Positions 1-64,000 of a stretch of DNA of 64,000 bases are shown here, piece after piece (within the stretch, counting starts at the first letter, position 1; each line of letters begins with the position of its first letter). The translations under genes were made by a program, and so were the position numbers. The notes beneath the pieces are model-generated. The model was not told the origin of the DNA. It made no database searches and saw nothing but the letters and a program-made list of their open reading frames with translations. This stretch comes from Hydrogenobaculum sp. Y04AAS1 (GTDB lineage Bacteria; Aquificota; Aquificia; Aquificales; Aquificaceae): contig NC_011126.1 of NCBI RefSeq assembly GCF_000020785.1, forward strand, positions 620,001 through 684,000, given 5' to 3'.

Positions 1-435
1 TGAAGTATCAAACTCATAAGAGGTCAAGTCTTCTTCAAAAAGCACATAAAAAACATCGTAAGAGAGTATATCATCTAAAGAAGGTATATCTTTTAAAGTA
101 TTTATACCAAAACCCACATATATATCTTTGTTTGAAAACGGATAAACATCCACCTGAGATTCTTTTTCTATAGCTTTTAGTATTGGCATTAAACATACAC
201 TGCTAAAAGCATCCAAATCAGCAAGCACCAAAACCTTTTTGGGCTTTTTATCCAAGTAAGACAGATTAAGATGCTTAAGATAGCTTTTTCTTATAGACAA
301 AAGCTCTTTTTCTTCTACAATCTCAAATAAAACCTTTGCAAGAAAATCAGGCACCAATACCGGATAATCTGGTATTTCGATAAACTCTTCTTTATAATCT
401 ATGTTTGTTCTTGAATGTAGTTTTATAGCTTTCAT
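1..435 (-). CDS. Unrecognised protein, 3' end cut by window edge
   Basis: An open frame starts with ATG at 435 on the minus strand and runs off the left edge after 145 codons. I do not recognise the family. The visible part has an acidic/basic N-terminus and then a Rossmann-like start (KKVLVLADLDAF near residues 66-77), so a nucleotide- or sugar-binding fold is possible but unproven. No Shine-Dalgarno is seen; a TATAAT lies 8 nt before the ATG, so the transcript may be almost leaderless. The upstream stretch contains an IS-like terminal repeat at 471-494. Confidence 0.6.
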   Translation of the reverse strand, partial: MKAIKLHSRTNIDYKEEFIEIPDYPVLVPDFLAKVLFEIVEEKELLSIRKSYLKHLNLSYLDKKPKKVLVLADLDAFSSVCLMPILKAIEKESQVDVYPFSNKDIYVGFGINTLKDIPSLDDILSYDVFYVLFEEDLTSYEFDTS

Positions 436-441
436 GAAGAT

Positions 442-468
442 ATATTATAAACCAAGATTGATAGTCAA
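442..468 (-). promoter_or_regulatory. Possible near-leaderless promoter
   Basis: On the minus strand TTGACT (463-468) is followed by overlapping TATAAT/TAATAT (442-449), 6-8 nt before the ATG at 435. The -35/-10 spacing (13-15) is shorter than ideal, so only the -10 is reasonably supported. Confidence 0.35.
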
Positions 469-470
469 AT

Positions 471-494
471 TGTATAAGTTCACTACATCGTGAA
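471..494 (+). repeat. Solo IS terminal repeat (left-end type)
   Basis: TGTATAAGTTC followed by CACTACATCGTGAA is nearly identical to the left end of the IS element at 2695-2722 and in the same orientation. It lies before the 3' end of the membrane-protein gene, so with the right ends at 4045-4105 it could bound a larger unit of about 3.6 kb. Confidence 0.6.
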
Positions 495-539
495 GAATAT
501 ATCTGTGTTAGTAAGTAAAATTATAAAAGCATGCAATTT

Positions 540-768
540 TCAATCAGAAGAGACATAAAATTTTACATGATAATGTTTATCATATTCTAAGTTTATGCCT
601 TTTACTACAATCTTTAAAGCTTTTATTTTTAGTAAATTATTTGTTTCTCCGTTCATTAGATTATTTAAATCATTTTGATTTGTAATAAGATATTTTATAA
701 ACAAATGATCTCTATAAACCATAGGGACTACGCGAAGAGGTCCAGCTACCGCATTGTTCGAAGCTTGA
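540..768 (-). pseudogene. Out-of-frame C-terminal segment of the 712-2466 membrane protein
   Basis: Directly after the (AT)7 tract the minus strand is open in another frame for 76 codons to the TGA at 540-542. It reads as a globular end with LRVVPMVYRDHLFIKYL near its start, the kind of periplasmic C-terminal domain expected of this large membrane protein. The annotated frame instead ends with a low-complexity, unlikely tail. Adding one AT unit would join the two into a protein of about 643 residues. A separate 60-codon gene from the internal ATG at 722 is possible but less likely. Confidence 0.65.
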
Positions 769-2466
769 ATATATATATATATGGCAAAGGGGTTTGTATA
801 GAGTATCTATAATATGTGATAAAAGAGTATTTTTAAATTCAATATCCATAAACTCAGCGTTTTGAGGTACTTTAACCCATTGATTAAACTCAGCTCTTAT
901 AGTTGATATCGGAAACAAATTTAAATTATTGCACGAGTTTTTTCTTGTAAACAGACTATACGGGTTCCCTGGGATTTTTAGTTTATAGCATGATAAAATT
1001 GCATCAAAAGTATATGGTTCAGAGAATAGTGGATATCTACCATCTATGTCCTGAAATGAATAAATTATATTTTGTAAATTATTGTTATTTAAAATCTGTT
1101 TAGCGTTCTGCTCATCAAGATATGGGGTATATGCAGAATATGTCTGTGGAATGACCTCGGGAATGAATTTAAAGTGATAACCCTGTGCCATCATAAGGTT
1201 CCATGCAATAATCGTAACTGGATTATTAGCCACAGCTTGAACAATTGATGGTGGAAGCTGAGACTGACTACGTATTGCATTATCGGTAAATTGCTGATAT
1301 TGCGTTCTTGCATGTTTGGAAGAAATAAGTTCTAAGAACTGTATAAAATTATAAGGCGGCAAAATATTGATTGCACCACCAATAATATTGAAACAGAATA
1401 TTAAAATAAAAATCAGATTGAGAAAATTGCTTGAAAATTCTAGTTTTGAGTAAATCAATATAGTAAAAGCTATCACAGTCAAAGAAACTGTGAAAAAATA
1501 TAAAGCATGGCCACCTATTAAACCAGGATCATGTCTAATGAACCCTTCTTTAAAAGAAAGAAACAATATTAAAAAAAGTAAAATAAGCTGGGAGAATAGG
1601 ACTTTTTGTTTTTTCTTGTAAGAGATTAAAATTAAATATAGAAAATATAAGATTGTAATTATCGCTACAAATGTTTGAACATGGTTACCGTTCAAGTACA
1701 TTGCTTGAGCGTATCCTTTTATAATTTCATACACTCCTACAAGCATAGATGGTATATTTATTAGATCTTGTCCAGTAAGTTTAAGGATAAGCAGAAAAGC
1801 TACAACAAAAGAAATTAAACCTATAAAGCTTTTAACAAATAATTTTTTGCTTTTAAAGCTATATCCTATTAAAAACGGATACAACAAGAGAAACATTACT
1901 GCAAGTGGGATAACGTTAAACTTAATCAAAGAACTCAAAGCCCATAGTATACCTGATAAAATATATCTTATTGTAATTATTTTATTATTTGTGAAATCGT
2001 AATCAAAAGTGTTTATAATTATAAAAGCACCCATAATATAAAAAGCAGTTGTAATAGAAATTGTTATTATAGCTACAATTGCAACTATCAATACATAATA
2101 AAAAAATATTCTATTGTTGATATTGTCCTTTTTGTTTTTAATAATATAAAAGTATAAGAAGTAGATCAACAACAATGAGAAACTAAACTTAGCAAGTATT
2201 TGTGATATAGATGCTATAAACCACAATAGATGATCACTATAAAAAAAAGGAATTCTCAAAAAACCGAGCGGACCTTCGGGCCATATTATTTGTTTGCCCC
2301 ATTGCAAATGATGCACAAGAGCATACTCCACAACCCACATCCACGATGTATCCAGTAAATCACCAGCTGGTGCGAGTGGTACTACCAATGAAGGAATAGT
2401 TGTAAATATCAAAAGGAATATAGCTATAATCATGAAAGTATTATTGTTCATTTTTAATTTCTTCAT
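712..2466 (-). CDS. Polytopic membrane protein, GT-C-like, frameshifted near its end
   Basis: About 584 residues. I start at ATG 2466, which has AGGAGG eight bases upstream, rather than the TTG one codon earlier. There are roughly ten hydrophobic helices between residues 10 and 380, then a soluble C-terminal part. An early loop holds acidic residues (AGDLLDTSWMW, WPEGPLG), the layout of GT-C-fold glycosyltransferases, but no family can be named with certainty. The last 18 residues after the AT tract are probably a frameshift artefact, because the natural continuation lies in the next frame (540-768). The gene lies between an IS end at 471 and another at 2695, so it may be a passenger gene. 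Confidence 0.7.
   Translation of the reverse strand: MKKLKMNNNTFMIIAIFLLIFTTIPSLVVPLAPAGDLLDTSWMWVVEYALVHHLQWGKQIIWPEGPLGFLRIPFFYSDHLLWFIASISQILAKFSFSLLLIYFLYFYIIKNKKDNINNRIFFYYVLIVAIVAIITISITTAFYIMGAFIIINTFDYDFTNNKIITIRYILSGILWALSSLIKFNVIPLAVMFLLLYPFLIGYSFKSKKLFVKSFIGLISFVVAFLLILKLTGQDLINIPSMLVGVYEIIKGYAQAMYLNGNHVQTFVAIITILYFLYLILISYKKKQKVLFSQLILLFLILFLSFKEGFIRHDPGLIGGHALYFFTVSLTVIAFTILIYSKLEFSSNFLNLIFILIFCFNIIGGAINILPPYNFIQFLELISSKHARTQYQQFTDNAIRSQSQLPPSIVQAVANNPVTIIAWNLMMAQGYHFKFIPEVIPQTYSAYTPYLDEQNAKQILNNNNLQNIIYSFQDIDGRYPLFSEPYTFDAILSCYKLKIPGNPYSLFTRKNSCNNLNLFPISTIRAEFNQWVKVPQNAEFMDIEFKNTLLSHIIDTLYKPLCHIYIYSSFEQCGSWTSSRSPYGL
769..782. repeat. (AT)7 dinucleotide tract at a frameshift
   Basis: Seven AT units lie inside the 3' part of the membrane-protein gene. 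Gain of one unit (+2 nt) restores the longer frame. Such tracts are prone to slipped-strand change; an assembly or sequencing error is the other explanation. Confidence 0.8.
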
Positions 2467-2581
2467 CAATAAACCCTCCTGTTGTTTAAAAGCATAGCAT
2501 ACCTTTTATAAACAATCATGAAAAAAAATTATATCATAAAGTTTGTGTATAAATTTGTTAGATTGTGAACATATATAAATT

Positions 2582-2630
2582 GTGACGGACTTATAAACTG
2601 TAGCATACTTGTGGGGCGTGGTATACTTGT
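2582..2630 (+). repeat. 18-bp tandem repeat, three units (family A)
   Basis: Three copies of a GTGGCATACTTGT-like core start at 2582, 2600 and 2618, exactly 18 bp apart. The same core and period recur at 45198-45228 and 46171-46237, and single copies occur in the IS transposase and pilus genes. It is intergenic here, just outside the IS left end. Confidence 0.75.
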
Positions 2631-2694
2631 GGTGATAAGTGTCTTTTAAGCAAACCCCAGTATGAAAATTATATCAACTTTCGTTTTTTATTAT

Positions 2695-2722
2695 TGTACA
2701 AGTTCACTACATCGTGAACACA
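2695..2722 (+). repeat. IS left terminal inverted repeat
   Basis: Starts TGTACAAGTTC and ends GTGAACACA. It pairs with the right ends at 4045-4072 and 4078-4105 and matches the solo end at 471. Confidence 0.75.
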
Positions 2723-2792
2723 TACCCACAAAAAAATTATAACACATCATCATAGGACTGCCTCGGAATTCTTTATACCATTGCCATTAACT

Positions 2793-2805
2793 GTGGCATA
2801 CTTGT
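2793..2805 (+). repeat. Family A repeat copy inside transposase 3' end
   Basis: GTGGCATACTTGT, antisense to the transposase, where it encodes part of KYATVNG. Confidence 0.6.
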
Positions 2806-3067
2806 AAGCTACTTCAGCAGGTGTTCTATAACCTAACGAACAATGAGGTCTTACAAAGTTATATTTTTCTATGTACTTCTCCAAGAGGCTATTAAGATGA
2901 TCTATTGTGTAATCTATACCTTCTATAAACCATAATTCTTCTTCTATTGTTCTTATTACCCGTTCAACATTACCATTGGTCTTAGGGGTTCTTGGATAAC
3001 TGTAGTAATGCTCTATCCCTATTTCTTTCAAGTACTTGTCAAACTCTCCCATAAATTCACTCCCATT

Positions 3068-3148
3068 GTAGTGTGCATAGCATTTTTTACATCGTATATG
3101 CCTGTTCTTTCGTAAACCCACGAAGTAAAATGCGATACTATCGCTCTC
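3068..3148 (-). repeat. Family D repeat inserted in frame in the DDE domain
   Basis: Twenty-seven codons sit between QT and NGSEF of the transposase. On the minus strand the DNA begins AGAGCGATAGTATCGCATTT, a GCGAT/ATCGC hairpin, followed by a GGGTTTA / AAAGAACAGGCA stretch. Copies at 47359-47397 and 47437-47475 in the pilus locus share the same ordered blocks. Confidence 0.7.
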
Positions 3149-3789
3149 TGTTTGAACTTTAGATATGCTAAATCCAAAGTATTTCATAGCCTCTTGGATA
3201 AAAAGCTTTGTGTTCCTTGATGTTTTATTCTTGTATACCTTTGCAAAGACAAGCCTACTGTGTTTGTCTATAGCTGTATACTGGTAATAAGTTATACCTC
3301 TTAGCATTAGATGTTTGAGATCTATCTGGATCACCTCACCAGGAGCTCTGGCTTTAAGGCCTGTCTTTATCCTCTTCTTATTGACGTTGTATTTCTTTTT
3401 TCTTTGTTGTTTTATACTCCTTGTTCTTTCTATTAACCCAAAGCCTTTTAGTACTCTGTAAATCGTTGATGGTGATACTTTTATACCCTTTTCTTTTTCT
3501 AGATATAGTGTGCTAAAAGCATTTCTCGGAGCTTTAGGGAGCCTTTGCCTGTTCTTTAACTCTGAAATGCGCTGATAGCGCTCTATTGCTATTTTCTCTT
3601 TGCTCCAAGTGGGATTGTTGTTTCTTATACGTATTATATCAAGTTCATATTTCTTTCTCACAGTTGGAGTTCTTTTTCTCAAAGGAGTTTTAGGTCTGTC
3701 TAAGAGTCCTTTCAATCCATCCTTTTGATATCTTTTGAGCCATTTGTAGAATGTGGTTCTTGATAGTGTGCCAGGGGCATTTCTTACTA

Positions 3790-3866
3790 TTGCGTGGCAT
3801 ACTTGTCGTGTGATAAGTGTATTCTAAGAACATGCTTATCTGAAACATGCTAAAGCACTATTGACA
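3790..3866 (-). repeat. Composite repeat block interrupting the transposase start
   Basis: Contains a family A core (GTGGCATACTTGT at 3794-3806 on the plus strand) and a GAAACATGCT/AAGCACT segment like those near 46125 and 47400-47435. On the transposase strand it introduces TAA and TAG in frame. The outer boundaries are approximate. Confidence 0.6.
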
Positions 3867-4044
3867 TATCGAAGCTTTCCTATTAAACTTTTTGAATATA
3901 GGGTGAATAATGTGGTTTGGGTACCTATCCTTCCCTTCATGGTACCCACCTCCTTTCTGAAATTCTTTCCATTCTCTCCTTAAAGTTTCTAAACATACAC
4001 ACTTACCTCCTTGTAAAATTTTAAGGAATATTTTAACAAGGTAA

Positions 4045-4072
4045 GTGTTCACAGTCTATCTGAACTTATACA
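4045..4072 (-). repeat. IS right terminal inverted repeat, first copy
   Basis: On the minus strand it reads TGTATAAGTTC, then CAGATAGACT, then GTGAACAC. It pairs with the left end at 2695-2722. Confidence 0.75.
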
Positions 4073-4077
4073 GGTGT

Positions 4078-4105
4078 GTGTTCATAGTCTATCTGAACTT
4101 ATACA
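4078..4105 (-). repeat. IS right terminal inverted repeat, second copy
   Basis: A near-identical tandem copy of the 4045-4072 end. It overlaps the last codons and stop of tsaD, so the IS end now supplies the tsaD terminus (LYKFR and TAG). Confidence 0.75.
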
Positions 4106-5120
4106 AAATACTCCTTACAAAATCCTCCAATCTCAAAGAGGGATCTGGATTTAATTTATGTAAATCCGATTTTTTATAATATTTTCCTTTTAAAAATCTC
4201 ATGTTGCCTACCAAGCTTACCATAGCTGCGTTGTCTGTGCAGTATTTTATGGAGGGGATATAACACTCTATATCAAGGGCGTTTAGCTTTTCTCTTAGGC
4301 GTTTGTTGGCAGCTACACCACCCACCACCACAAGACGGTTGACGGCGGTTTTTTTTATAGCTTTTTGCAAGGTTCTTATAATGTGATTTACTATAGCCTC
4401 TTGGTAGGAAAAAACAAGGGCATCTTTGGGGTATTTGTCTTTGTTTTCTCTTAAAAACGTTTTTAAACCACTAAAAGAAAACGCTATCCTATCATCTTTT
4501 ATAGGTATTGGAAAGTCTATCGTTTCAGGATTTTCATATGAAGATAAAAACTTTTCTATGGCAGGACCGCCAGGGTATTGAAGACCAAGAAGCACAGCTC
4601 CTTTATCAAAGGCCTCGCCGGCTGCATCGTCAAGGGTTTTCCCTATTAGCTCATAATGTTCAAAGCCTTTTACGAGGTAAATCTCAGTGTGACCTCCGGA
4701 CACCACAAGGGCCAAAAATGGATATTCTACGTTGTATTCTAAAAACACCGAGTATATGTGAGCTTCTATATGATGGACTGGTACTATAGGTATATCCAAA
4801 GCATAAGATAAACCACTGGCAAAAGAAGCTCCAACCAAAAGAGATAATATAAGCCCGGGGGCTATCGTGACTGCCAAAAAATCTATATCAGAGGGTTTTA
4901 TTTTATGTTTTTCTAAAAGCTCATAAAACAGTATATAAAGATTTTTTGTATGCTCTCTGGAGCAAAGCTCTGGGACTATGCCGTTGTATATCTTGTGAGC
5001 ATTTACTTGGGAGCTAAGGAGATTATCTATAAGACCTCTTTTACTACTATACAAAGCTAAAGCAGTATCGTCACAAGAGGTCTCAATACCAAGCCATAGC
5101 TTTTCTTCGTCGTGTTTCAT
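4089..5120 (-). CDS. tsaD: tRNA N6-adenosine threonylcarbamoyltransferase TsaD
   Basis: A protein of 343 residues, the usual TsaD length. It transfers the threonylcarbamoyl group from threonylcarbamoyl-AMP to A37 of tRNAs reading ANN codons, in the cytoplasm with TsaB and TsaE. Visible motifs are GIETSCDDTA at the N-terminus, the metal site HHIEAHIYS near residue 110, SGGHTEIY, DDAAGEAFDKG and GGVAANKRLR. ATG 5120 follows the protease gene stop by three bases, so the two genes form an operon with the protease first. The last few codons lie within an IS terminal repeat, so the extreme C-terminus was probably rewritten by the insertion without obvious harm. Confidence 0.95.
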   Translation of the reverse strand: MKHDEEKLWLGIETSCDDTALALYSSKRGLIDNLLSSQVNAHKIYNGIVPELCSREHTKNLYILFYELLEKHKIKPSDIDFLAVTIAPGLILSLLVGASFASGLSYALDIPIVPVHHIEAHIYSVFLEYNVEYPFLALVVSGGHTEIYLVKGFEHYELIGKTLDDAAGEAFDKGAVLLGLQYPGGPAIEKFLSSYENPETIDFPIPIKDDRIAFSFSGLKTFLRENKDKYPKDALVFSYQEAIVNHIIRTLQKAIKKTAVNRLVVVGGVAANKRLREKLNALDIECYIPSIKYCTDNAAMVSLVGNMRFLKGKYYKKSDLHKLNPDPSLRLEDFVRSILYKFR

Positions 5121-5123
5121 CCA

Positions 5124-6380
5124 TTATGAGGCTTTTTTCTTTGGTTTCTCTTCTTCAGACTTTACGGGTTTTCCTTCTAAATAGTCTATGGCAGCTTTTA
5201 GCTGAGGGTCTTTGTTGGGAAGAAGTATAACCTTTTGTTTATCGCCTTTTAGCCTCATATCCTCTATAGTTTTTATAAGTTCTTCTTGTTCTTTGGCCGG
5301 AAATTTTATCAGTATATCTGGCATAATGCCTTTTTTGTTTATACATATACCAGCTGGCGTATACCAATAGGCTATCGTTAGCTTTAGGCCTGCTCCATTT
5401 TCTAAAGGTATGAGGTTTTGAACAGAACCTTTACCGAAAGTCTTCTCGCCTATAATAGTGGCTCTCTTGTAATCTTTTAATGCTCCAGTGACTATCTCAG
5501 CAGCACTTGCAGTACCGCCGTTTACAAGGACCACAACCTTATCTTGCATTGGTATAAGTGGATTGTGCTTGGTGTAGTATTTATGCTCCCCTACTACTCT
5601 GCCTTTCGTATAAACCACCAGCTTACCTTTTGGTAAAAATACATTTCCTACTTTTATAGCCTGTGTTAAAAGACCACCTGGATCGTTTCTTAAGTCAAAG
5701 ATAAACTCATTGGCACCTTTTGCCTCAAGTTTTTTGACAGCTTTAGCAAGCTCACTGTAAGCGTTTTCTTGGAATTGCACAAGTTTTATATATCCTATAT
5801 GGTTGTCTACCATTGCAGCTTTTACGGCAGGTACCTTTATAATTTCTCTTGTGAGTTTGAAAGTAAGAGGATGATCTACACCTTTCCTAAATATAGTAAG
5901 CGTTACAGTTGTGCCGGGCTTTCCTTTTATAAGCTTTATTACTTTGAATAAACTCATATTAGAAGTGTCTTTGCCGTTTATTTTTATGATAATATCTCCA
6001 GCTCTCATACCAGCGTTGTAAGCAGGCGTCCCTTCTATAGGAGCTATTACTATAGGTCTTCCATCTTTTCTTGCTATCTCTATGCCAATACCGCCAAACT
6101 GACCTTCGGTATCTTGGGTAAATTCTTTAAACTCAGAGGGGGTAAAAAAGTCAGAAAATGGATCAAGAGATTGAAGCATACCGTTTAAAGCGCCGTAAAT
6201 CATTTTCTTAGTACTTGGGTTTACCACGTAATTTTGCTTCGTAATTTCAAAAACATCCATAAAAAGCCTTATATAATCAGCATCAGACTGATGTTTTTTG
6301 TTTTGTTCTGCCTTTGCACCCACCAAAAATCCACCAACAAAAACTATCGGTACAGTTAAAGCCAAAGAAATCTTTTTCAT
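5124..6380 (-). CDS. ctpA: Carboxyl-terminal processing protease (S41 family)
   Basis: 418 residues from ATG 6380, which has AGGAGA upstream; an earlier in-frame ATG at 6398 has no such site. A signal-anchor stretch (LALTVPIVFVGGFLVGAKA) is followed by a PDZ domain at about 90-170 and the S41 catalytic core. The nucleophile is in NGGTASAAEIV and the general-base lysine in GEKTFGKGSVQ. Periplasmic proteases of this family trim or degrade proteins by their C-termini. The lysine-rich C-terminal tail (EEEKPKKKAS) is typical. It overlaps the upstream small-protein gene closely and precedes tsaD. The symbol ctpA is used in the family sense. Confidence 0.9.
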   Translation of the reverse strand: MKKISLALTVPIVFVGGFLVGAKAEQNKKHQSDADYIRLFMDVFEITKQNYVVNPSTKKMIYGALNGMLQSLDPFSDFFTPSEFKEFTQDTEGQFGGIGIEIARKDGRPIVIAPIEGTPAYNAGMRAGDIIIKINGKDTSNMSLFKVIKLIKGKPGTTVTLTIFRKGVDHPLTFKLTREIIKVPAVKAAMVDNHIGYIKLVQFQENAYSELAKAVKKLEAKGANEFIFDLRNDPGGLLTQAIKVGNVFLPKGKLVVYTKGRVVGEHKYYTKHNPLIPMQDKVVVLVNGGTASAAEIVTGALKDYKRATIIGEKTFGKGSVQNLIPLENGAGLKLTIAYWYTPAGICINKKGIMPDILIKFPAKEQEELIKTIEDMRLKGDKQKVILLPNKDPQLKAAIDYLEGKPVKSEEEKPKKKAS

Positions 6381-6394
6381 CAAGCGTTCTCCTG

Positions 6395-6811
6395 TCATGG
6401 TTTTAAAATATAAATACTTTTTATGTTTTTTATATAAAATTTTGCGTTTCCAAGGCTACCAAGCCCGTAGCATGTCATATCCTTAGAAAGTTCAACTAAC
6501 TTTCCGCTTGGATTTGCATTTGTTTTTAAATCTACCTCAACGTTGTTTGCTCTGAAAGCTTCAACATCTATAGACCTTACTGTGTTTAAGTCTACAAAAT
6601 AGCTTAAAGAACCATCTTTTACGTCTATATATGTCCTGCCATCACAGTTGCAATTTTGTAAAATATGTGACTTACCAGTATTATCTATAACCTTACACGT
6701 AATACCAGTGGGCACGCTCTGCATCGGCGTTGTTTCACCCATACCATAACTTACGCCAAAAGCTAAAAAAACCCACAATATTATTGAACTTCTTTTAAAA
6801 GCCTTCAACAT
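6395..6811 (-). CDS. Small exported protein of unknown function
   Basis: 138 residues with a clear signal peptide (basic start, ILWVFLAFGVSYG). The mature part has three cysteines in a short stretch (residues about 39-57) and one later, is mainly polar and beta-like, and matches no family I know. It is the first gene of the operon with the S41 protease and tsaD. A TATAAT lies 9 nt before the ATG and no ribosome site is visible. Confidence 0.7.
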   Translation of the reverse strand: MLKAFKRSSIILWVFLAFGVSYGMGETTPMQSVPTGITCKVIDNTGKSHILQNCNCDGRTYIDVKDGSLSYFVDLNTVRSIDVEAFRANNVEVDLKTNANPSGKLVELSKDMTCYGLGSLGNAKFYIKNIKSIYILKP

Positions 6812-6899
6812 ATTATTTTAATTATATCACATAACAATATATTTTTGTATTAAATCGCTTATAAACCAATTATAAAAGAATTCAACTTGTACAAAGCTC

Positions 6900-6927
6900 T
6901 TGCAAAATCTTAAAGATATGATATAAT
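6900..6927 (+). promoter_or_regulatory. Promoter of tRNA-Lys
   Basis: TTGCAA (6900-6905) and TATAAT (6922-6927) are separated by 16 bp and end 11 nt before the mature tRNA 5' end. Confidence 0.6.
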
Positions 6928-6938
6928 ATTAATGTTTA

Positions 6939-7011
6939 GAGCCACTAGCTCAGCAGGTAGAGCAACGGACTTTTAATCCGTGGGTCGGGGGTTCAAGTCC
7001 CCCGTGGCTCA
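6939..7011 (+). tRNA. tRNA-Lys (anticodon TTT)
   Basis: A 73-nt cloverleaf. Acceptor stem GAGCCAC/GTGGCTC is perfect, the D arm has AGCTCAGCAGGTAGAGC, the anticodon loop is CTTTTAA with TTT, and the T arm has GGTTCAAGTCC. The discriminator is A and CCA is not encoded. Confidence 0.97.
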
Positions 7012-7228
7012 TATTTTCTTTATAATTCTTTTGGACAATATTATAACTTCCAACTTAAATTATCTCTATAAAAACTATTTTTTCAGAGTCATTATATAAT
7101 CGCTAAAACTATGTTAGCATTTTTAATAATCTTTTATATTTTAAACATCATATATCATATTGGTATAATAAAAAAAATGATACATATAATAACTTTTAAT
7201 TATTTTTATATTTTTCCTTTATAATTTT

Positions 7229-7271
7229 TTTACAAGTTTTTAATCAAATATTAACAATAAACCTTTAAAAT
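7229..7271 (+). promoter_or_regulatory. Pho-box-like promoter of the PHS permease
   Basis: Three direct repeats at 11-bp steps (TTTACA 7229, TTAATC 7240, TTAACA 7251), then 9 nt, then -10 TAAAAT (7266-7271). The geometry is identical to seven other sites in the window. The rest of the gap 7012-7228 is AT-rich with nothing else I can name. Confidence 0.75.
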
Positions 7272-7301
7272 GCTAAAGTATTAAGCGTTAGGAGGTTTAA
7301 T

Positions 7302-8681
7302 ATGGCAAAAGTTGTCAAAGGTAGTATAGCAGAAGCTTTAAACACTTCGCAGTTTAGTCTTTTTCACATCAAGGCTATGTTTGCTTCAGCCATGGGATTT
7401 TTTACATCGGCTTACGACTTGTTCATAATAGGTACTGCCCTTGTGCTAATAAAAGATGAATGGCACCTAAGCGCCCAACAAGTAGGTCTTATAGGTTCTA
7501 TATCTCTTATAGCTACTTTCTTTGGTGCTTTTATCTTTGGAAATCTCGCAGACAGGCTTGGTAGAAAATCTGTTTACGGCATAGAAGCTATTTTGATGGT
7601 TTTAGGCGCTTTAATGTCCGCTTTTTCTTTTAACGTAGGCTTTTTACTTTTATCTCGTTTTATATTGGGCTTAGGAGTAGGGGGAGATTATCCTCTTTCT
7701 GCGGTTATAATGAGCGAGTATGCAAACACTACCACAAGAGGTAGAATGGTTACATTGGTATTTAGCGCTCAGGCACTGGGTTTGATAGCTGGACCTATGG
7801 TGGCGCTCACTCTTTTGGCGGCTGGAGTAGACAAAGATTTAGCCTGGAGAATAATGCTTGGGCTAGGTGCCTTACCAGCAGCTACGGTTATATATTTAAG
7901 AAGAAGGTTACCAGAATCCCCAAGATGGCTTGCAAGAGTTAAAGGTGAGAAAGAAGTGGCGGCAAAAGATTTAGCATCGTTTTCACTTGGTGATATAGTC
8001 ATAGAAGAAGTCAAAGACCAGATAGTCAAAAAACCTTTATCAAAATATTGGTTACAGCTTTTAGGTACCGCTGGTACATGGTTTTTGTTTGACTACGCTT
8101 ACTATGGCAACACTATATCAACACCTTTAGTACTAAAACATATAGCAACCCATGCAAATTTAATACAAAGTACAGCTATAAGCTTTCTAATATTTGTGGT
8201 ATTTGCTGTACCTGGTTATTTCATAGCCGCTGCCACTATAGACAAAATAGGACATAAATTTTTGCAAATGCTTGGATTTTTCATGATGGGTCTTATGTTT
8301 TTCATAATAGGAATGTTTCCTTCAATAGTACACAATTTTCCTCTTTTCGTAACGTTGTATGGTTTGTCTTACTTCTTTGCAGAGTTTGGCCCAAATACCA
8401 CCACCTTTGTATTGCCAGCGGAGGTATTTCCAGTAAACGTTAGAACCACAGCCCATGGTATATCTGCTGGCGTAGCTAAGATAGGCGCATTCATAGGAGC
8501 TTACTTCTTCCCAATCTTGTTAAAGTCGTTGGGATTAAGCCATACCTTGCTTTTGACATTTGTATTCTCGTTAGCTGGACTAATACTTACTTATATAGCA
8601 ATCCCAGAACCAAAAGGAAAATCTTTGGAAGAAGTATCTCAAGAAGATACGACCCTTTCAAAGCCCTCACCTGCTACCTAA
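7302..8681 (+). CDS. Inorganic phosphate permease, MFS PHS family
   Basis: 459 residues with about 12 membrane helices. Features typical of the phosphate:H+ symporter group are FFTSAYDLFIIG in the first helix, GNLADRLGRKSVYG between helices 2 and 3, and GVGGDYPLSAVIMSEYA in helix 4, where the Asp is characteristic of phosphate porters. It should import phosphate with protons across the inner membrane. AGGAGG precedes the ATG. The Pho-box-like promoter directly upstream agrees with induction under phosphate limitation. Related MFS carriers for other anions cannot be fully excluded. Confidence 0.85.
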   Translation: MAKVVKGSIAEALNTSQFSLFHIKAMFASAMGFFTSAYDLFIIGTALVLIKDEWHLSAQQVGLIGSISLIATFFGAFIFGNLADRLGRKSVYGIEAILMVLGALMSAFSFNVGFLLLSRFILGLGVGGDYPLSAVIMSEYANTTTRGRMVTLVFSAQALGLIAGPMVALTLLAAGVDKDLAWRIMLGLGALPAATVIYLRRRLPESPRWLARVKGEKEVAAKDLASFSLGDIVIEEVKDQIVKKPLSKYWLQLLGTAGTWFLFDYAYYGNTISTPLVLKHIATHANLIQSTAISFLIFVVFAVPGYFIAAATIDKIGHKFLQMLGFFMMGLMFFIIGMFPSIVHNFPLFVTLYGLSYFFAEFGPNTTTFVLPAEVFPVNVRTTAHGISAGVAKIGAFIGAYFFPILLKSLGLSHTLLLTFVFSLAGLILTYIAIPEPKGKSLEEVSQEDTTLSKPSPAT

Positions 8682-8692
8682 CATATAAAAAT

Positions 8693-8712
8693 AGCCCCGT
8701 TTGGGGCTTTTA
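8693..8712 (+). terminator. Rho-independent terminator after the permease
   Basis: AGCCCC-GTTT-GGGGCT hairpin followed by TTT; it starts 11 nt after the permease stop and ends just before the next Pho-box-like repeat. Confidence 0.8.
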
Positions 8713-8715
8713 AAA

Positions 8716-8747
8716 TTAACAAAAAATTAAAAATAAAAGTTTAATAT
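8716..8747 (+). promoter_or_regulatory. Pho-box-like, leaderless promoter of the acyltransferase
   Basis: TTAACA (8716), N5, TTAAAA (8727), N9, -10 TAATAT (8742-8747), with the ATG only 6 nt further. The transcript is predicted to start at or next to the A of the ATG. Confidence 0.7.
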
Positions 8748-8753
8748 AAAGAT

Positions 8754-9542
8754 ATGAAATATGTAAAGTTTTTTTACAAAATACTTGTTTTCCTAATGCT
8801 TTTCATAGCTTTTATTTTAAAATCTCTATATATAGATATTTTTATTAAAAACCAAAAAGAAAAGAGGAAAGCTTTCGTAAAAAATGCTTCTTTGTTCTCT
8901 ATGCTAGTGATTAAATTCTTCAACATAAATATAAAACAAAACGGCATGTATATAAAAGACTCTCAAAATTATATAATAGTATCAAACCATCTTAGTTATA
9001 TTGATATAGTGGTTTTGAGCGCTTTTGTAGAGACAGTTTTTATATCCACAAAGGAAGTGCAAGAGACGTTTTTGTTTGGGCATATAGCAAGATATGGAGG
9101 GGCGGTATTTATAGATAGAAAGAACAAAGCAAACATACTTTCTGATATGGAGCTTTTTAAATCTGTTTTAGAAGAGGGTTTTAAGGTGGTGGTGTTTTTA
9201 GAGGGCACCACTTCAAACGGTGATGATGTTCTTCCTTTTAAAAGTAGTTTTGTAGAGATCATGCTAAAAGCCCAAAAACCAATATTACCAATATGTATAA
9301 AGTATAAATCTATAAACGGCAAACCAATAGCTATATCCAGTAGAGATTACGTATTTTACTATGGAGATATGGAACTTTTTAAGCATCTTTTAAGCTTCTT
9401 GTTAAATGTAGATAGTATGGAAGTTGAACTTTTCTTCTTAAACCCTCTGTATCAAACGTCTTATCTCAATAGAAAAGAACTAACAAAAATACTATATGAG
9501 GATATAAGATCTTGCTATTTGGAAAAACCTATAAGTTTTTAA
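8754..9542 (+). CDS. PlsC-like 1-acylglycerol/lyso-lipid acyltransferase
   Basis: 262 residues. An N-terminal hydrophobic anchor (about 5-25) precedes the PlsC/LPLAT core: acyltransferase motif NHLSYID near residue 82, GGAVFIDRK, and the phosphate-binding-type FLEGTTSNG near 150. Members acylate lysophosphatidate, or, for OlsA-type members, lyso-ornithine lipid. The Pho-box-like promoter, and an OlsB-like gene elsewhere in the regulon, make an OlsA role an attractive guess, but the sequence alone does not settle the acceptor. No Shine-Dalgarno, as expected for a leaderless message. Overlaps the next gene by 31 bp. Confidence 0.8.
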   Translation: MKYVKFFYKILVFLMLFIAFILKSLYIDIFIKNQKEKRKAFVKNASLFSMLVIKFFNINIKQNGMYIKDSQNYIIVSNHLSYIDIVVLSAFVETVFISTKEVQETFLFGHIARYGGAVFIDRKNKANILSDMELFKSVLEEGFKVVVFLEGTTSNGDDVLPFKSSFVEIMLKAQKPILPICIKYKSINGKPIAISSRDYVFYYGDMELFKHLLSFLLNVDSMEVELFFLNPLYQTSYLNRKELTKILYEDIRSCYLEKPISF

Positions 9543-10246
9543 ATATATCAATTCACGATGTTTGCCCTTCAAACCTTGAAAATATTTTTAAACTAAAAGA
9601 ACTGTTAGCTGAAAATGGCTTCGACAATATAACTTTTCTTCTTATTCCCTTTTACCACGAAAAAGAAACGCTTTTAGATATTAAAAACGAGGTATTGGAG
9701 ATTACAACAGACGCCGAGGTTATACTTCATGGATACACTCACAGCTCAAAGGATTTTGGAAAATACGATTATAGGAAGATATTTACCCATAAAGAAGCGG
9801 AGTTTTTATTAGAGGATGAACTTAGCCTAAGGCTTGATAAAGGAATTGAGATGTTAAAAGAGCTTGATATAACACCAAAGGGCTTTATAGCACCCGCTTG
9901 GCTTTTCAAAAAAGAGTTATTACAGCTTTTAAAAGAAAAAGGATTTTTATTTACAACCGATAGAAGGTATATATACAATCTTCAAGAAAACAAAAAGATA
10001 TTTTTACCGGTTTTGGGCTTTGGTAGCAGGGGCTATATAGAAGATGTTTCTATTTTTTCTTTTGATAAGATGTTTTTTATGCTAAAAGCCCTAAACGTTG
10101 TAAGGATAGCTCTTCATCCAGTAGACATTAAAAATCCTTCTAAAATTTATAAACTCCTCAAAGTATTGGAATATACAAGAAAAGAACATTTTCAAATAAA
10201 TGGTTTATATCATATTATAAAAGCAAAAAACTTAATAAAAAATTAA
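9512..10246 (+). CDS. DUF2334-type polysaccharide deacetylase-like protein
   Basis: 244 residues starting at TTG 9512 with GAGG ten bases upstream; no better start exists before the first conserved motif SIHDVCP. That motif, HGYTHSS near residue 73 and the late RIALHPVD motif are the metal and catalytic signatures of the NodB-like/DUF2334 deacetylase barrel. It would remove an N- or O-acyl group from a sugar or glycolipid in the cytoplasm. It overlaps the acyltransferase gene and precedes two glycosyltransferases, which fits glycolipid synthesis. Confidence 0.75.
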   Translation: MLFGKTYKFLNISIHDVCPSNLENIFKLKELLAENGFDNITFLLIPFYHEKETLLDIKNEVLEITTDAEVILHGYTHSSKDFGKYDYRKIFTHKEAEFLLEDELSLRLDKGIEMLKELDITPKGFIAPAWLFKKELLQLLKEKGFLFTTDRRYIYNLQENKKIFLPVLGFGSRGYIEDVSIFSFDKMFFMLKALNVVRIALHPVDIKNPSKIYKLLKVLEYTRKEHFQINGLYHIIKAKNLIKN

Positions 10247-10263
10247 CACATATGTATTAAATT
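10232..10263 (+). promoter_or_regulatory. Pho-box-like promoter of the PHP-GT4 gene
   Basis: TTAATA (10232), N5, TTAACA (10243), N9, TAAATT (10258-10263). The box overlaps the stop of the deacetylase gene. GATAAT at 10265-10270 is an alternative -10. Confidence 0.6.
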
Positions 10264-10287
10264 AGATAATAGCTATAGGGAGGTTTT

Positions 10288-12606
10288 ATGATAAAGGTAG
10301 ATTTACATCTTCACTCTCAAGCTTCAAACAGGCCGGGTGGCTACATTTCTGAAAAACTAAAAATAGGCGAGAGCTACACCAAGCCCAAAAAGCTTTACGA
10401 GATCTTGTCAAACAGAGGAATGACGCTATTCACCATCACAGACCATGATACTATAGACGGATGTCTTGAGATAGCCCATCTTCCCGGTGTTTTCATATCA
10501 GAAGAAATAACCACATACTTTCCAGAGGATAGATGCAAAGTACACGTTATAGCCATTGATATAAATCAAAAGCATCACGACGATATACAGCATATAAGGG
10601 GCAACATATACGAACTTGTAGATTATCTTCAATTCAACAACATAACCCATATACTGGCTCATCCGCTTTACGATATGGATGGAAAGCTTAATAAAACTCA
10701 TATAGAAAGGTTTTTACTTTTATTTGACAACTGGGAAATACTAAATGGCACAAGGTCAAAAACTTCTTCAATTATCACAAAAAAGATAGCAAAATCTTAC
10801 ACCAAAAAAGATTTGGAAGACCTTGCAAACAAATACGGCTTTTTTAAAAGAAAAAGAGATTTTATAGCTTTTACCGGTGGGTCTGATGACCATGGTGGGC
10901 TTGATCTTGGTTATGGATATACTATAGCAGAAGGCTCCAGCGTAGAAGATCTCAAGAAAGCCATAGAAAATGGAACTACGAAAGTAGATGGCTATCATGG
11001 AAATCCAAAAAGACTGACACACATGGTAATGAACATAGCAAAAGAAGGCATGAAAAAACGCTATAATCTTGGAAGCTTGGGGTTTTTACTGGATAGTTTA
11101 TTTGAAAACAAAGACCTAACCCAAAAGTATTCTTTCTTAGATTCTATACTTGGCAAAAGCTCTGCAGTCACTTTCATAGAAAATGTTGTAAACTTCAAAG
11201 GTGTTATGACAGAAAATCAGCATGATAACATATTTCAATTTTTCTCAAACATATTACCCTATACGCTAAATCAAATAAAATCTATGAAATCCTTTGATTT
11301 TGATAAGCTAAGCGCTTACATAGGAAGAAGCGTTATATTTTTAGCTCCATATATAGCTTATCTATCTGTCTACAAACAAAGAGCCGATGAGAAAAACACA
11401 TCCAAGAGATTTTACAAAGAGTTTTTCAATGAAGAACACATTGACGGCAAAGTAGCATATTTTACCGATACATTTTTTGATATAAACGGCGTAGCTAAAA
11501 CCACTCAAAAGCTTCTTGATTTGGCCAAAGAAGAGGAGCTAAACATCAAGTTTATAATCTCAGACGAAAGATGTATTGAAGATAGTCATATTAAAAACTT
11601 TAAACCAATGATTTCTTTTGCTTTACCAGAGTATGAGAATATCACCATAAATATACCAAATCTTTTAGAGCTTTTAGATTATGTAGAATCAGAAAATTTT
11701 GACATCGTGTATGCTGCCACCCCAGGGGTTATAGGAATCTACGCTCTTATAATAGCCAAAATCCTTGGTATTCCTTTTGTATCTGCTTATCACACAGACT
11801 TTCCAGAATACACCTATAGATATACCTCTGAGCCTTATTTTAAATACGCTGCTGAAATGCTTATGAAAACCTTCTACGGTTTGTCAGACAGGGTATTGAT
11901 CCCAAGTTTTTCTTACTATGAAAAGCTTAAAAACTACGGTATAAAAGAGGACAAGCTGGTAATTTTCAAACGAGGTGTAAACAAGGAAAAATTTAACCCC
12001 ATCTTTAGAGATAAGGATTTTTGGAAAAACTTTGACCCCACTTACAGAGGAGAAAGAGTGATTGTCTATATAGGAAGAGTTGCAAAAGAAAAAGATTTAG
12101 ACGTGTTTATAGAGGTTTTTGAGCTTTTAAAAGAAGAGAGAAACCTAAGGTTTGCCATAGTAGGGGATGGACCATATAAGTATGAACTTGAAAAAGTTTA
12201 CAAAGATAGGATTATGTTTACGGGATTTTTGGAGGGGGAGGATTTATCAAAAGCCTATGCCAGCGCAGATATATTCTTGTTTCCAAGCACCACAGAAACC
12301 TTTGGAAACGTGGTTTTGGAAGCTATGGCCAGTGGCATCGTACCTTTAGTCCCAGATAAAGGTGGTGCAAAAGAACATATAAAACATGAAGAAAACGGCT
12401 TTATAATAAATCAAAACAATCCAATAGAGTATGCAAACCTCATAAAAAAACTCTTAGAGGATCATTTCTATTACAAAGAGATAAAACAAAGAGCTATAGA
12501 TTATGCCCATAGCTTAGACGAGAGAGAGCTTTTGTTGGAGATGATAAACTTGTTATCTTTTAACAAAGTAAGGAGTATAGAGTTTTCAGAAGAAAGCGTT
12601 GCATGA
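10288..12606 (+). CDS. PHP-domain / GT4 glycosyltransferase fusion
   Basis: 772 residues in two halves. Residues 1-260 form a PHP metal-dependent phosphoesterase domain (DLHLHSQ, TITDHDTIDG, HILAHPLYD, GGSDDHGGLD). Residues about 390-760 form a GT4 glycosyltransferase (DINGVAKTT, AYHTDFPEYTYRY, YIGRVAKEKDLD, GDGPYKYELE, then the EX7E motif in TETFGNVVLEAMASG). The DxNGV and YHTDFP motifs resemble GT4 enzymes that glycosylate diacylglycerol, such as SqdX-type synthases. It probably builds a membrane glycolipid. GGGAGG precedes the ATG. The stop overlaps the next gene by 4 bp, and the promoter is Pho-box-like. Confidence 0.85.
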   Translation: MIKVDLHLHSQASNRPGGYISEKLKIGESYTKPKKLYEILSNRGMTLFTITDHDTIDGCLEIAHLPGVFISEEITTYFPEDRCKVHVIAIDINQKHHDDIQHIRGNIYELVDYLQFNNITHILAHPLYDMDGKLNKTHIERFLLLFDNWEILNGTRSKTSSIITKKIAKSYTKKDLEDLANKYGFFKRKRDFIAFTGGSDDHGGLDLGYGYTIAEGSSVEDLKKAIENGTTKVDGYHGNPKRLTHMVMNIAKEGMKKRYNLGSLGFLLDSLFENKDLTQKYSFLDSILGKSSAVTFIENVVNFKGVMTENQHDNIFQFFSNILPYTLNQIKSMKSFDFDKLSAYIGRSVIFLAPYIAYLSVYKQRADEKNTSKRFYKEFFNEEHIDGKVAYFTDTFFDINGVAKTTQKLLDLAKEEELNIKFIISDERCIEDSHIKNFKPMISFALPEYENITINIPNLLELLDYVESENFDIVYAATPGVIGIYALIIAKILGIPFVSAYHTDFPEYTYRYTSEPYFKYAAEMLMKTFYGLSDRVLIPSFSYYEKLKNYGIKEDKLVIFKRGVNKEKFNPIFRDKDFWKNFDPTYRGERVIVYIGRVAKEKDLDVFIEVFELLKEERNLRFAIVGDGPYKYELEKVYKDRIMFTGFLEGEDLSKAYASADIFLFPSTTETFGNVVLEAMASGIVPLVPDKGGAKEHIKHEENGFIINQNNPIEYANLIKKLLEDHFYYKEIKQRAIDYAHSLDERELLLEMINLLSFNKVRSIEFSEESVA

Positions 12607-13739
12607 AACTTTTAGATATAACGCATTTTTATTCAGATAAAAGCGGTGGTATAAAAACCTATATAAACAACAAGATAGAGTATTTTAAGGACAAAGATAT
12701 TGAGCATGTTCTGATAGTACCTGGCAAAAAAGATAATATTAATTATATAAACCATAGCAAGATATATCAAATCAAATCCCCTTACATGTTGGTTTGGAAA
12801 CAGTATAGGCTTCTTGTCAACCACCAAAAGATAGCAAACATTATCCAATACGAAAAGCCAGATATCGTAGAAATAGGATCGTTATTTTTACTACCATCTT
12901 TTATAAAAAAATTAAAAGAAAAGCTTAATTTTAGGATGATTGGTTTTTTTCATTCTAACTTGGAGAAAAGTCTATCAAACATTCTCAAACTAAACAAAGA
13001 AGATAGCGTAGTATCAAAGATGACCAGAAAATATATCTACAAAGCCTACAGCGATATGGATCTGATAATAGCTCCTTCTTTTTATGTAAAAGATTATCTA
13101 AATACTTTGGGCTTATACAACGTAGAGGTGGTTTATCATGGTATAGATGTTAGGTTTTTTGAAAACCAAGCACCAGACAAAGACCTTCAAAACGCTTTAA
13201 AAGGTAAAATAGCGCTTATATATGTGGGAAGGTTTTCCAAAGATAAAAACTTTTTAGAGCTTTTAGATATATTTAAAACAGTATATAGCTTAGATAACAG
13301 AATTCATCTAATTTTAGTAGGGGATGGACCAGACAAAAAGCATATAAATAAAATACTAGATAGGGGTTTTACGGTTTTTGATTATATAAAAGACAAAAAA
13401 ACCCTGGCAGGGCTTTACAAGGCATCTGATATATTTGTCAGTGCTTCCAAATCCGATACCTTTGGCTATTCTATAATAGAAGCCCAGGCCTGTGGGCTTC
13501 CAGTGGTGGCTTACAAGGATGTATCGTTTCCAGAGATTGTTTATTATAAAAATTATCTTGCCTCTTCAAAAGAAGAGTTTATAAAAAATCTACTCATTTT
13601 ATCAAAAACATACCAGTATCTTGATAAAAGCCAAATAAAAGGCTTTATAAAAGAGCGCTTTTCTTTGGAAAAGAATATGGAGGAGCTGTTTTTCATATAC
13701 AAGTCCTTAAGTGGTTTGTACCAAAAGCGCTTCGCTTGA
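12603..13739 (+). CDS. GT4 family glycosyltransferase
   Basis: 378 residues, GT-B fold. The N-terminal half has THFYSDKSGGIKTYI (nucleotide-sugar glycine loop) and GFFHSNLE. The C-terminal half has YVGRFSKDKNFLELLDIF, LVGDGPDKKHI, then SKSDTFGYSIIEAQACG with the EX7E-type motif. It likely adds a sugar to a lipid acceptor after the upstream PHP-GT4 enzyme, to which it is translationally coupled (ATGA overlap). Its 3' end overlaps the converging c-di-GMP gene by 33 bp. Confidence 0.85.
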   Translation: MKLLDITHFYSDKSGGIKTYINNKIEYFKDKDIEHVLIVPGKKDNINYINHSKIYQIKSPYMLVWKQYRLLVNHQKIANIIQYEKPDIVEIGSLFLLPSFIKKLKEKLNFRMIGFFHSNLEKSLSNILKLNKEDSVVSKMTRKYIYKAYSDMDLIIAPSFYVKDYLNTLGLYNVEVVYHGIDVRFFENQAPDKDLQNALKGKIALIYVGRFSKDKNFLELLDIFKTVYSLDNRIHLILVGDGPDKKHINKILDRGFTVFDYIKDKKTLAGLYKASDIFVSASKSDTFGYSIIEAQACGLPVVAYKDVSFPEIVYYKNYLASSKEEFIKNLLILSKTYQYLDKSQIKGFIKERFSLEKNMEELFFIYKSLSGLYQKRFA

Positions 13740-15614
13740 CTCTTCTACCACAGGTTTTAGAAGTTTTTTGGACTCTTTTTTAAGCTCTGCCAACCTTTTT
13801 GATATCTCTTGGGAGCTCTTGTAGTTTAGAGTACTTGTGGCGGCCATAGAGATAGTCGCTATTGGAAATTCTTTTATGTTTCCTTCTCTATCTTTTGATA
13901 CAAAATAACCTCTTTTTATGTCCTCTCCTTTGTAAAGTTCCTTCAAAGCCTCTTGGGCTTCTTGATAAAGCATTTCTAAAACTTGTTTTATATTCTTTAC
14001 ATTTTTGAAAATCACCACAAAATCATCTCCCCCTATATGCCCCACGAAAGCATCGTAGTTAAAGGCAAAGGTTTGGAGCGTTTGGGCTAATTTCTTAATC
14101 ATCATATCCCCAGCCAAAAAGCCATATGCATCGTTAAAGGGCTTGAAGTTTGCTATATCTATATAAACCACATAGGCGTTTATTTTTTGCTCTATGGCAT
14201 TTTCAATCTCTTTTTCTATAATCACATTACCTGGCAATCCCGTTAGAGGGTTTGTATAAAGGGTGATTTTGTAGAATGTATCAAAGAGCTTTTCCAATAT
14301 CTTTGCTTTTGTCAAAACCCCTACAATCTCCTTGTTCTTAACTATCATGATCTCTAAGCCCTTTTCTATAGCTAAGTTGTAAGCGTGAAGTATGTTGTCT
14401 TGAATATCTATTTTCTCTGGGTGTACATAATGGCAATCAACGTGTTCAAAAAAGTAATCTATGGGTTTATAGTAAAATAGATTTTCACTGAAGGCATTTA
14501 GCATTCTCTTTATACAGTTCTCACTTATTGCAATATCAAAATCTTCCAAATATAACCATTTTAAATCGTTTTTCTTTATGATATCTATTAGCTCTTTTAT
14601 CTCAGGTGCCCCTTTTATAACCCTTATAGGTTCAATGTCCTCTTTGGCTATGCTGTACCTATCTTTTACAGAGTTTAGTTTTTTCTTGATGATGATGTTC
14701 CTTAAAAGCATGATACCTTCTTTTGGTAGCTCTTTGGAGGGTGATGGTTTTGCCAACAAAAACCCTTGAGAGTAGTCTATACCAAGCTCTAAAACAACCT
14801 CTAAATCCTCTTTAGTTTCTATGCCTTCAGCTATGGTTCTTATGCCGTTTTTTATAGCCATATCCATGATGCCCCTTACTATCTGCCACTTTAGTTTTGA
14901 CCGTGCTATACCATTTATAAGCTCTATAGGAAATTTTATATAGTCTGGCTCTATGTGGCTCAATATATTCAAAGAGTTATAACCTGTACCAAAATCATCA
15001 AAGGCTATACTAAAACCTACGGATTTGTAATATTTTATCGTCTCTTTTAACATATCTATATCGTCTATCTTTTCTGATTCGGTTAGCTCAAGTACTACAT
15101 CTTGGGGTTTTAGATTGTTTTGAAGTACAACGTTTAAAGTAAAGCCTCTTTTAAAAAATCCACTGTTTGAAGAGTTTGGATTTATGTTTATAAAAAGCTT
15201 TAAACCTTTTTGCTGATACTGGGCTATAGCTTGTTCTCTACATATAGCATCAAGCTTATAGTCTATACCCATCTCTTTGGCTATGCTAAAAACTTCTTTT
15301 GGATATATGTAGCTATCTCCGTTTTTCACTCTAAGAAGAGCTTCGTAGGCATACACAAAACCATCTTTATTGGAAAAAATAGGCTGATAAAACATAATGA
15401 CTTGCTTTTTAAATAAAAGCCTTAAAAGCTCCAAATTTTCTCTGACAAGCCTTGTGGGTTTTAGGCACAGAACCTTGTGCGCGCTGTTGATGTCTTCTAA
15501 CATAAAATACTCATAGTCATCTGTTACATTTTCACTAAACTCTTCTATACTTTCAAACTCTTTTACACTTATTTGTGAAAAATCTTTGCTTACAAATACA
15601 GCCCTCATACACAA
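13707..15614 (-). CDS. EAL-CBS-GGDEF cyclic-di-GMP turnover protein
   Basis: 635 residues. Residues about 60-300 are an EAL phosphodiesterase with its key motifs (YEALLR, LELTESE, AFDDFGTGYNSL, AEGIETKEDL, QGFLLAKP). Two CBS motifs follow at about 320-440. The C-terminus is a GGDEF domain (TGLPGN, DIANFKPFNDAYGF, then GGDDFVVIF). The signature is GGDDF, so cyclase activity may be reduced and the domain could act as a GTP-binding regulator. No membrane helices are seen, so it is cytoplasmic. Last gene of a three-gene operon read from a Pho-box-like promoter. Confidence 0.9.
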   Translation of the reverse strand: MCMRAVFVSKDFSQISVKEFESIEEFSENVTDDYEYFMLEDINSAHKVLCLKPTRLVRENLELLRLLFKKQVIMFYQPIFSNKDGFVYAYEALLRVKNGDSYIYPKEVFSIAKEMGIDYKLDAICREQAIAQYQQKGLKLFININPNSSNSGFFKRGFTLNVVLQNNLKPQDVVLELTESEKIDDIDMLKETIKYYKSVGFSIAFDDFGTGYNSLNILSHIEPDYIKFPIELINGIARSKLKWQIVRGIMDMAIKNGIRTIAEGIETKEDLEVVLELGIDYSQGFLLAKPSPSKELPKEGIMLLRNIIIKKKLNSVKDRYSIAKEDIEPIRVIKGAPEIKELIDIIKKNDLKWLYLEDFDIAISENCIKRMLNAFSENLFYYKPIDYFFEHVDCHYVHPEKIDIQDNILHAYNLAIEKGLEIMIVKNKEIVGVLTKAKILEKLFDTFYKITLYTNPLTGLPGNVIIEKEIENAIEQKINAYVVYIDIANFKPFNDAYGFLAGDMMIKKLAQTLQTFAFNYDAFVGHIGGDDFVVIFKNVKNIKQVLEMLYQEAQEALKELYKGEDIKRGYFVSKDREGNIKEFPIATISMAATSTLNYKSSQEISKRLAELKKESKKLLKPVVEESSEALLVQTT

Positions 15615-16825
15615 TACCTCCTATAAACATCCTCTATGTATCTTTTTACGACTGTGTACTCGTGGATCTCAAGCACATGCTTAAAAAACGAGCAGGCATT
15701 TTCATCCAAAGTTAAGAGGGTGTTTATAGCAGATTGTATTACAAAGGGATTGTCTTCTTTTAATATAATGTCTCTTATAAAGGGTTTTGCCATACTCAAG
15801 TTTTTTGATTTTATTACATTTAGAGCGGTGATCCTATAATTTGCTATCGGATGGTTTAGGGCGATGATGAGCTTGGTCTCATAGGGGAGTTTGATGAAGT
15901 TTTCCAGATTGTAACCACAATGAGGACATGCAATATCATCTTGGTTTATAGTATTCCAGCACATAGGACAGAAAAACACAAAGTTTTTATCGGCACTGGT
16001 GGGTTTTGCATAAACGTTTACTGGTTTGTAGCTTTTAATAAAATTGACGATATCAATACAACCTTCTACAAACTCCAAAGAAAACACCGATAAGAAAAAC
16101 GGCTCGTATATCTCAAGAGTTTCCACCATCTCATCGTTTATTATGCTAAACAATTTTTTGTCGTTTTTTACATAGATATGGAAGTATCCGCTTGGAAACA
16201 AACCTTGAGTTAAGAACTCTTTGAGGTTTACATCAAAATCAAGGCTTGTGATCTCATCCTCTTCTTTTACAAACAAAAGCTTATGTCTGGCAGCATAGAT
16301 ATCCACGAGTTCTTCGGGGATTTTGTAAAAGTTCATGGTGACCACCTTATCAGATATCTTGCTTATCAAAAAACTAACAGCAGGTTCTTTGTCAAGATCA
16401 CCAAACTTTGCATTTACAACATCCCCATTTTTAAAATAAATATAGCCATCCACCTCTAAAAACTTGGATTTTACCTCCAAAAACCCCGTTAGTTCCATGC
16501 TTTTTATATCTTCTAAAACCTTTGCAAAATCTGCCCTCGTGTCTGTGGGAGATATCCATACTTTGTTTAGCTTTGGATGCAATATCTTTATATCCTCTGT
16601 CTTTCCAACGAGGGCTTTGTAGAAATTACAATCCACTTTATACACCTTTGCGTAGGCTGGTGTTTTTAGGCTTTTAGTATCGTAAAAAACATTGTTATCC
16701 ACACTTACCAAAAAACAGTCAAAACTTGCGTTTATCATCTGTTCAAAAGCCAAAAACTCTTCTTCGTTTTCTATAGACACTTCTAAGCTTGGCTCTAAGA
16801 GCGTTAGGGCTTGTTCAATCTGCAT
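15605..16825 (-). CDS. DUF4388-like / zinc-ribbon / HEAT-like regulatory protein
   Basis: 406 residues. The middle part (about 90-200) has the LTGFLEVKSKF, GYIYFKNGDVVNAKFG pattern of DUF4388 (PatA N-terminal-like) domains found in bacterial signalling proteins. A zinc ribbon follows (CPMCWNTINQDDIACPHCG, near 285). The C-terminus resembles HEAT-like helical repeats (NYRITALNVIKSKN). No catalytic motif is seen. It overlaps the EAL-GGDEF gene start by 10 bp and the upstream small gene by 11 bp, so it is probably a partner in the same pathway. Confidence 0.65.
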   Translation of the reverse strand: MQIEQALTLLEPSLEVSIENEEEFLAFEQMINASFDCFLVSVDNNVFYDTKSLKTPAYAKVYKVDCNFYKALVGKTEDIKILHPKLNKVWISPTDTRADFAKVLEDIKSMELTGFLEVKSKFLEVDGYIYFKNGDVVNAKFGDLDKEPAVSFLISKISDKVVTMNFYKIPEELVDIYAARHKLLFVKEEDEITSLDFDVNLKEFLTQGLFPSGYFHIYVKNDKKLFSIINDEMVETLEIYEPFFLSVFSLEFVEGCIDIVNFIKSYKPVNVYAKPTSADKNFVFFCPMCWNTINQDDIACPHCGYNLENFIKLPYETKLIIALNHPIANYRITALNVIKSKNLSMAKPFIRDIILKEDNPFVIQSAINTLLTLDENACSFFKHVLEIHEYTVVKRYIEDVYRRYCV

Positions 16826-17102
16826 AGGTGTATTTTTCTTGCAAGTTTTTTTCTAAAAACTCCAAAGCCTCTGGAGCCAATAGATGACCAAGTTTGTCCT
16901 TAAGGGTGGAAGGACTCACTATCTCTTCAAAAGTCCTTTGATATTTCCCGTCAAAGCCAAGTTTCATCGCTTGGAAGTAAAATAGCAGGTTGTATACTTT
17001 ATTGTATGCTAACACGTGATAGTTACCGTTATCAAAAATAGAAAGCAACATTTCCTCACCTTCTTCCAACAAATGCTTAAGTTCATCAAACACTTTAACC
17101 AT
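16815..17102 (-). CDS. Small acidic cytoplasmic protein, unknown
   Basis: 95 residues, mostly helical, no membrane segment and no cysteine. I do not recognise it. AGGAGGTG precedes the ATG at good distance. First gene of the operon with the DUF4388-like and EAL-GGDEF genes and nearest to the Pho-box-like promoter. Confidence 0.65.
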   Translation of the reverse strand: MVKVFDELKHLLEEGEEMLLSIFDNGNYHVLAYNKVYNLLFYFQAMKLGFDGKYQRTFEEIVSPSTLKDKLGHLLAPEALEFLEKNLQEKYTYAD

Positions 17103-17126
17103 GGCACTGCACCTCCTTTGAATTTT

Positions 17127-17158
17127 AAATTAAAGCAATAAAGTTAATTTTTGGTTAA
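17127..17158 (-). promoter_or_regulatory. Pho-box-like promoter of the c-di-GMP operon
   Basis: On the minus strand: TTAACC (17153-17158), N5, TTAACT (17142-17147), N9, TAATTT (17127-17132). This is the same spacing as the phosphate-transport promoters. Confidence 0.65.
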
Positions 17159-17235
17159 GATGGCTAAAATATTTTGTGATTGAGCCGATAAATATTGTTT
17201 GTGCTCTGCAAGATAAAAGTATAAAAATTTTCTAA

Positions 17236-17269
17236 CAAATATTAATAAAAAACAAATATTAATAAAAAA
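17236..17269 (+). repeat. 17-bp tandem duplication beside a Pho-box-like site
   Basis: CAAATATTAATAAAAAA occurs twice head to tail (17236-17252, 17253-17269). Each copy carries one TTAATA half-site. Confidence 0.8.
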
Positions 17270-17290
17270 TTAACAGAATGAAAATAAAAT
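17259..17290 (+). promoter_or_regulatory. Pho-box-like promoter of the first TonB-dependent receptor
   Basis: TTAATA (17259), N5, TTAACA (17270), N9, TAAAAT (17285-17290). An extra TTAATA lies 17 bp upstream because of the tandem duplication. Confidence 0.7.
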
Positions 17291-17313
17291 GAAATTATTA
17301 AGGAGGTGGATTT

Positions 17314-19503
17314 ATGAAGATTAGGTTAGCTTGTATTTTTAGTTTAGCAATGGTAAGCTTTGCATTCGCAGAGACACCGCTTCTAAATGTAGAAGTCAAT
17401 GCACATAAGACCAAAGAAAACACCCCAAGCAAATTAGTAAAAACTAAAAAATATACAAAAGCCAAGGAAAAAGTGGAAAAACCATTGATAAATAAGCTTA
17501 CGTCTTCTGGTGGTGGAAACGTTTTTCAAGCCCTTGAGCTTCTTCCTTCAGTAAACTTTCAAACTCAAGATCCTTACGGTTTATCTGGAGGACAGATAAC
17601 TATAAGAGGTTTCAACAACAACCAAATAGGATTGACAATAGATGGCATGCCACTTATGGACTCCGGAAACTACGCTCTATATCCAAACGAATATATGGAT
17701 TTGGAAAACTTAGAAGCTGAAACTATCACAAGAGGTGGTACTGGGAAAGCAAGCCCACTCTACTCAGATTTAGGTGGTAGAATAGCTTTAAGAACGATAC
17801 CACCAAAAGATAAGCTTGGCTTAGAGTTAGAGCAAATATTTGGCTCTTATGCTTTTGAAAAATCTTTTGTAAGACTGGATAGCGGATTGTTGCCCCTTAT
17901 GAACTCAAAGTTTTTTATATCATTTTCTCATGCTCAAGCTGATAAGTGGAAAGGCCCAGGTCAAAATCCTAAGTTTAGGGACCACGTAGCTTTTGGCTGG
18001 GTAGCAAATTTAAATAGACTACATATAGATTTTTACATGGACGAAAACGATCAGGTAAATTACTATTATAGAGGTCTTAGCTACCAACAAGCCCAAAACT
18101 TGAGTGCTTACAAAGATTTTGATTACAACGGTAGTCTCACTGGTAATCCAGCCATAGATCAATACTATTACAAATTTTTTCATAACCCATATCAAAACTA
18201 TGAATTTAGAGGAGATATAAGCTTTGATGTAAGTAAAAACTTCTATGTCGATTTAAAGCCTTATTACTGGAGAGGTAGAGGGTCAGGAACTTCTGCATCT
18301 TACAATAGCAAGGGCAACTACATAAATTACGGTATTTCATACAATTATACAAAAAGACCTGGTTTTATAGCCCAAGCGGTTTTTCATAAAAATCCTTTCA
18401 AAGTAACCGCTGGTTTTTGGTATGAAAGGGCAGATTTAGAAAACTTTGAACCATACTTTAAGCTAAACAACTTCCAAAACGGCAATTACAACACAACTTT
18501 TAACTACTACGGATATATAGATAAAGTGTACACCACCACTCAAACACCCTATGCTATATTTGATCTAAAAGATTTTCATCGTTTTGATGTTGAACTAGGT
18601 TTAAAATACGCTCAAGTAAAAAGAGATTATAAAGAGTTTAATACCAATAACTTACCATATCTTCCAGACGATGATATATACAACTATCCTCTTAGTATAA
18701 TCCCAAGCGAGTCTTATGTAAAAACTTATAGAAAATTTTTACCAAGTATCAACATAGGTTATAAGATAAATAGATACCTTTATCCATATTTCAACTATGC
18801 AAAAAACTTCCAAGTTCCAGAAAGTTATCAAGGTTCACCACCAGGAACCACTACACAAGAAATAATCAACAACTTATCACCAGAAGAAGCTGATTCTTAC
18901 GATGCTGGTGTTAATATAACACTCGGCAAATTTTTAATAAAACCAGACATCTACTATGTAGATTACAAAAATAAGATCGTAGACTTTGCAGAGCCAAACA
19001 ACCCAAATATTACATATCCCCAAAACGTAGGTAAAGTAAAAGCCTACGGCGGTGAACTGGAAGTCTTAGGTAATCTTATAAAAAACCTAACTTTAATAAG
19101 CTCTTTTTCTTACAATAGGGCAAAATTTGACAACGGATACTATTCTTCTTCTGGGACATTTCTAAACGTGGCTGGAAACCAGCTTCCAAATACACCTAAG
19201 TATATGGGAAAACTCGGCTTAGACTACAAGCTTTATGGATTTGATATATTCCCTTATCTAATATATGAAGGCCCAAGATACGGCGATTCAACAAATAAAC
19301 AAGAAATCCCCTCATACGTAGTGGCAAATCTAAATGTATCAAGAGACTTTAATATATTTGGTAAAAAGTTTTACGGCTTTTTAAACGTATTAAACCTTAC
19401 CAACAAAACATATATAGGTTATATAGGAACTGGTGATACTTCTGGTACTTACTATGTAGCGCCACCTATAACAGTATCTGCTGGTTTGAGGGCATACTTT
19501 TAA
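17314..19503 (+). CDS. TonB-dependent outer-membrane receptor
   Basis: 729 residues. A signal peptide (CIFSLAMVSFAFA) is followed by a lysine-rich linker and the plug domain, about 60-175 (ALELLPSVNFQT, GGQITIRGFNNNQIGLTIDG, PLYSDLGGRIAL), then a 22-strand-type barrel rich in aromatic residues and ending in Phe. It imports a bound substrate across the outer membrane using TonB energy. The Pho-box-like promoter suggests a phosphorus-containing ligand, but this is inferred from context only. GGAGG precedes the ATG. Confidence 0.9.
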   Translation: MKIRLACIFSLAMVSFAFAETPLLNVEVNAHKTKENTPSKLVKTKKYTKAKEKVEKPLINKLTSSGGGNVFQALELLPSVNFQTQDPYGLSGGQITIRGFNNNQIGLTIDGMPLMDSGNYALYPNEYMDLENLEAETITRGGTGKASPLYSDLGGRIALRTIPPKDKLGLELEQIFGSYAFEKSFVRLDSGLLPLMNSKFFISFSHAQADKWKGPGQNPKFRDHVAFGWVANLNRLHIDFYMDENDQVNYYYRGLSYQQAQNLSAYKDFDYNGSLTGNPAIDQYYYKFFHNPYQNYEFRGDISFDVSKNFYVDLKPYYWRGRGSGTSASYNSKGNYINYGISYNYTKRPGFIAQAVFHKNPFKVTAGFWYERADLENFEPYFKLNNFQNGNYNTTFNYYGYIDKVYTTTQTPYAIFDLKDFHRFDVELGLKYAQVKRDYKEFNTNNLPYLPDDDIYNYPLSIIPSESYVKTYRKFLPSINIGYKINRYLYPYFNYAKNFQVPESYQGSPPGTTTQEIINNLSPEEADSYDAGVNITLGKFLIKPDIYYVDYKNKIVDFAEPNNPNITYPQNVGKVKAYGGELEVLGNLIKNLTLISSFSYNRAKFDNGYYSSSGTFLNVAGNQLPNTPKYMGKLGLDYKLYGFDIFPYLIYEGPRYGDSTNKQEIPSYVVANLNVSRDFNIFGKKFYGFLNVLNLTNKTYIGYIGTGDTSGTYYVAPPITVSAGLRAYF

Positions 19504-19568
19504 AGGCTTCTTTTTCATGCGGGCTTAAGGGAAGGGGAGGGAAGATAAAATACTAACAACAATTATAC

Positions 19569-19596
19569 TTGACATAAAACTATTTTTATTTAAACT
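19569..19596 (+). promoter_or_regulatory. Leaderless promoter of the nucleotidyltransferase
   Basis: TTGACA (19569-19574), 16-bp spacer, TAAACT (19591-19596), then the ATG 7 nt later. No Pho-like repeats here. Confidence 0.5.
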
Positions 19597-19603
19597 ATTT
19601 TAT

Positions 19604-19933
19604 ATGCAAGCTATAAAAGAGCAAAATTTAAAAGAACAAGTATTTGAGTTTTTACAAACGCACAAAGATGAATTGTATGAGAAATTTGGAGTATCACATG
19701 CAGGGTTTTTTGGCTCTGTGGCAAAAGGAAAAGAGAAAGAAAACAGCGATATAGACATATATGTAGAGATTGAATACTCAAGGATAGATCTTGATGCTTA
19801 TTTAGAATTAATTGAGTATCTTGAAAAGGCTTTTAAAAGAAAAGTAGATATAATAACCAGCAACCAGCTAAAGCACATGAGGAATCATTATAAGCAAAAC
19901 ATCATTAAAAATGAAATAATTCATGTTTTCTGA
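19604..19933 (+). CDS. MntA-like nucleotidyltransferase antitoxin
   Basis: 109 residues with the minimal nucleotidyltransferase signature GSVAKGKEKENSDIDIYVE near residues 37-55; the two Asp residues of SDID bind metal. In HEPN/MNT toxin-antitoxin pairs this protein adenylylates and silences the HEPN toxin. It overlaps the HEPN gene by 11 bp. The pair lies between the two TonB receptor genes and has its own promoter, so it looks like an inserted module. Confidence 0.85.
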   Translation: MQAIKEQNLKEQVFEFLQTHKDELYEKFGVSHAGFFGSVAKGKEKENSDIDIYVEIEYSRIDLDAYLELIEYLEKAFKRKVDIITSNQLKHMRNHYKQNIIKNEIIHVF

Positions 19934-20210
19934 AAAAGATAGAGGCTATCTAATAGATATTTTGCAAACCTGTGAGCTTATAGTAAAACATACACAAAAT
20001 ATTTCTTTTGACGCTTTTATGAAAAACCAAGAAAAACAAGCAGCCATAATATATTGGATTAAATGTAATAAAATGGCTGGTATGAGAGACGTGTTGATTC
20101 ACAACTATGCCGATGTAGATTATCATATAGTGTGGAAAGTAGCAACCGTTGACGTCCCTGATTTAATGGAGCAGATAAAGCAAGTTTTAAACGATGAGTT
20201 TAAACATTAA
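19923..20210 (+). CDS. HepT-like HEPN toxin, internally shortened
   Basis: 95 residues. The start (DRGYLIDILQTCELIVKHT) and the HEPN catalytic segment MRDVLIHNYADVD, with the R-X4-H-like RNase motif, are clear. Family members are usually about 110-120 residues and carry an IIGEA helix between the DKQAAIIY-like part and the W-x-MAGMRD part. Here AAIIYW joins directly to IKCNKMAGMRD, so about 20-25 residues are missing in frame. The toxin may therefore be weak or dead. Confidence 0.75.
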   Translation: MFSEKDRGYLIDILQTCELIVKHTQNISFDAFMKNQEKQAAIIYWIKCNKMAGMRDVLIHNYADVDYHIVWKVATVDVPDLMEQIKQVLNDEFKH

Positions 20211-20242
20211 GCTCATTTTATACTTTAAACACAAGAAACTCC

Positions 20243-20296
20243 TTAACAGAAAATTAACCATTTCTTAATAATATTTTAACATTAATCAATTATAAT
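20243..20296 (+). promoter_or_regulatory. Four-repeat Pho-box-like promoter of the second receptor
   Basis: TTAACA 20243, TTAACC 20254, TTAATA 20265, TTAACA 20276, all exactly 11 bp apart, then 9 nt and a perfect TATAAT (20291-20296). The best copy in the window. Confidence 0.85.
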
Positions 20297-20328
20297 CTGA
20301 AGGTAAGAAATTGAATAGGAGGAAAAAC

Positions 20329-22728
20329 ATGCTTACCAAAAAGTTAAAAACTATACTGCTTAGCTTAGCTGTTTTTAGCGGTGGAGTATCTTTTGCTCAA
20401 TCTAATTCAGCTCCAGTTTATAACATAGGGCAGATCAACGTAGGAGCTCAACAAGCATCTTCTAAACAGAAGAAAATTGAAAAAAGATATCATAGAGCTA
20501 CCTTAAAACTAAAAGATAAAACGATATTCAAATCTGCGCAAACTATAAAGGTTATAAAAAAAGACCAACTTAAAGTAGCTGGACCTACTGGTAGCGCTTC
20601 CCAAGTGTTATCTTACGCACCAGGTGTTACTATAAGTAGTTTTGGAGAAAATGGCTCTAGGAAATTTTCCATAGTTTTAAACGGCATAAGGCAAGGATGG
20701 GGCGGTTTTACTGGGGCCACGGGTATAGACAACGGATCTTTAGGAATCACTTTTGATGGTGTTCCACTAGTCAACCCTTCAACGGGCTTATGGCAATCAA
20801 ATCAAATACCGCAATTAGATCTAATCCAAGGTATAAGGGTTATCTATGGGCCAGGTAATCCAGAATCTAGATGGTACAACGATTTAGGAGGACAGATACA
20901 GTTTATACCACTACAACCATCAAAGTATATGGGTGGTTTCTTTGATTTATCGTACGGAAGCTTTAACTCAAGGAATTTATTTGTAGCTTTTAACACTGGT
21001 GATATTAAAGGTTGGAGAACAGTTGTAGCAGCAGGCTGGGGAGCTGATAACAGCTATGTAACCTCTGTGGACGGATTTAGATATCCAGGTCACAACTACG
21101 CTTATTACATCAAAACTAAAAAAGTTTTTGCAGATGGAGACGGCGATTTTTCTATAGGTGCTTACGCAGCACAGTCTTACTACTGGAGAAACCCACCAAT
21201 ACCAGTATCTCCACAGCAAGGTCTTACAGCAGATGGAACACCAAACACACCTCTTTTAAGTCAAAGCACCACTGGTTTTTATAGTGCACCTGATTTTTCA
21301 GTGCTTCACAAGTTAGACCAAAACGGCTTAGATCTTGTATATTCAAAATTAAACCTAAATTTCGATAAAAATACAAAATTTCACAACATGATATGGTTTA
21401 GATATGGCTTTAGAAGACATAATCATTATACTGGTTATCCTCTTGGTTCTAATCCAGGAAATCTATATGAGTATAATAATCCATACGATAAAGTGTTTGG
21501 CGATAAACTATGGTTTGAACTAAACAACATATACCATAACAATATAGCTTTTGGTGGATACTATTTAGTAAGTAATTACAACTCAAGAAACGCTTTTTGG
21601 AATCCTTCGGTAGAACTAGCACCAGGTATTTATGGAAGTCCCACTGTACCAAATGCACATTATAGAAGTAACTATTGGAACCAAACAGATATAGCAAGCT
21701 TTGCAGAAGATACTATAAAATTTTACAAGTTTACATTTACTCCTGGTATAAGATGGGTAGATTTTATAACAGATTATAACAACGAAACCTGCACAGATTT
21801 TCCTTTAGCTTGCCAATTAAATCCTAATGGAAACCAAGCTCAATATCCTTCTACTCACACAAACTTTACTAAATTAGAGCCTTCTTTTGATGCAAATTAT
21901 GAAATTATTGATGGTATATCAGTATATGGAAACTATGCCGAGACGTATAAAGTGCCAGAAAACGGAGGTGGTGGAGGCCCATATCAAGCTGTGCCAGCTT
22001 CAGAACTACATCTAGAAAAATCACAGGAATATCAAATAGGTTTTAAGGTGTTAAAACAAAACTTAAAGTATGCCAATAAAATATTTGCAGGTGTCAACTA
22101 TTTTCATATGATATTTTCAAATTTATTTTATCCCATATACGACTCTAATGGTAATTATCTAGGAGACGGTGCTGGTACATCAGTTTACAAGGGTGTAAAT
22201 CTATTTGCAGATTATTATCCTATAAAACACCTTTATCTATGGACAAACGCCACTTTTGAGGATGCCAAATTCCCAAATTACACATACACAAATGTTAATG
22301 GTAATATTACATCCGCTAATGATCTACCAGTTTCTTATGTACCAGATACTTTGTTTAATTTAGGTGTAAGCTATTCTTATCTTATAAATTATCTACACGG
22401 CATAATAACAAAGCCTTCTGTCTGGTTCCAATACGTAGGCTCTCAATCTATGTTTAACAACAACACCGGTCTTCCGGATACTCAGAAAATGCCAAGTTAC
22501 AATACTTTGAATGCCTCTATATCTTTTGATATACTAAACACCGCAAGAAGCATTCCTTATTTTAAAGATATTCAGCTTACTCTAACGGCTTTAAACATAA
22601 CAAACAAAAAGTACAATGAATTTGAATACATATCAAGCGGTTCATATTACAGCGTTAATGGAGGCTATGTACAAGCTTATCCAGGAGCTCCATTTACAGT
22701 TTATGGCTCTATAAAAGCAGATTTTTAA
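20329..22728 (+). CDS. TonB-dependent outer-membrane receptor
   Basis: 799 residues from ATG 20329, chosen over the TTG 18 bp upstream because AGGAGG lies just before it. Signal peptide (LLSLAVFSGGVSFA), TonB-box-like INVGAQ, a plug domain at about 85-195 (SQVLSYAPGVTIS, LGGQIQFIPLQP) and a long aromatic-rich barrel ending KADF. Paralogous to the receptor at 17314. The four-unit Pho-box-like promoter and the exbBD-tonB operon directly downstream suggest a dedicated uptake system for a phosphorus source. Confidence 0.9.
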   Translation: MLTKKLKTILLSLAVFSGGVSFAQSNSAPVYNIGQINVGAQQASSKQKKIEKRYHRATLKLKDKTIFKSAQTIKVIKKDQLKVAGPTGSASQVLSYAPGVTISSFGENGSRKFSIVLNGIRQGWGGFTGATGIDNGSLGITFDGVPLVNPSTGLWQSNQIPQLDLIQGIRVIYGPGNPESRWYNDLGGQIQFIPLQPSKYMGGFFDLSYGSFNSRNLFVAFNTGDIKGWRTVVAAGWGADNSYVTSVDGFRYPGHNYAYYIKTKKVFADGDGDFSIGAYAAQSYYWRNPPIPVSPQQGLTADGTPNTPLLSQSTTGFYSAPDFSVLHKLDQNGLDLVYSKLNLNFDKNTKFHNMIWFRYGFRRHNHYTGYPLGSNPGNLYEYNNPYDKVFGDKLWFELNNIYHNNIAFGGYYLVSNYNSRNAFWNPSVELAPGIYGSPTVPNAHYRSNYWNQTDIASFAEDTIKFYKFTFTPGIRWVDFITDYNNETCTDFPLACQLNPNGNQAQYPSTHTNFTKLEPSFDANYEIIDGISVYGNYAETYKVPENGGGGGPYQAVPASELHLEKSQEYQIGFKVLKQNLKYANKIFAGVNYFHMIFSNLFYPIYDSNGNYLGDGAGTSVYKGVNLFADYYPIKHLYLWTNATFEDAKFPNYTYTNVNGNITSANDLPVSYVPDTLFNLGVSYSYLINYLHGIITKPSVWFQYVGSQSMFNNNTGLPDTQKMPSYNTLNASISFDILNTARSIPYFKDIQLTLTALNITNKKYNEFEYISSGSYYSVNGGYVQAYPGAPFTVYGSIKADF

Positions 22729-22775
22729 AGGCTTCTTTTTCATGCAAATATGAGGGATAAGAGGGATGGGATTTC

Positions 22776-22807
22776 TTAACAGAAAATTAACAATGAAAAT
22801 GTATAAT
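22776..22807 (+). promoter_or_regulatory. Pho-box-like promoter of the exbB-exbD-tonB operon
   Basis: TTAACA (22776), N5, TTAACA (22787), N9, TATAAT (22802-22807); AGGAGG and the exbB ATG follow. Confidence 0.8.
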
Positions 22808-22825
22808 GTGGCAAAGGAGGTTTAG

Positions 22826-23263
22826 ATGGACTTAGAGATGTTTCATAAAGCGGTATTTGTTATAATGTTTGTGATATTTGTAATTTCTAATTATGTGATA
22901 GTTTATAAGTTTATTCAAATAAGTAAAATAAAAAAAGAGATAAACAGATCTTCAGAAAAAGAAGCTTACAAACTTATAACTAAGTTAAAAGATAGTATGT
23001 GGATATTAGATTTTGGAATTACATCAGGACCTTTGTTAGGGCTTCTTGGTAGTATATTGGCCCTTATAGAATCTTTTGCAAATTTAGCAGAAAGGGGTAT
23101 TTCTAATCCAGTAGTTATAAGCAAATCCATAGGTTTTGCTCTAGTGGCTACAGCTTTTGGTATATGTTTAGCTCTTTGGGATTTGGTGTTTTATAAGATG
23201 TTAAACGATATGATAAGAAATATAAAAGAAGAGGCTAAACTAATCTTTGCAGGAGGTAATTGA
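22826..23263 (+). CDS. exbB: ExbB/TolQ/MotA-type proton channel subunit
   Basis: 145 residues, a short ExbB. One N-terminal helix (about 10-30), a cytoplasmic loop, then two helices with GITSGPLLGLLGSILALIES and SIGFALVATAFGICLALWD, the conserved core that packs around ExbD. With ExbD it converts proton flow into TonB movement. First gene of a four-gene operon ending with a phosphoesterase. Confidence 0.88.
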   Translation: MDLEMFHKAVFVIMFVIFVISNYVIVYKFIQISKIKKEINRSSEKEAYKLITKLKDSMWILDFGITSGPLLGLLGSILALIESFANLAERGISNPVVISKSIGFALVATAFGICLALWDLVFYKMLNDMIRNIKEEAKLIFAGGN

Positions 23264-23264
23264 C

Positions 23265-23690
23265 ATGGCCAATCTTTGGGAAGAAGAACATCAAGAGAAA
23301 GAAGAAATACTTATAGTGCCAATGATAGATGTGATGTTGTTTTTGCTAACATTTTTTGTGCTTTTGACGATAAACTCTATTTCTTTAAATGGAAAGCAAT
23401 TAAGTGTACCAGCATCTAAATACACTGATCCATTACCAAGAGTAGAAAACGTAAAAATTTATCTGACAAAAAATAATCTAGTTTACGTGGGTTCAAACAA
23501 GTATCCATACAGCTTAAATGATTTGACATCTTATTTTCAAAATATCAAGAAGCAGGTCAAAGATTCTAAAGACATAAATGTATATATAGTTCCAGATAAA
23601 GATGCAAATGTACAAACCTTAGTAAACGTAATGGATCACATTCAGCAGGCTGGTATCTCAAATATATCTGTTGTAAATAAGCAATCATGA
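23265..23690 (+). CDS. exbD: ExbD/TolR-type proton channel subunit
   Basis: 141 residues from ATG 23265, with AGGAGG about eight bases upstream. The single transmembrane helix carries the essential acidic residue in PMIDVMLFLLTFFVL near residue 25, and the rest is a periplasmic domain (VYIVPDKDANVQTLV). Works with ExbB and TonB. Overlaps the tonB start by 4 bp. Confidence 0.9.
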   Translation: MANLWEEEHQEKEEILIVPMIDVMLFLLTFFVLLTINSISLNGKQLSVPASKYTDPLPRVENVKIYLTKNNLVYVGSNKYPYSLNDLTSYFQNIKKQVKDSKDINVYIVPDKDANVQTLVNVMDHIQQAGISNISVVNKQS

Positions 23691-24457
23691 CTAGCATTTA
23701 TTTTGAAGATAGAAAGTATAAAATAATATCATTTATATTAGCGATTGTATTTTCTTCTATAACCATGTTTCTAATAACGTTTCTTAAAATAGATATATAT
23801 AAATACAAAATGCCTAAAGAAATAAAAATACATCTAGTAAACACAATTCTGTTAAACAAGGAAAAAAATGTAACAATAGAGCACAAAGCAGTTGAGAAAA
23901 AAATCGTAATGCCTAAAGAGAAAAAAATTATAAAACATAATATAGTGAAACATGTAGAAAAACCAAAACCTGTTGAAAAACCAATTGCTTCTAAAATACC
24001 ACCCCCGGAACCGCAACCTTATCAAATAAAAAAACCTGTCAAACAGGACGTTGCCACACAATCTAACTATCAAAAAGTGAGTGAATCTAACGAAGAAACA
24101 TCAGTAGCTTCTCAGTCTAAATCTACTCAGTCTTCATCTGAAAACGCCGGAGCTTCAACAAAACCTACAAAAGATCAGATAGCTTTATATCTTTCTAAGG
24201 TTTATGAAATAATAGAAGAACACAAGCATTATCCTTCCTTAGCAAAAGAAAGAGGAGATTCTGGTACGGTTTATATAAGAGTCAGTATATCAGCTAGTGG
24301 TAAAGTAAATTATGTTAGCTTATTAAACTCCAGCGGTAGTTTTATATTGGATGAATATACAAAAGAACTAATAAAACATTTACAATTTCCTGCCCCACCA
24401 AAAGGCCCTATAACGTTTGATTTAAAAGTACATTATAGACTCAACGAAGGAGATTAG
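23687..24457 (+). CDS. tonB: TonB energy transducer
   Basis: 256 residues. An inner-membrane anchor (about 15-35) is followed by a Lys/Pro-rich periplasmic spacer, a Ser-rich stretch and a C-terminal TonB domain (EHKHYPSLAKERGDSGTVYI, then VNYVSLLNSSGSFILDE). It contacts the TonB boxes of outer-membrane receptors; the two receptors directly upstream are likely clients. Confidence 0.9.
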   Translation: MTSIYFEDRKYKIISFILAIVFSSITMFLITFLKIDIYKYKMPKEIKIHLVNTILLNKEKNVTIEHKAVEKKIVMPKEKKIIKHNIVKHVEKPKPVEKPIASKIPPPEPQPYQIKKPVKQDVATQSNYQKVSESNEETSVASQSKSTQSSSENAGASTKPTKDQIALYLSKVYEIIEEHKHYPSLAKERGDSGTVYIRVSISASGKVNYVSLLNSSGSFILDEYTKELIKHLQFPAPPKGPITFDLKVHYRLNEGD

Positions 24458-24459
24458 GT

Positions 24460-27081
24460 ATGAAAAAGTTTTTGCTTGCTATGAGCTTGTTTGCTGGTGT
24501 AGGATTTGCAAAGGATGTCGGAAATCATCTTACCCCCTGGGGATGGGATATAAAACCAGTAGGGAAATATGTCTATACCTACAACTTTCCTACAAACGTA
24601 GTAGTGTCTAAAAACCATATTTTTGTACTGACAAACGGCGCTACCTCTTATCAGACTATTACTATGTACAACAAAAATCTGCAAGAACTTTTTCAAGTAA
24701 AAGCCTGGAAAGACGAGGTAAATCCATCCAAAGATCCAAGGTATTTATTCTTACCCTATCAAAGTTTTTATCAAGGTATGTATTACAAAGACCACAAGCT
24801 TTATGTAGCAGGTGGATTTTCTGACAATGTCTTGGTGTTTGATGTTTATCCTAAAAGCCTTAAACTGGAGAAAAAAATATACCTTCATTACAAAAGGTTT
24901 CCTAAAAATCAATATCCATACATATATCAAGGTTTTAGATACGATTTGAGACACTTTTATCCTGACGCTGTTGTAAAAGGAGATAAATATATATACGCTA
25001 CTGGGCTTTTATCAAATGCAATAGCAAGAATAGATGAAAACGATAAAATAAAATATTTAAACGTAGGTGCTTATCCATACGATATAGCACTATCTCCAAA
25101 ATATATATTTGTTAGCCTTTGGGGAGACAATGCCATAGCTGTAATAGATAGAAATACATTTCAATTTATCAAAAAAATATACGTAGGTAAAAAGCTCGGC
25201 AAATCTAGTGAATCTGCCGGCGTTCATCCTACAAACCTATATTATAAAAACGATAAACTATATGTAAGCTTGGCAAATATCGGCAAAATAGCAATCATAG
25301 ATACCAAAAACCTCAAGTTTTTGGGCTTTTTAAAAGATAAACTTTTTAAAGATCAAGAACCCGGTTCTTATCCAAACGCTTTGTTTGAAGAAGATAATAA
25401 GCTTTTTGTATCAAGCGCTGGCACAAACTCTATAAATATTTTTGATATTAAAAGCAAAAAACTAATAGGTGCCATACCAACAGGATGGTACCCAAGCGCT
25501 ATGAAAGTAGGAGATAACAATATCTACGTTGTCTCAGCAAAAGGTCTTGGCTCTTTTCCAAACACAAAATATCAATGGATAGGTATTTTAATGCCTGGTA
25601 TATTGCAAAAAATCTCTTTAGAAGACATAGATAAAAACATTAAAAACTATACAAAAGAGCTGTTTACATATGATAAGTTTGACGATATCAAAAAACAAGA
25701 TAAACTAGTTAAATTTTTAAGAAAGCATATAAAGTATGTGGTTTTTATACTAAGAGAAAACAAAACCTTTGACGAGGATTTTGGTACTTACAAAAGAGCT
25801 GGCAAATGGGCAGACCCAAATTTAGCTTTATACACTAAAAAAGAGCTTCCAAATCTCTTTAATTTTGCAGATCACTACGTTTTGATGGCAAACTTTTATG
25901 CGGACGGCGAAGTAACAGCCCAAGGACACCAATGGACCACTGGGGCAAGTGTATCTGATTTTGTAGAAAGAACATGGCAAGAGTACTACTCTGGAAGAGG
26001 TTTAGCTGAAAATCCAGGCTGGACACAAGCCCTTACCTTTGGCTACGCTACTGGTTGGGGTGGTATGCCAAATGGTGTAGACAATCCTTTTGCTATATAC
26101 GAAAATTTAGATAAGCTTGGAGAATGGTCAAATCCTTGGATATCTTACCCTTACAAGCTTTATCTATTTAACAATCTATTGGCTCATCATGTAAGTTTTG
26201 AAGATTTTGGAGAGTTTGTATCAAGAAATAGATGGGGTGATATACCAAAAGCTATGAAGCCACATATAGGCTACTCATTCCCCGGGTGGAACCGCTTTAT
26301 CTTAGACACGTTTAGAGCTGACGCTGCAATAAAATGGTTTAAAACCCACAAGATGCCAAAATTTTCCTACATATGGCTTCCAGATGATCACACTGCTGGG
26401 CTTCATCCATGCTATTACACACCCCAGTATTACGTAGCTAACAACGACTATGCTACCGCAAAAATTATAGAATATCTATCTCATACGCCTTACTGGAAGC
26501 ATATGGCTATATTTATCACCGAAGACGATGCCCAATCTGGAGCAGATCACATAGACGCTCATAGAACTTTTGCAGTGGTCTTAAGCCCATGGGTAAAATC
26601 AGGTTATATATCCACAAAACATTACTCTCAAATAAACATAGTAAAAACAATAGAAAAAGTGCTTGGAATACCACCTATGTCTATTTTTGACCAAACTACA
26701 CCAGTTATATCTGGCATATGGACAGATAAACCAAACTTTAGTCCTATAAAAGCCGTAAAACCAGATGTAAAGGTGGCTTTCAATCCAGGATACTGTAACA
26801 ACTACACATTGTTAAGACGAGAAGCTGGCGCTACAGGGCATTACGTAAACAAAAAATGGTTAGAAAAACATATGAAAAAGGATTCCAAAGATAGCTCTTA
26901 TATTCCATCTTCTAAAAATCTATATACACCAACATCTTTGCTAAAAGTTTCCGGTTTTGAGCAGTTTAAACAATCAGCCATTGCTACCAAAGGTTATTCT
27001 GGTTATAAAAAGATGCTTGGTTATATAAAAACCCTTGCCAAAGAACAAAATAAAAGCGTTTGGGCTTTTATAAGTAACTGA
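24460..27081 (+). CDS. Secreted beta-propeller / phosphoesterase-family protein
   Basis: 873 residues. A signal peptide (FLLAMSLFAGVGFA) precedes a YncE-like beta-propeller at about 30-390 (repeats such as YIYATGLLSNAIARID and LFVSSAGTNSINIFD). The second half belongs to the alkaline-phosphatase superfamily, phosphoesterase branch (RENKTFDEDFG, LPDDHTAG, ITEDDAQSGADHIDAHR with the metal-ligand Asp and His). It should cleave phosphate esters in the periplasm or outside. It starts 2 bp after tonB, so it is co-expressed with the uptake machinery and supplies the best functional clue for the receptors. Confidence 0.88.
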   Translation: MKKFLLAMSLFAGVGFAKDVGNHLTPWGWDIKPVGKYVYTYNFPTNVVVSKNHIFVLTNGATSYQTITMYNKNLQELFQVKAWKDEVNPSKDPRYLFLPYQSFYQGMYYKDHKLYVAGGFSDNVLVFDVYPKSLKLEKKIYLHYKRFPKNQYPYIYQGFRYDLRHFYPDAVVKGDKYIYATGLLSNAIARIDENDKIKYLNVGAYPYDIALSPKYIFVSLWGDNAIAVIDRNTFQFIKKIYVGKKLGKSSESAGVHPTNLYYKNDKLYVSLANIGKIAIIDTKNLKFLGFLKDKLFKDQEPGSYPNALFEEDNKLFVSSAGTNSINIFDIKSKKLIGAIPTGWYPSAMKVGDNNIYVVSAKGLGSFPNTKYQWIGILMPGILQKISLEDIDKNIKNYTKELFTYDKFDDIKKQDKLVKFLRKHIKYVVFILRENKTFDEDFGTYKRAGKWADPNLALYTKKELPNLFNFADHYVLMANFYADGEVTAQGHQWTTGASVSDFVERTWQEYYSGRGLAENPGWTQALTFGYATGWGGMPNGVDNPFAIYENLDKLGEWSNPWISYPYKLYLFNNLLAHHVSFEDFGEFVSRNRWGDIPKAMKPHIGYSFPGWNRFILDTFRADAAIKWFKTHKMPKFSYIWLPDDHTAGLHPCYYTPQYYVANNDYATAKIIEYLSHTPYWKHMAIFITEDDAQSGADHIDAHRTFAVVLSPWVKSGYISTKHYSQINIVKTIEKVLGIPPMSIFDQTTPVISGIWTDKPNFSPIKAVKPDVKVAFNPGYCNNYTLLRREAGATGHYVNKKWLEKHMKKDSKDSSYIPSSKNLYTPTSLLKVSGFEQFKQSAIATKGYSGYKKMLGYIKTLAKEQNKSVWAFISN

Positions 27082-27108
27082 TATATATCATACTGAAAAT
27101 TAAAAAAA

Positions 27109-27140
27109 TTAACTGAATCTTAACAAAAGTTGGTTAAGAT
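27109..27140 (+). promoter_or_regulatory. Pho-box-like, leaderless promoter of the P-type ATPase operon
   Basis: TTAACT (27109), N5, TTAACA (27120), N9, TAAGAT (27135-27140), with the ATG at 27148 only 7 nt beyond. Confidence 0.65.
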
Positions 27141-27147
27141 AAAAAAT

Positions 27148-27513
27148 ATGAAAAAGGTGCAGATAGTAAGTGCAAAAGAAGGCAGGATAAGGCTAAAAGT
27201 AAAAAAAGTCTATCACGGTGTGGTATACGACCTTTTGAGAAAAACGTTAAAAGACGAAAAGATTGTATCTAAACCTTTCACCGATAGCATAACAATAAGT
27301 TGTTATAAATGTGAAAGCATATTGCCCTTGATAAAAAAAGTGTTAAAAGAAAACGGCTTTAAAGTAGAGACAAAAGGTGATGAAATAAATTTACTATTTG
27401 CCTTCCAGTTAATGTTAAATGTAGGAGGGGGACTGGAGGGCATCGCTTTTAATGTAGCAAAAGACATTGTACTAGATAGGATGGGATTAGGAGCTATATC
27501 TTACTTGGTATGA
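27148..27513 (+). CDS. HMA-like protein without metal-binding cysteines
   Basis: 121 residues from ATG 27148; a TTG 18 bp upstream would overlap the -10 box. The N-terminal part (GRIRLKVKKVY, then ITISCYKCESILPLIKKVL) has the beta-alpha-beta layout of heavy-metal-associated domains but not the CxxC loop. The C-terminal third is hydrophobic (LNVGGGLEGIAFNVAKDIV) and may insert in the membrane. It shares the xRIRxK start with the next protein and with the N-terminus of the P-type ATPase, suggesting a set of related modules. Confidence 0.65.
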   Translation: MKKVQIVSAKEGRIRLKVKKVYHGVVYDLLRKTLKDEKIVSKPFTDSITISCYKCESILPLIKKVLKENGFKVETKGDEINLLFAFQLMLNVGGGLEGIAFNVAKDIVLDRMGLGAISYLV

Positions 27514-27893
27514 AAATAGAGGATATTTCTTTTTCTCATAACAGAATAAGAATAAAAGGCGATGTGGTTTACAACGAAGCTTTTGTAAAAGTTTTAAAAG
27601 AGCTTTTCGGAAAAGAAAATGTGTTTGTAAATTACCGTACTAAAAGCTTAAAAATAGAATCTAAAGAGATATTGTATTATGATGAGTTTCAGGAATTCTT
27701 AGAAAAACAAGAGTTAAAACCACTAGGTGAAACAGTTTGCCTCACAGATTTACATCCTTTTATATCTAGGACTATAAAATCAGACGTTTTGAAGCTTATT
27801 TTATACACCGTTGATTTTGGTTTTAGAATAGGTACTATCAGGTTCATATGGGTAAATTGGTTGTTTAATAAGCTTGTGATAAAACTTTTATAG
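27510..27893 (+). CDS. HMA-like protein, second copy
   Basis: 127 residues; ATGA overlap with the previous gene. An HMA-like fold is suggested by NRIRIKGDVVY and the beta-alpha pattern; the CxxC motif is absent. A hydrophobic C-terminus (DFGFRIGTIRFIWVNWLFN) may bind the membrane. I cannot assign a function beyond likely partnership with the downstream ATPase. Confidence 0.6.
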   Translation: MKIEDISFSHNRIRIKGDVVYNEAFVKVLKELFGKENVFVNYRTKSLKIESKEILYYDEFQEFLEKQELKPLGETVCLTDLHPFISRTIKSDVLKLILYTVDFGFRIGTIRFIWVNWLFNKLVIKLL

Positions 27894-27902
27894 GAGGTAT
27901 AT

Positions 27903-28202
27903 ATGTTTGAAAATCTTATCGGATGCTTCTCGAGAAGGTACTTTACCTGGGGACTTGGTACCGTGGCCGCTATATATGTACTTGGAAAGGCTTTAGAAGA
28001 GTTTAAGCCAGTTTTAGTAGGTGTTACGAAAGAAGGCATAAGCTTTGGGCAGTGGTTAAACGCTTCAATAGAAGCCAAAAAGGAAGTGGTGGAAGATATA
28101 GTCCATGAAGCAAAATCTGAACTCAAAAAAGAAATAGAGCTAAAGATTACGCTTCTTCAAAAACAACAAGAGCTTTTAGAAAAGCTAAAATCATCTTTAT
28201 AA
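27903..28202 (+). CDS. Single-helix membrane protein, DUF5132-like
   Basis: 99 residues. A glycine-rich transmembrane segment (FTWGLGTVAAIYVLGKALEE) is followed by an amphipathic, charged helix (EAKKEVVEDIVHEAKSEL) likely to form a coiled coil. Similar small proteins occur beside HMA/P-type ATPase genes in other bacteria (DUF5132-like; tentative). AGGAGG precedes the ATG. Confidence 0.6.
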   Translation: MFENLIGCFSRRYFTWGLGTVAAIYVLGKALEEFKPVLVGVTKEGISFGQWLNASIEAKKEVVEDIVHEAKSELKKEIELKITLLQKQQELLEKLKSSL

Positions 28203-28214
28203 GGAGGAATAGAC

Positions 28215-28412
28215 ATGTGGTCAAAGTTAGGTGATATAGTCTGCAGCAAGTATACATCTTTTGGACTTGGGATGTTTGCTGGAGTATTCGGCTTTTATAT
28301 GATACATAAAATATCAGAACATCAGGAGCTTATGAGAGTTCAAGAAGAGATAAACGAGCTTATGAATAGGTTAAACCAAAAAACATTGCAATCTCCAGAA
28401 CAGCAATCATGA
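28215..28412 (+). CDS. Small single-helix membrane protein
   Basis: 65 residues, with one helix (TSFGLGMFAGVFGFYMIHK) and a coiled-coil tail (EEINELMNRLNQK). Its glycine pattern resembles the preceding protein, so the two may pair. AGGAGG precedes the ATG; the stop overlaps the ATPase start. Confidence 0.6.
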   Translation: MWSKLGDIVCSKYTSFGLGMFAGVFGFYMIHKISEHQELMRVQEEINELMNRLNQKTLQSPEQQS

Positions 28413-30505
28413 AAACACTTGTTGTAAAACATAAGACCTACGGTAGAATAAGGGTAAATTCTTTTTATCTAAAATACCTTGATGTATCCAAGGAAACTAT
28501 AGAAGAGTTTATAAAATCCCAAGAGGGTATCATAGATGCCAAGTTAAATAAAACTACTGGTAGTCTATCGATATCTTACGATCCAAACAAAATATATATA
28601 GAAGAATTTTTAGAGCTTATAAACAACACGCCTATTGACATTATACTTGGTATATTAAAATCTTACAAAACAAAACCAAAACCAAAAGAAGAAAACCCGT
28701 CTAAACTTAGAATGGTATTGGGAGCGGTAGGAGGGTTGCTTTCTTTGGCACCTATTTTTCCAAATCCATTTGTTAAAGCCATTACCATATTTGGTTCAAT
28801 ACCTTCTTTTAAAAGCGCGATAACAAATCTTTTACAGGGTAGGCTTTCATATCAGCTTTTAGACTCTCTAGCCCTTGGCATAACCATACAAAGAAATATG
28901 CTTTTATCATCCAACATAATGAATCTCTTCATAGGATTAGGAGATTACCTTGAGGATAAATTAAATCAAAAAGCTAGAGCTTCTATAGAAGATTTACTAA
29001 ATGTAGATGGTGAGACCGCTTACATAGAAAAAGACGGCACAAAGATAGAAGTGCCTATAGAAGAGATATCTATAGGAGATATAGTAGTTGTCTACGCTGG
29101 TGGTAGAATACCAGTAGACGGCATAGTTCACGAAGGCAAAGCGGTTGTAAACGAATCAGTGCTAACCGGAGAGGATAAACCTGTGTTAAAAGAGGTTGGT
29201 GCTAAAGTATATGCCGGCACAAACGTTGTAGACGGAAAAATCTATATAAGAGTGGAGCAAAAAGGCGCTGATACCATCATCTCAAAAATCGCCCACATGG
29301 TAGAGTCATATATGGATCAAAAACCAGCAATCTACGATAGGTTTAACAAACTAGCCGATGCCACGGTACTACCTATATTGAGTATAGGCTTAGCAAACCA
29401 ACTCATAACAAGAAACTTAGCCAAGACTTCTAGCATCTTAACAATAGACTACAATACAAACTTAAGAGTTTCCATACCAATAGCCATAGCTTCTTCTATA
29501 TCAAAAGCCTCAAACCATGGAGTTCTAATAAAAGGCGGTAGGTCTTTAGAAGCTCTATCCAATATAAACTGTATAGTTATCGATAAAACCGGCACCATCA
29601 CCAAAGGAGAGCCTATTATTACAGATATAGTACCGTTGGGAGAAGAATTATCCCAAGAAGAGCTTTTAAAAATAGCCGCTTCCTTAGAGCAAAGGTTAAA
29701 ACACCCCATAGCTGATGCTATAGTAAACTTAGCCAAACAAAAAAACCTTGAACTTTACGAAAGAGAAGATTCTGATTACGATATAGGATTAGGTATTTCT
29801 GCAAAATTAAACAACGAAGAGTATAAACTTGGTTCTTCGAGATATATGGTTAATCATAAGATATCTATATCAAAACATGTAAAAGACTTGGTAAAAGAAA
29901 AACACGATGAAGGTAAAACAGTGTTGTATCTTTCTAAAGGCAAAAAAATACTTGGTTTGATAGCTTTTAAAGATACTATAAGAGAAGAAGCAAAAGAGAT
30001 TATAAAAAAACTTACCAATATGAACATAAAAATCGTTATGCTAACCGGAGACAACGAAGAAGTAGCTCAAACTATAGCCAAAGAAGTAGGCATAAAAGAG
30101 TTTAGGGCAAGAGTGTCTCCAGAAGAAAAAGCTAAGTATGTAGAACAACTTAAAAAAGAAGGCTATAAAGTGGCTATGGTGGGAGATGGGATAAACGACT
30201 CTGTGGCATTGTCAGCAGCAGACATAGGGATAGCTATGGGCGATGGCTCTCAAGTGGCTATAGATGTAGCTGATGTGGTGCTTGTAAAAGAAGATTTAAA
30301 CTTAATATATAAAGCGATAAAACTATCAAAAGATACCATGAAAGTGGTGAACAACAACATAAAGTTTAATTTTACTGTAAATACGCTTGGAATGGCTATA
30401 AGTATATTGGGTTCTGGCAATCCTGCATTTTCGGTAATAATAAACAACGGCTCTACCATACTATCCGCTTTATACTCTATTACGCCGGATATAAAAAATG
30501 AATGA
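28409..30505 (+). CDS. P1B-like P-type ATPase lacking the CPC metal motif
   Basis: 698 residues. Residues 1-85 are an HMA-like domain without CxxC. P-type hallmarks are intact: LTGEDKP, DKTGTITKGEP (phosphorylated Asp near 392), the P1B-type HP in RLKHPIADAIV, LTGDNEE and GDGINDSVAL. The membrane site that is CPC, SPC or TPC in metal pumps reads DYNTNLRVSIPIA near residue 346, so there is no cysteine ligand. Transport of a classical soft metal is therefore doubtful. It is followed by a CDF-like gene (8-bp overlap) and an OlsB-like gene, under a Pho-box-like promoter. Confidence 0.85.
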   Translation: MKTLVVKHKTYGRIRVNSFYLKYLDVSKETIEEFIKSQEGIIDAKLNKTTGSLSISYDPNKIYIEEFLELINNTPIDIILGILKSYKTKPKPKEENPSKLRMVLGAVGGLLSLAPIFPNPFVKAITIFGSIPSFKSAITNLLQGRLSYQLLDSLALGITIQRNMLLSSNIMNLFIGLGDYLEDKLNQKARASIEDLLNVDGETAYIEKDGTKIEVPIEEISIGDIVVVYAGGRIPVDGIVHEGKAVVNESVLTGEDKPVLKEVGAKVYAGTNVVDGKIYIRVEQKGADTIISKIAHMVESYMDQKPAIYDRFNKLADATVLPILSIGLANQLITRNLAKTSSILTIDYNTNLRVSIPIAIASSISKASNHGVLIKGGRSLEALSNINCIVIDKTGTITKGEPIITDIVPLGEELSQEELLKIAASLEQRLKHPIADAIVNLAKQKNLELYEREDSDYDIGLGISAKLNNEEYKLGSSRYMVNHKISISKHVKDLVKEKHDEGKTVLYLSKGKKILGLIAFKDTIREEAKEIIKKLTNMNIKIVMLTGDNEEVAQTIAKEVGIKEFRARVSPEEKAKYVEQLKKEGYKVAMVGDGINDSVALSAADIGIAMGDGSQVAIDVADVVLVKEDLNLIYKAIKLSKDTMKVVNNNIKFNFTVNTLGMAISILGSGNPAFSVIINNGSTILSALYSITPDIKNE

Positions 30506-31358
30506 GAAAAATCTTGGGAGAGGGCTTTATTTTGTCTTTACTATAACGTTTTTAGATTTTCTTTTAGAAGTTTATTATGGCTATGCTTTCAACAGCTTAG
30601 CTTTGTTGTCTGATGCAGTTTATATGTTTATGGATCTATCGGGGCAGGCTTTGGCGATTTTTGCTATGTATTTATCCAAAAAGCCTCCAAACCCCAAAAG
30701 AACCTTTGGATACTACAGGGTTGAGATACTATCGGCTTTATTTAACGGCATAACTGCGGGATTTTTCCTAATAATGATATTTCTACACGCGTTCAAAAGG
30801 CTTTTGCATCCTGAATATGTAAACGCTGGAGGTGTCTTCTGGATATCTATTTTGGGTCTTATAGTAAATATAATTGGTATAGTGATACTTTATATTGGCT
30901 CAAGACACAGTCTTAATATAGCAGGGGCTTTTTTAAGGGTATTGATGGACGGGCTTAGTTCTGTGGGTGTTATAGCGTCGTCTGTTTTAATAGAGCTTAC
31001 TGGAAACTACATATTTGACCCGATAATGAGTATATTGGTGGGCCTTAGTGTTATATATCCTATTTACAAAGTTTTGTCAAAATCTATAGATATTTTAATG
31101 GAATCTTCCCCAGAGTACGTAAACTTAGAAGAGTTAGAAAGCTTTATAAGAAAGCATTTCCCAGAGATAATGATAAAATCTATACACGTCTGGAGTCTTG
31201 TGCCCAGTAAAAATATAATGTATGCTAGATTAAGGGAACAAGATTTGGAAGCTTTAGAAAATACACCTTTAAAAGAGATAAGAGAGAAGATAAGGACTAT
31301 GAAAAAAGAGCTAAAAGAAAAGTTTGGTTTTGAGAGAGTGGTGATAGAGCTTTACTAA
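30498..31358 (+). CDS. CDF-family-like transporter with altered metal site
   Basis: 286 residues with about six helices and a cytoplasmic C-terminal domain (ESFIRKHFPEIMIKSIHVWSL). In zinc CDF proteins helix 2 has a HxxxD pair and helix 5 another. Here helix 2 reads SDAVYMFMD (Tyr42 instead of His, Asp46 kept) and helix 5 reads RVLMDGLSSVGV (Arg147 instead of His, Asp151 kept). Both histidine ligands are lost. It is a clear family member by order and GYYRVEILSALFNG, but its substrate is uncertain. Confidence 0.8.
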   Translation: MNEKNLGRGLYFVFTITFLDFLLEVYYGYAFNSLALLSDAVYMFMDLSGQALAIFAMYLSKKPPNPKRTFGYYRVEILSALFNGITAGFFLIMIFLHAFKRLLHPEYVNAGGVFWISILGLIVNIIGIVILYIGSRHSLNIAGAFLRVLMDGLSSVGVIASSVLIELTGNYIFDPIMSILVGLSVIYPIYKVLSKSIDILMESSPEYVNLEELESFIRKHFPEIMIKSIHVWSLVPSKNIMYARLREQDLEALENTPLKEIREKIRTMKKELKEKFGFERVVIELY

Positions 31359-31378
31359 AGGCACCAAAGGAGGTTGGT

Positions 31379-32179
31379 ATGATAGGGACACTGTCGCAAA
31401 AAACCTATGGTTTTCGTTTAAAAGCTTTCAAACCAAAAATTAACTTTAGATTTGAAGTAGGAAGTTTTACTGTAAAGACTGCCCAAAACTCTAAAGAGTT
31501 AAGAAAAGCCCTTGAGTTAAGACATAGAGTATTTTATCAAGAGCTTCTAAACAAAAGCAAACTCTTTAGAATAGATATAGACAAATTTGACTTTATAGCA
31601 GATCACATTATCATAATAGACAACAAAACCCAAGACGTTGTAGGTACTTATAGGATTATATCCTCTAGTTTTAGCAACAAGTTTTATTCGGAAACCGAAT
31701 TTGACATATCTAGTTTAAAGCTTTTAAAAGCTACAAAAATAGAAATTGGAAGAGCAAGCGTACATAAAGACTATAGAAGCGGTGCCATCATAGCCCTTCT
31801 TTGGAAAGGCATAGCTTACTACGCTAAATTAGTGGATGCTAAATATGTATTTGGGTGTTCAAGTGTCCAAACAGAAAATATATTTGAGATAGTGTTTGCC
31901 TACAAATATTTAAAACAGTTTGAAAACAAAATGGTGTTTCCGTTGCCGGATTTTCGCATAAAAAACTTTGAAAACTATGTAAAGACCGTTGATAACATAA
32001 ACATTGATGTAAAGGATCTTAAGGTTTTTGTACCTTCTCTTATTCAAAGCTATTTAAAAGCTGGTGCTGTTATATGCGGTGAACCTGCTTTTGATAGGCA
32101 TTTTAAGTGTGCTGATTTTATCACTCTCCTTGATGCTGACAATCTCAATATTTCTTTCAACAGAAGATTCAAATCATAG
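31379..32179 (+). CDS. olsB: OlsB-like ornithine N-acyltransferase (GNAT/hemolysin-like)
   Basis: 266 residues. The pattern ALELRHRVFYQELL, DKFDFIADHIIIID, VVGTYRII, FYSETEFDIS, then KIEIGRASVHKDYRSG and KYVFGCSSVQTE is that of OlsB-type acyl-ACP-dependent N-acyltransferases, which make lyso-ornithine lipid. A distant acyl-homoserine-lactone-synthase-like or other N-acyl-amino-acid synthase role is the alternative. Ornithine lipids contain no phosphate and are typically made during phosphate starvation, which fits the upstream Pho-box-like operon promoter. AGGAGG precedes the ATG. Confidence 0.8.
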   Translation: MIGTLSQKTYGFRLKAFKPKINFRFEVGSFTVKTAQNSKELRKALELRHRVFYQELLNKSKLFRIDIDKFDFIADHIIIIDNKTQDVVGTYRIISSSFSNKFYSETEFDISSLKLLKATKIEIGRASVHKDYRSGAIIALLWKGIAYYAKLVDAKYVFGCSSVQTENIFEIVFAYKYLKQFENKMVFPLPDFRIKNFENYVKTVDNINIDVKDLKVFVPSLIQSYLKAGAVICGEPAFDRHFKCADFITLLDADNLNISFNRRFKS

Positions 32180-32227
32180 ATTAAAAAACAAAAATAGCTT
32201 TAAACTATGTCTTTTGGAGGTTTAACA

Positions 32228-33958
32228 ATGAATATATTTTTAGATATCTTTAGCTTTATTTTGTTTTTTGGCATACTAACCATCATCTCTCCTATTTTAG
32301 GAAAATATATGGCAGATATATATGAAGGCCGTGTGCATCCGTCTTTAAAACCTATAAGATATGTAGAAAAAACTATCTATAAAATACTTGGCATTGACGA
32401 ATCCAAAGAGATGAACTGGAAAGAGTATCTTTATGCTTTGTTATCTTTTAATTTTTTAGGGTTTTTGGTGCTTTTTTTAACGCTTTTATTTCAAAAATAC
32501 CTTCCTCTAAATCAATACCACATACCAAACATGAGCTGGGATTTGGCTTTTAATACAGCGGTAAGTTTTGTTACAAATACAAACTGGCAAGCTTATGCTG
32601 GTGAGACTCAAGCTACGTATTTTTCTCAAATAACTGGTCTTGCACTTCAAAACTTTTTATCAGCTGCAAGCGGTATCGTGGTGGCTTTGGTGCTGATAAG
32701 GGCTTTTGCCAGGAAAAATACCATATACCTTGGAAACTTTTATGTGGATTTTACAAGAACGATTTTATATGTGCTTTTACCAGTAGCTTTTTTTAGTGCT
32801 TTGTTTTTGGTATCTCAAGGAGTTATACAAAATTTCTCTCATTATAAAACCATAGAACTGTTGGAGCCTTATAAAGATAGCAAAAATATAATTACCACAC
32901 AAACGCTTCCCATGGGTCCAGTGGCTTCTCAAGAAGCCATAAAACTTTTAGGAACCAACGGTGGTGGTTTTTTCAACGCAAACTCTGCCCATCCTTTTGA
33001 AAACCCAACTCCGCTATCAAACGTTTTTGAGGCTTTTCTTATAATCCTAATACCAGCGTCTTTGGTGTTTACATTTGGGTATATGATAAAAGATAAAAGA
33101 CAAGGATGGTTTTTATACAGCGTAATGCTTTTTGTGTTGATGCTGTTTATGGGTATTCAGTATTATTTTGAATGGTTTGGCAATCCCATAGTAAAAAAGC
33201 TTGGCATAGAAGGTCCATACCTTATAGGAAAAGAGTTGAGGTTTGGTATAGGTGGCACAGTGTTGTTTTCAAGTATTACCACCGCTACTTCCTGCGGTGC
33301 TGTAAACTCTATGCTTGATTCATTTACACCTTTAGGTGGATTGGTGCCGATGTCTTTGATTTCTCTTGGCGAGATTATATTTGGTGGGGTGGGATCTGGG
33401 CTTTATGGGATGATAGCTATGGTAATAATAGCTGTTTTTGTAGCAGGGCTTATGATAGGTAGAACCCCTGAGTATTTAAACAAAAAAATAGAATCAAGAG
33501 AAATGTGGTCTTCTGTTGTCATAACATTGGTATCTGGAATAACAGCTTTATTGCTTACCACATTAGCCCTTTATACAAAATGGGGATTATCTTCTATGTC
33601 AAACCCAGGACCTCATGGGCTAAGCGAGGTTTTATACGCTTATATATCAACTTCTAACAACAGCGGAAGCGCTTTTGCTGGTTTAAATGCAAATACCGTA
33701 TTTTACAACATCACCACAGGTTTAGCAATGTTGATAGGTAGGTTTATCCCTATTATAGCCGTATTTTACATGGCTTCGTCTTTATCCCTTAAAAAACATG
33801 TACCACCAAGCCCTGGCACACTTCCAACGCATACTTTGGTTTTTGGTGTATGGCTTGTATTCATTATCATAGTAGTGGGTGCTTTGACATTTTTACCGGC
33901 TTTTTCTTTGGGTCCTATACTTGAACATATGCTTATGTTGGAAGGAGTTACTCTATGA
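32228..33958 (+). CDS. kdpA: K+-transporting ATPase subunit KdpA
   Basis: 576 residues, about ten helices. I start at ATG 32228 because GGAGG lies eight bases upstream; an ATG 21 bp earlier would precede that site. Family motifs include [11 protein letters not shown] and [15 protein letters not shown], which belong to the selectivity-filter loops, plus [14 protein letters not shown]-like loop 3 ([11 protein letters not shown]). It is the potassium-binding channel-like subunit of the high-affinity KdpFABC pump. No kdpF was seen before it. The stop overlaps kdpB. Confidence 0.95.
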
Positions 33959-36009
33959 AAAAGAAAGAGCTAAGCATCTTTGACAAAGACATACTAAAAG
34001 AAGCATCTATAAATTCCATCAAGAAACTAAACCCTGTTGAGCTTTTAAGAAATCCCGTGATGCTTTCGGTAGAAATAGGAAGTACAATCACCACATTTGA
34101 TTTTTTCTACGACTTAGCCACAAACAACAATCACGCTTGGTTTAGCGCCAACGTAAGCTTATGGCTTTGGCTTACGGTGTTATTTTCTAACTTTGCAGAG
34201 TCTATAGCAGAATCTCGTGGCAAAGCAAGGGCAAAATCTCTTAGAGAGGCAAAATCAAATCTTTTTGCTAAAAAGCTAAAAAACAAGAACGATAAAACCT
34301 ACGAAAAAATCCCAGCCTCTTCACTTCAAAAAGGTGATTTATTTTTATTAGAAAAAGATGATATCATACCCATAGACGGAGAGCTGATAGAAGGTGTTTT
34401 GTTGGTAAACGAGTCTGCAGTCACAGGAGAATCGGCTCCAGTTATAAGAGAGTCTGGTACAGACAAATCTTCTGTTACAGCAGGGACTAAGGTGGTTTCT
34501 GGTAGCGCTGTGGCTGTTGCAAGCGTAAATCCTGGGGAGACCTTTATAGACAAGATGATATCTTTGGTAGAAGGGGCCAAAAGAAGAAAAACTCCAAACG
34601 AAATTGCCCTTGAGATACTCATTATATCTCTTACCATAGTATTTTTGGTGGTAGTTATAAACTTTAGAGCTCTTTCTTACTATAGTGTATATTCTACCAA
34701 CAAGGGTTCTGTAGTATCTTTGGTGGTGCTTGTGGCTTTGTTTGTATGCTTAGCCCCAACCACAATAGCAGCCCTTTTGCCGGCCATAGGTATAGCTGGT
34801 ATGGATAGATTATTTAAGAAAAACATAATAGCTTTATCTGGTAGAGCCATAGAAGCTGCTGGAGATGCAAACGTTTTGTTTTTAGATAAGACAGGTACCA
34901 TAACATACGGTGATAGACAAGCCTACAAGCTTATACCAGTAGAAGGTGTTTCTGAAGAAGAGTTGGCTATGGTAGCTCATATGGCTTCTATAGGAGACAC
35001 TACTGCTGAAGGTAAAAGTATCTACGCTTTTACAAAAGCAAAATACAACTTATCAATAGATTTAAAAGATTACAAAGTGATAGAGTTTGACGCATCAACA
35101 AGGATAAGTGGCGTAGATACAAAAAATGAACACTATAGAAAAGGCTCTTCAGATGCAATAGAAAAATATGTATCAAGCTTTGGTGGTAGTATACCAAAAA
35201 ACTTAGATAAAATAGTTGAGGAAGTAGCCAAAGAAGGTGGTACTCCATTGGTGGTGGCTAAAGATAACAGGATATACGGCGTAGTTTATTTAAAAGATAT
35301 TATAAAACCCGGTATAAAAAAGAAGTTTAGAGAACTAAGAAGAGCTGGTATAAAAACTGTCATGATAACAGGAGATAACCCTCTTACGGCAGCTACCATA
35401 GCAGCAGAAGCAGGGGTGGATGATTTTTTAGCTCAAGCAAAACCAGAGGATAAGCTAAGGCATATAAAAAAGTACCAAGAAGAGGGATATATGGTAGCTA
35501 TGACAGGAGATGGCACCAACGATGCACCAGCTTTAGCTCAAGCGGATGTGGCTGTGGCTATGAACTCCGGTACCCAAGCCGCCAAAGATGCCGCCAATAT
35601 AATAGATCTTGATAACGATCCATCAAAGCTTATAGAAGTGGTAGGGATAGGTAAAGAAATACTAATTACAAGGGGAGCTATTACTACATTTAGTATAGCA
35701 AACGATATATCGAAATATTTTGTAATAGTACCAGCGGCTGTTAGTAAAAGCTATCCAGAGCTAAATATACTAAACATACTGCATCTTGCAAACCCCTATA
35801 TAGCTATATTATCAGCGGTGATATTTAATGCTATCGTAATACCGATGCTTATACCTTTGGCTTTAAAAGGTGTAAAGTATAGGCCTATGGATGCCCAAAC
35901 GCTTCTTGTTAGAAATCTAAGTATATACGGTATAGGTGGTATACTGTTTCCATTTTTTGGGATTTGGATTGTATACTGGATTTGTGAAATATTTTGGAGA
36001 GTACTATGA
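33955..36009 (+). CDS. kdpB: K+-transporting ATPase ATP-binding subunit KdpB
   Basis: 684 residues, P-type ATPase. Motifs are [19 protein letters not shown] (phosphorylated Asp near 311), TGDNPLTAA and [14 protein letters not shown]. It hydrolyses ATP to drive potassium uptake through KdpA. Overlaps kdpA and kdpC by 4 bp each. Confidence 0.96.
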
Positions 36010-36602
36010 ATGTTAAAAGCCTAAAAAACGTATTTTTGCTTTTTGTAATATGTTTTGTCTTGCTTGGAATTTTATATCCTTTGGCAGTTACAGGTTTAGC
36101 TCAAATACTTTTCCCATATCAAGCTAACGGTAGCCTATACAAGCTAAATGGGAAAATAGTGGCATCCAAGCTTATATGTCAACCAATATCTGATCCTGGG
36201 CTCTTCTGGCCAAGACCCTCCTCCACAGCTTCATACCCTTGTAACCCTCTTAGTTTTGGAGGCTCAAATATGGGTCCCACAAACAAAACTTTGGTAGAAA
36301 ATATAAAATCAAGAATAGAGGTATTAAACTCTTACGGATTAAAAGCTCCTTTTCTTTCTGATATGGTTATGGGTTCTGGAAGCGGCTTAGAGCCTTATAT
36401 ATCGTTGGAAAATGCTATTATGCAAGCAAAAAGAGTTTCAGAGCATGCCAATATACCTTATGGAAAACTTTTAAAACTTATATATAAAAACTTAGACAAC
36501 AGGACTTTTGGTATATTTGGAGAAAAAAGGGTAAACGTCATCAAGCTTAATATGGAGCTTTTAAGATGGAAGAAGAAAGACCAATTCCAGAGAGTTTATT
36601 AG
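36006..36602 (+). CDS. kdpC: K+-transporting ATPase subunit KdpC
   Basis: 198 residues from ATG 36006, overlapping the kdpB stop, with GGAG upstream. One N-terminal helix followed by a periplasmic domain with [15 protein letters not shown] and [15 protein letters not shown], the KdpC signatures. It stabilises the KdpAB complex. Confidence 0.93.
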
Positions 36603-38497
36603 AAATAGCAGAAGAAAAACAAAAGCGTGGCAAACTTACCATATACCTTGGTGCAATGCCAGGAGTAGGTAAAACCTATGCCATGTTAAATGATGCACAT
36701 ATCAAAAAACAAGAGGGTATAGATATAAAAGTAGGATTTGTAGAAACACATGGAAGAAAAGAAACGGAAAAACTTCTCGAAGGTTTAGATACGATACCCT
36801 CTTTAGAAGTGGATTACAGCGGTATAAAGTTAAAAGAAATAAACCTAGACGAAATACTAAGAATAAAACCGCAAATTTGCATAATAGACGAGCTTCCACA
36901 TACAAACCCGCCTATGTTTAGAAATAAAAAACGATATCAAGATATAGAAGAAGTTTTAAACGCTGGCATAGATGTATGGACGGCTATGAATGTACAACAT
37001 ATGGAAAGTATAAGCGATATAGTTTATCAAATAACTGGGGTAAGAGTGAGAGAAACAATACCAGATGAATTTGTAAAAAACGCCGATGAGATAAAACTAA
37101 TAGACTTACCACCAGAAGAACTTATCCAAAGGCTAAAGGAAGGCAAAGTCTACGTACCAGATTTAGCTCAAGAAGCCATAAAAAGATATTTTAGACCGGG
37201 AAATATAATGGCTTTAAGAGAGCTATCTATGAGGATAGCCGCCGATAAGCTAAATAAAAAATTAAATACATACATGAAAGAGCATGCAATCGCTGGTCCT
37301 TGGGCTATAAAAGAAAGAATAGTAGTAGGGATATACGCTAGTCCTTTCGCTGAGCATTTGGTAAGAGCGACTTACAGAGTTGCCAACGAGATAGATGCCG
37401 AATGGATAGCTATTTACGTTGAAACAGAAAAACATGCTTACCTTACAGACAAAGAATTGGATTGGCTACAAAAAGCCTTAGAACTTGCAAAAAGTTTAGG
37501 TGCTGAAATTGTATGGATAAAAGATGACGACGTACCAAACGCTATTATAAGATATATAAAAAGCCACAATATAAACAAGATAATTATGGGTAAACCTAAA
37601 AAATTTCCCATCTTTAGAGGCTCTATATTTAGAAAAATAGCCCAAAATACAAAGTATGTTGATATATTTATGTTGGACCCACCAATAGCAGAGGCAGAAC
37701 TTTTTAATATTTCAAAAAAACGTATAAACTTTCCTAAGTTATACCTTCCTAAAATTTACAACATCTTTATAGGTTTATTTCTTGTATTTCTTGCCACGTT
37801 TATAGGACTTCAGTTTAGAAACTATTTAAACCAACTAAACCTTGTATTTTTATTTTTGTTGGCGCTTAGTTTAGCAGCCTTAATGCTTGATACATACTCC
37901 ACTATCTTTGCTACTTTAATTAGTATAGTGATATTTGATTATTTTTTCGTGCCACCTTACTATAGTTTTGCTATTTCTGATATAAATTATTTTCTATCTT
38001 ATACAGTTTTTGCATTGATGATAGTTTTTATAAACCTTCTATCCATAAGATTAAAAAGGAACTTAAAAAAACTACAAAAAAGTGAAGAAAAAAGCAATGT
38101 TCTTTTTGAGCTTAGCAGAAAACTGCTTAGGATAAACTCAAAAGAAGAATGTATATCTATTACCATAAGATACGTGAAGATGTTCGTGGAAGATATGGCG
38201 ATATTTTTAAAAGCCAAAGATAGCATACATATGGAAGCTTTAACAAAGAATATAAACATAAACGACCGAGTCAAAACAATAGTCCAATGGTGTATAAAAA
38301 ATAAAAAACCAGCTGGGGTTTCTACCCAAACGTTTTCCGAAGATCCTTATTTTTATATACCGCTCATTTATAAAGATGATGTATACGGCGTAATGATTTT
38401 TGATATGTCTAAAAGCAAAGAAACAAATTATGAAACCATATCTATCTTAGAAACCATAGCAGATTTATTTACCGCCAGCATAGTAAAATATACTTAA
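36566..38497 (+). CDS. KdpD-like potassium sensor without histidine kinase domain
   Basis: 643 residues. The N-terminal KdpD domain has Walker A GAMPGVGKTYAML and Walker B ICIIDELPHTNPPM. A universal-stress-like domain follows (about 250-365), then four helices (about 395-495) and a GAF-like region up to the last residue. Full KdpD has about 900 residues and ends with HisKA and HATPase domains; both are absent here, and no kdpE follows. It may act as a non-kinase regulator of the pump. It overlaps kdpC by 37 bp and ends 2 bp from a converging pilin gene. Confidence 0.85.
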   Translation: MEEERPIPESLLEIAEEKQKRGKLTIYLGAMPGVGKTYAMLNDAHIKKQEGIDIKVGFVETHGRKETEKLLEGLDTIPSLEVDYSGIKLKEINLDEILRIKPQICIIDELPHTNPPMFRNKKRYQDIEEVLNAGIDVWTAMNVQHMESISDIVYQITGVRVRETIPDEFVKNADEIKLIDLPPEELIQRLKEGKVYVPDLAQEAIKRYFRPGNIMALRELSMRIAADKLNKKLNTYMKEHAIAGPWAIKERIVVGIYASPFAEHLVRATYRVANEIDAEWIAIYVETEKHAYLTDKELDWLQKALELAKSLGAEIVWIKDDDVPNAIIRYIKSHNINKIIMGKPKKFPIFRGSIFRKIAQNTKYVDIFMLDPPIAEAELFNISKKRINFPKLYLPKIYNIFIGLFLVFLATFIGLQFRNYLNQLNLVFLFLLALSLAALMLDTYSTIFATLISIVIFDYFFVPPYYSFAISDINYFLSYTVFALMIVFINLLSIRLKRNLKKLQKSEEKSNVLFELSRKLLRINSKEECISITIRYVKMFVEDMAIFLKAKDSIHMEALTKNININDRVKTIVQWCIKNKKPAGVSTQTFSEDPYFYIPLIYKDDVYGVMIFDMSKSKETNYETISILETIADLFTASIVKYT

Positions 38498-38499
38498 AA

Positions 38500-39240
38500 C
38501 TATTGGTTTAAAGCTGTTGTTGTGATAGGTACGTTGTTAGCACTACAACTAAGATAACTGTAATCACCACCAGTACTTGATACTGTGCACAAAAGACCTA
38601 AGGAGTTAAAAGCGTTTGATACAGCTTGAACATATTCGTTTGGTATTTGGCTTGTAAGAATTGTAAAAGATGTACTATTAGAAATATAAGACCATGTGGT
38701 AGCCCAGGGTCCTATAAAATGAAGCAAAGCACAACAATTGGCAGGATTTGACGGAGGGTGCGAGTTCCAATCACATATGCCTTGAGTACCGTTTAAACTG
38801 GACCATGAGTTTGCATCCGTACAACTAACCTGCGGATATGCCCCCAATACATCATAATAATCTTTTAAGCCTAAAACAAAAGTCCTTGCTTTGTAAGCAT
38901 AATTTTGCTCGTTAGTAGTAGCATGTATAGTCCTATATCCTATAAACACCGCTCCCAAAAATATGCTAACCACAGTAAACACCAACAAAAGCTCTATGAT
39001 AGAAAAGGCGAGTGGCCTCGCAAGAGGCTTATTAATATGCATGTAATCTGAGGGGGACAGTGGCCTGAAAGGCTTATTGAGATGCACATCTGTTGAAAAG
39101 GCGAGTGGCCTCGCAAGAGGCTTATTGAGATGCACATCTGTTGAAAAGGCGAGTGGCCTGAAAGGCTTATTGAAATACATGTTAGTTGAACCGGCTAGTG
39201 GCCTCGTAAGAGGCTTAACTCCTAGTTTATAGCTTTCCAT
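38500..39240 (-). CDS. Type IV prepilin-like protein with repeat-built leader
   Basis: 246 residues. The mature pilin begins at FSIIELLLVFTVVSIFLGA near residue 82 with Glu at position 5, after an Ala rather than Gly at the cleavage site. The body has several cysteines and a typical pseudopilin pattern. The leader is about 80 residues, made of five near-repeats of a 15-16-residue unit ending RPLA, encoded by the 45/48-bp DNA repeats. An ATG further inside the array would also be possible. Near-leaderless -10 (TAATAT) 7 nt before the ATG. It is transcribed away from the pilus operon. Confidence 0.8.
   Translation of the reverse strand: MESYKLGVKPLTRPLAGSTNMYFNKPFRPLAFSTDVHLNKPLARPLAFSTDVHLNKPFRPLSPSDYMHINKPLARPLAFSIIELLLVFTVVSIFLGAVFIGYRTIHATTNEQNYAYKARTFVLGLKDYYDVLGAYPQVSCTDANSWSSLNGTQGICDWNSHPPSNPANCCALLHFIGPWATTWSYISNSTSFTILTSQIPNEYVQAVSNAFNSLGLLCTVSSTGGDYSYLSCSANNVPITTTALNQ
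39011..39220 (-). repeat. Family B palindromic repeat array, five units
   Basis: Units start at 39011, 39059, 39104, 39152 and 39197 (48, 45, 48, 45 bp apart). The long form holds the palindrome GCCTCGCAAGAGGC, the short form GGCCTGAAAGGC, each followed by a TTATTGAGATGCACATCTG-like linker. All spacings are multiples of three and keep the prepilin leader frame. The same palindrome with the same 48-bp spacing occurs at 48230-48297. Confidence 0.9.
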
Positions 39241-39281
39241 ACAAATAATATTATAAGCCTGAAAAAAACTTTGTTATATGC

Positions 39282-39287
39282 GATAAT
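39282..39287 (+). promoter_or_regulatory. -10 box of the pilus operon, leaderless
   Basis: GATAAT ends 7 nt before the ATG at 39295; no Shine-Dalgarno is present. No convincing -35 is seen. Confidence 0.4.
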
Positions 39288-39294
39288 AAAATAT

Positions 39295-39978
39295 ATGAAA
39301 TTTGGGAGATATTATTTTATATTGTTATGTTTGATAATTGTCTCTTCTATCTCATACTCTCTTGATATAAATGCTCTTGATAGTGTAAGTAGGAATATAT
39401 TTAAAAAAGGCTTTTTCCTGGGATGGCAAATGAGAAAAAGAGAAAATATATGTGGATCTTATGTAATTCCATCTGGATGGTGGGTTTACATGGATTCATC
39501 AGATCTAAGTTCATATAAAATAGGCTATTATAAGTTTATAGCTATGAGAAATGGCCTCACACCCCTTGATGGTATAGGGGATGTTGTGTTTGGAGTTTTT
39601 GATAGCCAAGAAGATGCTAATCATACAAAAGAATTGCTTCAAAAAGATGGAGTAAAAGGTGTTATATGGGTAGAGTATAAACCCGCCGAAGCTGTCATAA
39701 ACCCATGTGTAAATTTTGATTTAAACTACGGTAAGACGCATCTTGACAAAACACTTTATTTTATGAAGATGGCTTTGTATGAAGCTAAAAGCATAGTAAA
39801 TCCATCTGTAAACAAGAAAGCACTCATACACGATATAACTACAGTAATTTTAGGTCTTGAAAAAGTAGGGGCTAAAATAGAAACCCAAGATATATATAAA
39901 AAAGAAAACTTAAACACCATAAAAGTACCATACAATTATCAAAATCTTATAGAGAGGTCTAAACTATGGGCAAAATGA
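39295..39978 (+). CDS. Exported pilus-locus protein, first of three sharing a C-terminal motif
   Basis: 227 residues from ATG 39295 (a TTG 24 bp upstream lacks support). Signal peptide (FILLCLIIVSSISYS). The middle part (GYYKFIAMRNGLTPLDG, VVFGVFDSQEDANHTKELLQ) resembles SPOR-like or conjugation-type accessory domains. The end is YQNLIERSKLWAK; the next protein ends in almost the same motif. Its stop overlaps the next start so that the LWAK codons read MGKM in the next frame. Function unknown; periplasmic part of the pilus machinery is likely. Confidence 0.65.
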   Translation: MKFGRYYFILLCLIIVSSISYSLDINALDSVSRNIFKKGFFLGWQMRKRENICGSYVIPSGWWVYMDSSDLSSYKIGYYKFIAMRNGLTPLDGIGDVVFGVFDSQEDANHTKELLQKDGVKGVIWVEYKPAEAVINPCVNFDLNYGKTHLDKTLYFMKMALYEAKSIVNPSVNKKALIHDITTVILGLEKVGAKIETQDIYKKENLNTIKVPYNYQNLIERSKLWAK

Positions 39979-40313
39979 GATCTGTTTTAATGGTTTTAGC
40001 GGTTTGTAGCTTTATAGAAAATGCAAACGCACAAAGCGAGTATACACCAAAAATATCCTTTAAGGATATAGTTGAGTCTCAAGTGGGGGTTGTAAAGAAA
40101 GTAATGAACTTAAGTAAAGAGGTAAGCGAGTTAAGAACTGCCTTAGCAAAGCTACAAGAACAACAAGAGAAAACCTACGCTAAACTATCATCCATAGAAC
40201 AAGAGCTAAAGCAAAGAGCCAAAACTTCCAATTCCAAAGCGATAAAAAGCTCAGTTTCAGTACCATCTTCTTATCAAGATCTTATAGATAAGGCGAAGTC
40301 ATGGGCAAAATAA
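39966..40313 (+). CDS. Small exported coiled-coil protein
   Basis: 115 residues with a signal peptide ending NANAQ, a conserved start YTPKISFKDIVESQVGVVKK, then a coiled coil (ELRTALAKLQEQQEK, about 50-80) and the C-terminal motif YQDLIDKAKSWAK. Paralogous to the following gene. Overlaps both neighbours by 13 bp. Probably a periplasmic partner of the secretin complex, by context only. Confidence 0.65.
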   Translation: MGKMRSVLMVLAVCSFIENANAQSEYTPKISFKDIVESQVGVVKKVMNLSKEVSELRTALAKLQEQQEKTYAKLSSIEQELKQRAKTSNSKAIKSSVSVPSSYQDLIDKAKSWAK

Positions 40314-40927
40314 TATTTTTACTTTTGGTATTTATATTCCCTTGCTTAACTATGGCAGAAAATGAATATCAACCTAAAATTACATTTAAAGATATAATAG
40401 AATCTCAAATAGGTGTTATAAAAAAGGTGGTAGATTTGAACAAAAAAACAAAGGAACTAAGTCAAAATCTAGAAGAAGAAAAAAAGAAAGTAGGAAACTT
40501 AGAGCAAAATGTTAGAAAATTACAAGAACAACAACAATTGTTTTCTAAAAATCTTGAAAAATTAAAACAAGAGGTAAAAGTTATAAAGCTTGAAAATTCT
40601 ATAAAGGGTCTTGTGGTAGAAAATGAAAACGCTAAAAAATCCATAGGTTTTGGCAAACCTCAAAGAAGAAAAACAGCCAAAGAGCTTATCACAAATGGAC
40701 CTGAAGATGTATTTTTTTGCATAGACTCAATGTCATATATTCACAAATATCCATCTATAAAATCTGTCGCTATAGGCGCTTCTTATAAAGGCGATACGTT
40801 GCAATGTCTAACACCTTGTGGTATTGAAGGGCATAGATTTTACTGGCTTCATATATTAAATCTTAGAACAGGTTACAAAGGTTATAGCATATTAAACAGC
40901 TCTATAAAAGAAGGTAAGTGTAAATGA
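40301..40927 (+). CDS. Exported coiled-coil / SH3-like protein
   Basis: 208 residues. A signal peptide is followed by YQPKITFKDIIESQIGVIKK, nearly the same as in the previous protein, then a long coiled coil (about 45-110). A C-terminal domain has four cysteines and a bacterial-SH3-like layout (PSIKSVAIGASYKGD, YKGYSILN). It starts inside the end of its paralogue and overlaps the secretin gene by 4 bp. Confidence 0.65.
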   Translation: MGKIIFLLLVFIFPCLTMAENEYQPKITFKDIIESQIGVIKKVVDLNKKTKELSQNLEEEKKKVGNLEQNVRKLQEQQQLFSKNLEKLKQEVKVIKLENSIKGLVVENENAKKSIGFGKPQRRKTAKELITNGPEDVFFCIDSMSYIHKYPSIKSVAIGASYKGDTLQCLTPCGIEGHRFYWLHILNLRTGYKGYSILNSSIKEGKCK

Positions 40928-42390
40928 AAAAGGTTCTTGCTTTTATAGGCATATTACTTTTTGTATCTATCTCTTATTCTTACCATCTTATCGGAAACTA
41001 CAAAGTTACGCCTAAAAATAAAATAAGCACACCACCAGGTTTTATAATAAACGGTCAAAACGCTTTTTTGCTAAAACCTGTTACCTTAAATGTAAAAGAT
41101 GTTCCAATACCACAAGTATTATCTTATCTTTCAGGCATAACCCAAGTGCCTATAGAACTAAAAGATAACGTACAAGATAGGGTTAGTTTTTATGGACAAG
41201 GCACTTTAAAAAGTATATTAGACACCTTTTGTGCTTATAACAATTTATATTACAAGGTTAAAAACGGGAAAATAATAGTAAGAAGGTATATAAGTGCTGT
41301 GTTTCAGCTGAATGTGCCGATGACTACCACAAAAGCATACAATTACAATATGACATTTGGTCAAAGTGTTACCAATAGCTCCTCTGGCGGTGGTATGCTA
41401 GGCGGTACTACCGTAAACCCTATACAAAACACAGGTACAAACAGCTCTAGTTCAACTTTTAATTTCAACGAAAATTTAGCTCAAAACATTGTGAATCTTA
41501 TAACACCACTTCTACAAGACAAACGCTCCAAGATATCTTACGATCCAAACACAGGCCTTCTTACATTCTTTGGCTCTATAAACGATTATAAAACTGTAAA
41601 ATCTATAGTAAATAAGTTAAACAAAGAACTATCAGAACCTATAAAAATAAGAATAAATATAATAGCTATAAACCTTTTAAACGAATACTCTACTGGTATC
41701 AATCTTTCAGCTCTATTTCAACATTTAAAAAACTTAAATCTGTCTTTAACCGCTCCTATAACACTTACAAATCCATCAAACTCTTTGTTTAATGCAGGTT
41801 TAAGCGGTAGTAATTATGATGCTCTTTTAAACGCTCTAGAACAATACGGTAAAACAAAAAGCATAGATAGTGAAACCTACACCGTGTTACCAAATCAGCC
41901 TATTGTTTATGCTCCTACCAATACTCAATCTTATATAAGCTCATACAATATATATATTCCTCCAACTGTAGCCGGAGTAGTGTCTACTCCAGCTTACATA
42001 CCAATAGTTTCTTATCTAAACACAGGGACAAGTATTACCATACTACCAAGACTTGCAAACAACAAAAAACTTATGGTGGATGTCTACTACTCTCAAAATA
42101 CACCTCAGAACCTAAACACTCAAAATATAACAATAAGTCAAGGAGTAACTGTCCCTATACAATTTCCTGAAGTTTCGTCTCAAAACTCTGTTTTAACATC
42201 TGTTTTAAAACCAGGACAAACCATAGCCCTTATAAGCTCTGTATATGACCTTAAGAAAAACAACGAAGCTGGTATACCGTTTTTAATAAGAATACCTCTT
42301 ATAAAATACCTTTTTGGCAACACCGATAAATATTCAAATAAGGTGCAGTTTATTATAACAATAACCTACGAGGGTTTGGGTGAAAAATGA
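40924..42390 (+). CDS. Secretin of PilN/BfpB type
   Basis: 488 residues. Signal peptide, then a short N-domain (IPQVLSYLSGITQVPIELKD), a second N-domain with KISYDPNTGLLTFFGSIND, and a C-terminal secretin domain (NTGTSITILPRLANNKKL, then SVLKPGQTIALISSVYDL, IPLIKYLFGN). This layout is closest to type IVb pilus secretins such as PilN or BfpB, though it lacks an obvious lipobox. It should form the outer-membrane pore for the fibre. Confidence 0.8.
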   Translation: MKKVLAFIGILLFVSISYSYHLIGNYKVTPKNKISTPPGFIINGQNAFLLKPVTLNVKDVPIPQVLSYLSGITQVPIELKDNVQDRVSFYGQGTLKSILDTFCAYNNLYYKVKNGKIIVRRYISAVFQLNVPMTTTKAYNYNMTFGQSVTNSSSGGGMLGGTTVNPIQNTGTNSSSSTFNFNENLAQNIVNLITPLLQDKRSKISYDPNTGLLTFFGSINDYKTVKSIVNKLNKELSEPIKIRINIIAINLLNEYSTGINLSALFQHLKNLNLSLTAPITLTNPSNSLFNAGLSGSNYDALLNALEQYGKTKSIDSETYTVLPNQPIVYAPTNTQSYISSYNIYIPPTVAGVVSTPAYIPIVSYLNTGTSITILPRLANNKKLMVDVYYSQNTPQNLNTQNITISQGVTVPIQFPEVSSQNSVLTSVLKPGQTIALISSVYDLKKNNEAGIPFLIRIPLIKYLFGNTDKYSNKVQFIITITYEGLGEK

Positions 42391-43106
42391 GCGTAGAGCA
42401 ACCTCAAACACCACCAGAAAAACCTTACAAAAAATATCTAGAAAAAATTAAGTCTTTTTTTAGAGATTTTAAAATAAAAAAGAATTTTGAAGCACCCCTC
42501 ACCACACAAAAAGAAGATGGAAAAAGAAATTTTGAAAAGATAATTTTAGGTGTAACTATAGGATTTGTCTTTGGAGCTTTAACAAGCAGCATAATACTGT
42601 ACTTTAAGATAAAAAAGATCCAAGAAGAGTACAAAAAAACTCAAATAAGACTTAAGATATTTTCTTCGAGATTAAAATCAAGCCAAATCACAACAAATAC
42701 GGCTCAAAATCAGAACCTTCAAGCTCAAAAACTTAATATAGCTAATATTTTAAGCGTAATAAACAACTTGCCACCTTCTAACGCCTTTGCCAGTTTTTAT
42801 GTAAACAAACTTAATGAGGAAAAATACAAAACAACACAAGAACGGGAAATAGTTGTTAAAAAACCGCCACCGCCACCTTTACCACCTCTTAAAACATTAA
42901 TAGGTAAAAATCAAACAAGCAACAATTTACCATCTATTTCCACACCCCCACCAATACCTCAAATATCTATGATAATATGCTCAAATAATTGTTACGCTAT
43001 TTCTTCAAACGGCCAGGTTTATACAAATGGTTTTGTGCAAGGAAATTATAGGCTTGTAGTGACTCAAAACCAGATTTACTGGGAAAAAACCGATGAAAAA
43101 CGATAA
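42387..43106 (+). CDS. Bitopic inner-membrane assembly protein, proline-rich
   Basis: 239 residues. A cytoplasmic basic N-terminus, one helix (about 52-74, LGVTIGFVFGALTSSIILYF), a coiled segment, a proline-rich linker (KKPPPPPLPPL) and a small C-terminal domain with two cysteines. By position between the secretin and the PilO-like gene it resembles PilP/GspC-type connectors. Overlaps the secretin by 4 bp. Confidence 0.6.
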   Translation: MSVEQPQTPPEKPYKKYLEKIKSFFRDFKIKKNFEAPLTTQKEDGKRNFEKIILGVTIGFVFGALTSSIILYFKIKKIQEEYKKTQIRLKIFSSRLKSSQITTNTAQNQNLQAQKLNIANILSVINNLPPSNAFASFYVNKLNEEKYKTTQEREIVVKKPPPPPLPPLKTLIGKNQTSNNLPSISTPPPIPQISMIICSNNCYAISSNGQVYTNGFVQGNYRLVVTQNQIYWEKTDEKR

Positions 43107-43112
43107 GCTACT

Positions 43113-44213
43113 ATGGCAAACATAACTGTTTCAAGAAAACCAGAAAAAAATAAAGCCTGTATACAAAAAAAAGAGGGAAGAAGAGTAAGATATTATTGCG
43201 TAGACAAAAAGGAACTAAAAAATTATTTATATGATGTACTGTATATGCAAGAAAACAACATAAATTTAGCCGTTAGAATAGTACCAGAAAAAAAGAAATA
43301 CTATGAATACGTTATAGCTGGTGATAGAATTCAAATAAATGAAAAAGAACTTATAACAGATCAAGACCCAGAAAGCTATATAGCCACAGAGTATTTGGGA
43401 GAACCAATAGTTATAATAAAAGAACCTCTAAAAAAAATAAAAAAAATATACGGTCCTCCTTGGTATCAAGACATCCAAATTATATCTCTTATTGCAATGT
43501 GGATTATCATAATTTTTGGCGGTGCTGTATTTTTTTATTTTAAAAGCCACAAAAATAAAGAGCTAAACTTCAATGTCGGCAAACCAGCAGTACCACCTGT
43601 TCCACATATTGGTAAAAGTTTGAGTTTAGCTCAAAAGCAATCCGTCATGGAATCTTTCACAAAAGATGCCCTTTATCAAATAGCTTATGCCATAGAACAA
43701 GTATCGTCTATTGGTTACCCTGCTTATATATCTAATATAACTTATTCTATAAAAGATGAAAAGGCTGCACCCGGCAAGGATGAAAAATTAAGCGGCGTTC
43801 TTAATATTACGTTTAGATTTGCTTATCCTGCCAAAGGCTCAAAACTCGTTAGCACAAAACCAGTGCCGATATACTCTAAAACCGTTAATATAGATTTGAT
43901 ACCAGATTTTCCCGTAAAAGTATCTTATATGGACCAAGAGACTTGCGGTATGAAGCTTTTAAAAGATGGATTAAATTTGTACGATGTAGATAATTTAGAG
44001 TTTAAAGGAGATATCAAAAATTACAAAGATTTTTATGATTTTATACAAACGATGTTTTATTGCAAAGGTTACCTAGAGTCTTTAAATCTTACCAATCCAA
44101 ACGATATATTGTCCCAAAAAACCAATAACTCTAATACGGTAAAGAAAAATGTTGATATAAATGCAGATATAGATTTATACCTTGTGAAAAACAATATACC
44201 ATCAGGAAAATAA
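43113..44213 (+). CDS. Bitopic pilus assembly protein, PilO2-like position
   Basis: 366 residues. A cytoplasmic N-terminal domain (1-120), one helix (about 128-148, IISLIAMWIIIIFGGAVFFY) and a periplasmic domain with two cysteines that could pair. No clear family match; synteny suggests a PilL/PilO-type inner-membrane alignment component. It ends one base before the platform gene. Confidence 0.6.
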   Translation: MANITVSRKPEKNKACIQKKEGRRVRYYCVDKKELKNYLYDVLYMQENNINLAVRIVPEKKKYYEYVIAGDRIQINEKELITDQDPESYIATEYLGEPIVIIKEPLKKIKKIYGPPWYQDIQIISLIAMWIIIIFGGAVFFYFKSHKNKELNFNVGKPAVPPVPHIGKSLSLAQKQSVMESFTKDALYQIAYAIEQVSSIGYPAYISNITYSIKDEKAAPGKDEKLSGVLNITFRFAYPAKGSKLVSTKPVPIYSKTVNIDLIPDFPVKVSYMDQETCGMKLLKDGLNLYDVDNLEFKGDIKNYKDFYDFIQTMFYCKGYLESLNLTNPNDILSQKTNNSNTVKKNVDINADIDLYLVKNNIPSGK

Positions 44214-44214
44214 T

Positions 44215-45195
44215 ATGCTTGGTAAAATTAAATCAAGATTTAGAAAAAAAGAGATAGAAAAAATTATATACGATGCAGAAGTACAGTCTGGATACGCCAA
44301 TATTTCTGTGGAAGAAATATATGAAAGGGTAAACAAGTATCTAAACTGGACAGAGTTAGAAGATATTATAGAAGATATACGTTCTGGTATGAAAAAATCT
44401 GAAGTTTACGAACCATACCTTTCCTATGAAGCAATCACTATAATTAGAAACGCCGAAGATAAATCTTTACCAGTTTATAGGATTTTAGAAGAATTAAAAA
44501 ACATATCTGAGGCTATAGAAAAGGCAAAATCAAAGCTTACACAAATGATAATAATGCCAATCTTTACATTTATAGCCACTGTCATTTTAGCAGATTACGT
44601 GCTTCACAAGATAGCCACCACTCTTTTGGCTACAAAGCTTATAAAAGCACCTTTTTATCTTCCTTTTCTTATGAAATTTTTTATACCTATAAACTTCTTA
44701 TTTTTAGGACTTTTTATATTCTTTGTGGTGATAAAACCAGATCACACGCCCATTGTAAAAAACATTTTTAAGGAATTAGAAGGTGTTAGGATACTAAATA
44801 CCACTAGACTTTTTTATATGGCAAATATACCAATAGAAGATATCATTCTTTATGGGGAAGAAACTTCAAAAGGAAGTATAAAAAAAGCTTTTTCTTCTGT
44901 GGATACCAACTTAGAAGGGTTTTTGGAAGCTCTTGGGTCTATACTGAGGCTTACAGAAATAGCATCTTTAGAAAGTGCCTTTTATACAGGCAAATTTAGA
45001 GACACACTTTTTTCCTTGGCAGAGAGAAAACTAAGAGAGCTTGGTGTGTTTGTAGAAAGCGTAGCTGCCACCGCCAATATAGCAGCATTAGGACTTATAG
45101 TCATACCTCTTATACTTCTTATCATACCTTACTTCCAAATGGCTTTTGAGCTTATAAACAAAGTTTCATCTTTTCTTATGAATGCCGGCGGTTAA
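44215..45195 (+). CDS. GspF/PilC-family inner-membrane platform protein
   Basis: 326 residues. Cytoplasmic helical N-terminus, then TM segments around 103-125, 150-170 and 280-310. The placement of helices and the SIKKAFSSVDTNLEG, SLAERKLRELGVFVESVA motifs are those of T2SF-domain platform proteins. It anchors fibre assembly and contacts the ATPase. It has one clear F domain rather than the usual two. Confidence 0.75.
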   Translation: MLGKIKSRFRKKEIEKIIYDAEVQSGYANISVEEIYERVNKYLNWTELEDIIEDIRSGMKKSEVYEPYLSYEAITIIRNAEDKSLPVYRILEELKNISEAIEKAKSKLTQMIIMPIFTFIATVILADYVLHKIATTLLATKLIKAPFYLPFLMKFFIPINFLFLGLFIFFVVIKPDHTPIVKNIFKELEGVRILNTTRLFYMANIPIEDIILYGEETSKGSIKKAFSSVDTNLEGFLEALGSILRLTEIASLESAFYTGKFRDTLFSLAERKLRELGVFVESVAATANIAALGLIVIPLILLIIPYFQMAFELINKVSSFLMNAGG

Positions 45196-45197
45196 CT

Positions 45198-45228
45198 GTA
45201 ATATACCTGTAAACTGTGGTAGACTTAT
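45198..45228 (+). repeat. Family A repeat pair, 18-bp period
   Basis: GTAATATACCTGT at 45198 and GTGGTAGACTTAT at 45216. The second supplies the first possible GTG start of the next gene. Confidence 0.65.
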
Positions 45229-46082
45229 CAGTGCATATATTCAGATTTATGATATATTTTGTTTATATGAGGTTTTATAAAAAGCCTAAAAAAGTTACAA
45301 AGATGAGGACCATTGTAAATTTGAGAGCACTTTTATCTGGGATGGGTATGATTTTCTTTATAAGCAAAAATGCTTATCCTGTCGTATACGTAGTGCCTCC
45401 TGATATAGACATGTATATGCATCAAACAAACGATGTTTATAAAACCCTTATAGAAAACTTGTGTGGTGCTGGTAACAATGGCCAAGGTATTATAAAAGAT
45501 TGCTTTAAATCCCTTACTGCTTATATAAACTCAGCCGCTTCTTATAGCTTTACACCACTGGCAAACCCAAATATAAACAATCTATCCACCACTATAGGAA
45601 ATGCCAATATAATATCTTCCACTATAGCTTTTTCATCTATCACAAACTCTATTATGGGTTCTAGTACTTATTGTTTTCCTATAGGAAATTCCTCTACATG
45701 TTTTGGCATAGAAGATTACACTACAATGCAATATCAAACTATATTGCTATCGGCTAGCTATTCTAACGGCCAGTTTGTTAGCGGCTCAGCTGGTACTGTA
45801 TTTATGCCATCTTGCACATACCATACTGGTAACAGTTCTCTTTACGCTGAATTTATAGTATTTGCACCCACTTCTTGCTCTTACGATTTTTCAAATCCCG
45901 GGTCTTCCAACAATGTAGTAGCTGGCAGAGTTTCTTGTCCACCGGGCGATAGTGCAAGTGCTTGTTATACAATAAGTGCATCGTGTTTTTTTGGCTCAAA
46001 TACCAACTCTAGCACTGTAAGTGGGCTTTACTATACCAATCTACCAGTACTGAGTTTTTGTCCTACTTGGAGTGAATCATGA
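45216..46082 (+). CDS. Cysteine-rich exported protein of the pilus locus
   Basis: Up to 288 residues. The outermost start is the GTG at 45216 inside a repeat; ATGs at 45249, 45267 and 45303 are alternatives, and the last gives a cleaner signal peptide (RALLSGMGMIFFIS). The mature part is rich in Ser, Asn and Thr with about ten cysteines. It has no pilin-type Glu5 helix. It may be a tip or adhesin-like component. Function unknown. Confidence 0.55.
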   Translation: MVDLSVHIFRFMIYFVYMRFYKKPKKVTKMRTIVNLRALLSGMGMIFFISKNAYPVVYVVPPDIDMYMHQTNDVYKTLIENLCGAGNNGQGIIKDCFKSLTAYINSAASYSFTPLANPNINNLSTTIGNANIISSTIAFSSITNSIMGSSTYCFPIGNSSTCFGIEDYTTMQYQTILLSASYSNGQFVSGSAGTVFMPSCTYHTGNSSLYAEFIVFAPTSCSYDFSNPGSSNNVVAGRVSCPPGDSASACYTISASCFFGSNTNSSTVSGLYYTNLPVLSFCPTWSES

Positions 46083-46097
46083 ATTATAATACATTTC

Positions 46098-47360
46098 TTG
46101 TTGAGCGCTTGTTTAATAAAAGCTTCTTTGAAACATGCTTGTCAGCACTCTGGAGTGAATCTTAATGTTGGCGGCAGACTTGTTTATCGTGGTGGACTTG
46201 TATCCCGTGGTAGACTTGTTGATCGTGGCAGACTTGTTATGTGGTTTATAATAGAAATTCTTTTAGCCTTGTCCATCTTATCTACCGTCTTGACTGGTAT
46301 TTATTATCTTATCCCAGCTTTTAATAGAAGCACAGATATAGCAAAATCTCAAGTAAAAAGTATAAATTTAAAAAATGCTCTTTTAAATGTATATATGGAT
46401 ATAGCCGGGGCCGAAGAAAATTGCGGTGGGTATAGCGTTTGTCCTGCAACTCCTTTACCTTGCAACATTTCTTATACAAACGGCGGTATTAGTTTTAGCT
46501 ATGTAATAAGTCAAAACTTAAATGTTGCAACGCCCATCCAAAGCGCTTTTAATCAAGCTGGATGCTCTACTACTTTAAATAGCAACACGCTATCTATATT
46601 TTGTCCTAGTTTTACAGCTTCTAGCATAGATTTTTGTTCCAATTCAAATTATGAATCTTATACATTCGTAAACCCAGACCCGCCAATGCCTAGTATAACT
46701 TTTTATACAATACTACAACCAAACAACCCAGCAAGCCCATTATCAGCCCCTTATGTAGTAGATTATACACCTATATATCAGTACTATCAAAATCAGTCTC
46801 TTTCAAAATTTGAACAAATAGCGTCAGGTATGAAAAACTATGTACTAGAAAGAAGGACCTCTGAAATAGCAAACTCTTGTACATGGAATGGTTCCGACAA
46901 GTCTGCCACGGGATATTGGACAGGAGGTATGGAATCGAGCTACGATTTTTATATACCATGGATTTTACAAGCATGCTCTAGCTCTCCAAACCTTCTATGT
47001 CAAACTCAGGCAAACCAAAGCGTTTGCTCCAACTCTTGTACAAACATAAGCTTATCCCAAAACTGCAGCATAACTACGCTTCTTACAAACGTAGGATTGG
47101 TCACAAGTCTGCCACGGTCTAGTTCCACAGCTTCTAGTTTTTATTATGTGGATGGTTTTGGAAACTCTATTACGATAGTGCCTTATGCAAATTTACAAGA
47201 AACTTTAGCCGATATACATCCATCTTTTTCATACATGACTCTATGTCAAAGCGGTACAAATTGTCCGCCGTTTGCCGGAGTTATAACACTAAGCAACACC
47301 AACGTCAGCTGTGTACAAGCTGGCGCACCCTATTGTTATTTACAATTTACATATCCTTAG
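46098..47360 (+). CDS. Large prepilin-like protein with 18-bp-repeat leader
   Basis: Up to 420 residues from TTG 46098; the true start is uncertain. The prepilin helix is WFIIEILLALSILSTVLTG near residue 49, with Glu at position 5 if cleavage follows Met48. The leader just before it is a run of GRLV-type six-residue repeats from the 18-bp DNA array. The body is long, Ser/Asn-rich and has some 18 cysteines, as in large minor pilins or adhesins. Two further family A cores lie in frame on the opposite strand (46897 and 47103). The stop falls inside a family D repeat. Confidence 0.65.
   Translation: MLSACLIKASLKHACQHSGVNLNVGGRLVYRGGLVSRGRLVDRGRLVMWFIIEILLALSILSTVLTGIYYLIPAFNRSTDIAKSQVKSINLKNALLNVYMDIAGAEENCGGYSVCPATPLPCNISYTNGGISFSYVISQNLNVATPIQSAFNQAGCSTTLNSNTLSIFCPSFTASSIDFCSNSNYESYTFVNPDPPMPSITFYTILQPNNPASPLSAPYVVDYTPIYQYYQNQSLSKFEQIASGMKNYVLERRTSEIANSCTWNGSDKSATGYWTGGMESSYDFYIPWILQACSSSPNLLCQTQANQSVCSNSCTNISLSQNCSITTLLTNVGLVTSLPRSSSTASSFYYVDGFGNSITIVPYANLQETLADIHPSFSYMTLCQSGTNCPPFAGVITLSNTNVSCVQAGAPYCYLQFTYP
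46171..46237 (+). repeat. Family A 18-bp tandem array in a prepilin leader
   Basis: Four units start at 46171, 46189, 46207 and 46225, exactly 18 bp apart, with core GTGGYRGACTTGT. Encodes GRLV/GGLV repeats with basic residues. Confidence 0.9.
46897..46909 (-). repeat. Family A core inside the prepilin body
   Basis: ACAAGTCTGCCAC on the plus strand, encoding part of DKSATG. Confidence 0.55.
47103..47115 (-). repeat. Family A core inside the prepilin body
   Basis: ACAAGTCTGCCAC on the plus strand, encoding part of TSLPRS. Confidence 0.55.
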
Positions 47361-47535
47361 AGCGGCTATGACGCATTTCATGGTTAATGAGCAGGCAATG
47401 GCACTCAAGAGCTCAGAGAAATGCTTGGAGCACACTAGAGCGATGAGATCGCATTTCGGGTCTAAAGAACAGACAAGTATGCCACGATTCACAATGGCAC
47501 TTCAAAGTTTAGGAAAATACCTAAAGCACACAAAA
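47359..47535 (+). repeat. Composite repeat block between pilin-like genes
   Basis: Two family D copies (47359-47397 and 47437-47475, 78 bp apart; AGAGCG-N5-CGCATTT core), two family C copies (47400-47435 and 47496-47531; GGCACT, AAATRC and AGCACAC blocks) and one reversed family A core (47473-47485). The block replaces an ordinary intergenic region and is open in the frame of the next gene from 47466. Confidence 0.7.
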
Positions 47536-47546
47536 ATGGTAGCGTT

Positions 47547-48158
47547 ATGCTTTTTATAACGATCACTTTTCTTATAATAGCGATAATGAGTTACATACTT
47601 TATATGGTTTCAAGCTCAATACCTTTGTATCACGCCATAAACACACCTCAAAATCCAAAATTAAACACTTATCATATTGTTTCAAGCCTCCCAAATAAAA
47701 CATTAAACAATACAAGCTCTACAAACCCTATCCAAAATATTGTAAGCTTTTATAAAGATTCTTATGAGCAGGCTTTTATAAATGCCTGTGAAAACGCAAG
47801 ATGGCTTAGTATAAAAAACAATTGTTCAAACCCAAATGATTTCAATCAAGCTTGGAGTTTTTTACCATCGTTAACGGGAAATGTAAATAATATCACAGGT
47901 TCAAATATCGCTTTCTCTTGTAATACAAAAAGCGCTTTTGGCGAATATGTATTATATAACTCTATATCAAGCTTGCAATCGAACACATGCGTATCTTGTT
48001 ATTACAATCTTAATTCCAACAATGCTATCCCTTACTCGGGGCTTTTACCTTATAAAAGCAGTTCATATTATGGCACAAACACTACTCACTCCTTAACAAG
48101 TATGGGAGATCCTTGCGCCGTTGGTAGTTTTATAAGTTGTACATACGTGTGTAGTTAA
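47547..48158 (+). CDS. Minor-pilin-like membrane-anchored protein
   Basis: 203 residues from ATG 47547. An N-terminal helix (LFITITFLIIAIMSYILY) and a Ser/Asn-rich body with eight cysteines look like a minor pilin, but Glu5 is missing. The frame is open upstream through the repeat block and would add a basic leader (KFRKIPKAHKNGSV) if a non-ATG start were used, as in the two other prepilins of the locus. Function unknown. Confidence 0.6.
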   Translation: MLFITITFLIIAIMSYILYMVSSSIPLYHAINTPQNPKLNTYHIVSSLPNKTLNNTSSTNPIQNIVSFYKDSYEQAFINACENARWLSIKNNCSNPNDFNQAWSFLPSLTGNVNNITGSNIAFSCNTKSAFGEYVLYNSISSLQSNTCVSCYYNLNSNNAIPYSGLLPYKSSSYYGTNTTHSLTSMGDPCAVGSFISCTYVCS

Positions 48159-48161
48159 ATA

Positions 48162-48174
48162 GTGGCATACTTAT
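48162..48174 (+). repeat. Family A core, intergenic
   Basis: GTGGCATACTTAT, three bases after the minor-pilin stop. Confidence 0.55.
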
Positions 48175-48229
48175 AGATGCTTATCAAAGAAGGCTTTAAC
48201 ACTCTGTCATTCAAATAAATCTATTCAAT

Positions 48230-48297
48230 AAGCCTCTTGAGAGGCCACTAGACCAGTTAAAAAATATGCATTCAAATAAGCCTCTTGAGAGGCCACT
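48230..48297 (+). repeat. Family B palindromic repeat, two units
   Basis: The 14-bp palindrome GCCTCTTGAGAGGC with flanking AA and CACT occurs twice (from 48230 and 48278), 48 bp apart, the spacing used in the 39-kb array but on the other strand. It lies before the ATPase promoter. Confidence 0.85.
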
Positions 48298-48301
48298 ATG
48301 T

Positions 48302-48307
48302 TATACT
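48302..48307 (+). promoter_or_regulatory. -10 box of the pilus ATPase, leaderless
   Basis: TATACT ends 7 nt before the ATG at 48315. It starts 4 nt after the last palindromic repeat. Confidence 0.45.
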
Positions 48308-48314
48308 AAAAATT

Positions 48315-49379
48315 ATGAAAACGCTGGATATAAAAAATATTCCATCAAAACTTGTGGATATATTTGAAAAGGGAAAGGAGCTTGGAGCTACTGACTTTCA
48401 GCTTATAGCAAACTACATACCAAGATATGGAATTGCCAAAAAGTATGCTGTTATACCAGGGATGCACAGACTTACAACGGACGACGTAGTAGAGATTATA
48501 GAGCTCACATCCGACGAGAAAAATTGGCGCGATATAATGGCCGAATATTCTACTTTTGAATACTCTTTTGCTATTAAAAATTATGGTCTTTACAGGGTAT
48601 CGGTAGCAGAATCTCTTGAAGGTCTCGGAATGGCTATCAGAATACTATCCTATGAACTTCCTTCCATTGAAATGGTGAGACTTCCAAAAGAAGTTGTTGA
48701 CTTTATGAAAGATGCCAGAAGTGGTGCGATAATACATACAGGGGGTACTACCTCTGGTAAATCTACATCTATAGCCGCCGAAATAGGTTTTTTATCTGAC
48801 ATTCACAACGTTGTTGTATTAACCTTTGAAAATCCAGTAGAATATAGATTTTTATATAGGAAAGCTACTGTTAGGCAGTTTAACATACCTACGCAGGTAA
48901 AGAATTTTCAACATGCTCTTAAAATAGCGTTAAGAAGTGACCCATCCATCATACTATTCGGTGAAGTAAGATCTGAAGATGAAATAATATCTCTTCTTGA
49001 TATGGCCGCTCGTGGCCACTTGGTGTTTTCCACGTTGCACACAAAAAGCGTAAGCGCTACATTCTCATTGCTAAATCAATTTGGTTCTAAAGAGCTTTTG
49101 GGCTTGTTTAGTTCACAGATAGTAGCTATTATTTCACAGTTTTTATACCGCTCAAAAGCAAAGAAATTTTTACCTATATACGATATATTGGTACCAAACA
49201 AACCTATAAGGACTATGATAGCAGATGGAAATTTTAACGATATAGAAAGAATTAGACAAGAGGGAAAGATTCAAGGAGGATTTTCTATAACTTTTACTCA
49301 ATGCGCAAAACAATATCTTATAAACAGAGAAATAGACGAAGAAGAGTTTAACTATATAAGATTAAGGGCTATGGAGTGA
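48315..49379 (+). CDS. PilT/PilB-type secretion ATPase
   Basis: 354 residues from ATG 48315; the TTG 30 bp earlier lies in a repeat. Walker A is HTGGTTSGKST near 148, the Asp box is VLTFENPVEYR, Walker B is ILFGEVRSEDE and the His box is FSTLHTKS. The size and lack of an N1 extension resemble PilT/DotB-like motors. It is the only motor gene in this locus, so it may serve assembly as in R64-type systems or be a retraction motor with the assembly ATPase elsewhere. Confidence 0.85.
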   Translation: MKTLDIKNIPSKLVDIFEKGKELGATDFQLIANYIPRYGIAKKYAVIPGMHRLTTDDVVEIIELTSDEKNWRDIMAEYSTFEYSFAIKNYGLYRVSVAESLEGLGMAIRILSYELPSIEMVRLPKEVVDFMKDARSGAIIHTGGTTSGKSTSIAAEIGFLSDIHNVVVLTFENPVEYRFLYRKATVRQFNIPTQVKNFQHALKIALRSDPSIILFGEVRSEDEIISLLDMAARGHLVFSTLHTKSVSATFSLLNQFGSKELLGLFSSQIVAIISQFLYRSKAKKFLPIYDILVPNKPIRTMIADGNFNDIERIRQEGKIQGGFSITFTQCAKQYLINREIDEEEFNYIRLRAME

Positions 49380-49383
49380 TGTT

Positions 49384-49629
49384 ATGGAAGAGAAAATTTT
49401 TGTAAAGGGAAAATATACCACTATAGAAATTTCAAAAAATGAGCTTTTTGAGCTTTTAAGAGAACTAAAAGAAAGAACCAAAGGGACGGATTTGTTGGAA
49501 GCTTTTGAAATTATGCAAGATTTTCCTGATTTAGACAAGTTTAAAGTATTAAGAGATATATACATACTTGAGCTTAGCGGAGCTTTCAAAGAGCCAATAC
49601 AAATAGAAGAGCTTTATAAAGAAGTTTAG
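49384..49629 (+). CDS. Small acidic protein, unknown
   Basis: 81 residues, helical and charged, no membrane segment. Follows the ATPase by 4 bp with GGAG upstream, so it is probably co-transcribed. Overlaps the converging DedA-like gene by 4 bp. Not recognised. Confidence 0.55.
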   Translation: MEEKIFVKGKYTTIEISKNELFELLRELKERTKGTDLLEAFEIMQDFPDLDKFKVLRDIYILELSGAFKEPIQIEELYKEV

Positions 49630-50081
49630 AAGATTCTTTGAAAAAAATGTCCTATAAATATATAGGCTATAGTGTGCAATGTTCTAGATATAAATGTAGC
49701 TATTATAAATCTATAAAAGGGAAATTTTAGTATTCCAGCCATCCAGCATATAGCTTTGTAAGGCTCTCCTATTAATATTGCAAAAATACCATATTTGTTG
49801 AAGAGAGCTTCTGTTTTTATATAATGTTTCCTAGATATTATCTTTGAAGCAATTTTATCACCTAAAAAATATCCTAACCAATAAGACACAAAAGCCCCTA
49901 AGGCATTTGATAGAACACCTACAACACCTATTATCCATGGATTTAAGCCTATTTTGTTGCTTATAAGCATAAAAGGTAAGACGGGAATAGGCTGTATAAT
50001 ACTTTGAGTAAAACCTATCAAAAAAACTCCAAAATATCCGTAATGCTTGACTAAACTTATAGCTATGTGTTGTATATCCAC
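49626..50081 (-). CDS. DedA/YqaA-like membrane protein
   Basis: 151 residues, starting at GTG 50081. Motifs HYGYFGVFLIGFTQSIIQP and LSNALGAFVSYWLGYFLG follow the small DedA-like (VTT/SNARE-associated) family, with about four helices. These proteins are linked to membrane lipid flipping. TATAAT at 50089-50094 ends 7 nt before the GTG, so the message is probably leaderless. Confidence 0.75.
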   Translation of the reverse strand: MDIQHIAISLVKHYGYFGVFLIGFTQSIIQPIPVLPFMLISNKIGLNPWIIGVVGVLSNALGAFVSYWLGYFLGDKIASKIISRKHYIKTEALFNKYGIFAILIGEPYKAICWMAGILKFPFYRFIIATFISRTLHTIAYIFIGHFFQRIF

Positions 50082-50185
50082 ATCTTTTATTATACTTATC
50101 TTAAAAGCTTAATACTAAAAATATATTTGAGTATATCTCTATTAAATATTTGAGTATAACTATATCAAAGTTATTATCAAAACTC

Positions 50186-50213
50186 TTGACAAATTTTCTA
50201 AAGGTATTATATT
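50186..50213 (+). promoter_or_regulatory. hsp20 promoter
   Basis: TTGACA (50186-50191), 16-bp spacer, TATATT (50208-50213). Confidence 0.65.
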
Positions 50214-50234
50214 AATTTTTAGAAAACTTTAGAA
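50196..50234 (+). promoter_or_regulatory. Inverted repeat over the hsp20 promoter, possible operator
   Basis: TTCTAAAG (50196-50203) and its exact complement CTTTAGAA (50227-50234) flank the -10 and predicted start. It is not the CIRCE sequence. Confidence 0.4.
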
Positions 50235-50247
50235 GGAGGTAAGGCCT

Positions 50248-50685
50248 ATGAGAAGAGGTTTGGCAATTTGGAATCCATTTAGTGAGTTGGAAAAGGTAAA
50301 AGCAGAATTTGACAACCTTGTCCAAAACTTGTTACCTACCGTTTACAGCGGTGGCGAAGTTTCTCTGGCACCAGCAATAGACTTATATGAAACAGACAAA
50401 GAAGTGGTGATAAAAGCTGAAATACCTGGTGTCAAAAAAGAGGATTTGGAAGTAAGCGTAAAAGACAATGTCCTTTATATTAAGGGCGAAAAGAAAGAAG
50501 AAAAAGAAGAAAACACAGAAGCTGTCCACAGAGTAGAACGCATATACGGTAAGTTTGAAAGGATGATATCCTTGCCACCAAATGTAAAAACCCAAGAGGC
50601 AAAGGCCGAATACAAGGATGGCGTCCTAGAGATAAGATTTCCTAAAAAAGAAGAATCTCAAAGCACAAAGATTAACATAGGCTAA
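50248..50685 (+). CDS. Hsp20 / alpha-crystallin small heat-shock protein
   Basis: 145 residues. The alpha-crystallin domain spans about 40-135 (IDLYETDKEVVIKAEIPG, YGKFERMISLPPNV, EYKDGVLEIRFPK). It binds unfolding proteins in large oligomers. AGGAGG precedes the ATG and a terminator follows, so it is a single-gene unit. Confidence 0.95.
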   Translation: MRRGLAIWNPFSELEKVKAEFDNLVQNLLPTVYSGGEVSLAPAIDLYETDKEVVIKAEIPGVKKEDLEVSVKDNVLYIKGEKKEEKEENTEAVHRVERIYGKFERMISLPPNVKTQEAKAEYKDGVLEIRFPKKEESQSTKINIG

Positions 50686-50702
50686 AGCTTAGATATTCAA
50701 AC

Positions 50703-50726
50703 AAGGGGCCTTCCGGCCCTTTTTTA
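50703..50726 (+). terminator. Rho-independent terminator after hsp20
   Basis: AAGGGGCC-TT-CCGGCCCTT hairpin followed by a T run. Confidence 0.75.
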
Positions 50727-50770
50727 ATTTTTATCCACTTTTTCCGGTTTTGGTATATAATATATAGATA

Positions 50771-50854
50771 GCCGGAGTGGTGAAATTGGCAGACACGCTA
50801 TCTTGAGGGGGTAGTCCTCGCAAGAGGGTGCGGGTTCGAGTCCCGCCTCCGGCA
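50771..50854 (+). tRNA. tRNA-Leu (anticodon GAG)
   Basis: 84 nt with a long variable arm. Acceptor stem GCCGGAG/CTCCGGC, anticodon stem CTATC/GGTAG with loop TTGAGGG (GAG), T arm GGGTTCGAGTCCC, discriminator A, no encoded CCA. Confidence 0.96.
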
Positions 50855-50888
50855 TTTAATTTTACTATCTGTTAAAGAGGTGATGGTG

Positions 50889-51524
50889 ATGAACTTTTCT
50901 AAAGAGGATATACTCAAAGCTTTTCATGAAAGACATGCTTGCAAGCTTTTTGACGATAAAAAGAAGATTCCTAAGGAAGATTTTGATTTCTTGCTAGAAA
51001 TAGGTAGATTGTCACCATCTTCTTTTGGAATGGAACATTGGAAGTTTCTAGTAATAACGTCACAAGACCTAAAAGAAAAGCTAAGACCAGTATGCTGGAA
51101 TCAACCTCAAATAACAACTTGTAGCCATTTAGTAGCATATCTAGCCAAAAAATCTTTTCTAAAAAATCCGGATTACTATAGACCAATGTATGAGAGAAAA
51201 AGCGATATCTTTCCAGATGTAGAATTAAGAGAGAAAGCTATAAAGCGCTATGAAAACTTTGTAAACAAGTTTGACGATAAAGATTTAGCTTGTTGGAGTT
51301 CTAACCAATGTTATATAGCTGCTACAAACATGATGACAGTAGCTGCTATGATAGGCATAGATTCATGCCCAATAGAGGGCTTTGAGAAGGATAAAGTGGA
51401 GGAAATACTAGGTCTTAATACAAAAGATTATGAAATATCTATGTTTGTGGCTTTTGGTTATAGAGTAAATCCACCATCTAAAAAATATAGGCTCCCAATA
51501 GAGCAATTGGTAGAGTATAGATGA
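50889..51524 (+). CDS. Nitroreductase-family flavoprotein
   Basis: 211 residues from ATG 50889 (AGAGGT seven bases upstream; earlier GTG and ATG codons overlap that site). Motifs ERHACKLFDD, GRLSPSSFGMEHWKFLV and CPIEGFEKDKVEEILGL are those of FMN-dependent NfsB-like reductases. Substrate unknown. Overlaps the next gene by 4 bp. Confidence 0.85.
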   Translation: MNFSKEDILKAFHERHACKLFDDKKKIPKEDFDFLLEIGRLSPSSFGMEHWKFLVITSQDLKEKLRPVCWNQPQITTCSHLVAYLAKKSFLKNPDYYRPMYERKSDIFPDVELREKAIKRYENFVNKFDDKDLACWSSNQCYIAATNMMTVAAMIGIDSCPIEGFEKDKVEEILGLNTKDYEISMFVAFGYRVNPPSKKYRLPIEQLVEYR

Positions 51525-52000
51525 TAAACAGATTTCCTATCTTTCTAATAATGGAACGCCTAGAGCACAATCTAAAAGAGCAACAAAAGGCTATGAGCGT
51601 TTTGCTTATAAATCAAAATAAGATCACTTACGATTTTTTGAATGCAGTTTACGATCTTTTCATGGATACACTAGGACTTTCTTATACACTTATAGGTATG
51701 ATAGATGAAAACATAGACAAATATACCAAAGAGCACATATTTTTGGTTTCCTCTGAAGTGCTTTCCATGTTTAGTCTATCAATACCTTATTTAGAAGCTG
51801 GTGTCCCGTTCTTCATAGAGGACACCTACATAGATAACTTATCTGTTCAAGAGTTTATTTTAAGACTTGCAAACTATATAGAAAGATCTATTTTAGAAGA
51901 GACTTTTTCAAGGGATTTTATTTTAGACTCTTTAGACAAACTACTTAGACATCTCACATACTTTCAATATGTAAACGACAAGATACCTCGTTATCTCTAG
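51521..52000 (+). CDS. Conserved-looking cytoplasmic protein, unknown
   Basis: 159 residues, helical. ATGA overlap with the nitroreductase suggests co-expression; an internal ATG at 51551 is an alternative start. No motif recognised. Its last 47 bp overlap the converging nnr gene. Confidence 0.55.
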   Translation: MINRFPIFLIMERLEHNLKEQQKAMSVLLINQNKITYDFLNAVYDLFMDTLGLSYTLIGMIDENIDKYTKEHIFLVSSEVLSMFSLSIPYLEAGVPFFIEDTYIDNLSVQEFILRLANYIERSILEETFSRDFILDSLDKLLRHLTYFQYVNDKIPRYL

Positions 52001-53462
52001 CCGTTTCTATATATTTAAAAGCTTCTTTAATGTTTGCTATCATATCAATCGTACTAAAAGCCTCAATATGAGATTTTTTTGCAGTTATCTCACCGGCTAC
52101 ACCATGTAAGAATACACCTAGTTTCAAAGCTTTTGATATAGGCATTTTTGATAAAAAAGCACTTAACATACCACTTAAGACATCTCCGGTGCCACCTTTT
52201 GCCATAGCTGGAGTGCCTCTTGTAGATACATAAACGTTATCTTCTGTAGCTATGGTAGTTATAGCACCTTTTAAAATCAAAGAACAGCCATACTTCTTAT
52301 GAAATTCATAAGATAAATCTATCTGATTTTCTATGATATTTTCTTTTGGTATATTGCTTAATCTTGAGAATTCACCTATATGAGGTGTAATAACGATATT
52401 TTCATTTTTTAAAAGCTCTAAAGCTTTGTATCTGGAGATAATGTTTAAAGCGTCCGCATCCAACAGTACGTGTTTGTTGAAGCGATTTAGTATATACTCT
52501 ATAATTTTAAAACCCTCTTCATAAATGCCAAAACCCATTCCAATGGCTATAGTATCAAATTGCTCTAAATCTATAGCTTCGATAGATTCTATATAATAAT
52601 CTTTTGATGGAAGGGGTATTTTTATTTGCTCTATGAGATAGTTAGAAACGCTTGTCATATGCTCTTTTGGTATACCTACATAAACAAGTCCAGCCCCAGC
52701 CATAGTAGCTGCCTTTGCGCTCATACTAACAGCCCCTATGTATGGCCCGTTTCCACCTATTAAAAGCACTTTGCCTTCGTTACCTTTGTTGGTATCTAGT
52801 TCCCTTTTTGGTATAAGGGGCTTTACATCTTTTACGCTCAATAAAACTCTTGACTTGTTTGGAACACAGGCACAAGGTATAGAAATATCCTTTACATATA
52901 TATCGCCTGCATATTTTGAGTAGGGATAAAGAATATGGTAAGTCTTTGGGTAAGCAAATGTTATTGTATAATTGGCTTTTACAAACTTATCAGAAGGTAT
53001 ACCAGATGGAATGTCCACAGAAACCACCACAGATGAAGAGCTGTTGATAAAATCTATATAAGGTACAAACTCATCTTTTAAAGGTGGTCTAAAGCCTGTA
53101 CCAAATAGCCCATCTATTATAACATCGTACGTTTCTTTAGGAAAATCATCAAGAGCTGTTATATTTAGATTTTCTAAAATAGATTGCTGAATCCTGAACT
53201 CTTCTGTGGTTTTTGAGCTTTTAGCAACTATAAAATCACATTTAACACCTTTTTGCAAAAGCCACCTTAAACACGCCAAAGCATCGGCCCCGTTGTTGCC
53301 TGTACTTACCACCGCTAAAACGCTTTTTGGCTTTAAACTAAGCACAAAATCTGCCACAGCCCTTGCGGCGTTTTCCATTAAAACTAAAGAAGGTATACCA
53401 ATTTTTTCTATGGTGCATTTGTCCGCAAGAGCCATCTCCTCAGGTGTAAGTATATATATCAT
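51954..53462 (-). CDS. nnr: Bifunctional NAD(P)H-hydrate epimerase/dehydratase Nnr
   Basis: 502 residues. The N-terminal YjeF_N epimerase domain has NNGADALACLRWL and VSVDIPSGIPSD. The C-terminal ADP-dependent dehydratase has GGNGPYIGAVSMSAKAA, ITPHIGEFSRL and GTGDVLSGMLSAFL. It repairs damaged hydrated NADH and NADPH. It follows pgk with a 4-bp overlap. Confidence 0.93.
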   Translation of the reverse strand: MIYILTPEEMALADKCTIEKIGIPSLVLMENAARAVADFVLSLKPKSVLAVVSTGNNGADALACLRWLLQKGVKCDFIVAKSSKTTEEFRIQQSILENLNITALDDFPKETYDVIIDGLFGTGFRPPLKDEFVPYIDFINSSSSVVVSVDIPSGIPSDKFVKANYTITFAYPKTYHILYPYSKYAGDIYVKDISIPCACVPNKSRVLLSVKDVKPLIPKRELDTNKGNEGKVLLIGGNGPYIGAVSMSAKAATMAGAGLVYVGIPKEHMTSVSNYLIEQIKIPLPSKDYYIESIEAIDLEQFDTIAIGMGFGIYEEGFKIIEYILNRFNKHVLLDADALNIISRYKALELLKNENIVITPHIGEFSRLSNIPKENIIENQIDLSYEFHKKYGCSLILKGAITTIATEDNVYVSTRGTPAMAKGGTGDVLSGMLSAFLSKMPISKALKLGVFLHGVAGEITAKKSHIEAFSTIDMIANIKEAFKYIETARDNEVSCRLHIESM

Positions 53463-54646
53463 TTATCGTCTAAGACAGATATACAAGGTAGTTCTTTTCC
53501 TTCCAAAAGCTCTAAAAATGCACCACCACCAGTGGATACAAAATCTATAGCATTTATAACCCCAGCCCTTATAATGGCATGGTCTGTATCTCCACCACCG
53601 GCTATAGAGAGAGCTTGAGAATGGGCTATAGCTCTAGCCACTTCTAAAGTACCATCTTTAAACCTTTCATATTCAAAAGCTCCCATAGGTCCGTTCCACA
53701 CTATTGTTTGGGCTGTGCCTATAAGCTCTTTCGCTAAACTTATAGAAACCGGCCCTATATCTAGTCCCATATAGTCTTGAGGTATTTCTTGCCAAAGCAC
53801 TGTCTTTATAGGTGTATTATCAGATAGCTCTTTACCCACTATAAAATCTACAGGAAGATAAAATTTCACACCAAGCTTCTTAGATATATCTATAATATCT
53901 TTTGCAACATCTATAAGATCGTTTTCTACGAGAGATTTACCTGTATCATATCTCATAGCTTTTATAAATGTAAAAGCCATCGCCCCACCTATAAACATCT
54001 TATCTACTCTTTTTAATAAATTTTTTATAACATTTAACTTTGACGATACTTTAGCACCACCTAAAAACGCCACCACTGGCCTTTGGGGATTTACCATAGC
54101 TTTTTCAAAGTAAAGAAGTTCTTTTTCTAACAAAAAGCCCATACAAGCTGGCTTTAATATTTGTGGCACGCAGTAAACAGAAGCATGTTTTCTATGGCAA
54201 GTGCCAAAGGCGTCTGATACATAAACCTCACCCAAGGAAGCAAGCTTTTTCGAAAACTCCTCATCACACTCTTCCTCTTCTTTGTGGAATCTTAAATTTT
54301 CAAGCATTATAACATCTTCTGATTTTGCGTTTTTAACAATATTTTCCATATCTTTACCTATGCAATCTGGAGCCATCACTACATCTTTGTGTATATACCT
54401 TGAAAGACGCTTTGCTACAGGTTTTAGCGAATATTTTTCATCAAAACCTTTTGGCCTTCCAAGATGAGACATGAGTATTACGATAGCTTTAGCGTCTAAA
54501 AGATACTCTATAGTTGGAATAGCTGCTCTTATCCTAGCATCATCTTCTATATTTCCCTGATTATCTATCGGAACATTAAAATCAACTCTTACTAAAACTC
54601 TTTTCCCTTTTAGATCAATATCTCTTATGGTTTTTTTGTTTGGCAT
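53459..54646 (-). CDS. pgk: Phosphoglycerate kinase
   Basis: 395 residues, standard length. VLVRVDFNVP, SHLGRPKG, LENLRFHKEEE, the GGAKVSSK hinge and TGGGAFLELLEGK are present. It interconverts 1,3-bisphosphoglycerate and 3-phosphoglycerate, probably in gluconeogenic direction in an autotroph. AGGAGG precedes the ATG. Confidence 0.97.
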   Translation of the reverse strand: MPNKKTIRDIDLKGKRVLVRVDFNVPIDNQGNIEDDARIRAAIPTIEYLLDAKAIVILMSHLGRPKGFDEKYSLKPVAKRLSRYIHKDVVMAPDCIGKDMENIVKNAKSEDVIMLENLRFHKEEEECDEEFSKKLASLGEVYVSDAFGTCHRKHASVYCVPQILKPACMGFLLEKELLYFEKAMVNPQRPVVAFLGGAKVSSKLNVIKNLLKRVDKMFIGGAMAFTFIKAMRYDTGKSLVENDLIDVAKDIIDISKKLGVKFYLPVDFIVGKELSDNTPIKTVLWQEIPQDYMGLDIGPVSISLAKELIGTAQTIVWNGPMGAFEYERFKDGTLEVARAIAHSQALSIAGGGDTDHAIIRAGVINAIDFVSTGGGAFLELLEGKELPCISVLDDK

Positions 54647-54692
54647 AAAAAACCTCCTATGATTTTATATTATTCATTATAACTAAAATTTA

Positions 54693-54721
54693 TAGACAAA
54701 AACTCTAAAACTGAATATAAT
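54693..54721 (+). promoter_or_regulatory. Leaderless promoter of fabD
   Basis: TAGACA (54693-54698), 17-bp spacer, TATAAT (54716-54721), ATG 6 nt later. Confidence 0.6.
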
Positions 54722-54727
54722 ATTGTC

Positions 54728-55651
54728 ATGATTGCTTACGTATTTCCAGGTCAAGGTTCTCAGTACGTTGGAATGGGTTATGATTTTTACAAAGAGTTTT
54801 CCGAAGCTTCAAACGTATTTCATAGCGTAGAAGAAGCTCTTAGAAAGAATATAACAGATATAGTTTTTAGAGGTACAGAAGAAGAGCTTTCAAAAACCAT
54901 AAATACACAACCTTCTTTGCTTGCTTGTAGTTATGCTATATATGCATCTTTGAAAAAGATGGGTCTCAAAGATCCAGATTTTGTCGCAGGTCATAGTTTA
55001 GGAGAATACACAGCTCTATTGGTTGCAAAAGGTATAGATCTTTACGAAGCTGCAAAGCTTACTTACTTAAGAGGAAAGTACATGCAAGAGGCTGTACCAG
55101 AAGGAAAAGGCGCTATGGCAGCCATACTAAAGCTTCCTCCAGAAAAAGTAGAAGAGGCTTGCCAACAAGCTAAAGATCTAGGAGTAGTAGAGCCAGCAAA
55201 CTACAATTCAAAAGAGCAAACTGTAATATCTGGAGAAAAAGAAGCTGTGGAAAAAACCATAGAAATAGCAAAATCCATGGGTGGTAAAGCCATAATGCTA
55301 AAGGTATCTGTGCCTTCTCATTGCTCTTTAATGAAACCAGCAGCCGATGCCTTTAGATTAAAACTTGCTCAAACACCTATCCAAAATATTACTATTCCAC
55401 TTGTTTCTAACGTTGATGCAAAAGCCCACACTATGGCGCATGAGATAAGAGACAATCTACACAAACAAATTTATTCGTCAGTAAAATGGTATCAATCGGT
55501 AGAATATATGATATCTCAAGGTGTAGATACTTTCGTGGAAATAGGACCTAAAAACGTACTATCAAAACTTATATCTCAAATAGATAGTAGGGTAAGAGTT
55601 TTCAATGTGGACAAACTCCAAGATGCCGAAAATGTATTAAAGGCTTTATGA
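54728..55651 (+). CDS. fabD: Malonyl-CoA:ACP transacylase
   Basis: 307 residues. FPGQGSQYVGMG at the start, the nucleophile in GHSLGEYTAL near residue 90, the catalytic His in VPSHCSLM near 200, and GPKNVLSKL at the end. It loads malonyl groups on ACP for fatty acid synthesis. Overlaps the next gene by 4 bp. Confidence 0.96.
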   Translation: MIAYVFPGQGSQYVGMGYDFYKEFSEASNVFHSVEEALRKNITDIVFRGTEEELSKTINTQPSLLACSYAIYASLKKMGLKDPDFVAGHSLGEYTALLVAKGIDLYEAAKLTYLRGKYMQEAVPEGKGAMAAILKLPPEKVEEACQQAKDLGVVEPANYNSKEQTVISGEKEAVEKTIEIAKSMGGKAIMLKVSVPSHCSLMKPAADAFRLKLAQTPIQNITIPLVSNVDAKAHTMAHEIRDNLHKQIYSSVKWYQSVEYMISQGVDTFVEIGPKNVLSKLISQIDSRVRVFNVDKLQDAENVLKAL

Positions 55652-56322
55652 TAGTGAGTATTAAAAGGTACGATACGTTTCAATCTTACGAGATAGACGC
55701 ACCAAGAGATATAACTGTTTTAGAGCTTTTACATAAAATAAAAGAGATAGACCCAACTCTTAGCTACAGGCATATGTGTAGGGCTGGCATATGTGGCACC
55801 TGCGCTTTAAAAGTGAACGGTAAAAATGTTTTAGCTTGTAAAACGAGGTTAAACAAATTTGAAGATGAGACCATAGTGCTTGAGCCTTTGGATAACGCTG
55901 TAGTGATAAAGGATTTAGTGGTAGAACACCAACACTGGTTTGATATGTATAAAAATCTTAAAGTTGATTTTAAAAATTCAGATTACCAGTATTTTGATTT
56001 TAAAAGCATAGAAAATTCTAAAAACTGTATAGCTTGCTTTATATGCAACAGCGTGTGCCCTGTTATGCCTATAGACAAAAAATTCGGTGGGCCCTTCGTG
56101 TTTGCGAGGATTTATGGTTTTCTTGAAGATAATAGAAACACAAACAAAGATTATGCTAAACTTGTAGATGGAGTTATAAACCATTGCACTCATTGCAAAA
56201 ACTGCAACTACGCTTGTCCTTTGTTTGTTATGCCAGAAACACTTATAAAAAGGTTAGAAGATATACTAATATCCAAGGGGCTTATACAAGCTCCTCAGAA
56301 TGACTTATTTTTTGGATTTTAA
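55648..56322 (+). CDS. Succinate dehydrogenase/fumarate reductase iron-sulfur subunit
   Basis: 224 residues. The N-terminal 2Fe-2S motif is CRAGICGTCALKVNG plus a later Cys. Two C-terminal cluster motifs are CIACFICNSVCP and CTHCKNCNYACP. It passes electrons between the flavoprotein and membrane or quinone partner, either in respiration or in the reductive TCA cycle. The other subunits are not in this window, so SdhB versus FrdB is undecided. Confidence 0.88.
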   Translation: MIVSIKRYDTFQSYEIDAPRDITVLELLHKIKEIDPTLSYRHMCRAGICGTCALKVNGKNVLACKTRLNKFEDETIVLEPLDNAVVIKDLVVEHQHWFDMYKNLKVDFKNSDYQYFDFKSIENSKNCIACFICNSVCPVMPIDKKFGGPFVFARIYGFLEDNRNTNKDYAKLVDGVINHCTHCKNCNYACPLFVMPETLIKRLEDILISKGLIQAPQNDLFFGF

Positions 56323-56336
56323 AATGGAGGTTAAAT

Positions 56337-56669
56337 ATGTTTAAAGATATGGTAGAGGTTACGGATAAAGACATATACCAGAAGGTTATGGCTTCTGATA
56401 CGCCAGCTATACTTATAGTAACATCTCCCGACAACCCTAGAAATCAGGAATTTTACGAAGCCATTGCAAAATATATAAAACTTTATGGAGACAAGATGGG
56501 ATTTTACTATCTTGATACTACAAAAAACGATTCTCAGCAAGACTTTGGACTCTGGGCAGAGCCTTCTATATTATGTTTTGCAGAAACTATGGAGATGGAT
56601 AGATTTGAAAATCCACCCACCGACGAACAGTTACAAGCTTCTATAAATAGGATGCTGAGGATAAAATAA
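56337..56669 (+). CDS. Thioredoxin-fold protein without CxxC
   Basis: 110 residues with a thioredoxin-like beta-alpha pattern (AILIVTSPDNPRNQEFY, then MGFYYLDTTKN, and EPSILCFAETMEMDRF). The active-site position reads SPDN, so it cannot act as a dithiol oxidoreductase. Follows the iron-sulfur subunit gene with a good ribosome site. Confidence 0.65.
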   Translation: MFKDMVEVTDKDIYQKVMASDTPAILIVTSPDNPRNQEFYEAIAKYIKLYGDKMGFYYLDTTKNDSQQDFGLWAEPSILCFAETMEMDRFENPPTDEQLQASINRMLRIK

Positions 56670-57175
56670 TGAAGCTTCTTTGGGCCCCTTGGAGAGGTTC
56701 TTACGTAGAAAATTTGGGCAAAGAGTCTAGCTGCTTTTTATGTGACGCTTGTAATTCAGAACCCTCAATAGAAAATCTTGTTTTGGTTAAAAGCAAAAAA
56801 ACCTTTGTAATAATGAATAAATACCCTTATAATTCTGGACATCTTATGGTAGCGCCTTTTATTCATACAAACAGCTTAGGAGACCTTGACGAAGAAACTG
56901 TGCAAGATATATTTTATATGACTAAAATTTCTATAAAAGCTTTAACGGAGCTACTAAAACCGGATGGTTTTAATATAGGGTACAATATAGGAAGGAGTGC
57001 CGGAGCTGGTTTAGAAACTCATATACATCAGCATATAGTACCTCGCTGGAACGGAGATACAAACTTTATGCCTACAATATTTGGTACAAAAGTGTTATCC
57101 CAAAGTTTGGAAGACCTTTATGTTAGACTTTCACCAATTTTTCACAAATTACTTGACAAAAGTATAGCTAGCTAA
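56669..57175 (+). CDS. HIT-family hydrolase/phosphorylase
   Basis: 168 residues. An N-terminal zinc-type CFLCDACN motif is followed by the HIT core KYPYNSGHLMVAPF and the catalytic THIHQHIVPRW near 120. Resembles AP4A phosphorylase/hydrolase-like HIT proteins. Overlaps the previous gene by 1 bp. Confidence 0.88.
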   Translation: MKLLWAPWRGSYVENLGKESSCFLCDACNSEPSIENLVLVKSKKTFVIMNKYPYNSGHLMVAPFIHTNSLGDLDEETVQDIFYMTKISIKALTELLKPDGFNIGYNIGRSAGAGLETHIHQHIVPRWNGDTNFMPTIFGTKVLSQSLEDLYVRLSPIFHKLLDKSIAS

Positions 57176-57217
57176 TATAATGTTTAAACCAAAATTTTAT
57201 GTAAGGAGGTTATTGGT

Positions 57218-57421
57218 TTGGCTACAGTAATAGTTGGAGATTCTGAATCTTTTGAAAAGGCTATGAAAAGATTCAAAAAAGTGGTGGAAAGAGAAGGTAT
57301 TTTAAGCGAATTAAAAAGACGCGAATTTTATGAAAAACCAAGTCAGAAAAAGAAGCGCAAAGAACGTGCTGCTAGAAAAAGACTTTTAAAAGCCATGAAA
57401 AAAAAGAGGGTGGCGCTCTGA
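57218..57421 (+). CDS. rpsU: Ribosomal protein S21
   Basis: 67 residues from TTG 57218; AAGGAGG lies about ten bases upstream and no ATG fits. [19 protein letters not shown] and the basic tail [19 protein letters not shown] are typical. Abuts the SAM synthetase gene by 1 bp. Confidence 0.95.
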
Positions 57422-58620
57422 TGGACTTCATAGTAGTTTCTGAAATGACTTTTGATAAGGTTTCTCTGCAGGAAGCAGAGATTGTTGAAAGAAAAGGCAT
57501 AGGTCATCCAGATACAATATGTGATTCTTTAGCGGAAGAGCTCTCCGTTGAGCTTTCAAAACTATATATAAAAGAGTTAGGCGCTATAATGCACCACAAC
57601 GTAGACAAAGCTCTTTTAGTGGGTGGTAAAGCCCAGTCTAAATTTGGTGGTGGCGAAGTTATATCTCCCATAGAGATATTCTTGGTAGGAAGGGCTTTAA
57701 GAGAAATAGATGGAAAAGAATTCCCGGTTGACGAGTTAGCCATAGACGTTGCTCACAACTGGCTTAAAAAACATATAAGAAACTTGGATTTTAGTAAGCA
57801 TATTATCCTCCAAACACGTATAAAACCAGGAAGCAAAGATTTGGTAGAACTTTTTGATAGATTCCAAAAAAAAGGTGAAGTGCCTCTTTCAAACGATACT
57901 TCTTTTGGGGTAGGGTTTGCGCCTTTTTCCGAGCTTGAAAATATCGTATTTTACACTGAAAAGCTTTTAAACTCTGAAGAGATCAAGAATAAGCACCCAG
58001 AAGTAGGGGAAGATATAAAGGTAATGGGTGTTAGAATAAAAGATAACATAAGAATTACTGTTTCAGCAGCTTTTGTAGACAAATACGTGAAAAATATAAA
58101 CCAATACAAAGAACAAAAAGAAGCTATAACCAACTTAGTTTTAGAAAATGCCAAAAAATATACCAATAAAAACGTTAACGTATTTGTAAATACCGCAGAC
58201 GATATAGAAAATGAATCTGTTTATATCACTGTAACCGGCACATCTTCAGAACAAGGGGATGATGGCCAAGTGGGAAGAGGCAACAGAGCCAACGGCTTAA
58301 TAACCCCATATAGACCAATGTCGTTGGAAGCTGCTGCTGGTAAAAATCCAGTTTCTCACATTGGAAAAATATACAACGTGGTAGCCAATATAATAGCCAG
58401 TAGAGTTGTAAAAGAAGTTGAAGGAGTCGAAGAAGCATATTGCTATATGGTATCTCAAATAGGTAAACCTATAAACGAGCCTCAAGTTTGTGATGTAAAA
58501 GTAAGAAAAAAAGGCAACAGCTTCGATAAAGAAGCTGTTAAAAAAATAGCACAAGAAGAGCTTGAAAAAATGCCTAATACTTGGAAGCTTTTCTTGGAAA
58601 AAGAGTTTTCCGTAGCTTAA
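57421..58620 (+). CDS. S-adenosylmethionine synthetase, archaeal type
   Basis: 399 residues. Unlike bacterial MetK, it matches the archaeal AdoMet synthetase family: [64 protein letters not shown] and [14 protein letters not shown]. It makes SAM from methionine and ATP. Coupled to rpsU and followed by nuoA after 19 bp. Confidence 0.95.
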
Positions 58621-58639
58621 AAACTTTTAGGGGTAGCTT

Positions 58640-58987
58640 ATGATAGGATTGGTGGCGCTTCTTTTGATATCTTTGACTATAGCGTTTGTAATGACATTTT
58701 TAAATGAAATTTTAAATTTCAAAAGGCGTAAAACCAACAGCTATCCATACGAGTGCGGCGTACCCCTTTATGATGATTCTGCTAGACCAATTTTGAAGCA
58801 AGGTTATTATTTATTTGGGCTTTTATTGATACTGTTTGATATAGAAGCGGCTTACTTATTTCCATGGGCCGTTGTATTTAGAAAGATAGGTGCATACGGC
58901 CTAGTGGAAGCCGTAATATTTTTAGGTGTTCTTATTATAGGGTTTTTGTATGCTCTTAAGAAGGGCGCTCTAAAATGGCAGATTTGA
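58640..58987 (+). CDS. nuoA: NADH-quinone oxidoreductase subunit A
   Basis: 115 residues, three helices, with SYPYECGVPLYDDSARP and LLILFDIEAAYLFPWA. Membrane subunit of complex I and first gene of the nuo run. Confidence 0.95.
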   Translation: MIGLVALLLISLTIAFVMTFLNEILNFKRRKTNSYPYECGVPLYDDSARPILKQGYYLFGLLLILFDIEAAYLFPWAVVFRKIGAYGLVEAVIFLGVLIIGFLYALKKGALKWQI

Positions 58988-59012
58988 AAAACTTCTGTTT
59001 GTGAGGTGAAGT

Positions 59013-59546
59013 ATGGCTTCTAGTATAAATGGCAACGGTTTTATTACCACTACGGTGGATGAGTTGCTCTCATGGGGTAGACGCAACGCCCTATGGCCTG
59101 TAACAATAGGTTTGGCTTGCTGTGCTATAGAGATGATGCATGCCGCTGCGTCAAGATTTGATATAGATAGGTTGGGAATGATATTTAGAGCCTCTCCAAG
59201 ACAAGCCGATGTCTTGATAGTAGCAGGTACAGTTGTAAATAAAGTGGCGCCTATGTTAAAACTCGTATGGGATCAAATGCCAGAACCAAAGTGGTGTATA
59301 TCTATGGGTGGATGTGCTTCTGCAGGAGGACCATTCCCTACTTATTCTACACTTCAAGGTATTGACCGTATTATACCGGTGGACGTTTATATACCAGGAT
59401 GCCCGCCTACCCCTCAAGGGTTAATCTACGGGCTTTTAGAATTACAAAGAAAAATCAGAGAGAAAAAAGTGACAAGATACGAAAAAGCTTTCGAAGAGTT
59501 TAAGAAAGATTTATCGCCAGAACTCTTAAACGGCGTTGGAGTATAA
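59013..59546 (+). CDS. nuoB: NADH-quinone oxidoreductase subunit B
   Basis: 177 residues. N2-cluster cysteines in [18 protein letters not shown] and PGCPPTP are all present. GAGG precedes the ATG. Confidence 0.97.
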
Positions 59547-59547
59547 C

Positions 59548-61308
59548 ATGCCTTGGGCCTCTTCACAGACCTTAGATAGAATAAAGCACACTTTTAGAAA
59601 GATAAGCATAGATACTCAACCAAACTTTGTTTGCATAAATGTAGAAGATAATCAAGAAATTACAAGCATACTAAAACACTTAAAGGATATTGAGGATTTC
59701 AGATACTTTATAGATTTTCACGTAATAGATTTCCCTAAAGAAAAAGATAGGTTTTTAGGGCAATATATACTTGTAAATCCTTATACTTTTGAAAGGCTAG
59801 CTATAAAAGTATGGTTCAAATCAAATAAACTTCCAACTGCAAAAGAAATATTCGCCGGTGCCAAATGGGCCGAAAGAGAAGCTTACGACATGTTTGGCGT
59901 AGAATTTGAAGGTCACGAAGATATTAAAAGGATGTTTATGTGGGAAGACTACAAATACTTCCCACTGAGAAAAGATTTCCCACTTGGTGGTATAGCAGAA
60001 CAGAAATTGCCTTCCTTAATTGAAGTTTTAGAAGGTAATATATTTCCGCCTTCTCATGACTATGAGATAATGCACACTTATGTACCTACCATGAAAGATA
60101 TAGAAAAAACAGAGAAATCAAGAATTACTAAAAAGGGTCAACTGGTGTTAAATTGGGGGCCATTGCACCCAGGTACGCACGGTACCATGTGGTTTTTGTT
60201 TGATCTTGAGGGTGAGCATATTATACAAACTGATGTTATATTGGGTCAACTTCATAGAGGAATGGAAAAGATAGCAGAAAATCTTCACTACTTTCAATTT
60301 TTACCTTATACAGACAGAATGGATTATCTATCTGCAGTTTGCAACGAGCTTTCTTACGTACAAGCTGTAGAAAAACTTGCCAACATAGAGGTTCCTTTAA
60401 AAGCCAAATATATAAGAACAATGTTTGCAGAGCTTCAGCGTATAAACTCACACCTTCTATGGCTTGGTACAGGAGCACTTGATCTTGGTGCTTTGACTGT
60501 ATTCTTATACGCTTTTAGAGAAAGAGAAAAAATAATGGATATAATAGAAGGTAACGCAGGTTTTAGATTAACATCGGCATTTTTGAGGATAGGAGGGGTA
60601 CATTACGATTTGGCAAAAGGTACACTGGAAGTAGCAAAGTATTTTGCGAAAGACTTTTATTCAAAGTTAAAAGAGTATCATGGGCTTTTAACAAGAAATA
60701 GAATATGGTTAAAGCGTACCAAAGACGTGGGAGTTATAACTCAAGAAGATGTTTATCAGTATGGTCTTACTGGCCCTGTGGCTAGAGGATCTGGAGTAGC
60801 TTATGATATGAGAAAGATAGATCCATATGCCGCTTACGACTTGGTGGATTTTGATATACCAGTTGGTGATATTGGAGATGTTTACGATAGATATTTAGTA
60901 AGAATGGAAGAGATGTATCAAAGCGCTCGCATAGTAGAACAATGTATAGAAGCCTTAGAAAAGATGCCAGAAAACGAACCATATGTAAATAAAAAGCACC
61001 CAGCAGTGATACCTCCAAAAGAAGATGTATTCGACGATTTGGAGGACATGGTGAAATCTTTTAGGATTGTGGTACACGGCGAAAATATACCAAAAGGAGA
61101 AGTTTATTCATCCGGGGAAAATCCCAGAGGTGAACTTGGATTTTATATATATTCAATAGGTAAATCATCCCCTTATAGACTTAGAATAAGGTCTTGCTCT
61201 TTTTACAACTTGTCAGTATTTCCAAAAGTTATATATAAACACACAATTTCTGATGCCGTAGCTCTTCTTGGTAGTATAGATCCTGTAGTAGGAGAGACTG
61301 ACAGATGA
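59548..61308 (+). CDS. nuoCD: NADH-quinone oxidoreductase fused subunit CD
   Basis: 586 residues from ATG 59548, two bases after the nuoB stop; the TTG 12 bp earlier is less likely. Residues 1-165 are the NuoC part (EREAYDMFGVEFEGH), about 190-586 the NuoD part (GPLHPGTHGTMWF, LHRGMEKIAE, GPVARGSGVAYDMR). The single fused gene is a lineage trait in some groups. Confidence 0.96.
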   Translation: MPWASSQTLDRIKHTFRKISIDTQPNFVCINVEDNQEITSILKHLKDIEDFRYFIDFHVIDFPKEKDRFLGQYILVNPYTFERLAIKVWFKSNKLPTAKEIFAGAKWAEREAYDMFGVEFEGHEDIKRMFMWEDYKYFPLRKDFPLGGIAEQKLPSLIEVLEGNIFPPSHDYEIMHTYVPTMKDIEKTEKSRITKKGQLVLNWGPLHPGTHGTMWFLFDLEGEHIIQTDVILGQLHRGMEKIAENLHYFQFLPYTDRMDYLSAVCNELSYVQAVEKLANIEVPLKAKYIRTMFAELQRINSHLLWLGTGALDLGALTVFLYAFREREKIMDIIEGNAGFRLTSAFLRIGGVHYDLAKGTLEVAKYFAKDFYSKLKEYHGLLTRNRIWLKRTKDVGVITQEDVYQYGLTGPVARGSGVAYDMRKIDPYAAYDLVDFDIPVGDIGDVYDRYLVRMEEMYQSARIVEQCIEALEKMPENEPYVNKKHPAVIPPKEDVFDDLEDMVKSFRIVVHGENIPKGEVYSSGENPRGELGFYIYSIGKSSPYRLRIRSCSFYNLSVFPKVIYKHTISDAVALLGSIDPVVGETDR

Positions 61309-62318
61309 ATGATATTATTTTTACAGCAATAGTGACAGCTATAAAGATTTTAGTGGTATTGGCTGTTACGTTGGGACTTGGGGCTTATCTTACGTGGTAT
61401 GAAAGAAAATTTGCAGGTCACTTGCAAGCAAGAAGAGGTCCTACCGTTGTGGGGCCTTTTGGTCTTTTGCAGCCTTTAGCAGATGGTCTTAAGCTTATGA
61501 CAAAAGCTCCAATAATCCCAAGAGGAGTAGACATAAAACTATACTATATGGCTATCATGATGGCTTTGGTGCCAGCTATTATGCTCTTTGCAGTGGTACC
61601 TTTTGGTCCTTCTTTTAAAATCCTGGGACACGAAGTAAAACCGATAGTGGCAAATTTAAACATAGCAATTCTATATGTATTTGCTATGGGTTCTATGGCT
61701 GCTTACGGTACGCTCTTTGCGGGATGGGCTTCCAACAGCAAATACGCTTTCATAGGCTCTTTAAGAAAAGCTGCTCTAATAGTAAGCTATGAAGTGGTGC
61801 TTGGTTTTGCAGCTTTAAGCGTAATACTTCTTGCTGGTAGCATGAACGTGTTTGATATAGTAAACGCTCAGATAAAAAGCGGTGTATGGTATATAGTATA
61901 TCAGCCTGTAAGTTTTATATTGTTTTTGTTTTGTCTTTTGGCGGAATCTGGTAGGGTGCCTTTTGATATCCAAGAAGCCGAGGCTGAACTTGTGACAGGT
62001 TACAACGTAGAGTATGGTGGGATGAAGTTTGGTATATTTCCTTTAGCAGAGTGGTATCTTAATGTATTGGCCCTTTGTGCTATAATGGCGGTGCTTTATT
62101 TTGGAGGCTGGGCTGGGCCACACATATTTGGTCCTTTCTCTGGCTTTATTTGGTTTTTAGCAAAAACCTTTGGCTTGTTGTTTTTCGTATTATGGGTGCA
62201 TTGGACATTACCTAGATATCAAGCAAAAGATGTGGTGGAATTTGCCTGGAAGTACCTTCTACCAATTTCTATAATAAACCTTATAGGAACTGCATTTTTT
62301 ATTTACTTCAAAGGATGA
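61305..62318 (+). CDS. nuoH: NADH-quinone oxidoreductase subunit H
   Basis: 337 residues, about eight helices. YERKFAGHLQARRGP, GPFGLLQPLADGLKL, ESGRVPFDIQEAEAELV and YNVEYGG are the quinone-site signatures. Overlaps nuoCD by 4 bp. Confidence 0.97.
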   Translation: MNDIIFTAIVTAIKILVVLAVTLGLGAYLTWYERKFAGHLQARRGPTVVGPFGLLQPLADGLKLMTKAPIIPRGVDIKLYYMAIMMALVPAIMLFAVVPFGPSFKILGHEVKPIVANLNIAILYVFAMGSMAAYGTLFAGWASNSKYAFIGSLRKAALIVSYEVVLGFAALSVILLAGSMNVFDIVNAQIKSGVWYIVYQPVSFILFLFCLLAESGRVPFDIQEAEAELVTGYNVEYGGMKFGIFPLAEWYLNVLALCAIMAVLYFGGWAGPHIFGPFSGFIWFLAKTFGLLFFVLWVHWTLPRYQAKDVVEFAWKYLLPISIINLIGTAFFIYFKG

Positions 62319-62328
62319 GGTTAGTTTT

Positions 62329-62937
62329 ATGATAAAGATTAAGAGACTAAGAAGGGATGACAGTTTAGGACCTTTAGAAAGTGTTTTGTTTTTAGATTTT
62401 ATAAAAGGTTTAACTATAACTATGAAAAATCTTTTAAGAAAACCTATTACTACCCAATATCCAAAAGAGAAGATAACTCCGCCAAAAAGGTTTAGAGGTA
62501 AGCATGGACATTTTGTTTACGATGGACAAGAACCACCTTCTTTAAAAGCTATAGAAGGATTTATGTCTTTTGAGAAGGGCAAATCAAGATGTGTAGCCTG
62601 CTATATGTGTCAGACCGCATGCCCTATGCCTACTCTTTTTAGGATAGAGGCAGTGCAAATGCCAGATGGCACAAAGAAAGTGGTAAGATTTGATATGAAC
62701 CTCTTAAACTGCCTATTTTGCGGATTATGCGTGGATGCTTGCCCGGTAGAATGCCTCACGATGTCAGATATCCATGAAATGGCTGTTTATAGAAGATCCC
62801 AAGCTGTCATTCATATGGATGATATGGAAAAAATAGGGGCTACAAATGCAACCGTAGTTAGAAACTTGCCGGATAGAATATGGCGAGACGATAAAGAAAG
62901 AGAAACTCTTTGGGGTAAGGTGAAATGGAACTTTTAG
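62329..62937 (+). CDS. nuoI: NADH-quinone oxidoreductase subunit I
   Basis: 202 residues. Two 4Fe-4S motifs, CVACYMCQTACP and CLFCGLCVDACP, carry clusters N6a/N6b. RFRGKHGHFVYDGQE lies upstream as usual. Confidence 0.96.
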   Translation: MIKIKRLRRDDSLGPLESVLFLDFIKGLTITMKNLLRKPITTQYPKEKITPPKRFRGKHGHFVYDGQEPPSLKAIEGFMSFEKGKSRCVACYMCQTACPMPTLFRIEAVQMPDGTKKVVRFDMNLLNCLFCGLCVDACPVECLTMSDIHEMAVYRRSQAVIHMDDMEKIGATNATVVRNLPDRIWRDDKERETLWGKVKWNF

Positions 62938-63422
62938 TGTTCGTGGTTATTTCCATTATAGCTATTGTGAGTGCCTTGGGAGCTATTCTTGTTAAAAGCC
63001 CAATACACGTTATGGTATGGTTTCTTGGATTTATCTTATCTGTAGCGGCGTCTTTTTTTGCCCTCAAAGCAGACTTACTCGCTGGCTTGCAGCTTGTCAT
63101 ATACGCAGTAGCTATAGTGGTTTTTTATGTATTAGTCATAACTACTATACCTTGGGAAAAGGTTAAAATGTTTGAAGGCTTTTATAAAAAAGAGTTTGTA
63201 TTTGCATTACCAGCTTTTTTATTTACGATAGGAGCTTCAATTTACCTTGTTATAAGCTCAAGGTTTTCTAATTTAAGACAGCCTTTACCAAAAGACAATG
63301 TAAGCGCTCTTGGAACAGTACTTTTCACAAAGTATATAGCGCCTTTTGAATTGGCATCATTTATTTTGTTAATAGCTATGATAGGTGCTATAATATTTGG
63401 CAAGGAGAAAGCCAATGGATAA
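62925..63422 (+). CDS. nuoJ: NADH-quinone oxidoreductase subunit J
   Basis: 165 residues, five helices, with NPIHVMVW-like SPIHVMVWFLGF, ADLLAGLQLVIYAVAIVV and a last helix before the stop. Overlaps nuoI by 13 bp and nuoK by 8 bp. Confidence 0.93.
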   Translation: MELLVFVVISIIAIVSALGAILVKSPIHVMVWFLGFILSVAASFFALKADLLAGLQLVIYAVAIVVFYVLVITTIPWEKVKMFEGFYKKEFVFALPAFLFTIGASIYLVISSRFSNLRQPLPKDNVSALGTVLFTKYIAPFELASFILLIAMIGAIIFGKEKANG

Positions 63423-63711
63423 ATACTATTTGCTTCTTGGTATAGTGCTTGTATTCATTGGTATTTTTGGTATCATAATAAGGAAAAACTTAATCACTAT
63501 GTTGGTAGCCACCGAAATTATGCTAAACGGCGTAAACATTTCTTTAGTATCGGTGTCTCATTTTTTAGGAAAAGTCGATGCTCAGGTCATGAGCATAATA
63601 GTTTTGACTGTAGCAGCCTCAGAGGTAGCTATAGGTCTTGGTTTGGTAGTATCTATTTTTAGGTTAAAAGGTTATGAAGCTTCTGAAGAAATAACGGAGT
63701 TGAGGGATTGA
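63415..63711 (+). CDS. nuoK: NADH-quinone oxidoreductase subunit K
   Basis: 98 residues from ATG 63415, with AAGGAGA upstream. LVATEIMLNGVNIS and VLTVAASEVAIGLGLVV carry the two membrane glutamates used in proton transfer. Confidence 0.96.
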   Translation: MDKYYLLLGIVLVFIGIFGIIIRKNLITMLVATEIMLNGVNISLVSVSHFLGKVDAQVMSIIVLTVAASEVAIGLGLVVSIFRLKGYEASEEITELRD

Positions 63712-64000
63712 TGCAATCTCTAATACTTCTTTTCCCACTGTTATCTTTTATAACGATAGGACTATTTGGAAGACGTATAGGTGATTTTGCCTCAGGTGTA
63801 ATAAACGCTGGTGCTGGTGTACTGAGCTTTATAGTGGCTCTTATCACCATGCTTTCTATGAAAGGTCCTGAAGATATAGTATTTTACAAATTCTTACCGA
63901 TATCAAACACATCCGTAGACATAGGCATATATATAGATAAGCTATCTATTACCACTACAGTTACGGTTACTTTTGTAGCCAGTGTTATATTTGTATACGC
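63711..64000 (+). CDS. nuoL: NADH-quinone oxidoreductase subunit L, partial
   Basis: The first 96 codons from ATG 63711, overlapping the nuoK stop by one base (TGATG). LILLFPLLSFITIGLFGRRIG and DIGIYIDKLSI match the NuoL N-terminus; the window ends inside the gene. Confidence 0.9.
   Translation, partial: MQSLILLFPLLSFITIGLFGRRIGDFASGVINAGAGVLSFIVALITMLSMKGPEDIVFYKFLPISNTSVDIGIYIDKLSITTTVTVTFVASVIFVY

Follow-up and report, generated by a model that had tools for sequence, protein, structure and literature searches.

What is the segment that interrupts the catalytic core of an IS481-type transposase in Hydrogenobaculum sp. Y04AAS1, and does it belong to the repeat found between the pilin genes of the same genome? 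The stretch of DNA analysed here (the window) is 64,000 nucleotides long and covers positions 620001–684000 of the single-contig genome of 1,559,514 bp (genome G000). A preliminary description of the window had proposed that 27 extra codons split the expected QTDNGSEF motif of the transposase, that their DNA is shared with the repeat between the pilin genes (“family D”), that this family can move into a gene in frame, and that it did so after the IS had arrived. We conclude, with a probability of roughly 87%, that the segment is a copy of a non-autonomous mobile palindromic element, whose in-frame landings survive and are presumably translated as an extra loop of 26 residues.

The interrupted open frame (Table 1) matched the domains PF13011 (IS481-type HTH/leucine zipper), PF00665 (rve) and PF13683 (rve_3) in a domain search. 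The rve match ends at the start of element copy 1, and the rve_3 match begins past this copy. Intact relatives with clean boundaries, which the preliminary description had suggested looking for, exist in four genomes: the transposases from G004, G036, G038 and G040 read QTDNGSEF or QTDNGTEF, lack copy 1, and align with a clean gap of 26 codons. The motif is thus split as described and the family can indeed enter a gene in frame, but the insert is one codon shorter than proposed, because the count of 27 includes the GAG that replaces the Asp codon. Copy 2, which is located 360 bp upstream of copy 1 in the same gene, also corresponds to a 26-codon gap (own residues 45–70) and is likewise absent from the relatives in G004, G038 and G040. 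That all copies of the IS carry the segment, or that it forms a native domain, were the two outcomes named as fatal to the initial proposal; both are contradicted by the relatives without the segment.

The DDE triad of the window transposase is not intact, as its second acidic residue (QTD/NG) is split and the Asp codon replaced by GAG; the base before copy 1 is G (site G^A), and the junction reads GAG AGC. With its catalytic Asp codon gone and its N-terminus disrupted, the gene is probably dead, and it says little about whether in-frame insertion is harmless. Strong cases are found elsewhere in the genome, namely in ileS, nrdA, topoisomerase, trmFO and the tmRNA gene. As for the order of events, the relatives without copy 1 show that the IS lineage is older than the insert, and in this sense the element moved after the IS arrived. 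However, the same junction between insert and NGSEF is present in an IS fragment with stops at a non-syntenic position of the sister species (G003:599269), and the insertion therefore predates the present location of the window IS copy. At the syntenic place in G003, the window stretch 472–4105 (3.6 kb, comprising the gene of a 585-aa membrane-like protein and the IS) is wholly absent. A contig scan with the transposase matched only an archaeal MAG contig and, remotely, Blautia. Contig DAXV01000050.1, labelled Acidilobaceae archaeon and possibly mis-binned, encodes a relative of the Aquificota transposase with an empty site. A tandem 33-bp repeat with GTTCACAGTCTATCTGAACTTATAC occupies window positions 4039–4104 and is possibly an IS end.

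Table 1 Element copies, companion repeats and host genes. Coordinates refer to the window unless genome and contig are given.
Feature	Coordinates	Strand	Remarks
IS481-type transposase open frame	2753..3823	-	357 codons; interrupted by copies 1 and 2, both in frame
Element copy 1	3070..3147	-	78-bp unit AGAGCG...CACACT; separates QTD from NGSEF; net insert 26 codons
Element copy 2	3507..3584	-	78-bp unit, in frame (ERYQRISELKNRQRLPKAPRNAFSTL); between WSKEKIAI and YLEKEKG; profile E 1.9e-18
Partial element copy (weak)	3764..3825	-	covers lost transposase N-terminus; covariance-model E = 0.056
Element copy at end of upstream pilin-region gene	47359..47436	+	first bases give the TAG stop of that gene
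Tandem second element copy	47437..47531	+	nested short repeat ACAAGTATGCCACG at 47473-47486
Short companion repeat ACAAGTATGCCACG (also given as ACAAGTNTRCCACG)	2617-2630, 2792-2805, 3793-3806, 46206-46219, 46224-46237	-	pattern matches
Short companion repeat ACAAGTATGCCACG	46897-46910, 47103-47116, 47473-47486	+	pattern matches
tmRNA gene with one element copy	G000:C1:60287-60712		426 nt; element at 60555-60633
ileS			945 aa; in-frame copy
nrdA, class I ribonucleotide reductase alpha			1006 aa; four in-frame copies
Topoisomerase IA			777 aa; in-frame copy
trmFO			460 aa; in-frame copy
DinG/YoaA-type helicase			738 aa; two in-frame copies
CDP-alcohol (CDP-OH) transferase, pgsA-like			241 aa; in-frame copy
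EAL protein			312 aa; two in-frame copies
Glycosyltransferase			1039 aa; two in-frame copies
Second EAL protein, TnpB, 703-aa protein			three antisense copies

An alignment of 42 family copies underlies both the profile and the covariance model used here. Copy 1 scored E = 3.5e-12 with the profile and E = 4.1e-12 with the covariance model, being itself among the 42 sequences of both models, and its comparison with the rest of the genome gave further matches with E values down to 1.5e-23. The profile also assigned both pilin-region copies to the family, which confirms that the segment at the transposase Asp and the repeat between the pilin genes are members of one family. In the pilin region, the element contributes with its first bases the TAG stop of a 420-aa gene (window 47351–47361), and the insertion thus defines the C-terminus of that protein. 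With the covariance model, approximately 70 copies were detected in G000 and approximately 50 in the sister species G003; G004 gave a single marginal match, and G001 and G002 gave no match. In a search of 61 genomes from the genus, family and order, G000 and G003 were the only carriers, and the family was not found in the other 59. Intergenic copies are frequently arranged in tandem, head to tail.

The consensus of the element is AGAGCG-hairpin-CATTTC ... GAGAAATGC...GCACACT with a length of ~78 bp. It has a stem-loop at its 5' end (G-C-G-N ... N-C-G-C), whose variable pair changes via A-U, C-G, G-C and U-A, and these are compensatory changes. The covariation score of this conserved 5' hairpin was reached in 0 of 500 shuffles and dropped at every slide. 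Support for the central inverted repeat (CATTTC ... GAGAAATG) was partial, with 59% of helix 3 paired, and the 3' hairpin showed no covariation (p = 0.36). The ends of the element are imperfect inverted repeats with a weak similarity to each other. Folding energies were mixed (z = −3.9 for the tmRNA copy, +0.9 to −2.4 for the others). In an Rfam scan no family matched the element, the sole match being a tRNA, and a 14-base pattern scan of viral contigs gave single scattered matches only, which we take as chance.

Two further repeats were noticed in the window. The short companion repeat (Table 1) has eight matches where 0.02 were expected; its spacing is sometimes 18 bp, in frame, and it is also nested in the 78-bp element. 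It occurs in genes of G001 (topoisomerase) and G004 (IS) as well, and is possibly a separate mobile or uptake-type sequence. A third family with a GTGGCCTC..GAGGC hairpin core is arranged in tandem at window positions 39002–39187 and 48262–48300.

Placing the family copies by an open-frame scan and domain searches located approximately 20 of them in frame inside long genes of G000. The element has thus entered conserved protein genes of differing functions in frame (Table 1). Only one gene in G000 exceeded the family cut-off for ileS, and the interrupted ileS copy must therefore work. When nrdA is aligned to a solved class I reductase (5im3), copies 1–3 coincide with the interruptions that separate the aligned blocks, and copy 4 is situated past these blocks. 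All 14 complete copies inside genes have a length that is a multiple of three, compared to 16 of 33 copies outside (Fisher p = 6e-4), and this is a mark of selection on the reading frame. An excess of open frames among the intergenic copies alone was not significant (p = 0.066). Inside genes, 16 copies are in sense and three in antisense orientation (p = 0.004), an excess that is partly accounted for by open-frame bias.

Orthologues of the host genes in G001, G002, G004 and often G003 are without the inserts, and most sites are exact to the base. At the DNA level, empty sites were found in up to four congeneric genomes for nrdA site 1, dinG site 1, trmFO, the glycosyltransferase, pgsA and the EAL gene. 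For example, CCT/AAG in nrdA corresponds to CCT[78 bp]AAG in the filled site, and GGAATATTT in dinG corresponds to GAAATA[GAGCG...CACAC]TATTT; for trmFO and the glycosyltransferase the gap is 0. No copy occupies the topoisomerase site in G001 and G004; in G003 this site has a shortened copy that is still in frame. No fewer than eight insertions distinguish the two sister species, each being found in only one of them. Those found in G000 but not in G003 include nrdA site 1, dinG site 1, the glycosyltransferase, pgsA, trmFO, ileS and tmRNA, and a tandem pair near the nrdA N-terminus occurs only in G003. As each carrier thus has private insertions, the element kept moving after the two species diverged, short of a scenario with exact loss. 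At two shared sites, nrdA site 2 and a 740-aa EAL gene, the inserts of G000 and G003 are ~78% identical compared to 89–94% for the flanks, perhaps owing to conversion between copies.

At most sites the element is inserted at T^A. Such a site is consistent with AGAGCG...CACACT entering between the T and the A and equally with a duplicated TA, and the two readings are indistinguishable. The pattern TA[GAGCG...CACAC]TA with a single TA in the empty site was observed for nrdA sites 1 and 2, dinG site 1, topoisomerase and the N-terminal nrdA site of G003. Four of the ~13 sites with known empty state have other junctions (T^T in EAL, T^C in pgsA, A^T in tmRNA and G^A in the window IS). At TA sites, one sense phase necessarily reads TAG, and the copies inside genes take the other two phases, with the exception of the window IS copy. 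It is the TAG-bearing phase that ends the pilin-region gene at 47359. The original boundaries are blurred for the copies in ileS, glycosyltransferase site 2 and topoisomerase, which have suffered erosion or truncation in one genome; in the trmFO copy the usual first bases are missing and ~11 bp are duplicated.

The tmRNA gene offers a case outside protein-coding DNA. It is 348–349 nt long in G001–G004, compared to the length of the G000 gene given in Table 1, and the difference is exactly one element copy; the junction can be explained by the insertion of 78 bp with no duplication. For Hydrogenobaculum sp. Y04AAS1, a hairpin-like insertion of 78 nt in tmRNA pseudoknot 4 has been published as a previously unreported extension (PMC4227106). 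Where that paper describes it, it is presented as an isolated oddity, without a link to a repeat family. This insertion is very probably a copy of the 78-bp element family.

The family has moved recently in the two Hydrogenobaculum species, chiefly into T^A sites, with clean landings that preserve the frame. Its usual length is divisible by three and two of the three sense phases are open in many copies, and for these reasons frame-keeping insertions would survive and be translated, presumably as a loop of 26 residues. The host proteins (ileS, nrdA, topoisomerase IA, trmFO, the helicase and others) would presumably still be functional, and the tmRNA would bear its extra 78 nt as an added hairpin. 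In the IS481 transposase, the insertion has taken out the second catalytic acidic residue. Movement is likely to depend on an enzyme that acts in trans on the element ends.

Two alternatives concern the segment and its placement. The open reading frame across the segment would agree with a native variable loop or domain of the transposase family, but intact relatives read QTDNGSEF without it and similar DNA occurs in unrelated genes and between genes; this reading has next to no probability, and we rejected it based on the empty sites in relatives. It could also be argued that the in-frame positions are chance, the element landing anywhere and the affected genes dying. The window IS, which has lost its catalytic Asp and its N-terminus, and the G003 fragment with stops fit this scenario. 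We nevertheless regard it as very improbable, because all complete in-gene copies are in frame and reside in long genes without other visible damage, among them the single-copy ileS.

The remaining alternatives concern the machinery that would move the element. A classical MITE of the IS630/Tc1-mariner type would duplicate its TA target, possess terminal inverted repeats and depend on a DDE transposase that has since been lost. This is a plausible origin, although its odds stay somewhat below even: many sites with a single TA in the empty state and the imperfect inverted repeats at the ends agree with it, whereas the likeness between the two ends is weak, four of the known empty sites are not TA, the tmRNA junction needs no duplication, and the G000 genome gave no match to a DDE_3 (IS630-type) protein at E ≤ 0.01. 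A Y1/HUH enzyme acting on single-stranded DNA in the style of IS200/IS605 or REP/RAYT would read an end hairpin and leave no target duplication. Such a route would suit the compensatory changes in the 5' mini-hairpin, the several junctions compatible with duplication-free insertion, the sense bias inside genes (in part an open-frame bias) and the presence of TnpB in the G000 genome. We consider it unlikely, as the 3' hairpin lacks covariation and REP elements are shorter and extragenic. Bolder still, and doubtful at present, is the proposal of a precise 26-codon protein-coding cassette that was recently active in Hydrogenobaculum through an undescribed machinery other than that of a DDE MITE, that would add repeated peptides to essential enzymes (as many as four in a single ribonucleotide reductase), and that would represent a second, independently evolved system of the type of the Rickettsia palindromic elements (RPEs) outside the Rickettsiales.

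Several consequences follow for Hydrogenobaculum if the segment is a mobile palindromic element. Its published tmRNA oddity would be accounted for by the element, and annotated protein lengths should be used with caution, as they include mobile DNA. Thanks to the insertions that differ between species and to the exact empty sites, how the element moves, how selection acts on the frame and how far proteins tolerate the insert can be tested directly in enzymes whose relatives have solved structures.

The tmRNA insert was the only description of the 78-bp element family that we found in the literature searched. TA-target MITEs (Correia/NEMIS, RUP, ERIC) are likewise small, non-autonomous and bounded by TA termini, and some contain open frames fused to genes (PMC2229807). 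However, those listed are ~100–200 bp long and RUP is intergenic, whereas in Hydrogenobaculum the TA is not universal and no IS630-type partner was found. REP/BIME sequences with RAYT transposases are also short hairpin repeats that form arrays, but REPs measure 20–40 bp and are extragenic (PMC3733652), unlike the Hydrogenobaculum element. The closest resemblance in behaviour is to RPEs and the protein-coding palindromes of Wolbachia, short palindromic repeats that are inserted in frame in unrelated conserved genes and kept as an extra peptide (PMC10969869, PMC2229807, PMC3767692). Protein-coding palindromic elements were called unique to Rickettsia and later found in Wolbachia, both of which are intracellular, and the Rickettsia elements have also entered tmRNA (PMC2229807). 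Like RPEs, the Hydrogenobaculum element is located in frame in conserved genes and, independently, in tmRNA. Unlike RPEs, which are 100–150 bp long, it has a unit of 78 bp, and its host belongs to the Aquificota and not to the Rickettsiales. It further differs from them by its mostly T^A sites, its tandem arrays, its occurrence in up to four copies per gene and its polymorphism between sister species. By analogy, the element works like an RPE but, judging by the descriptions, probably belongs to an unrelated family and is not classed as one. An RPE-like element in a free-living thermophile, its visit to tmRNA included, would mean that the phenomenon recurs and that an intracellular host is not needed.
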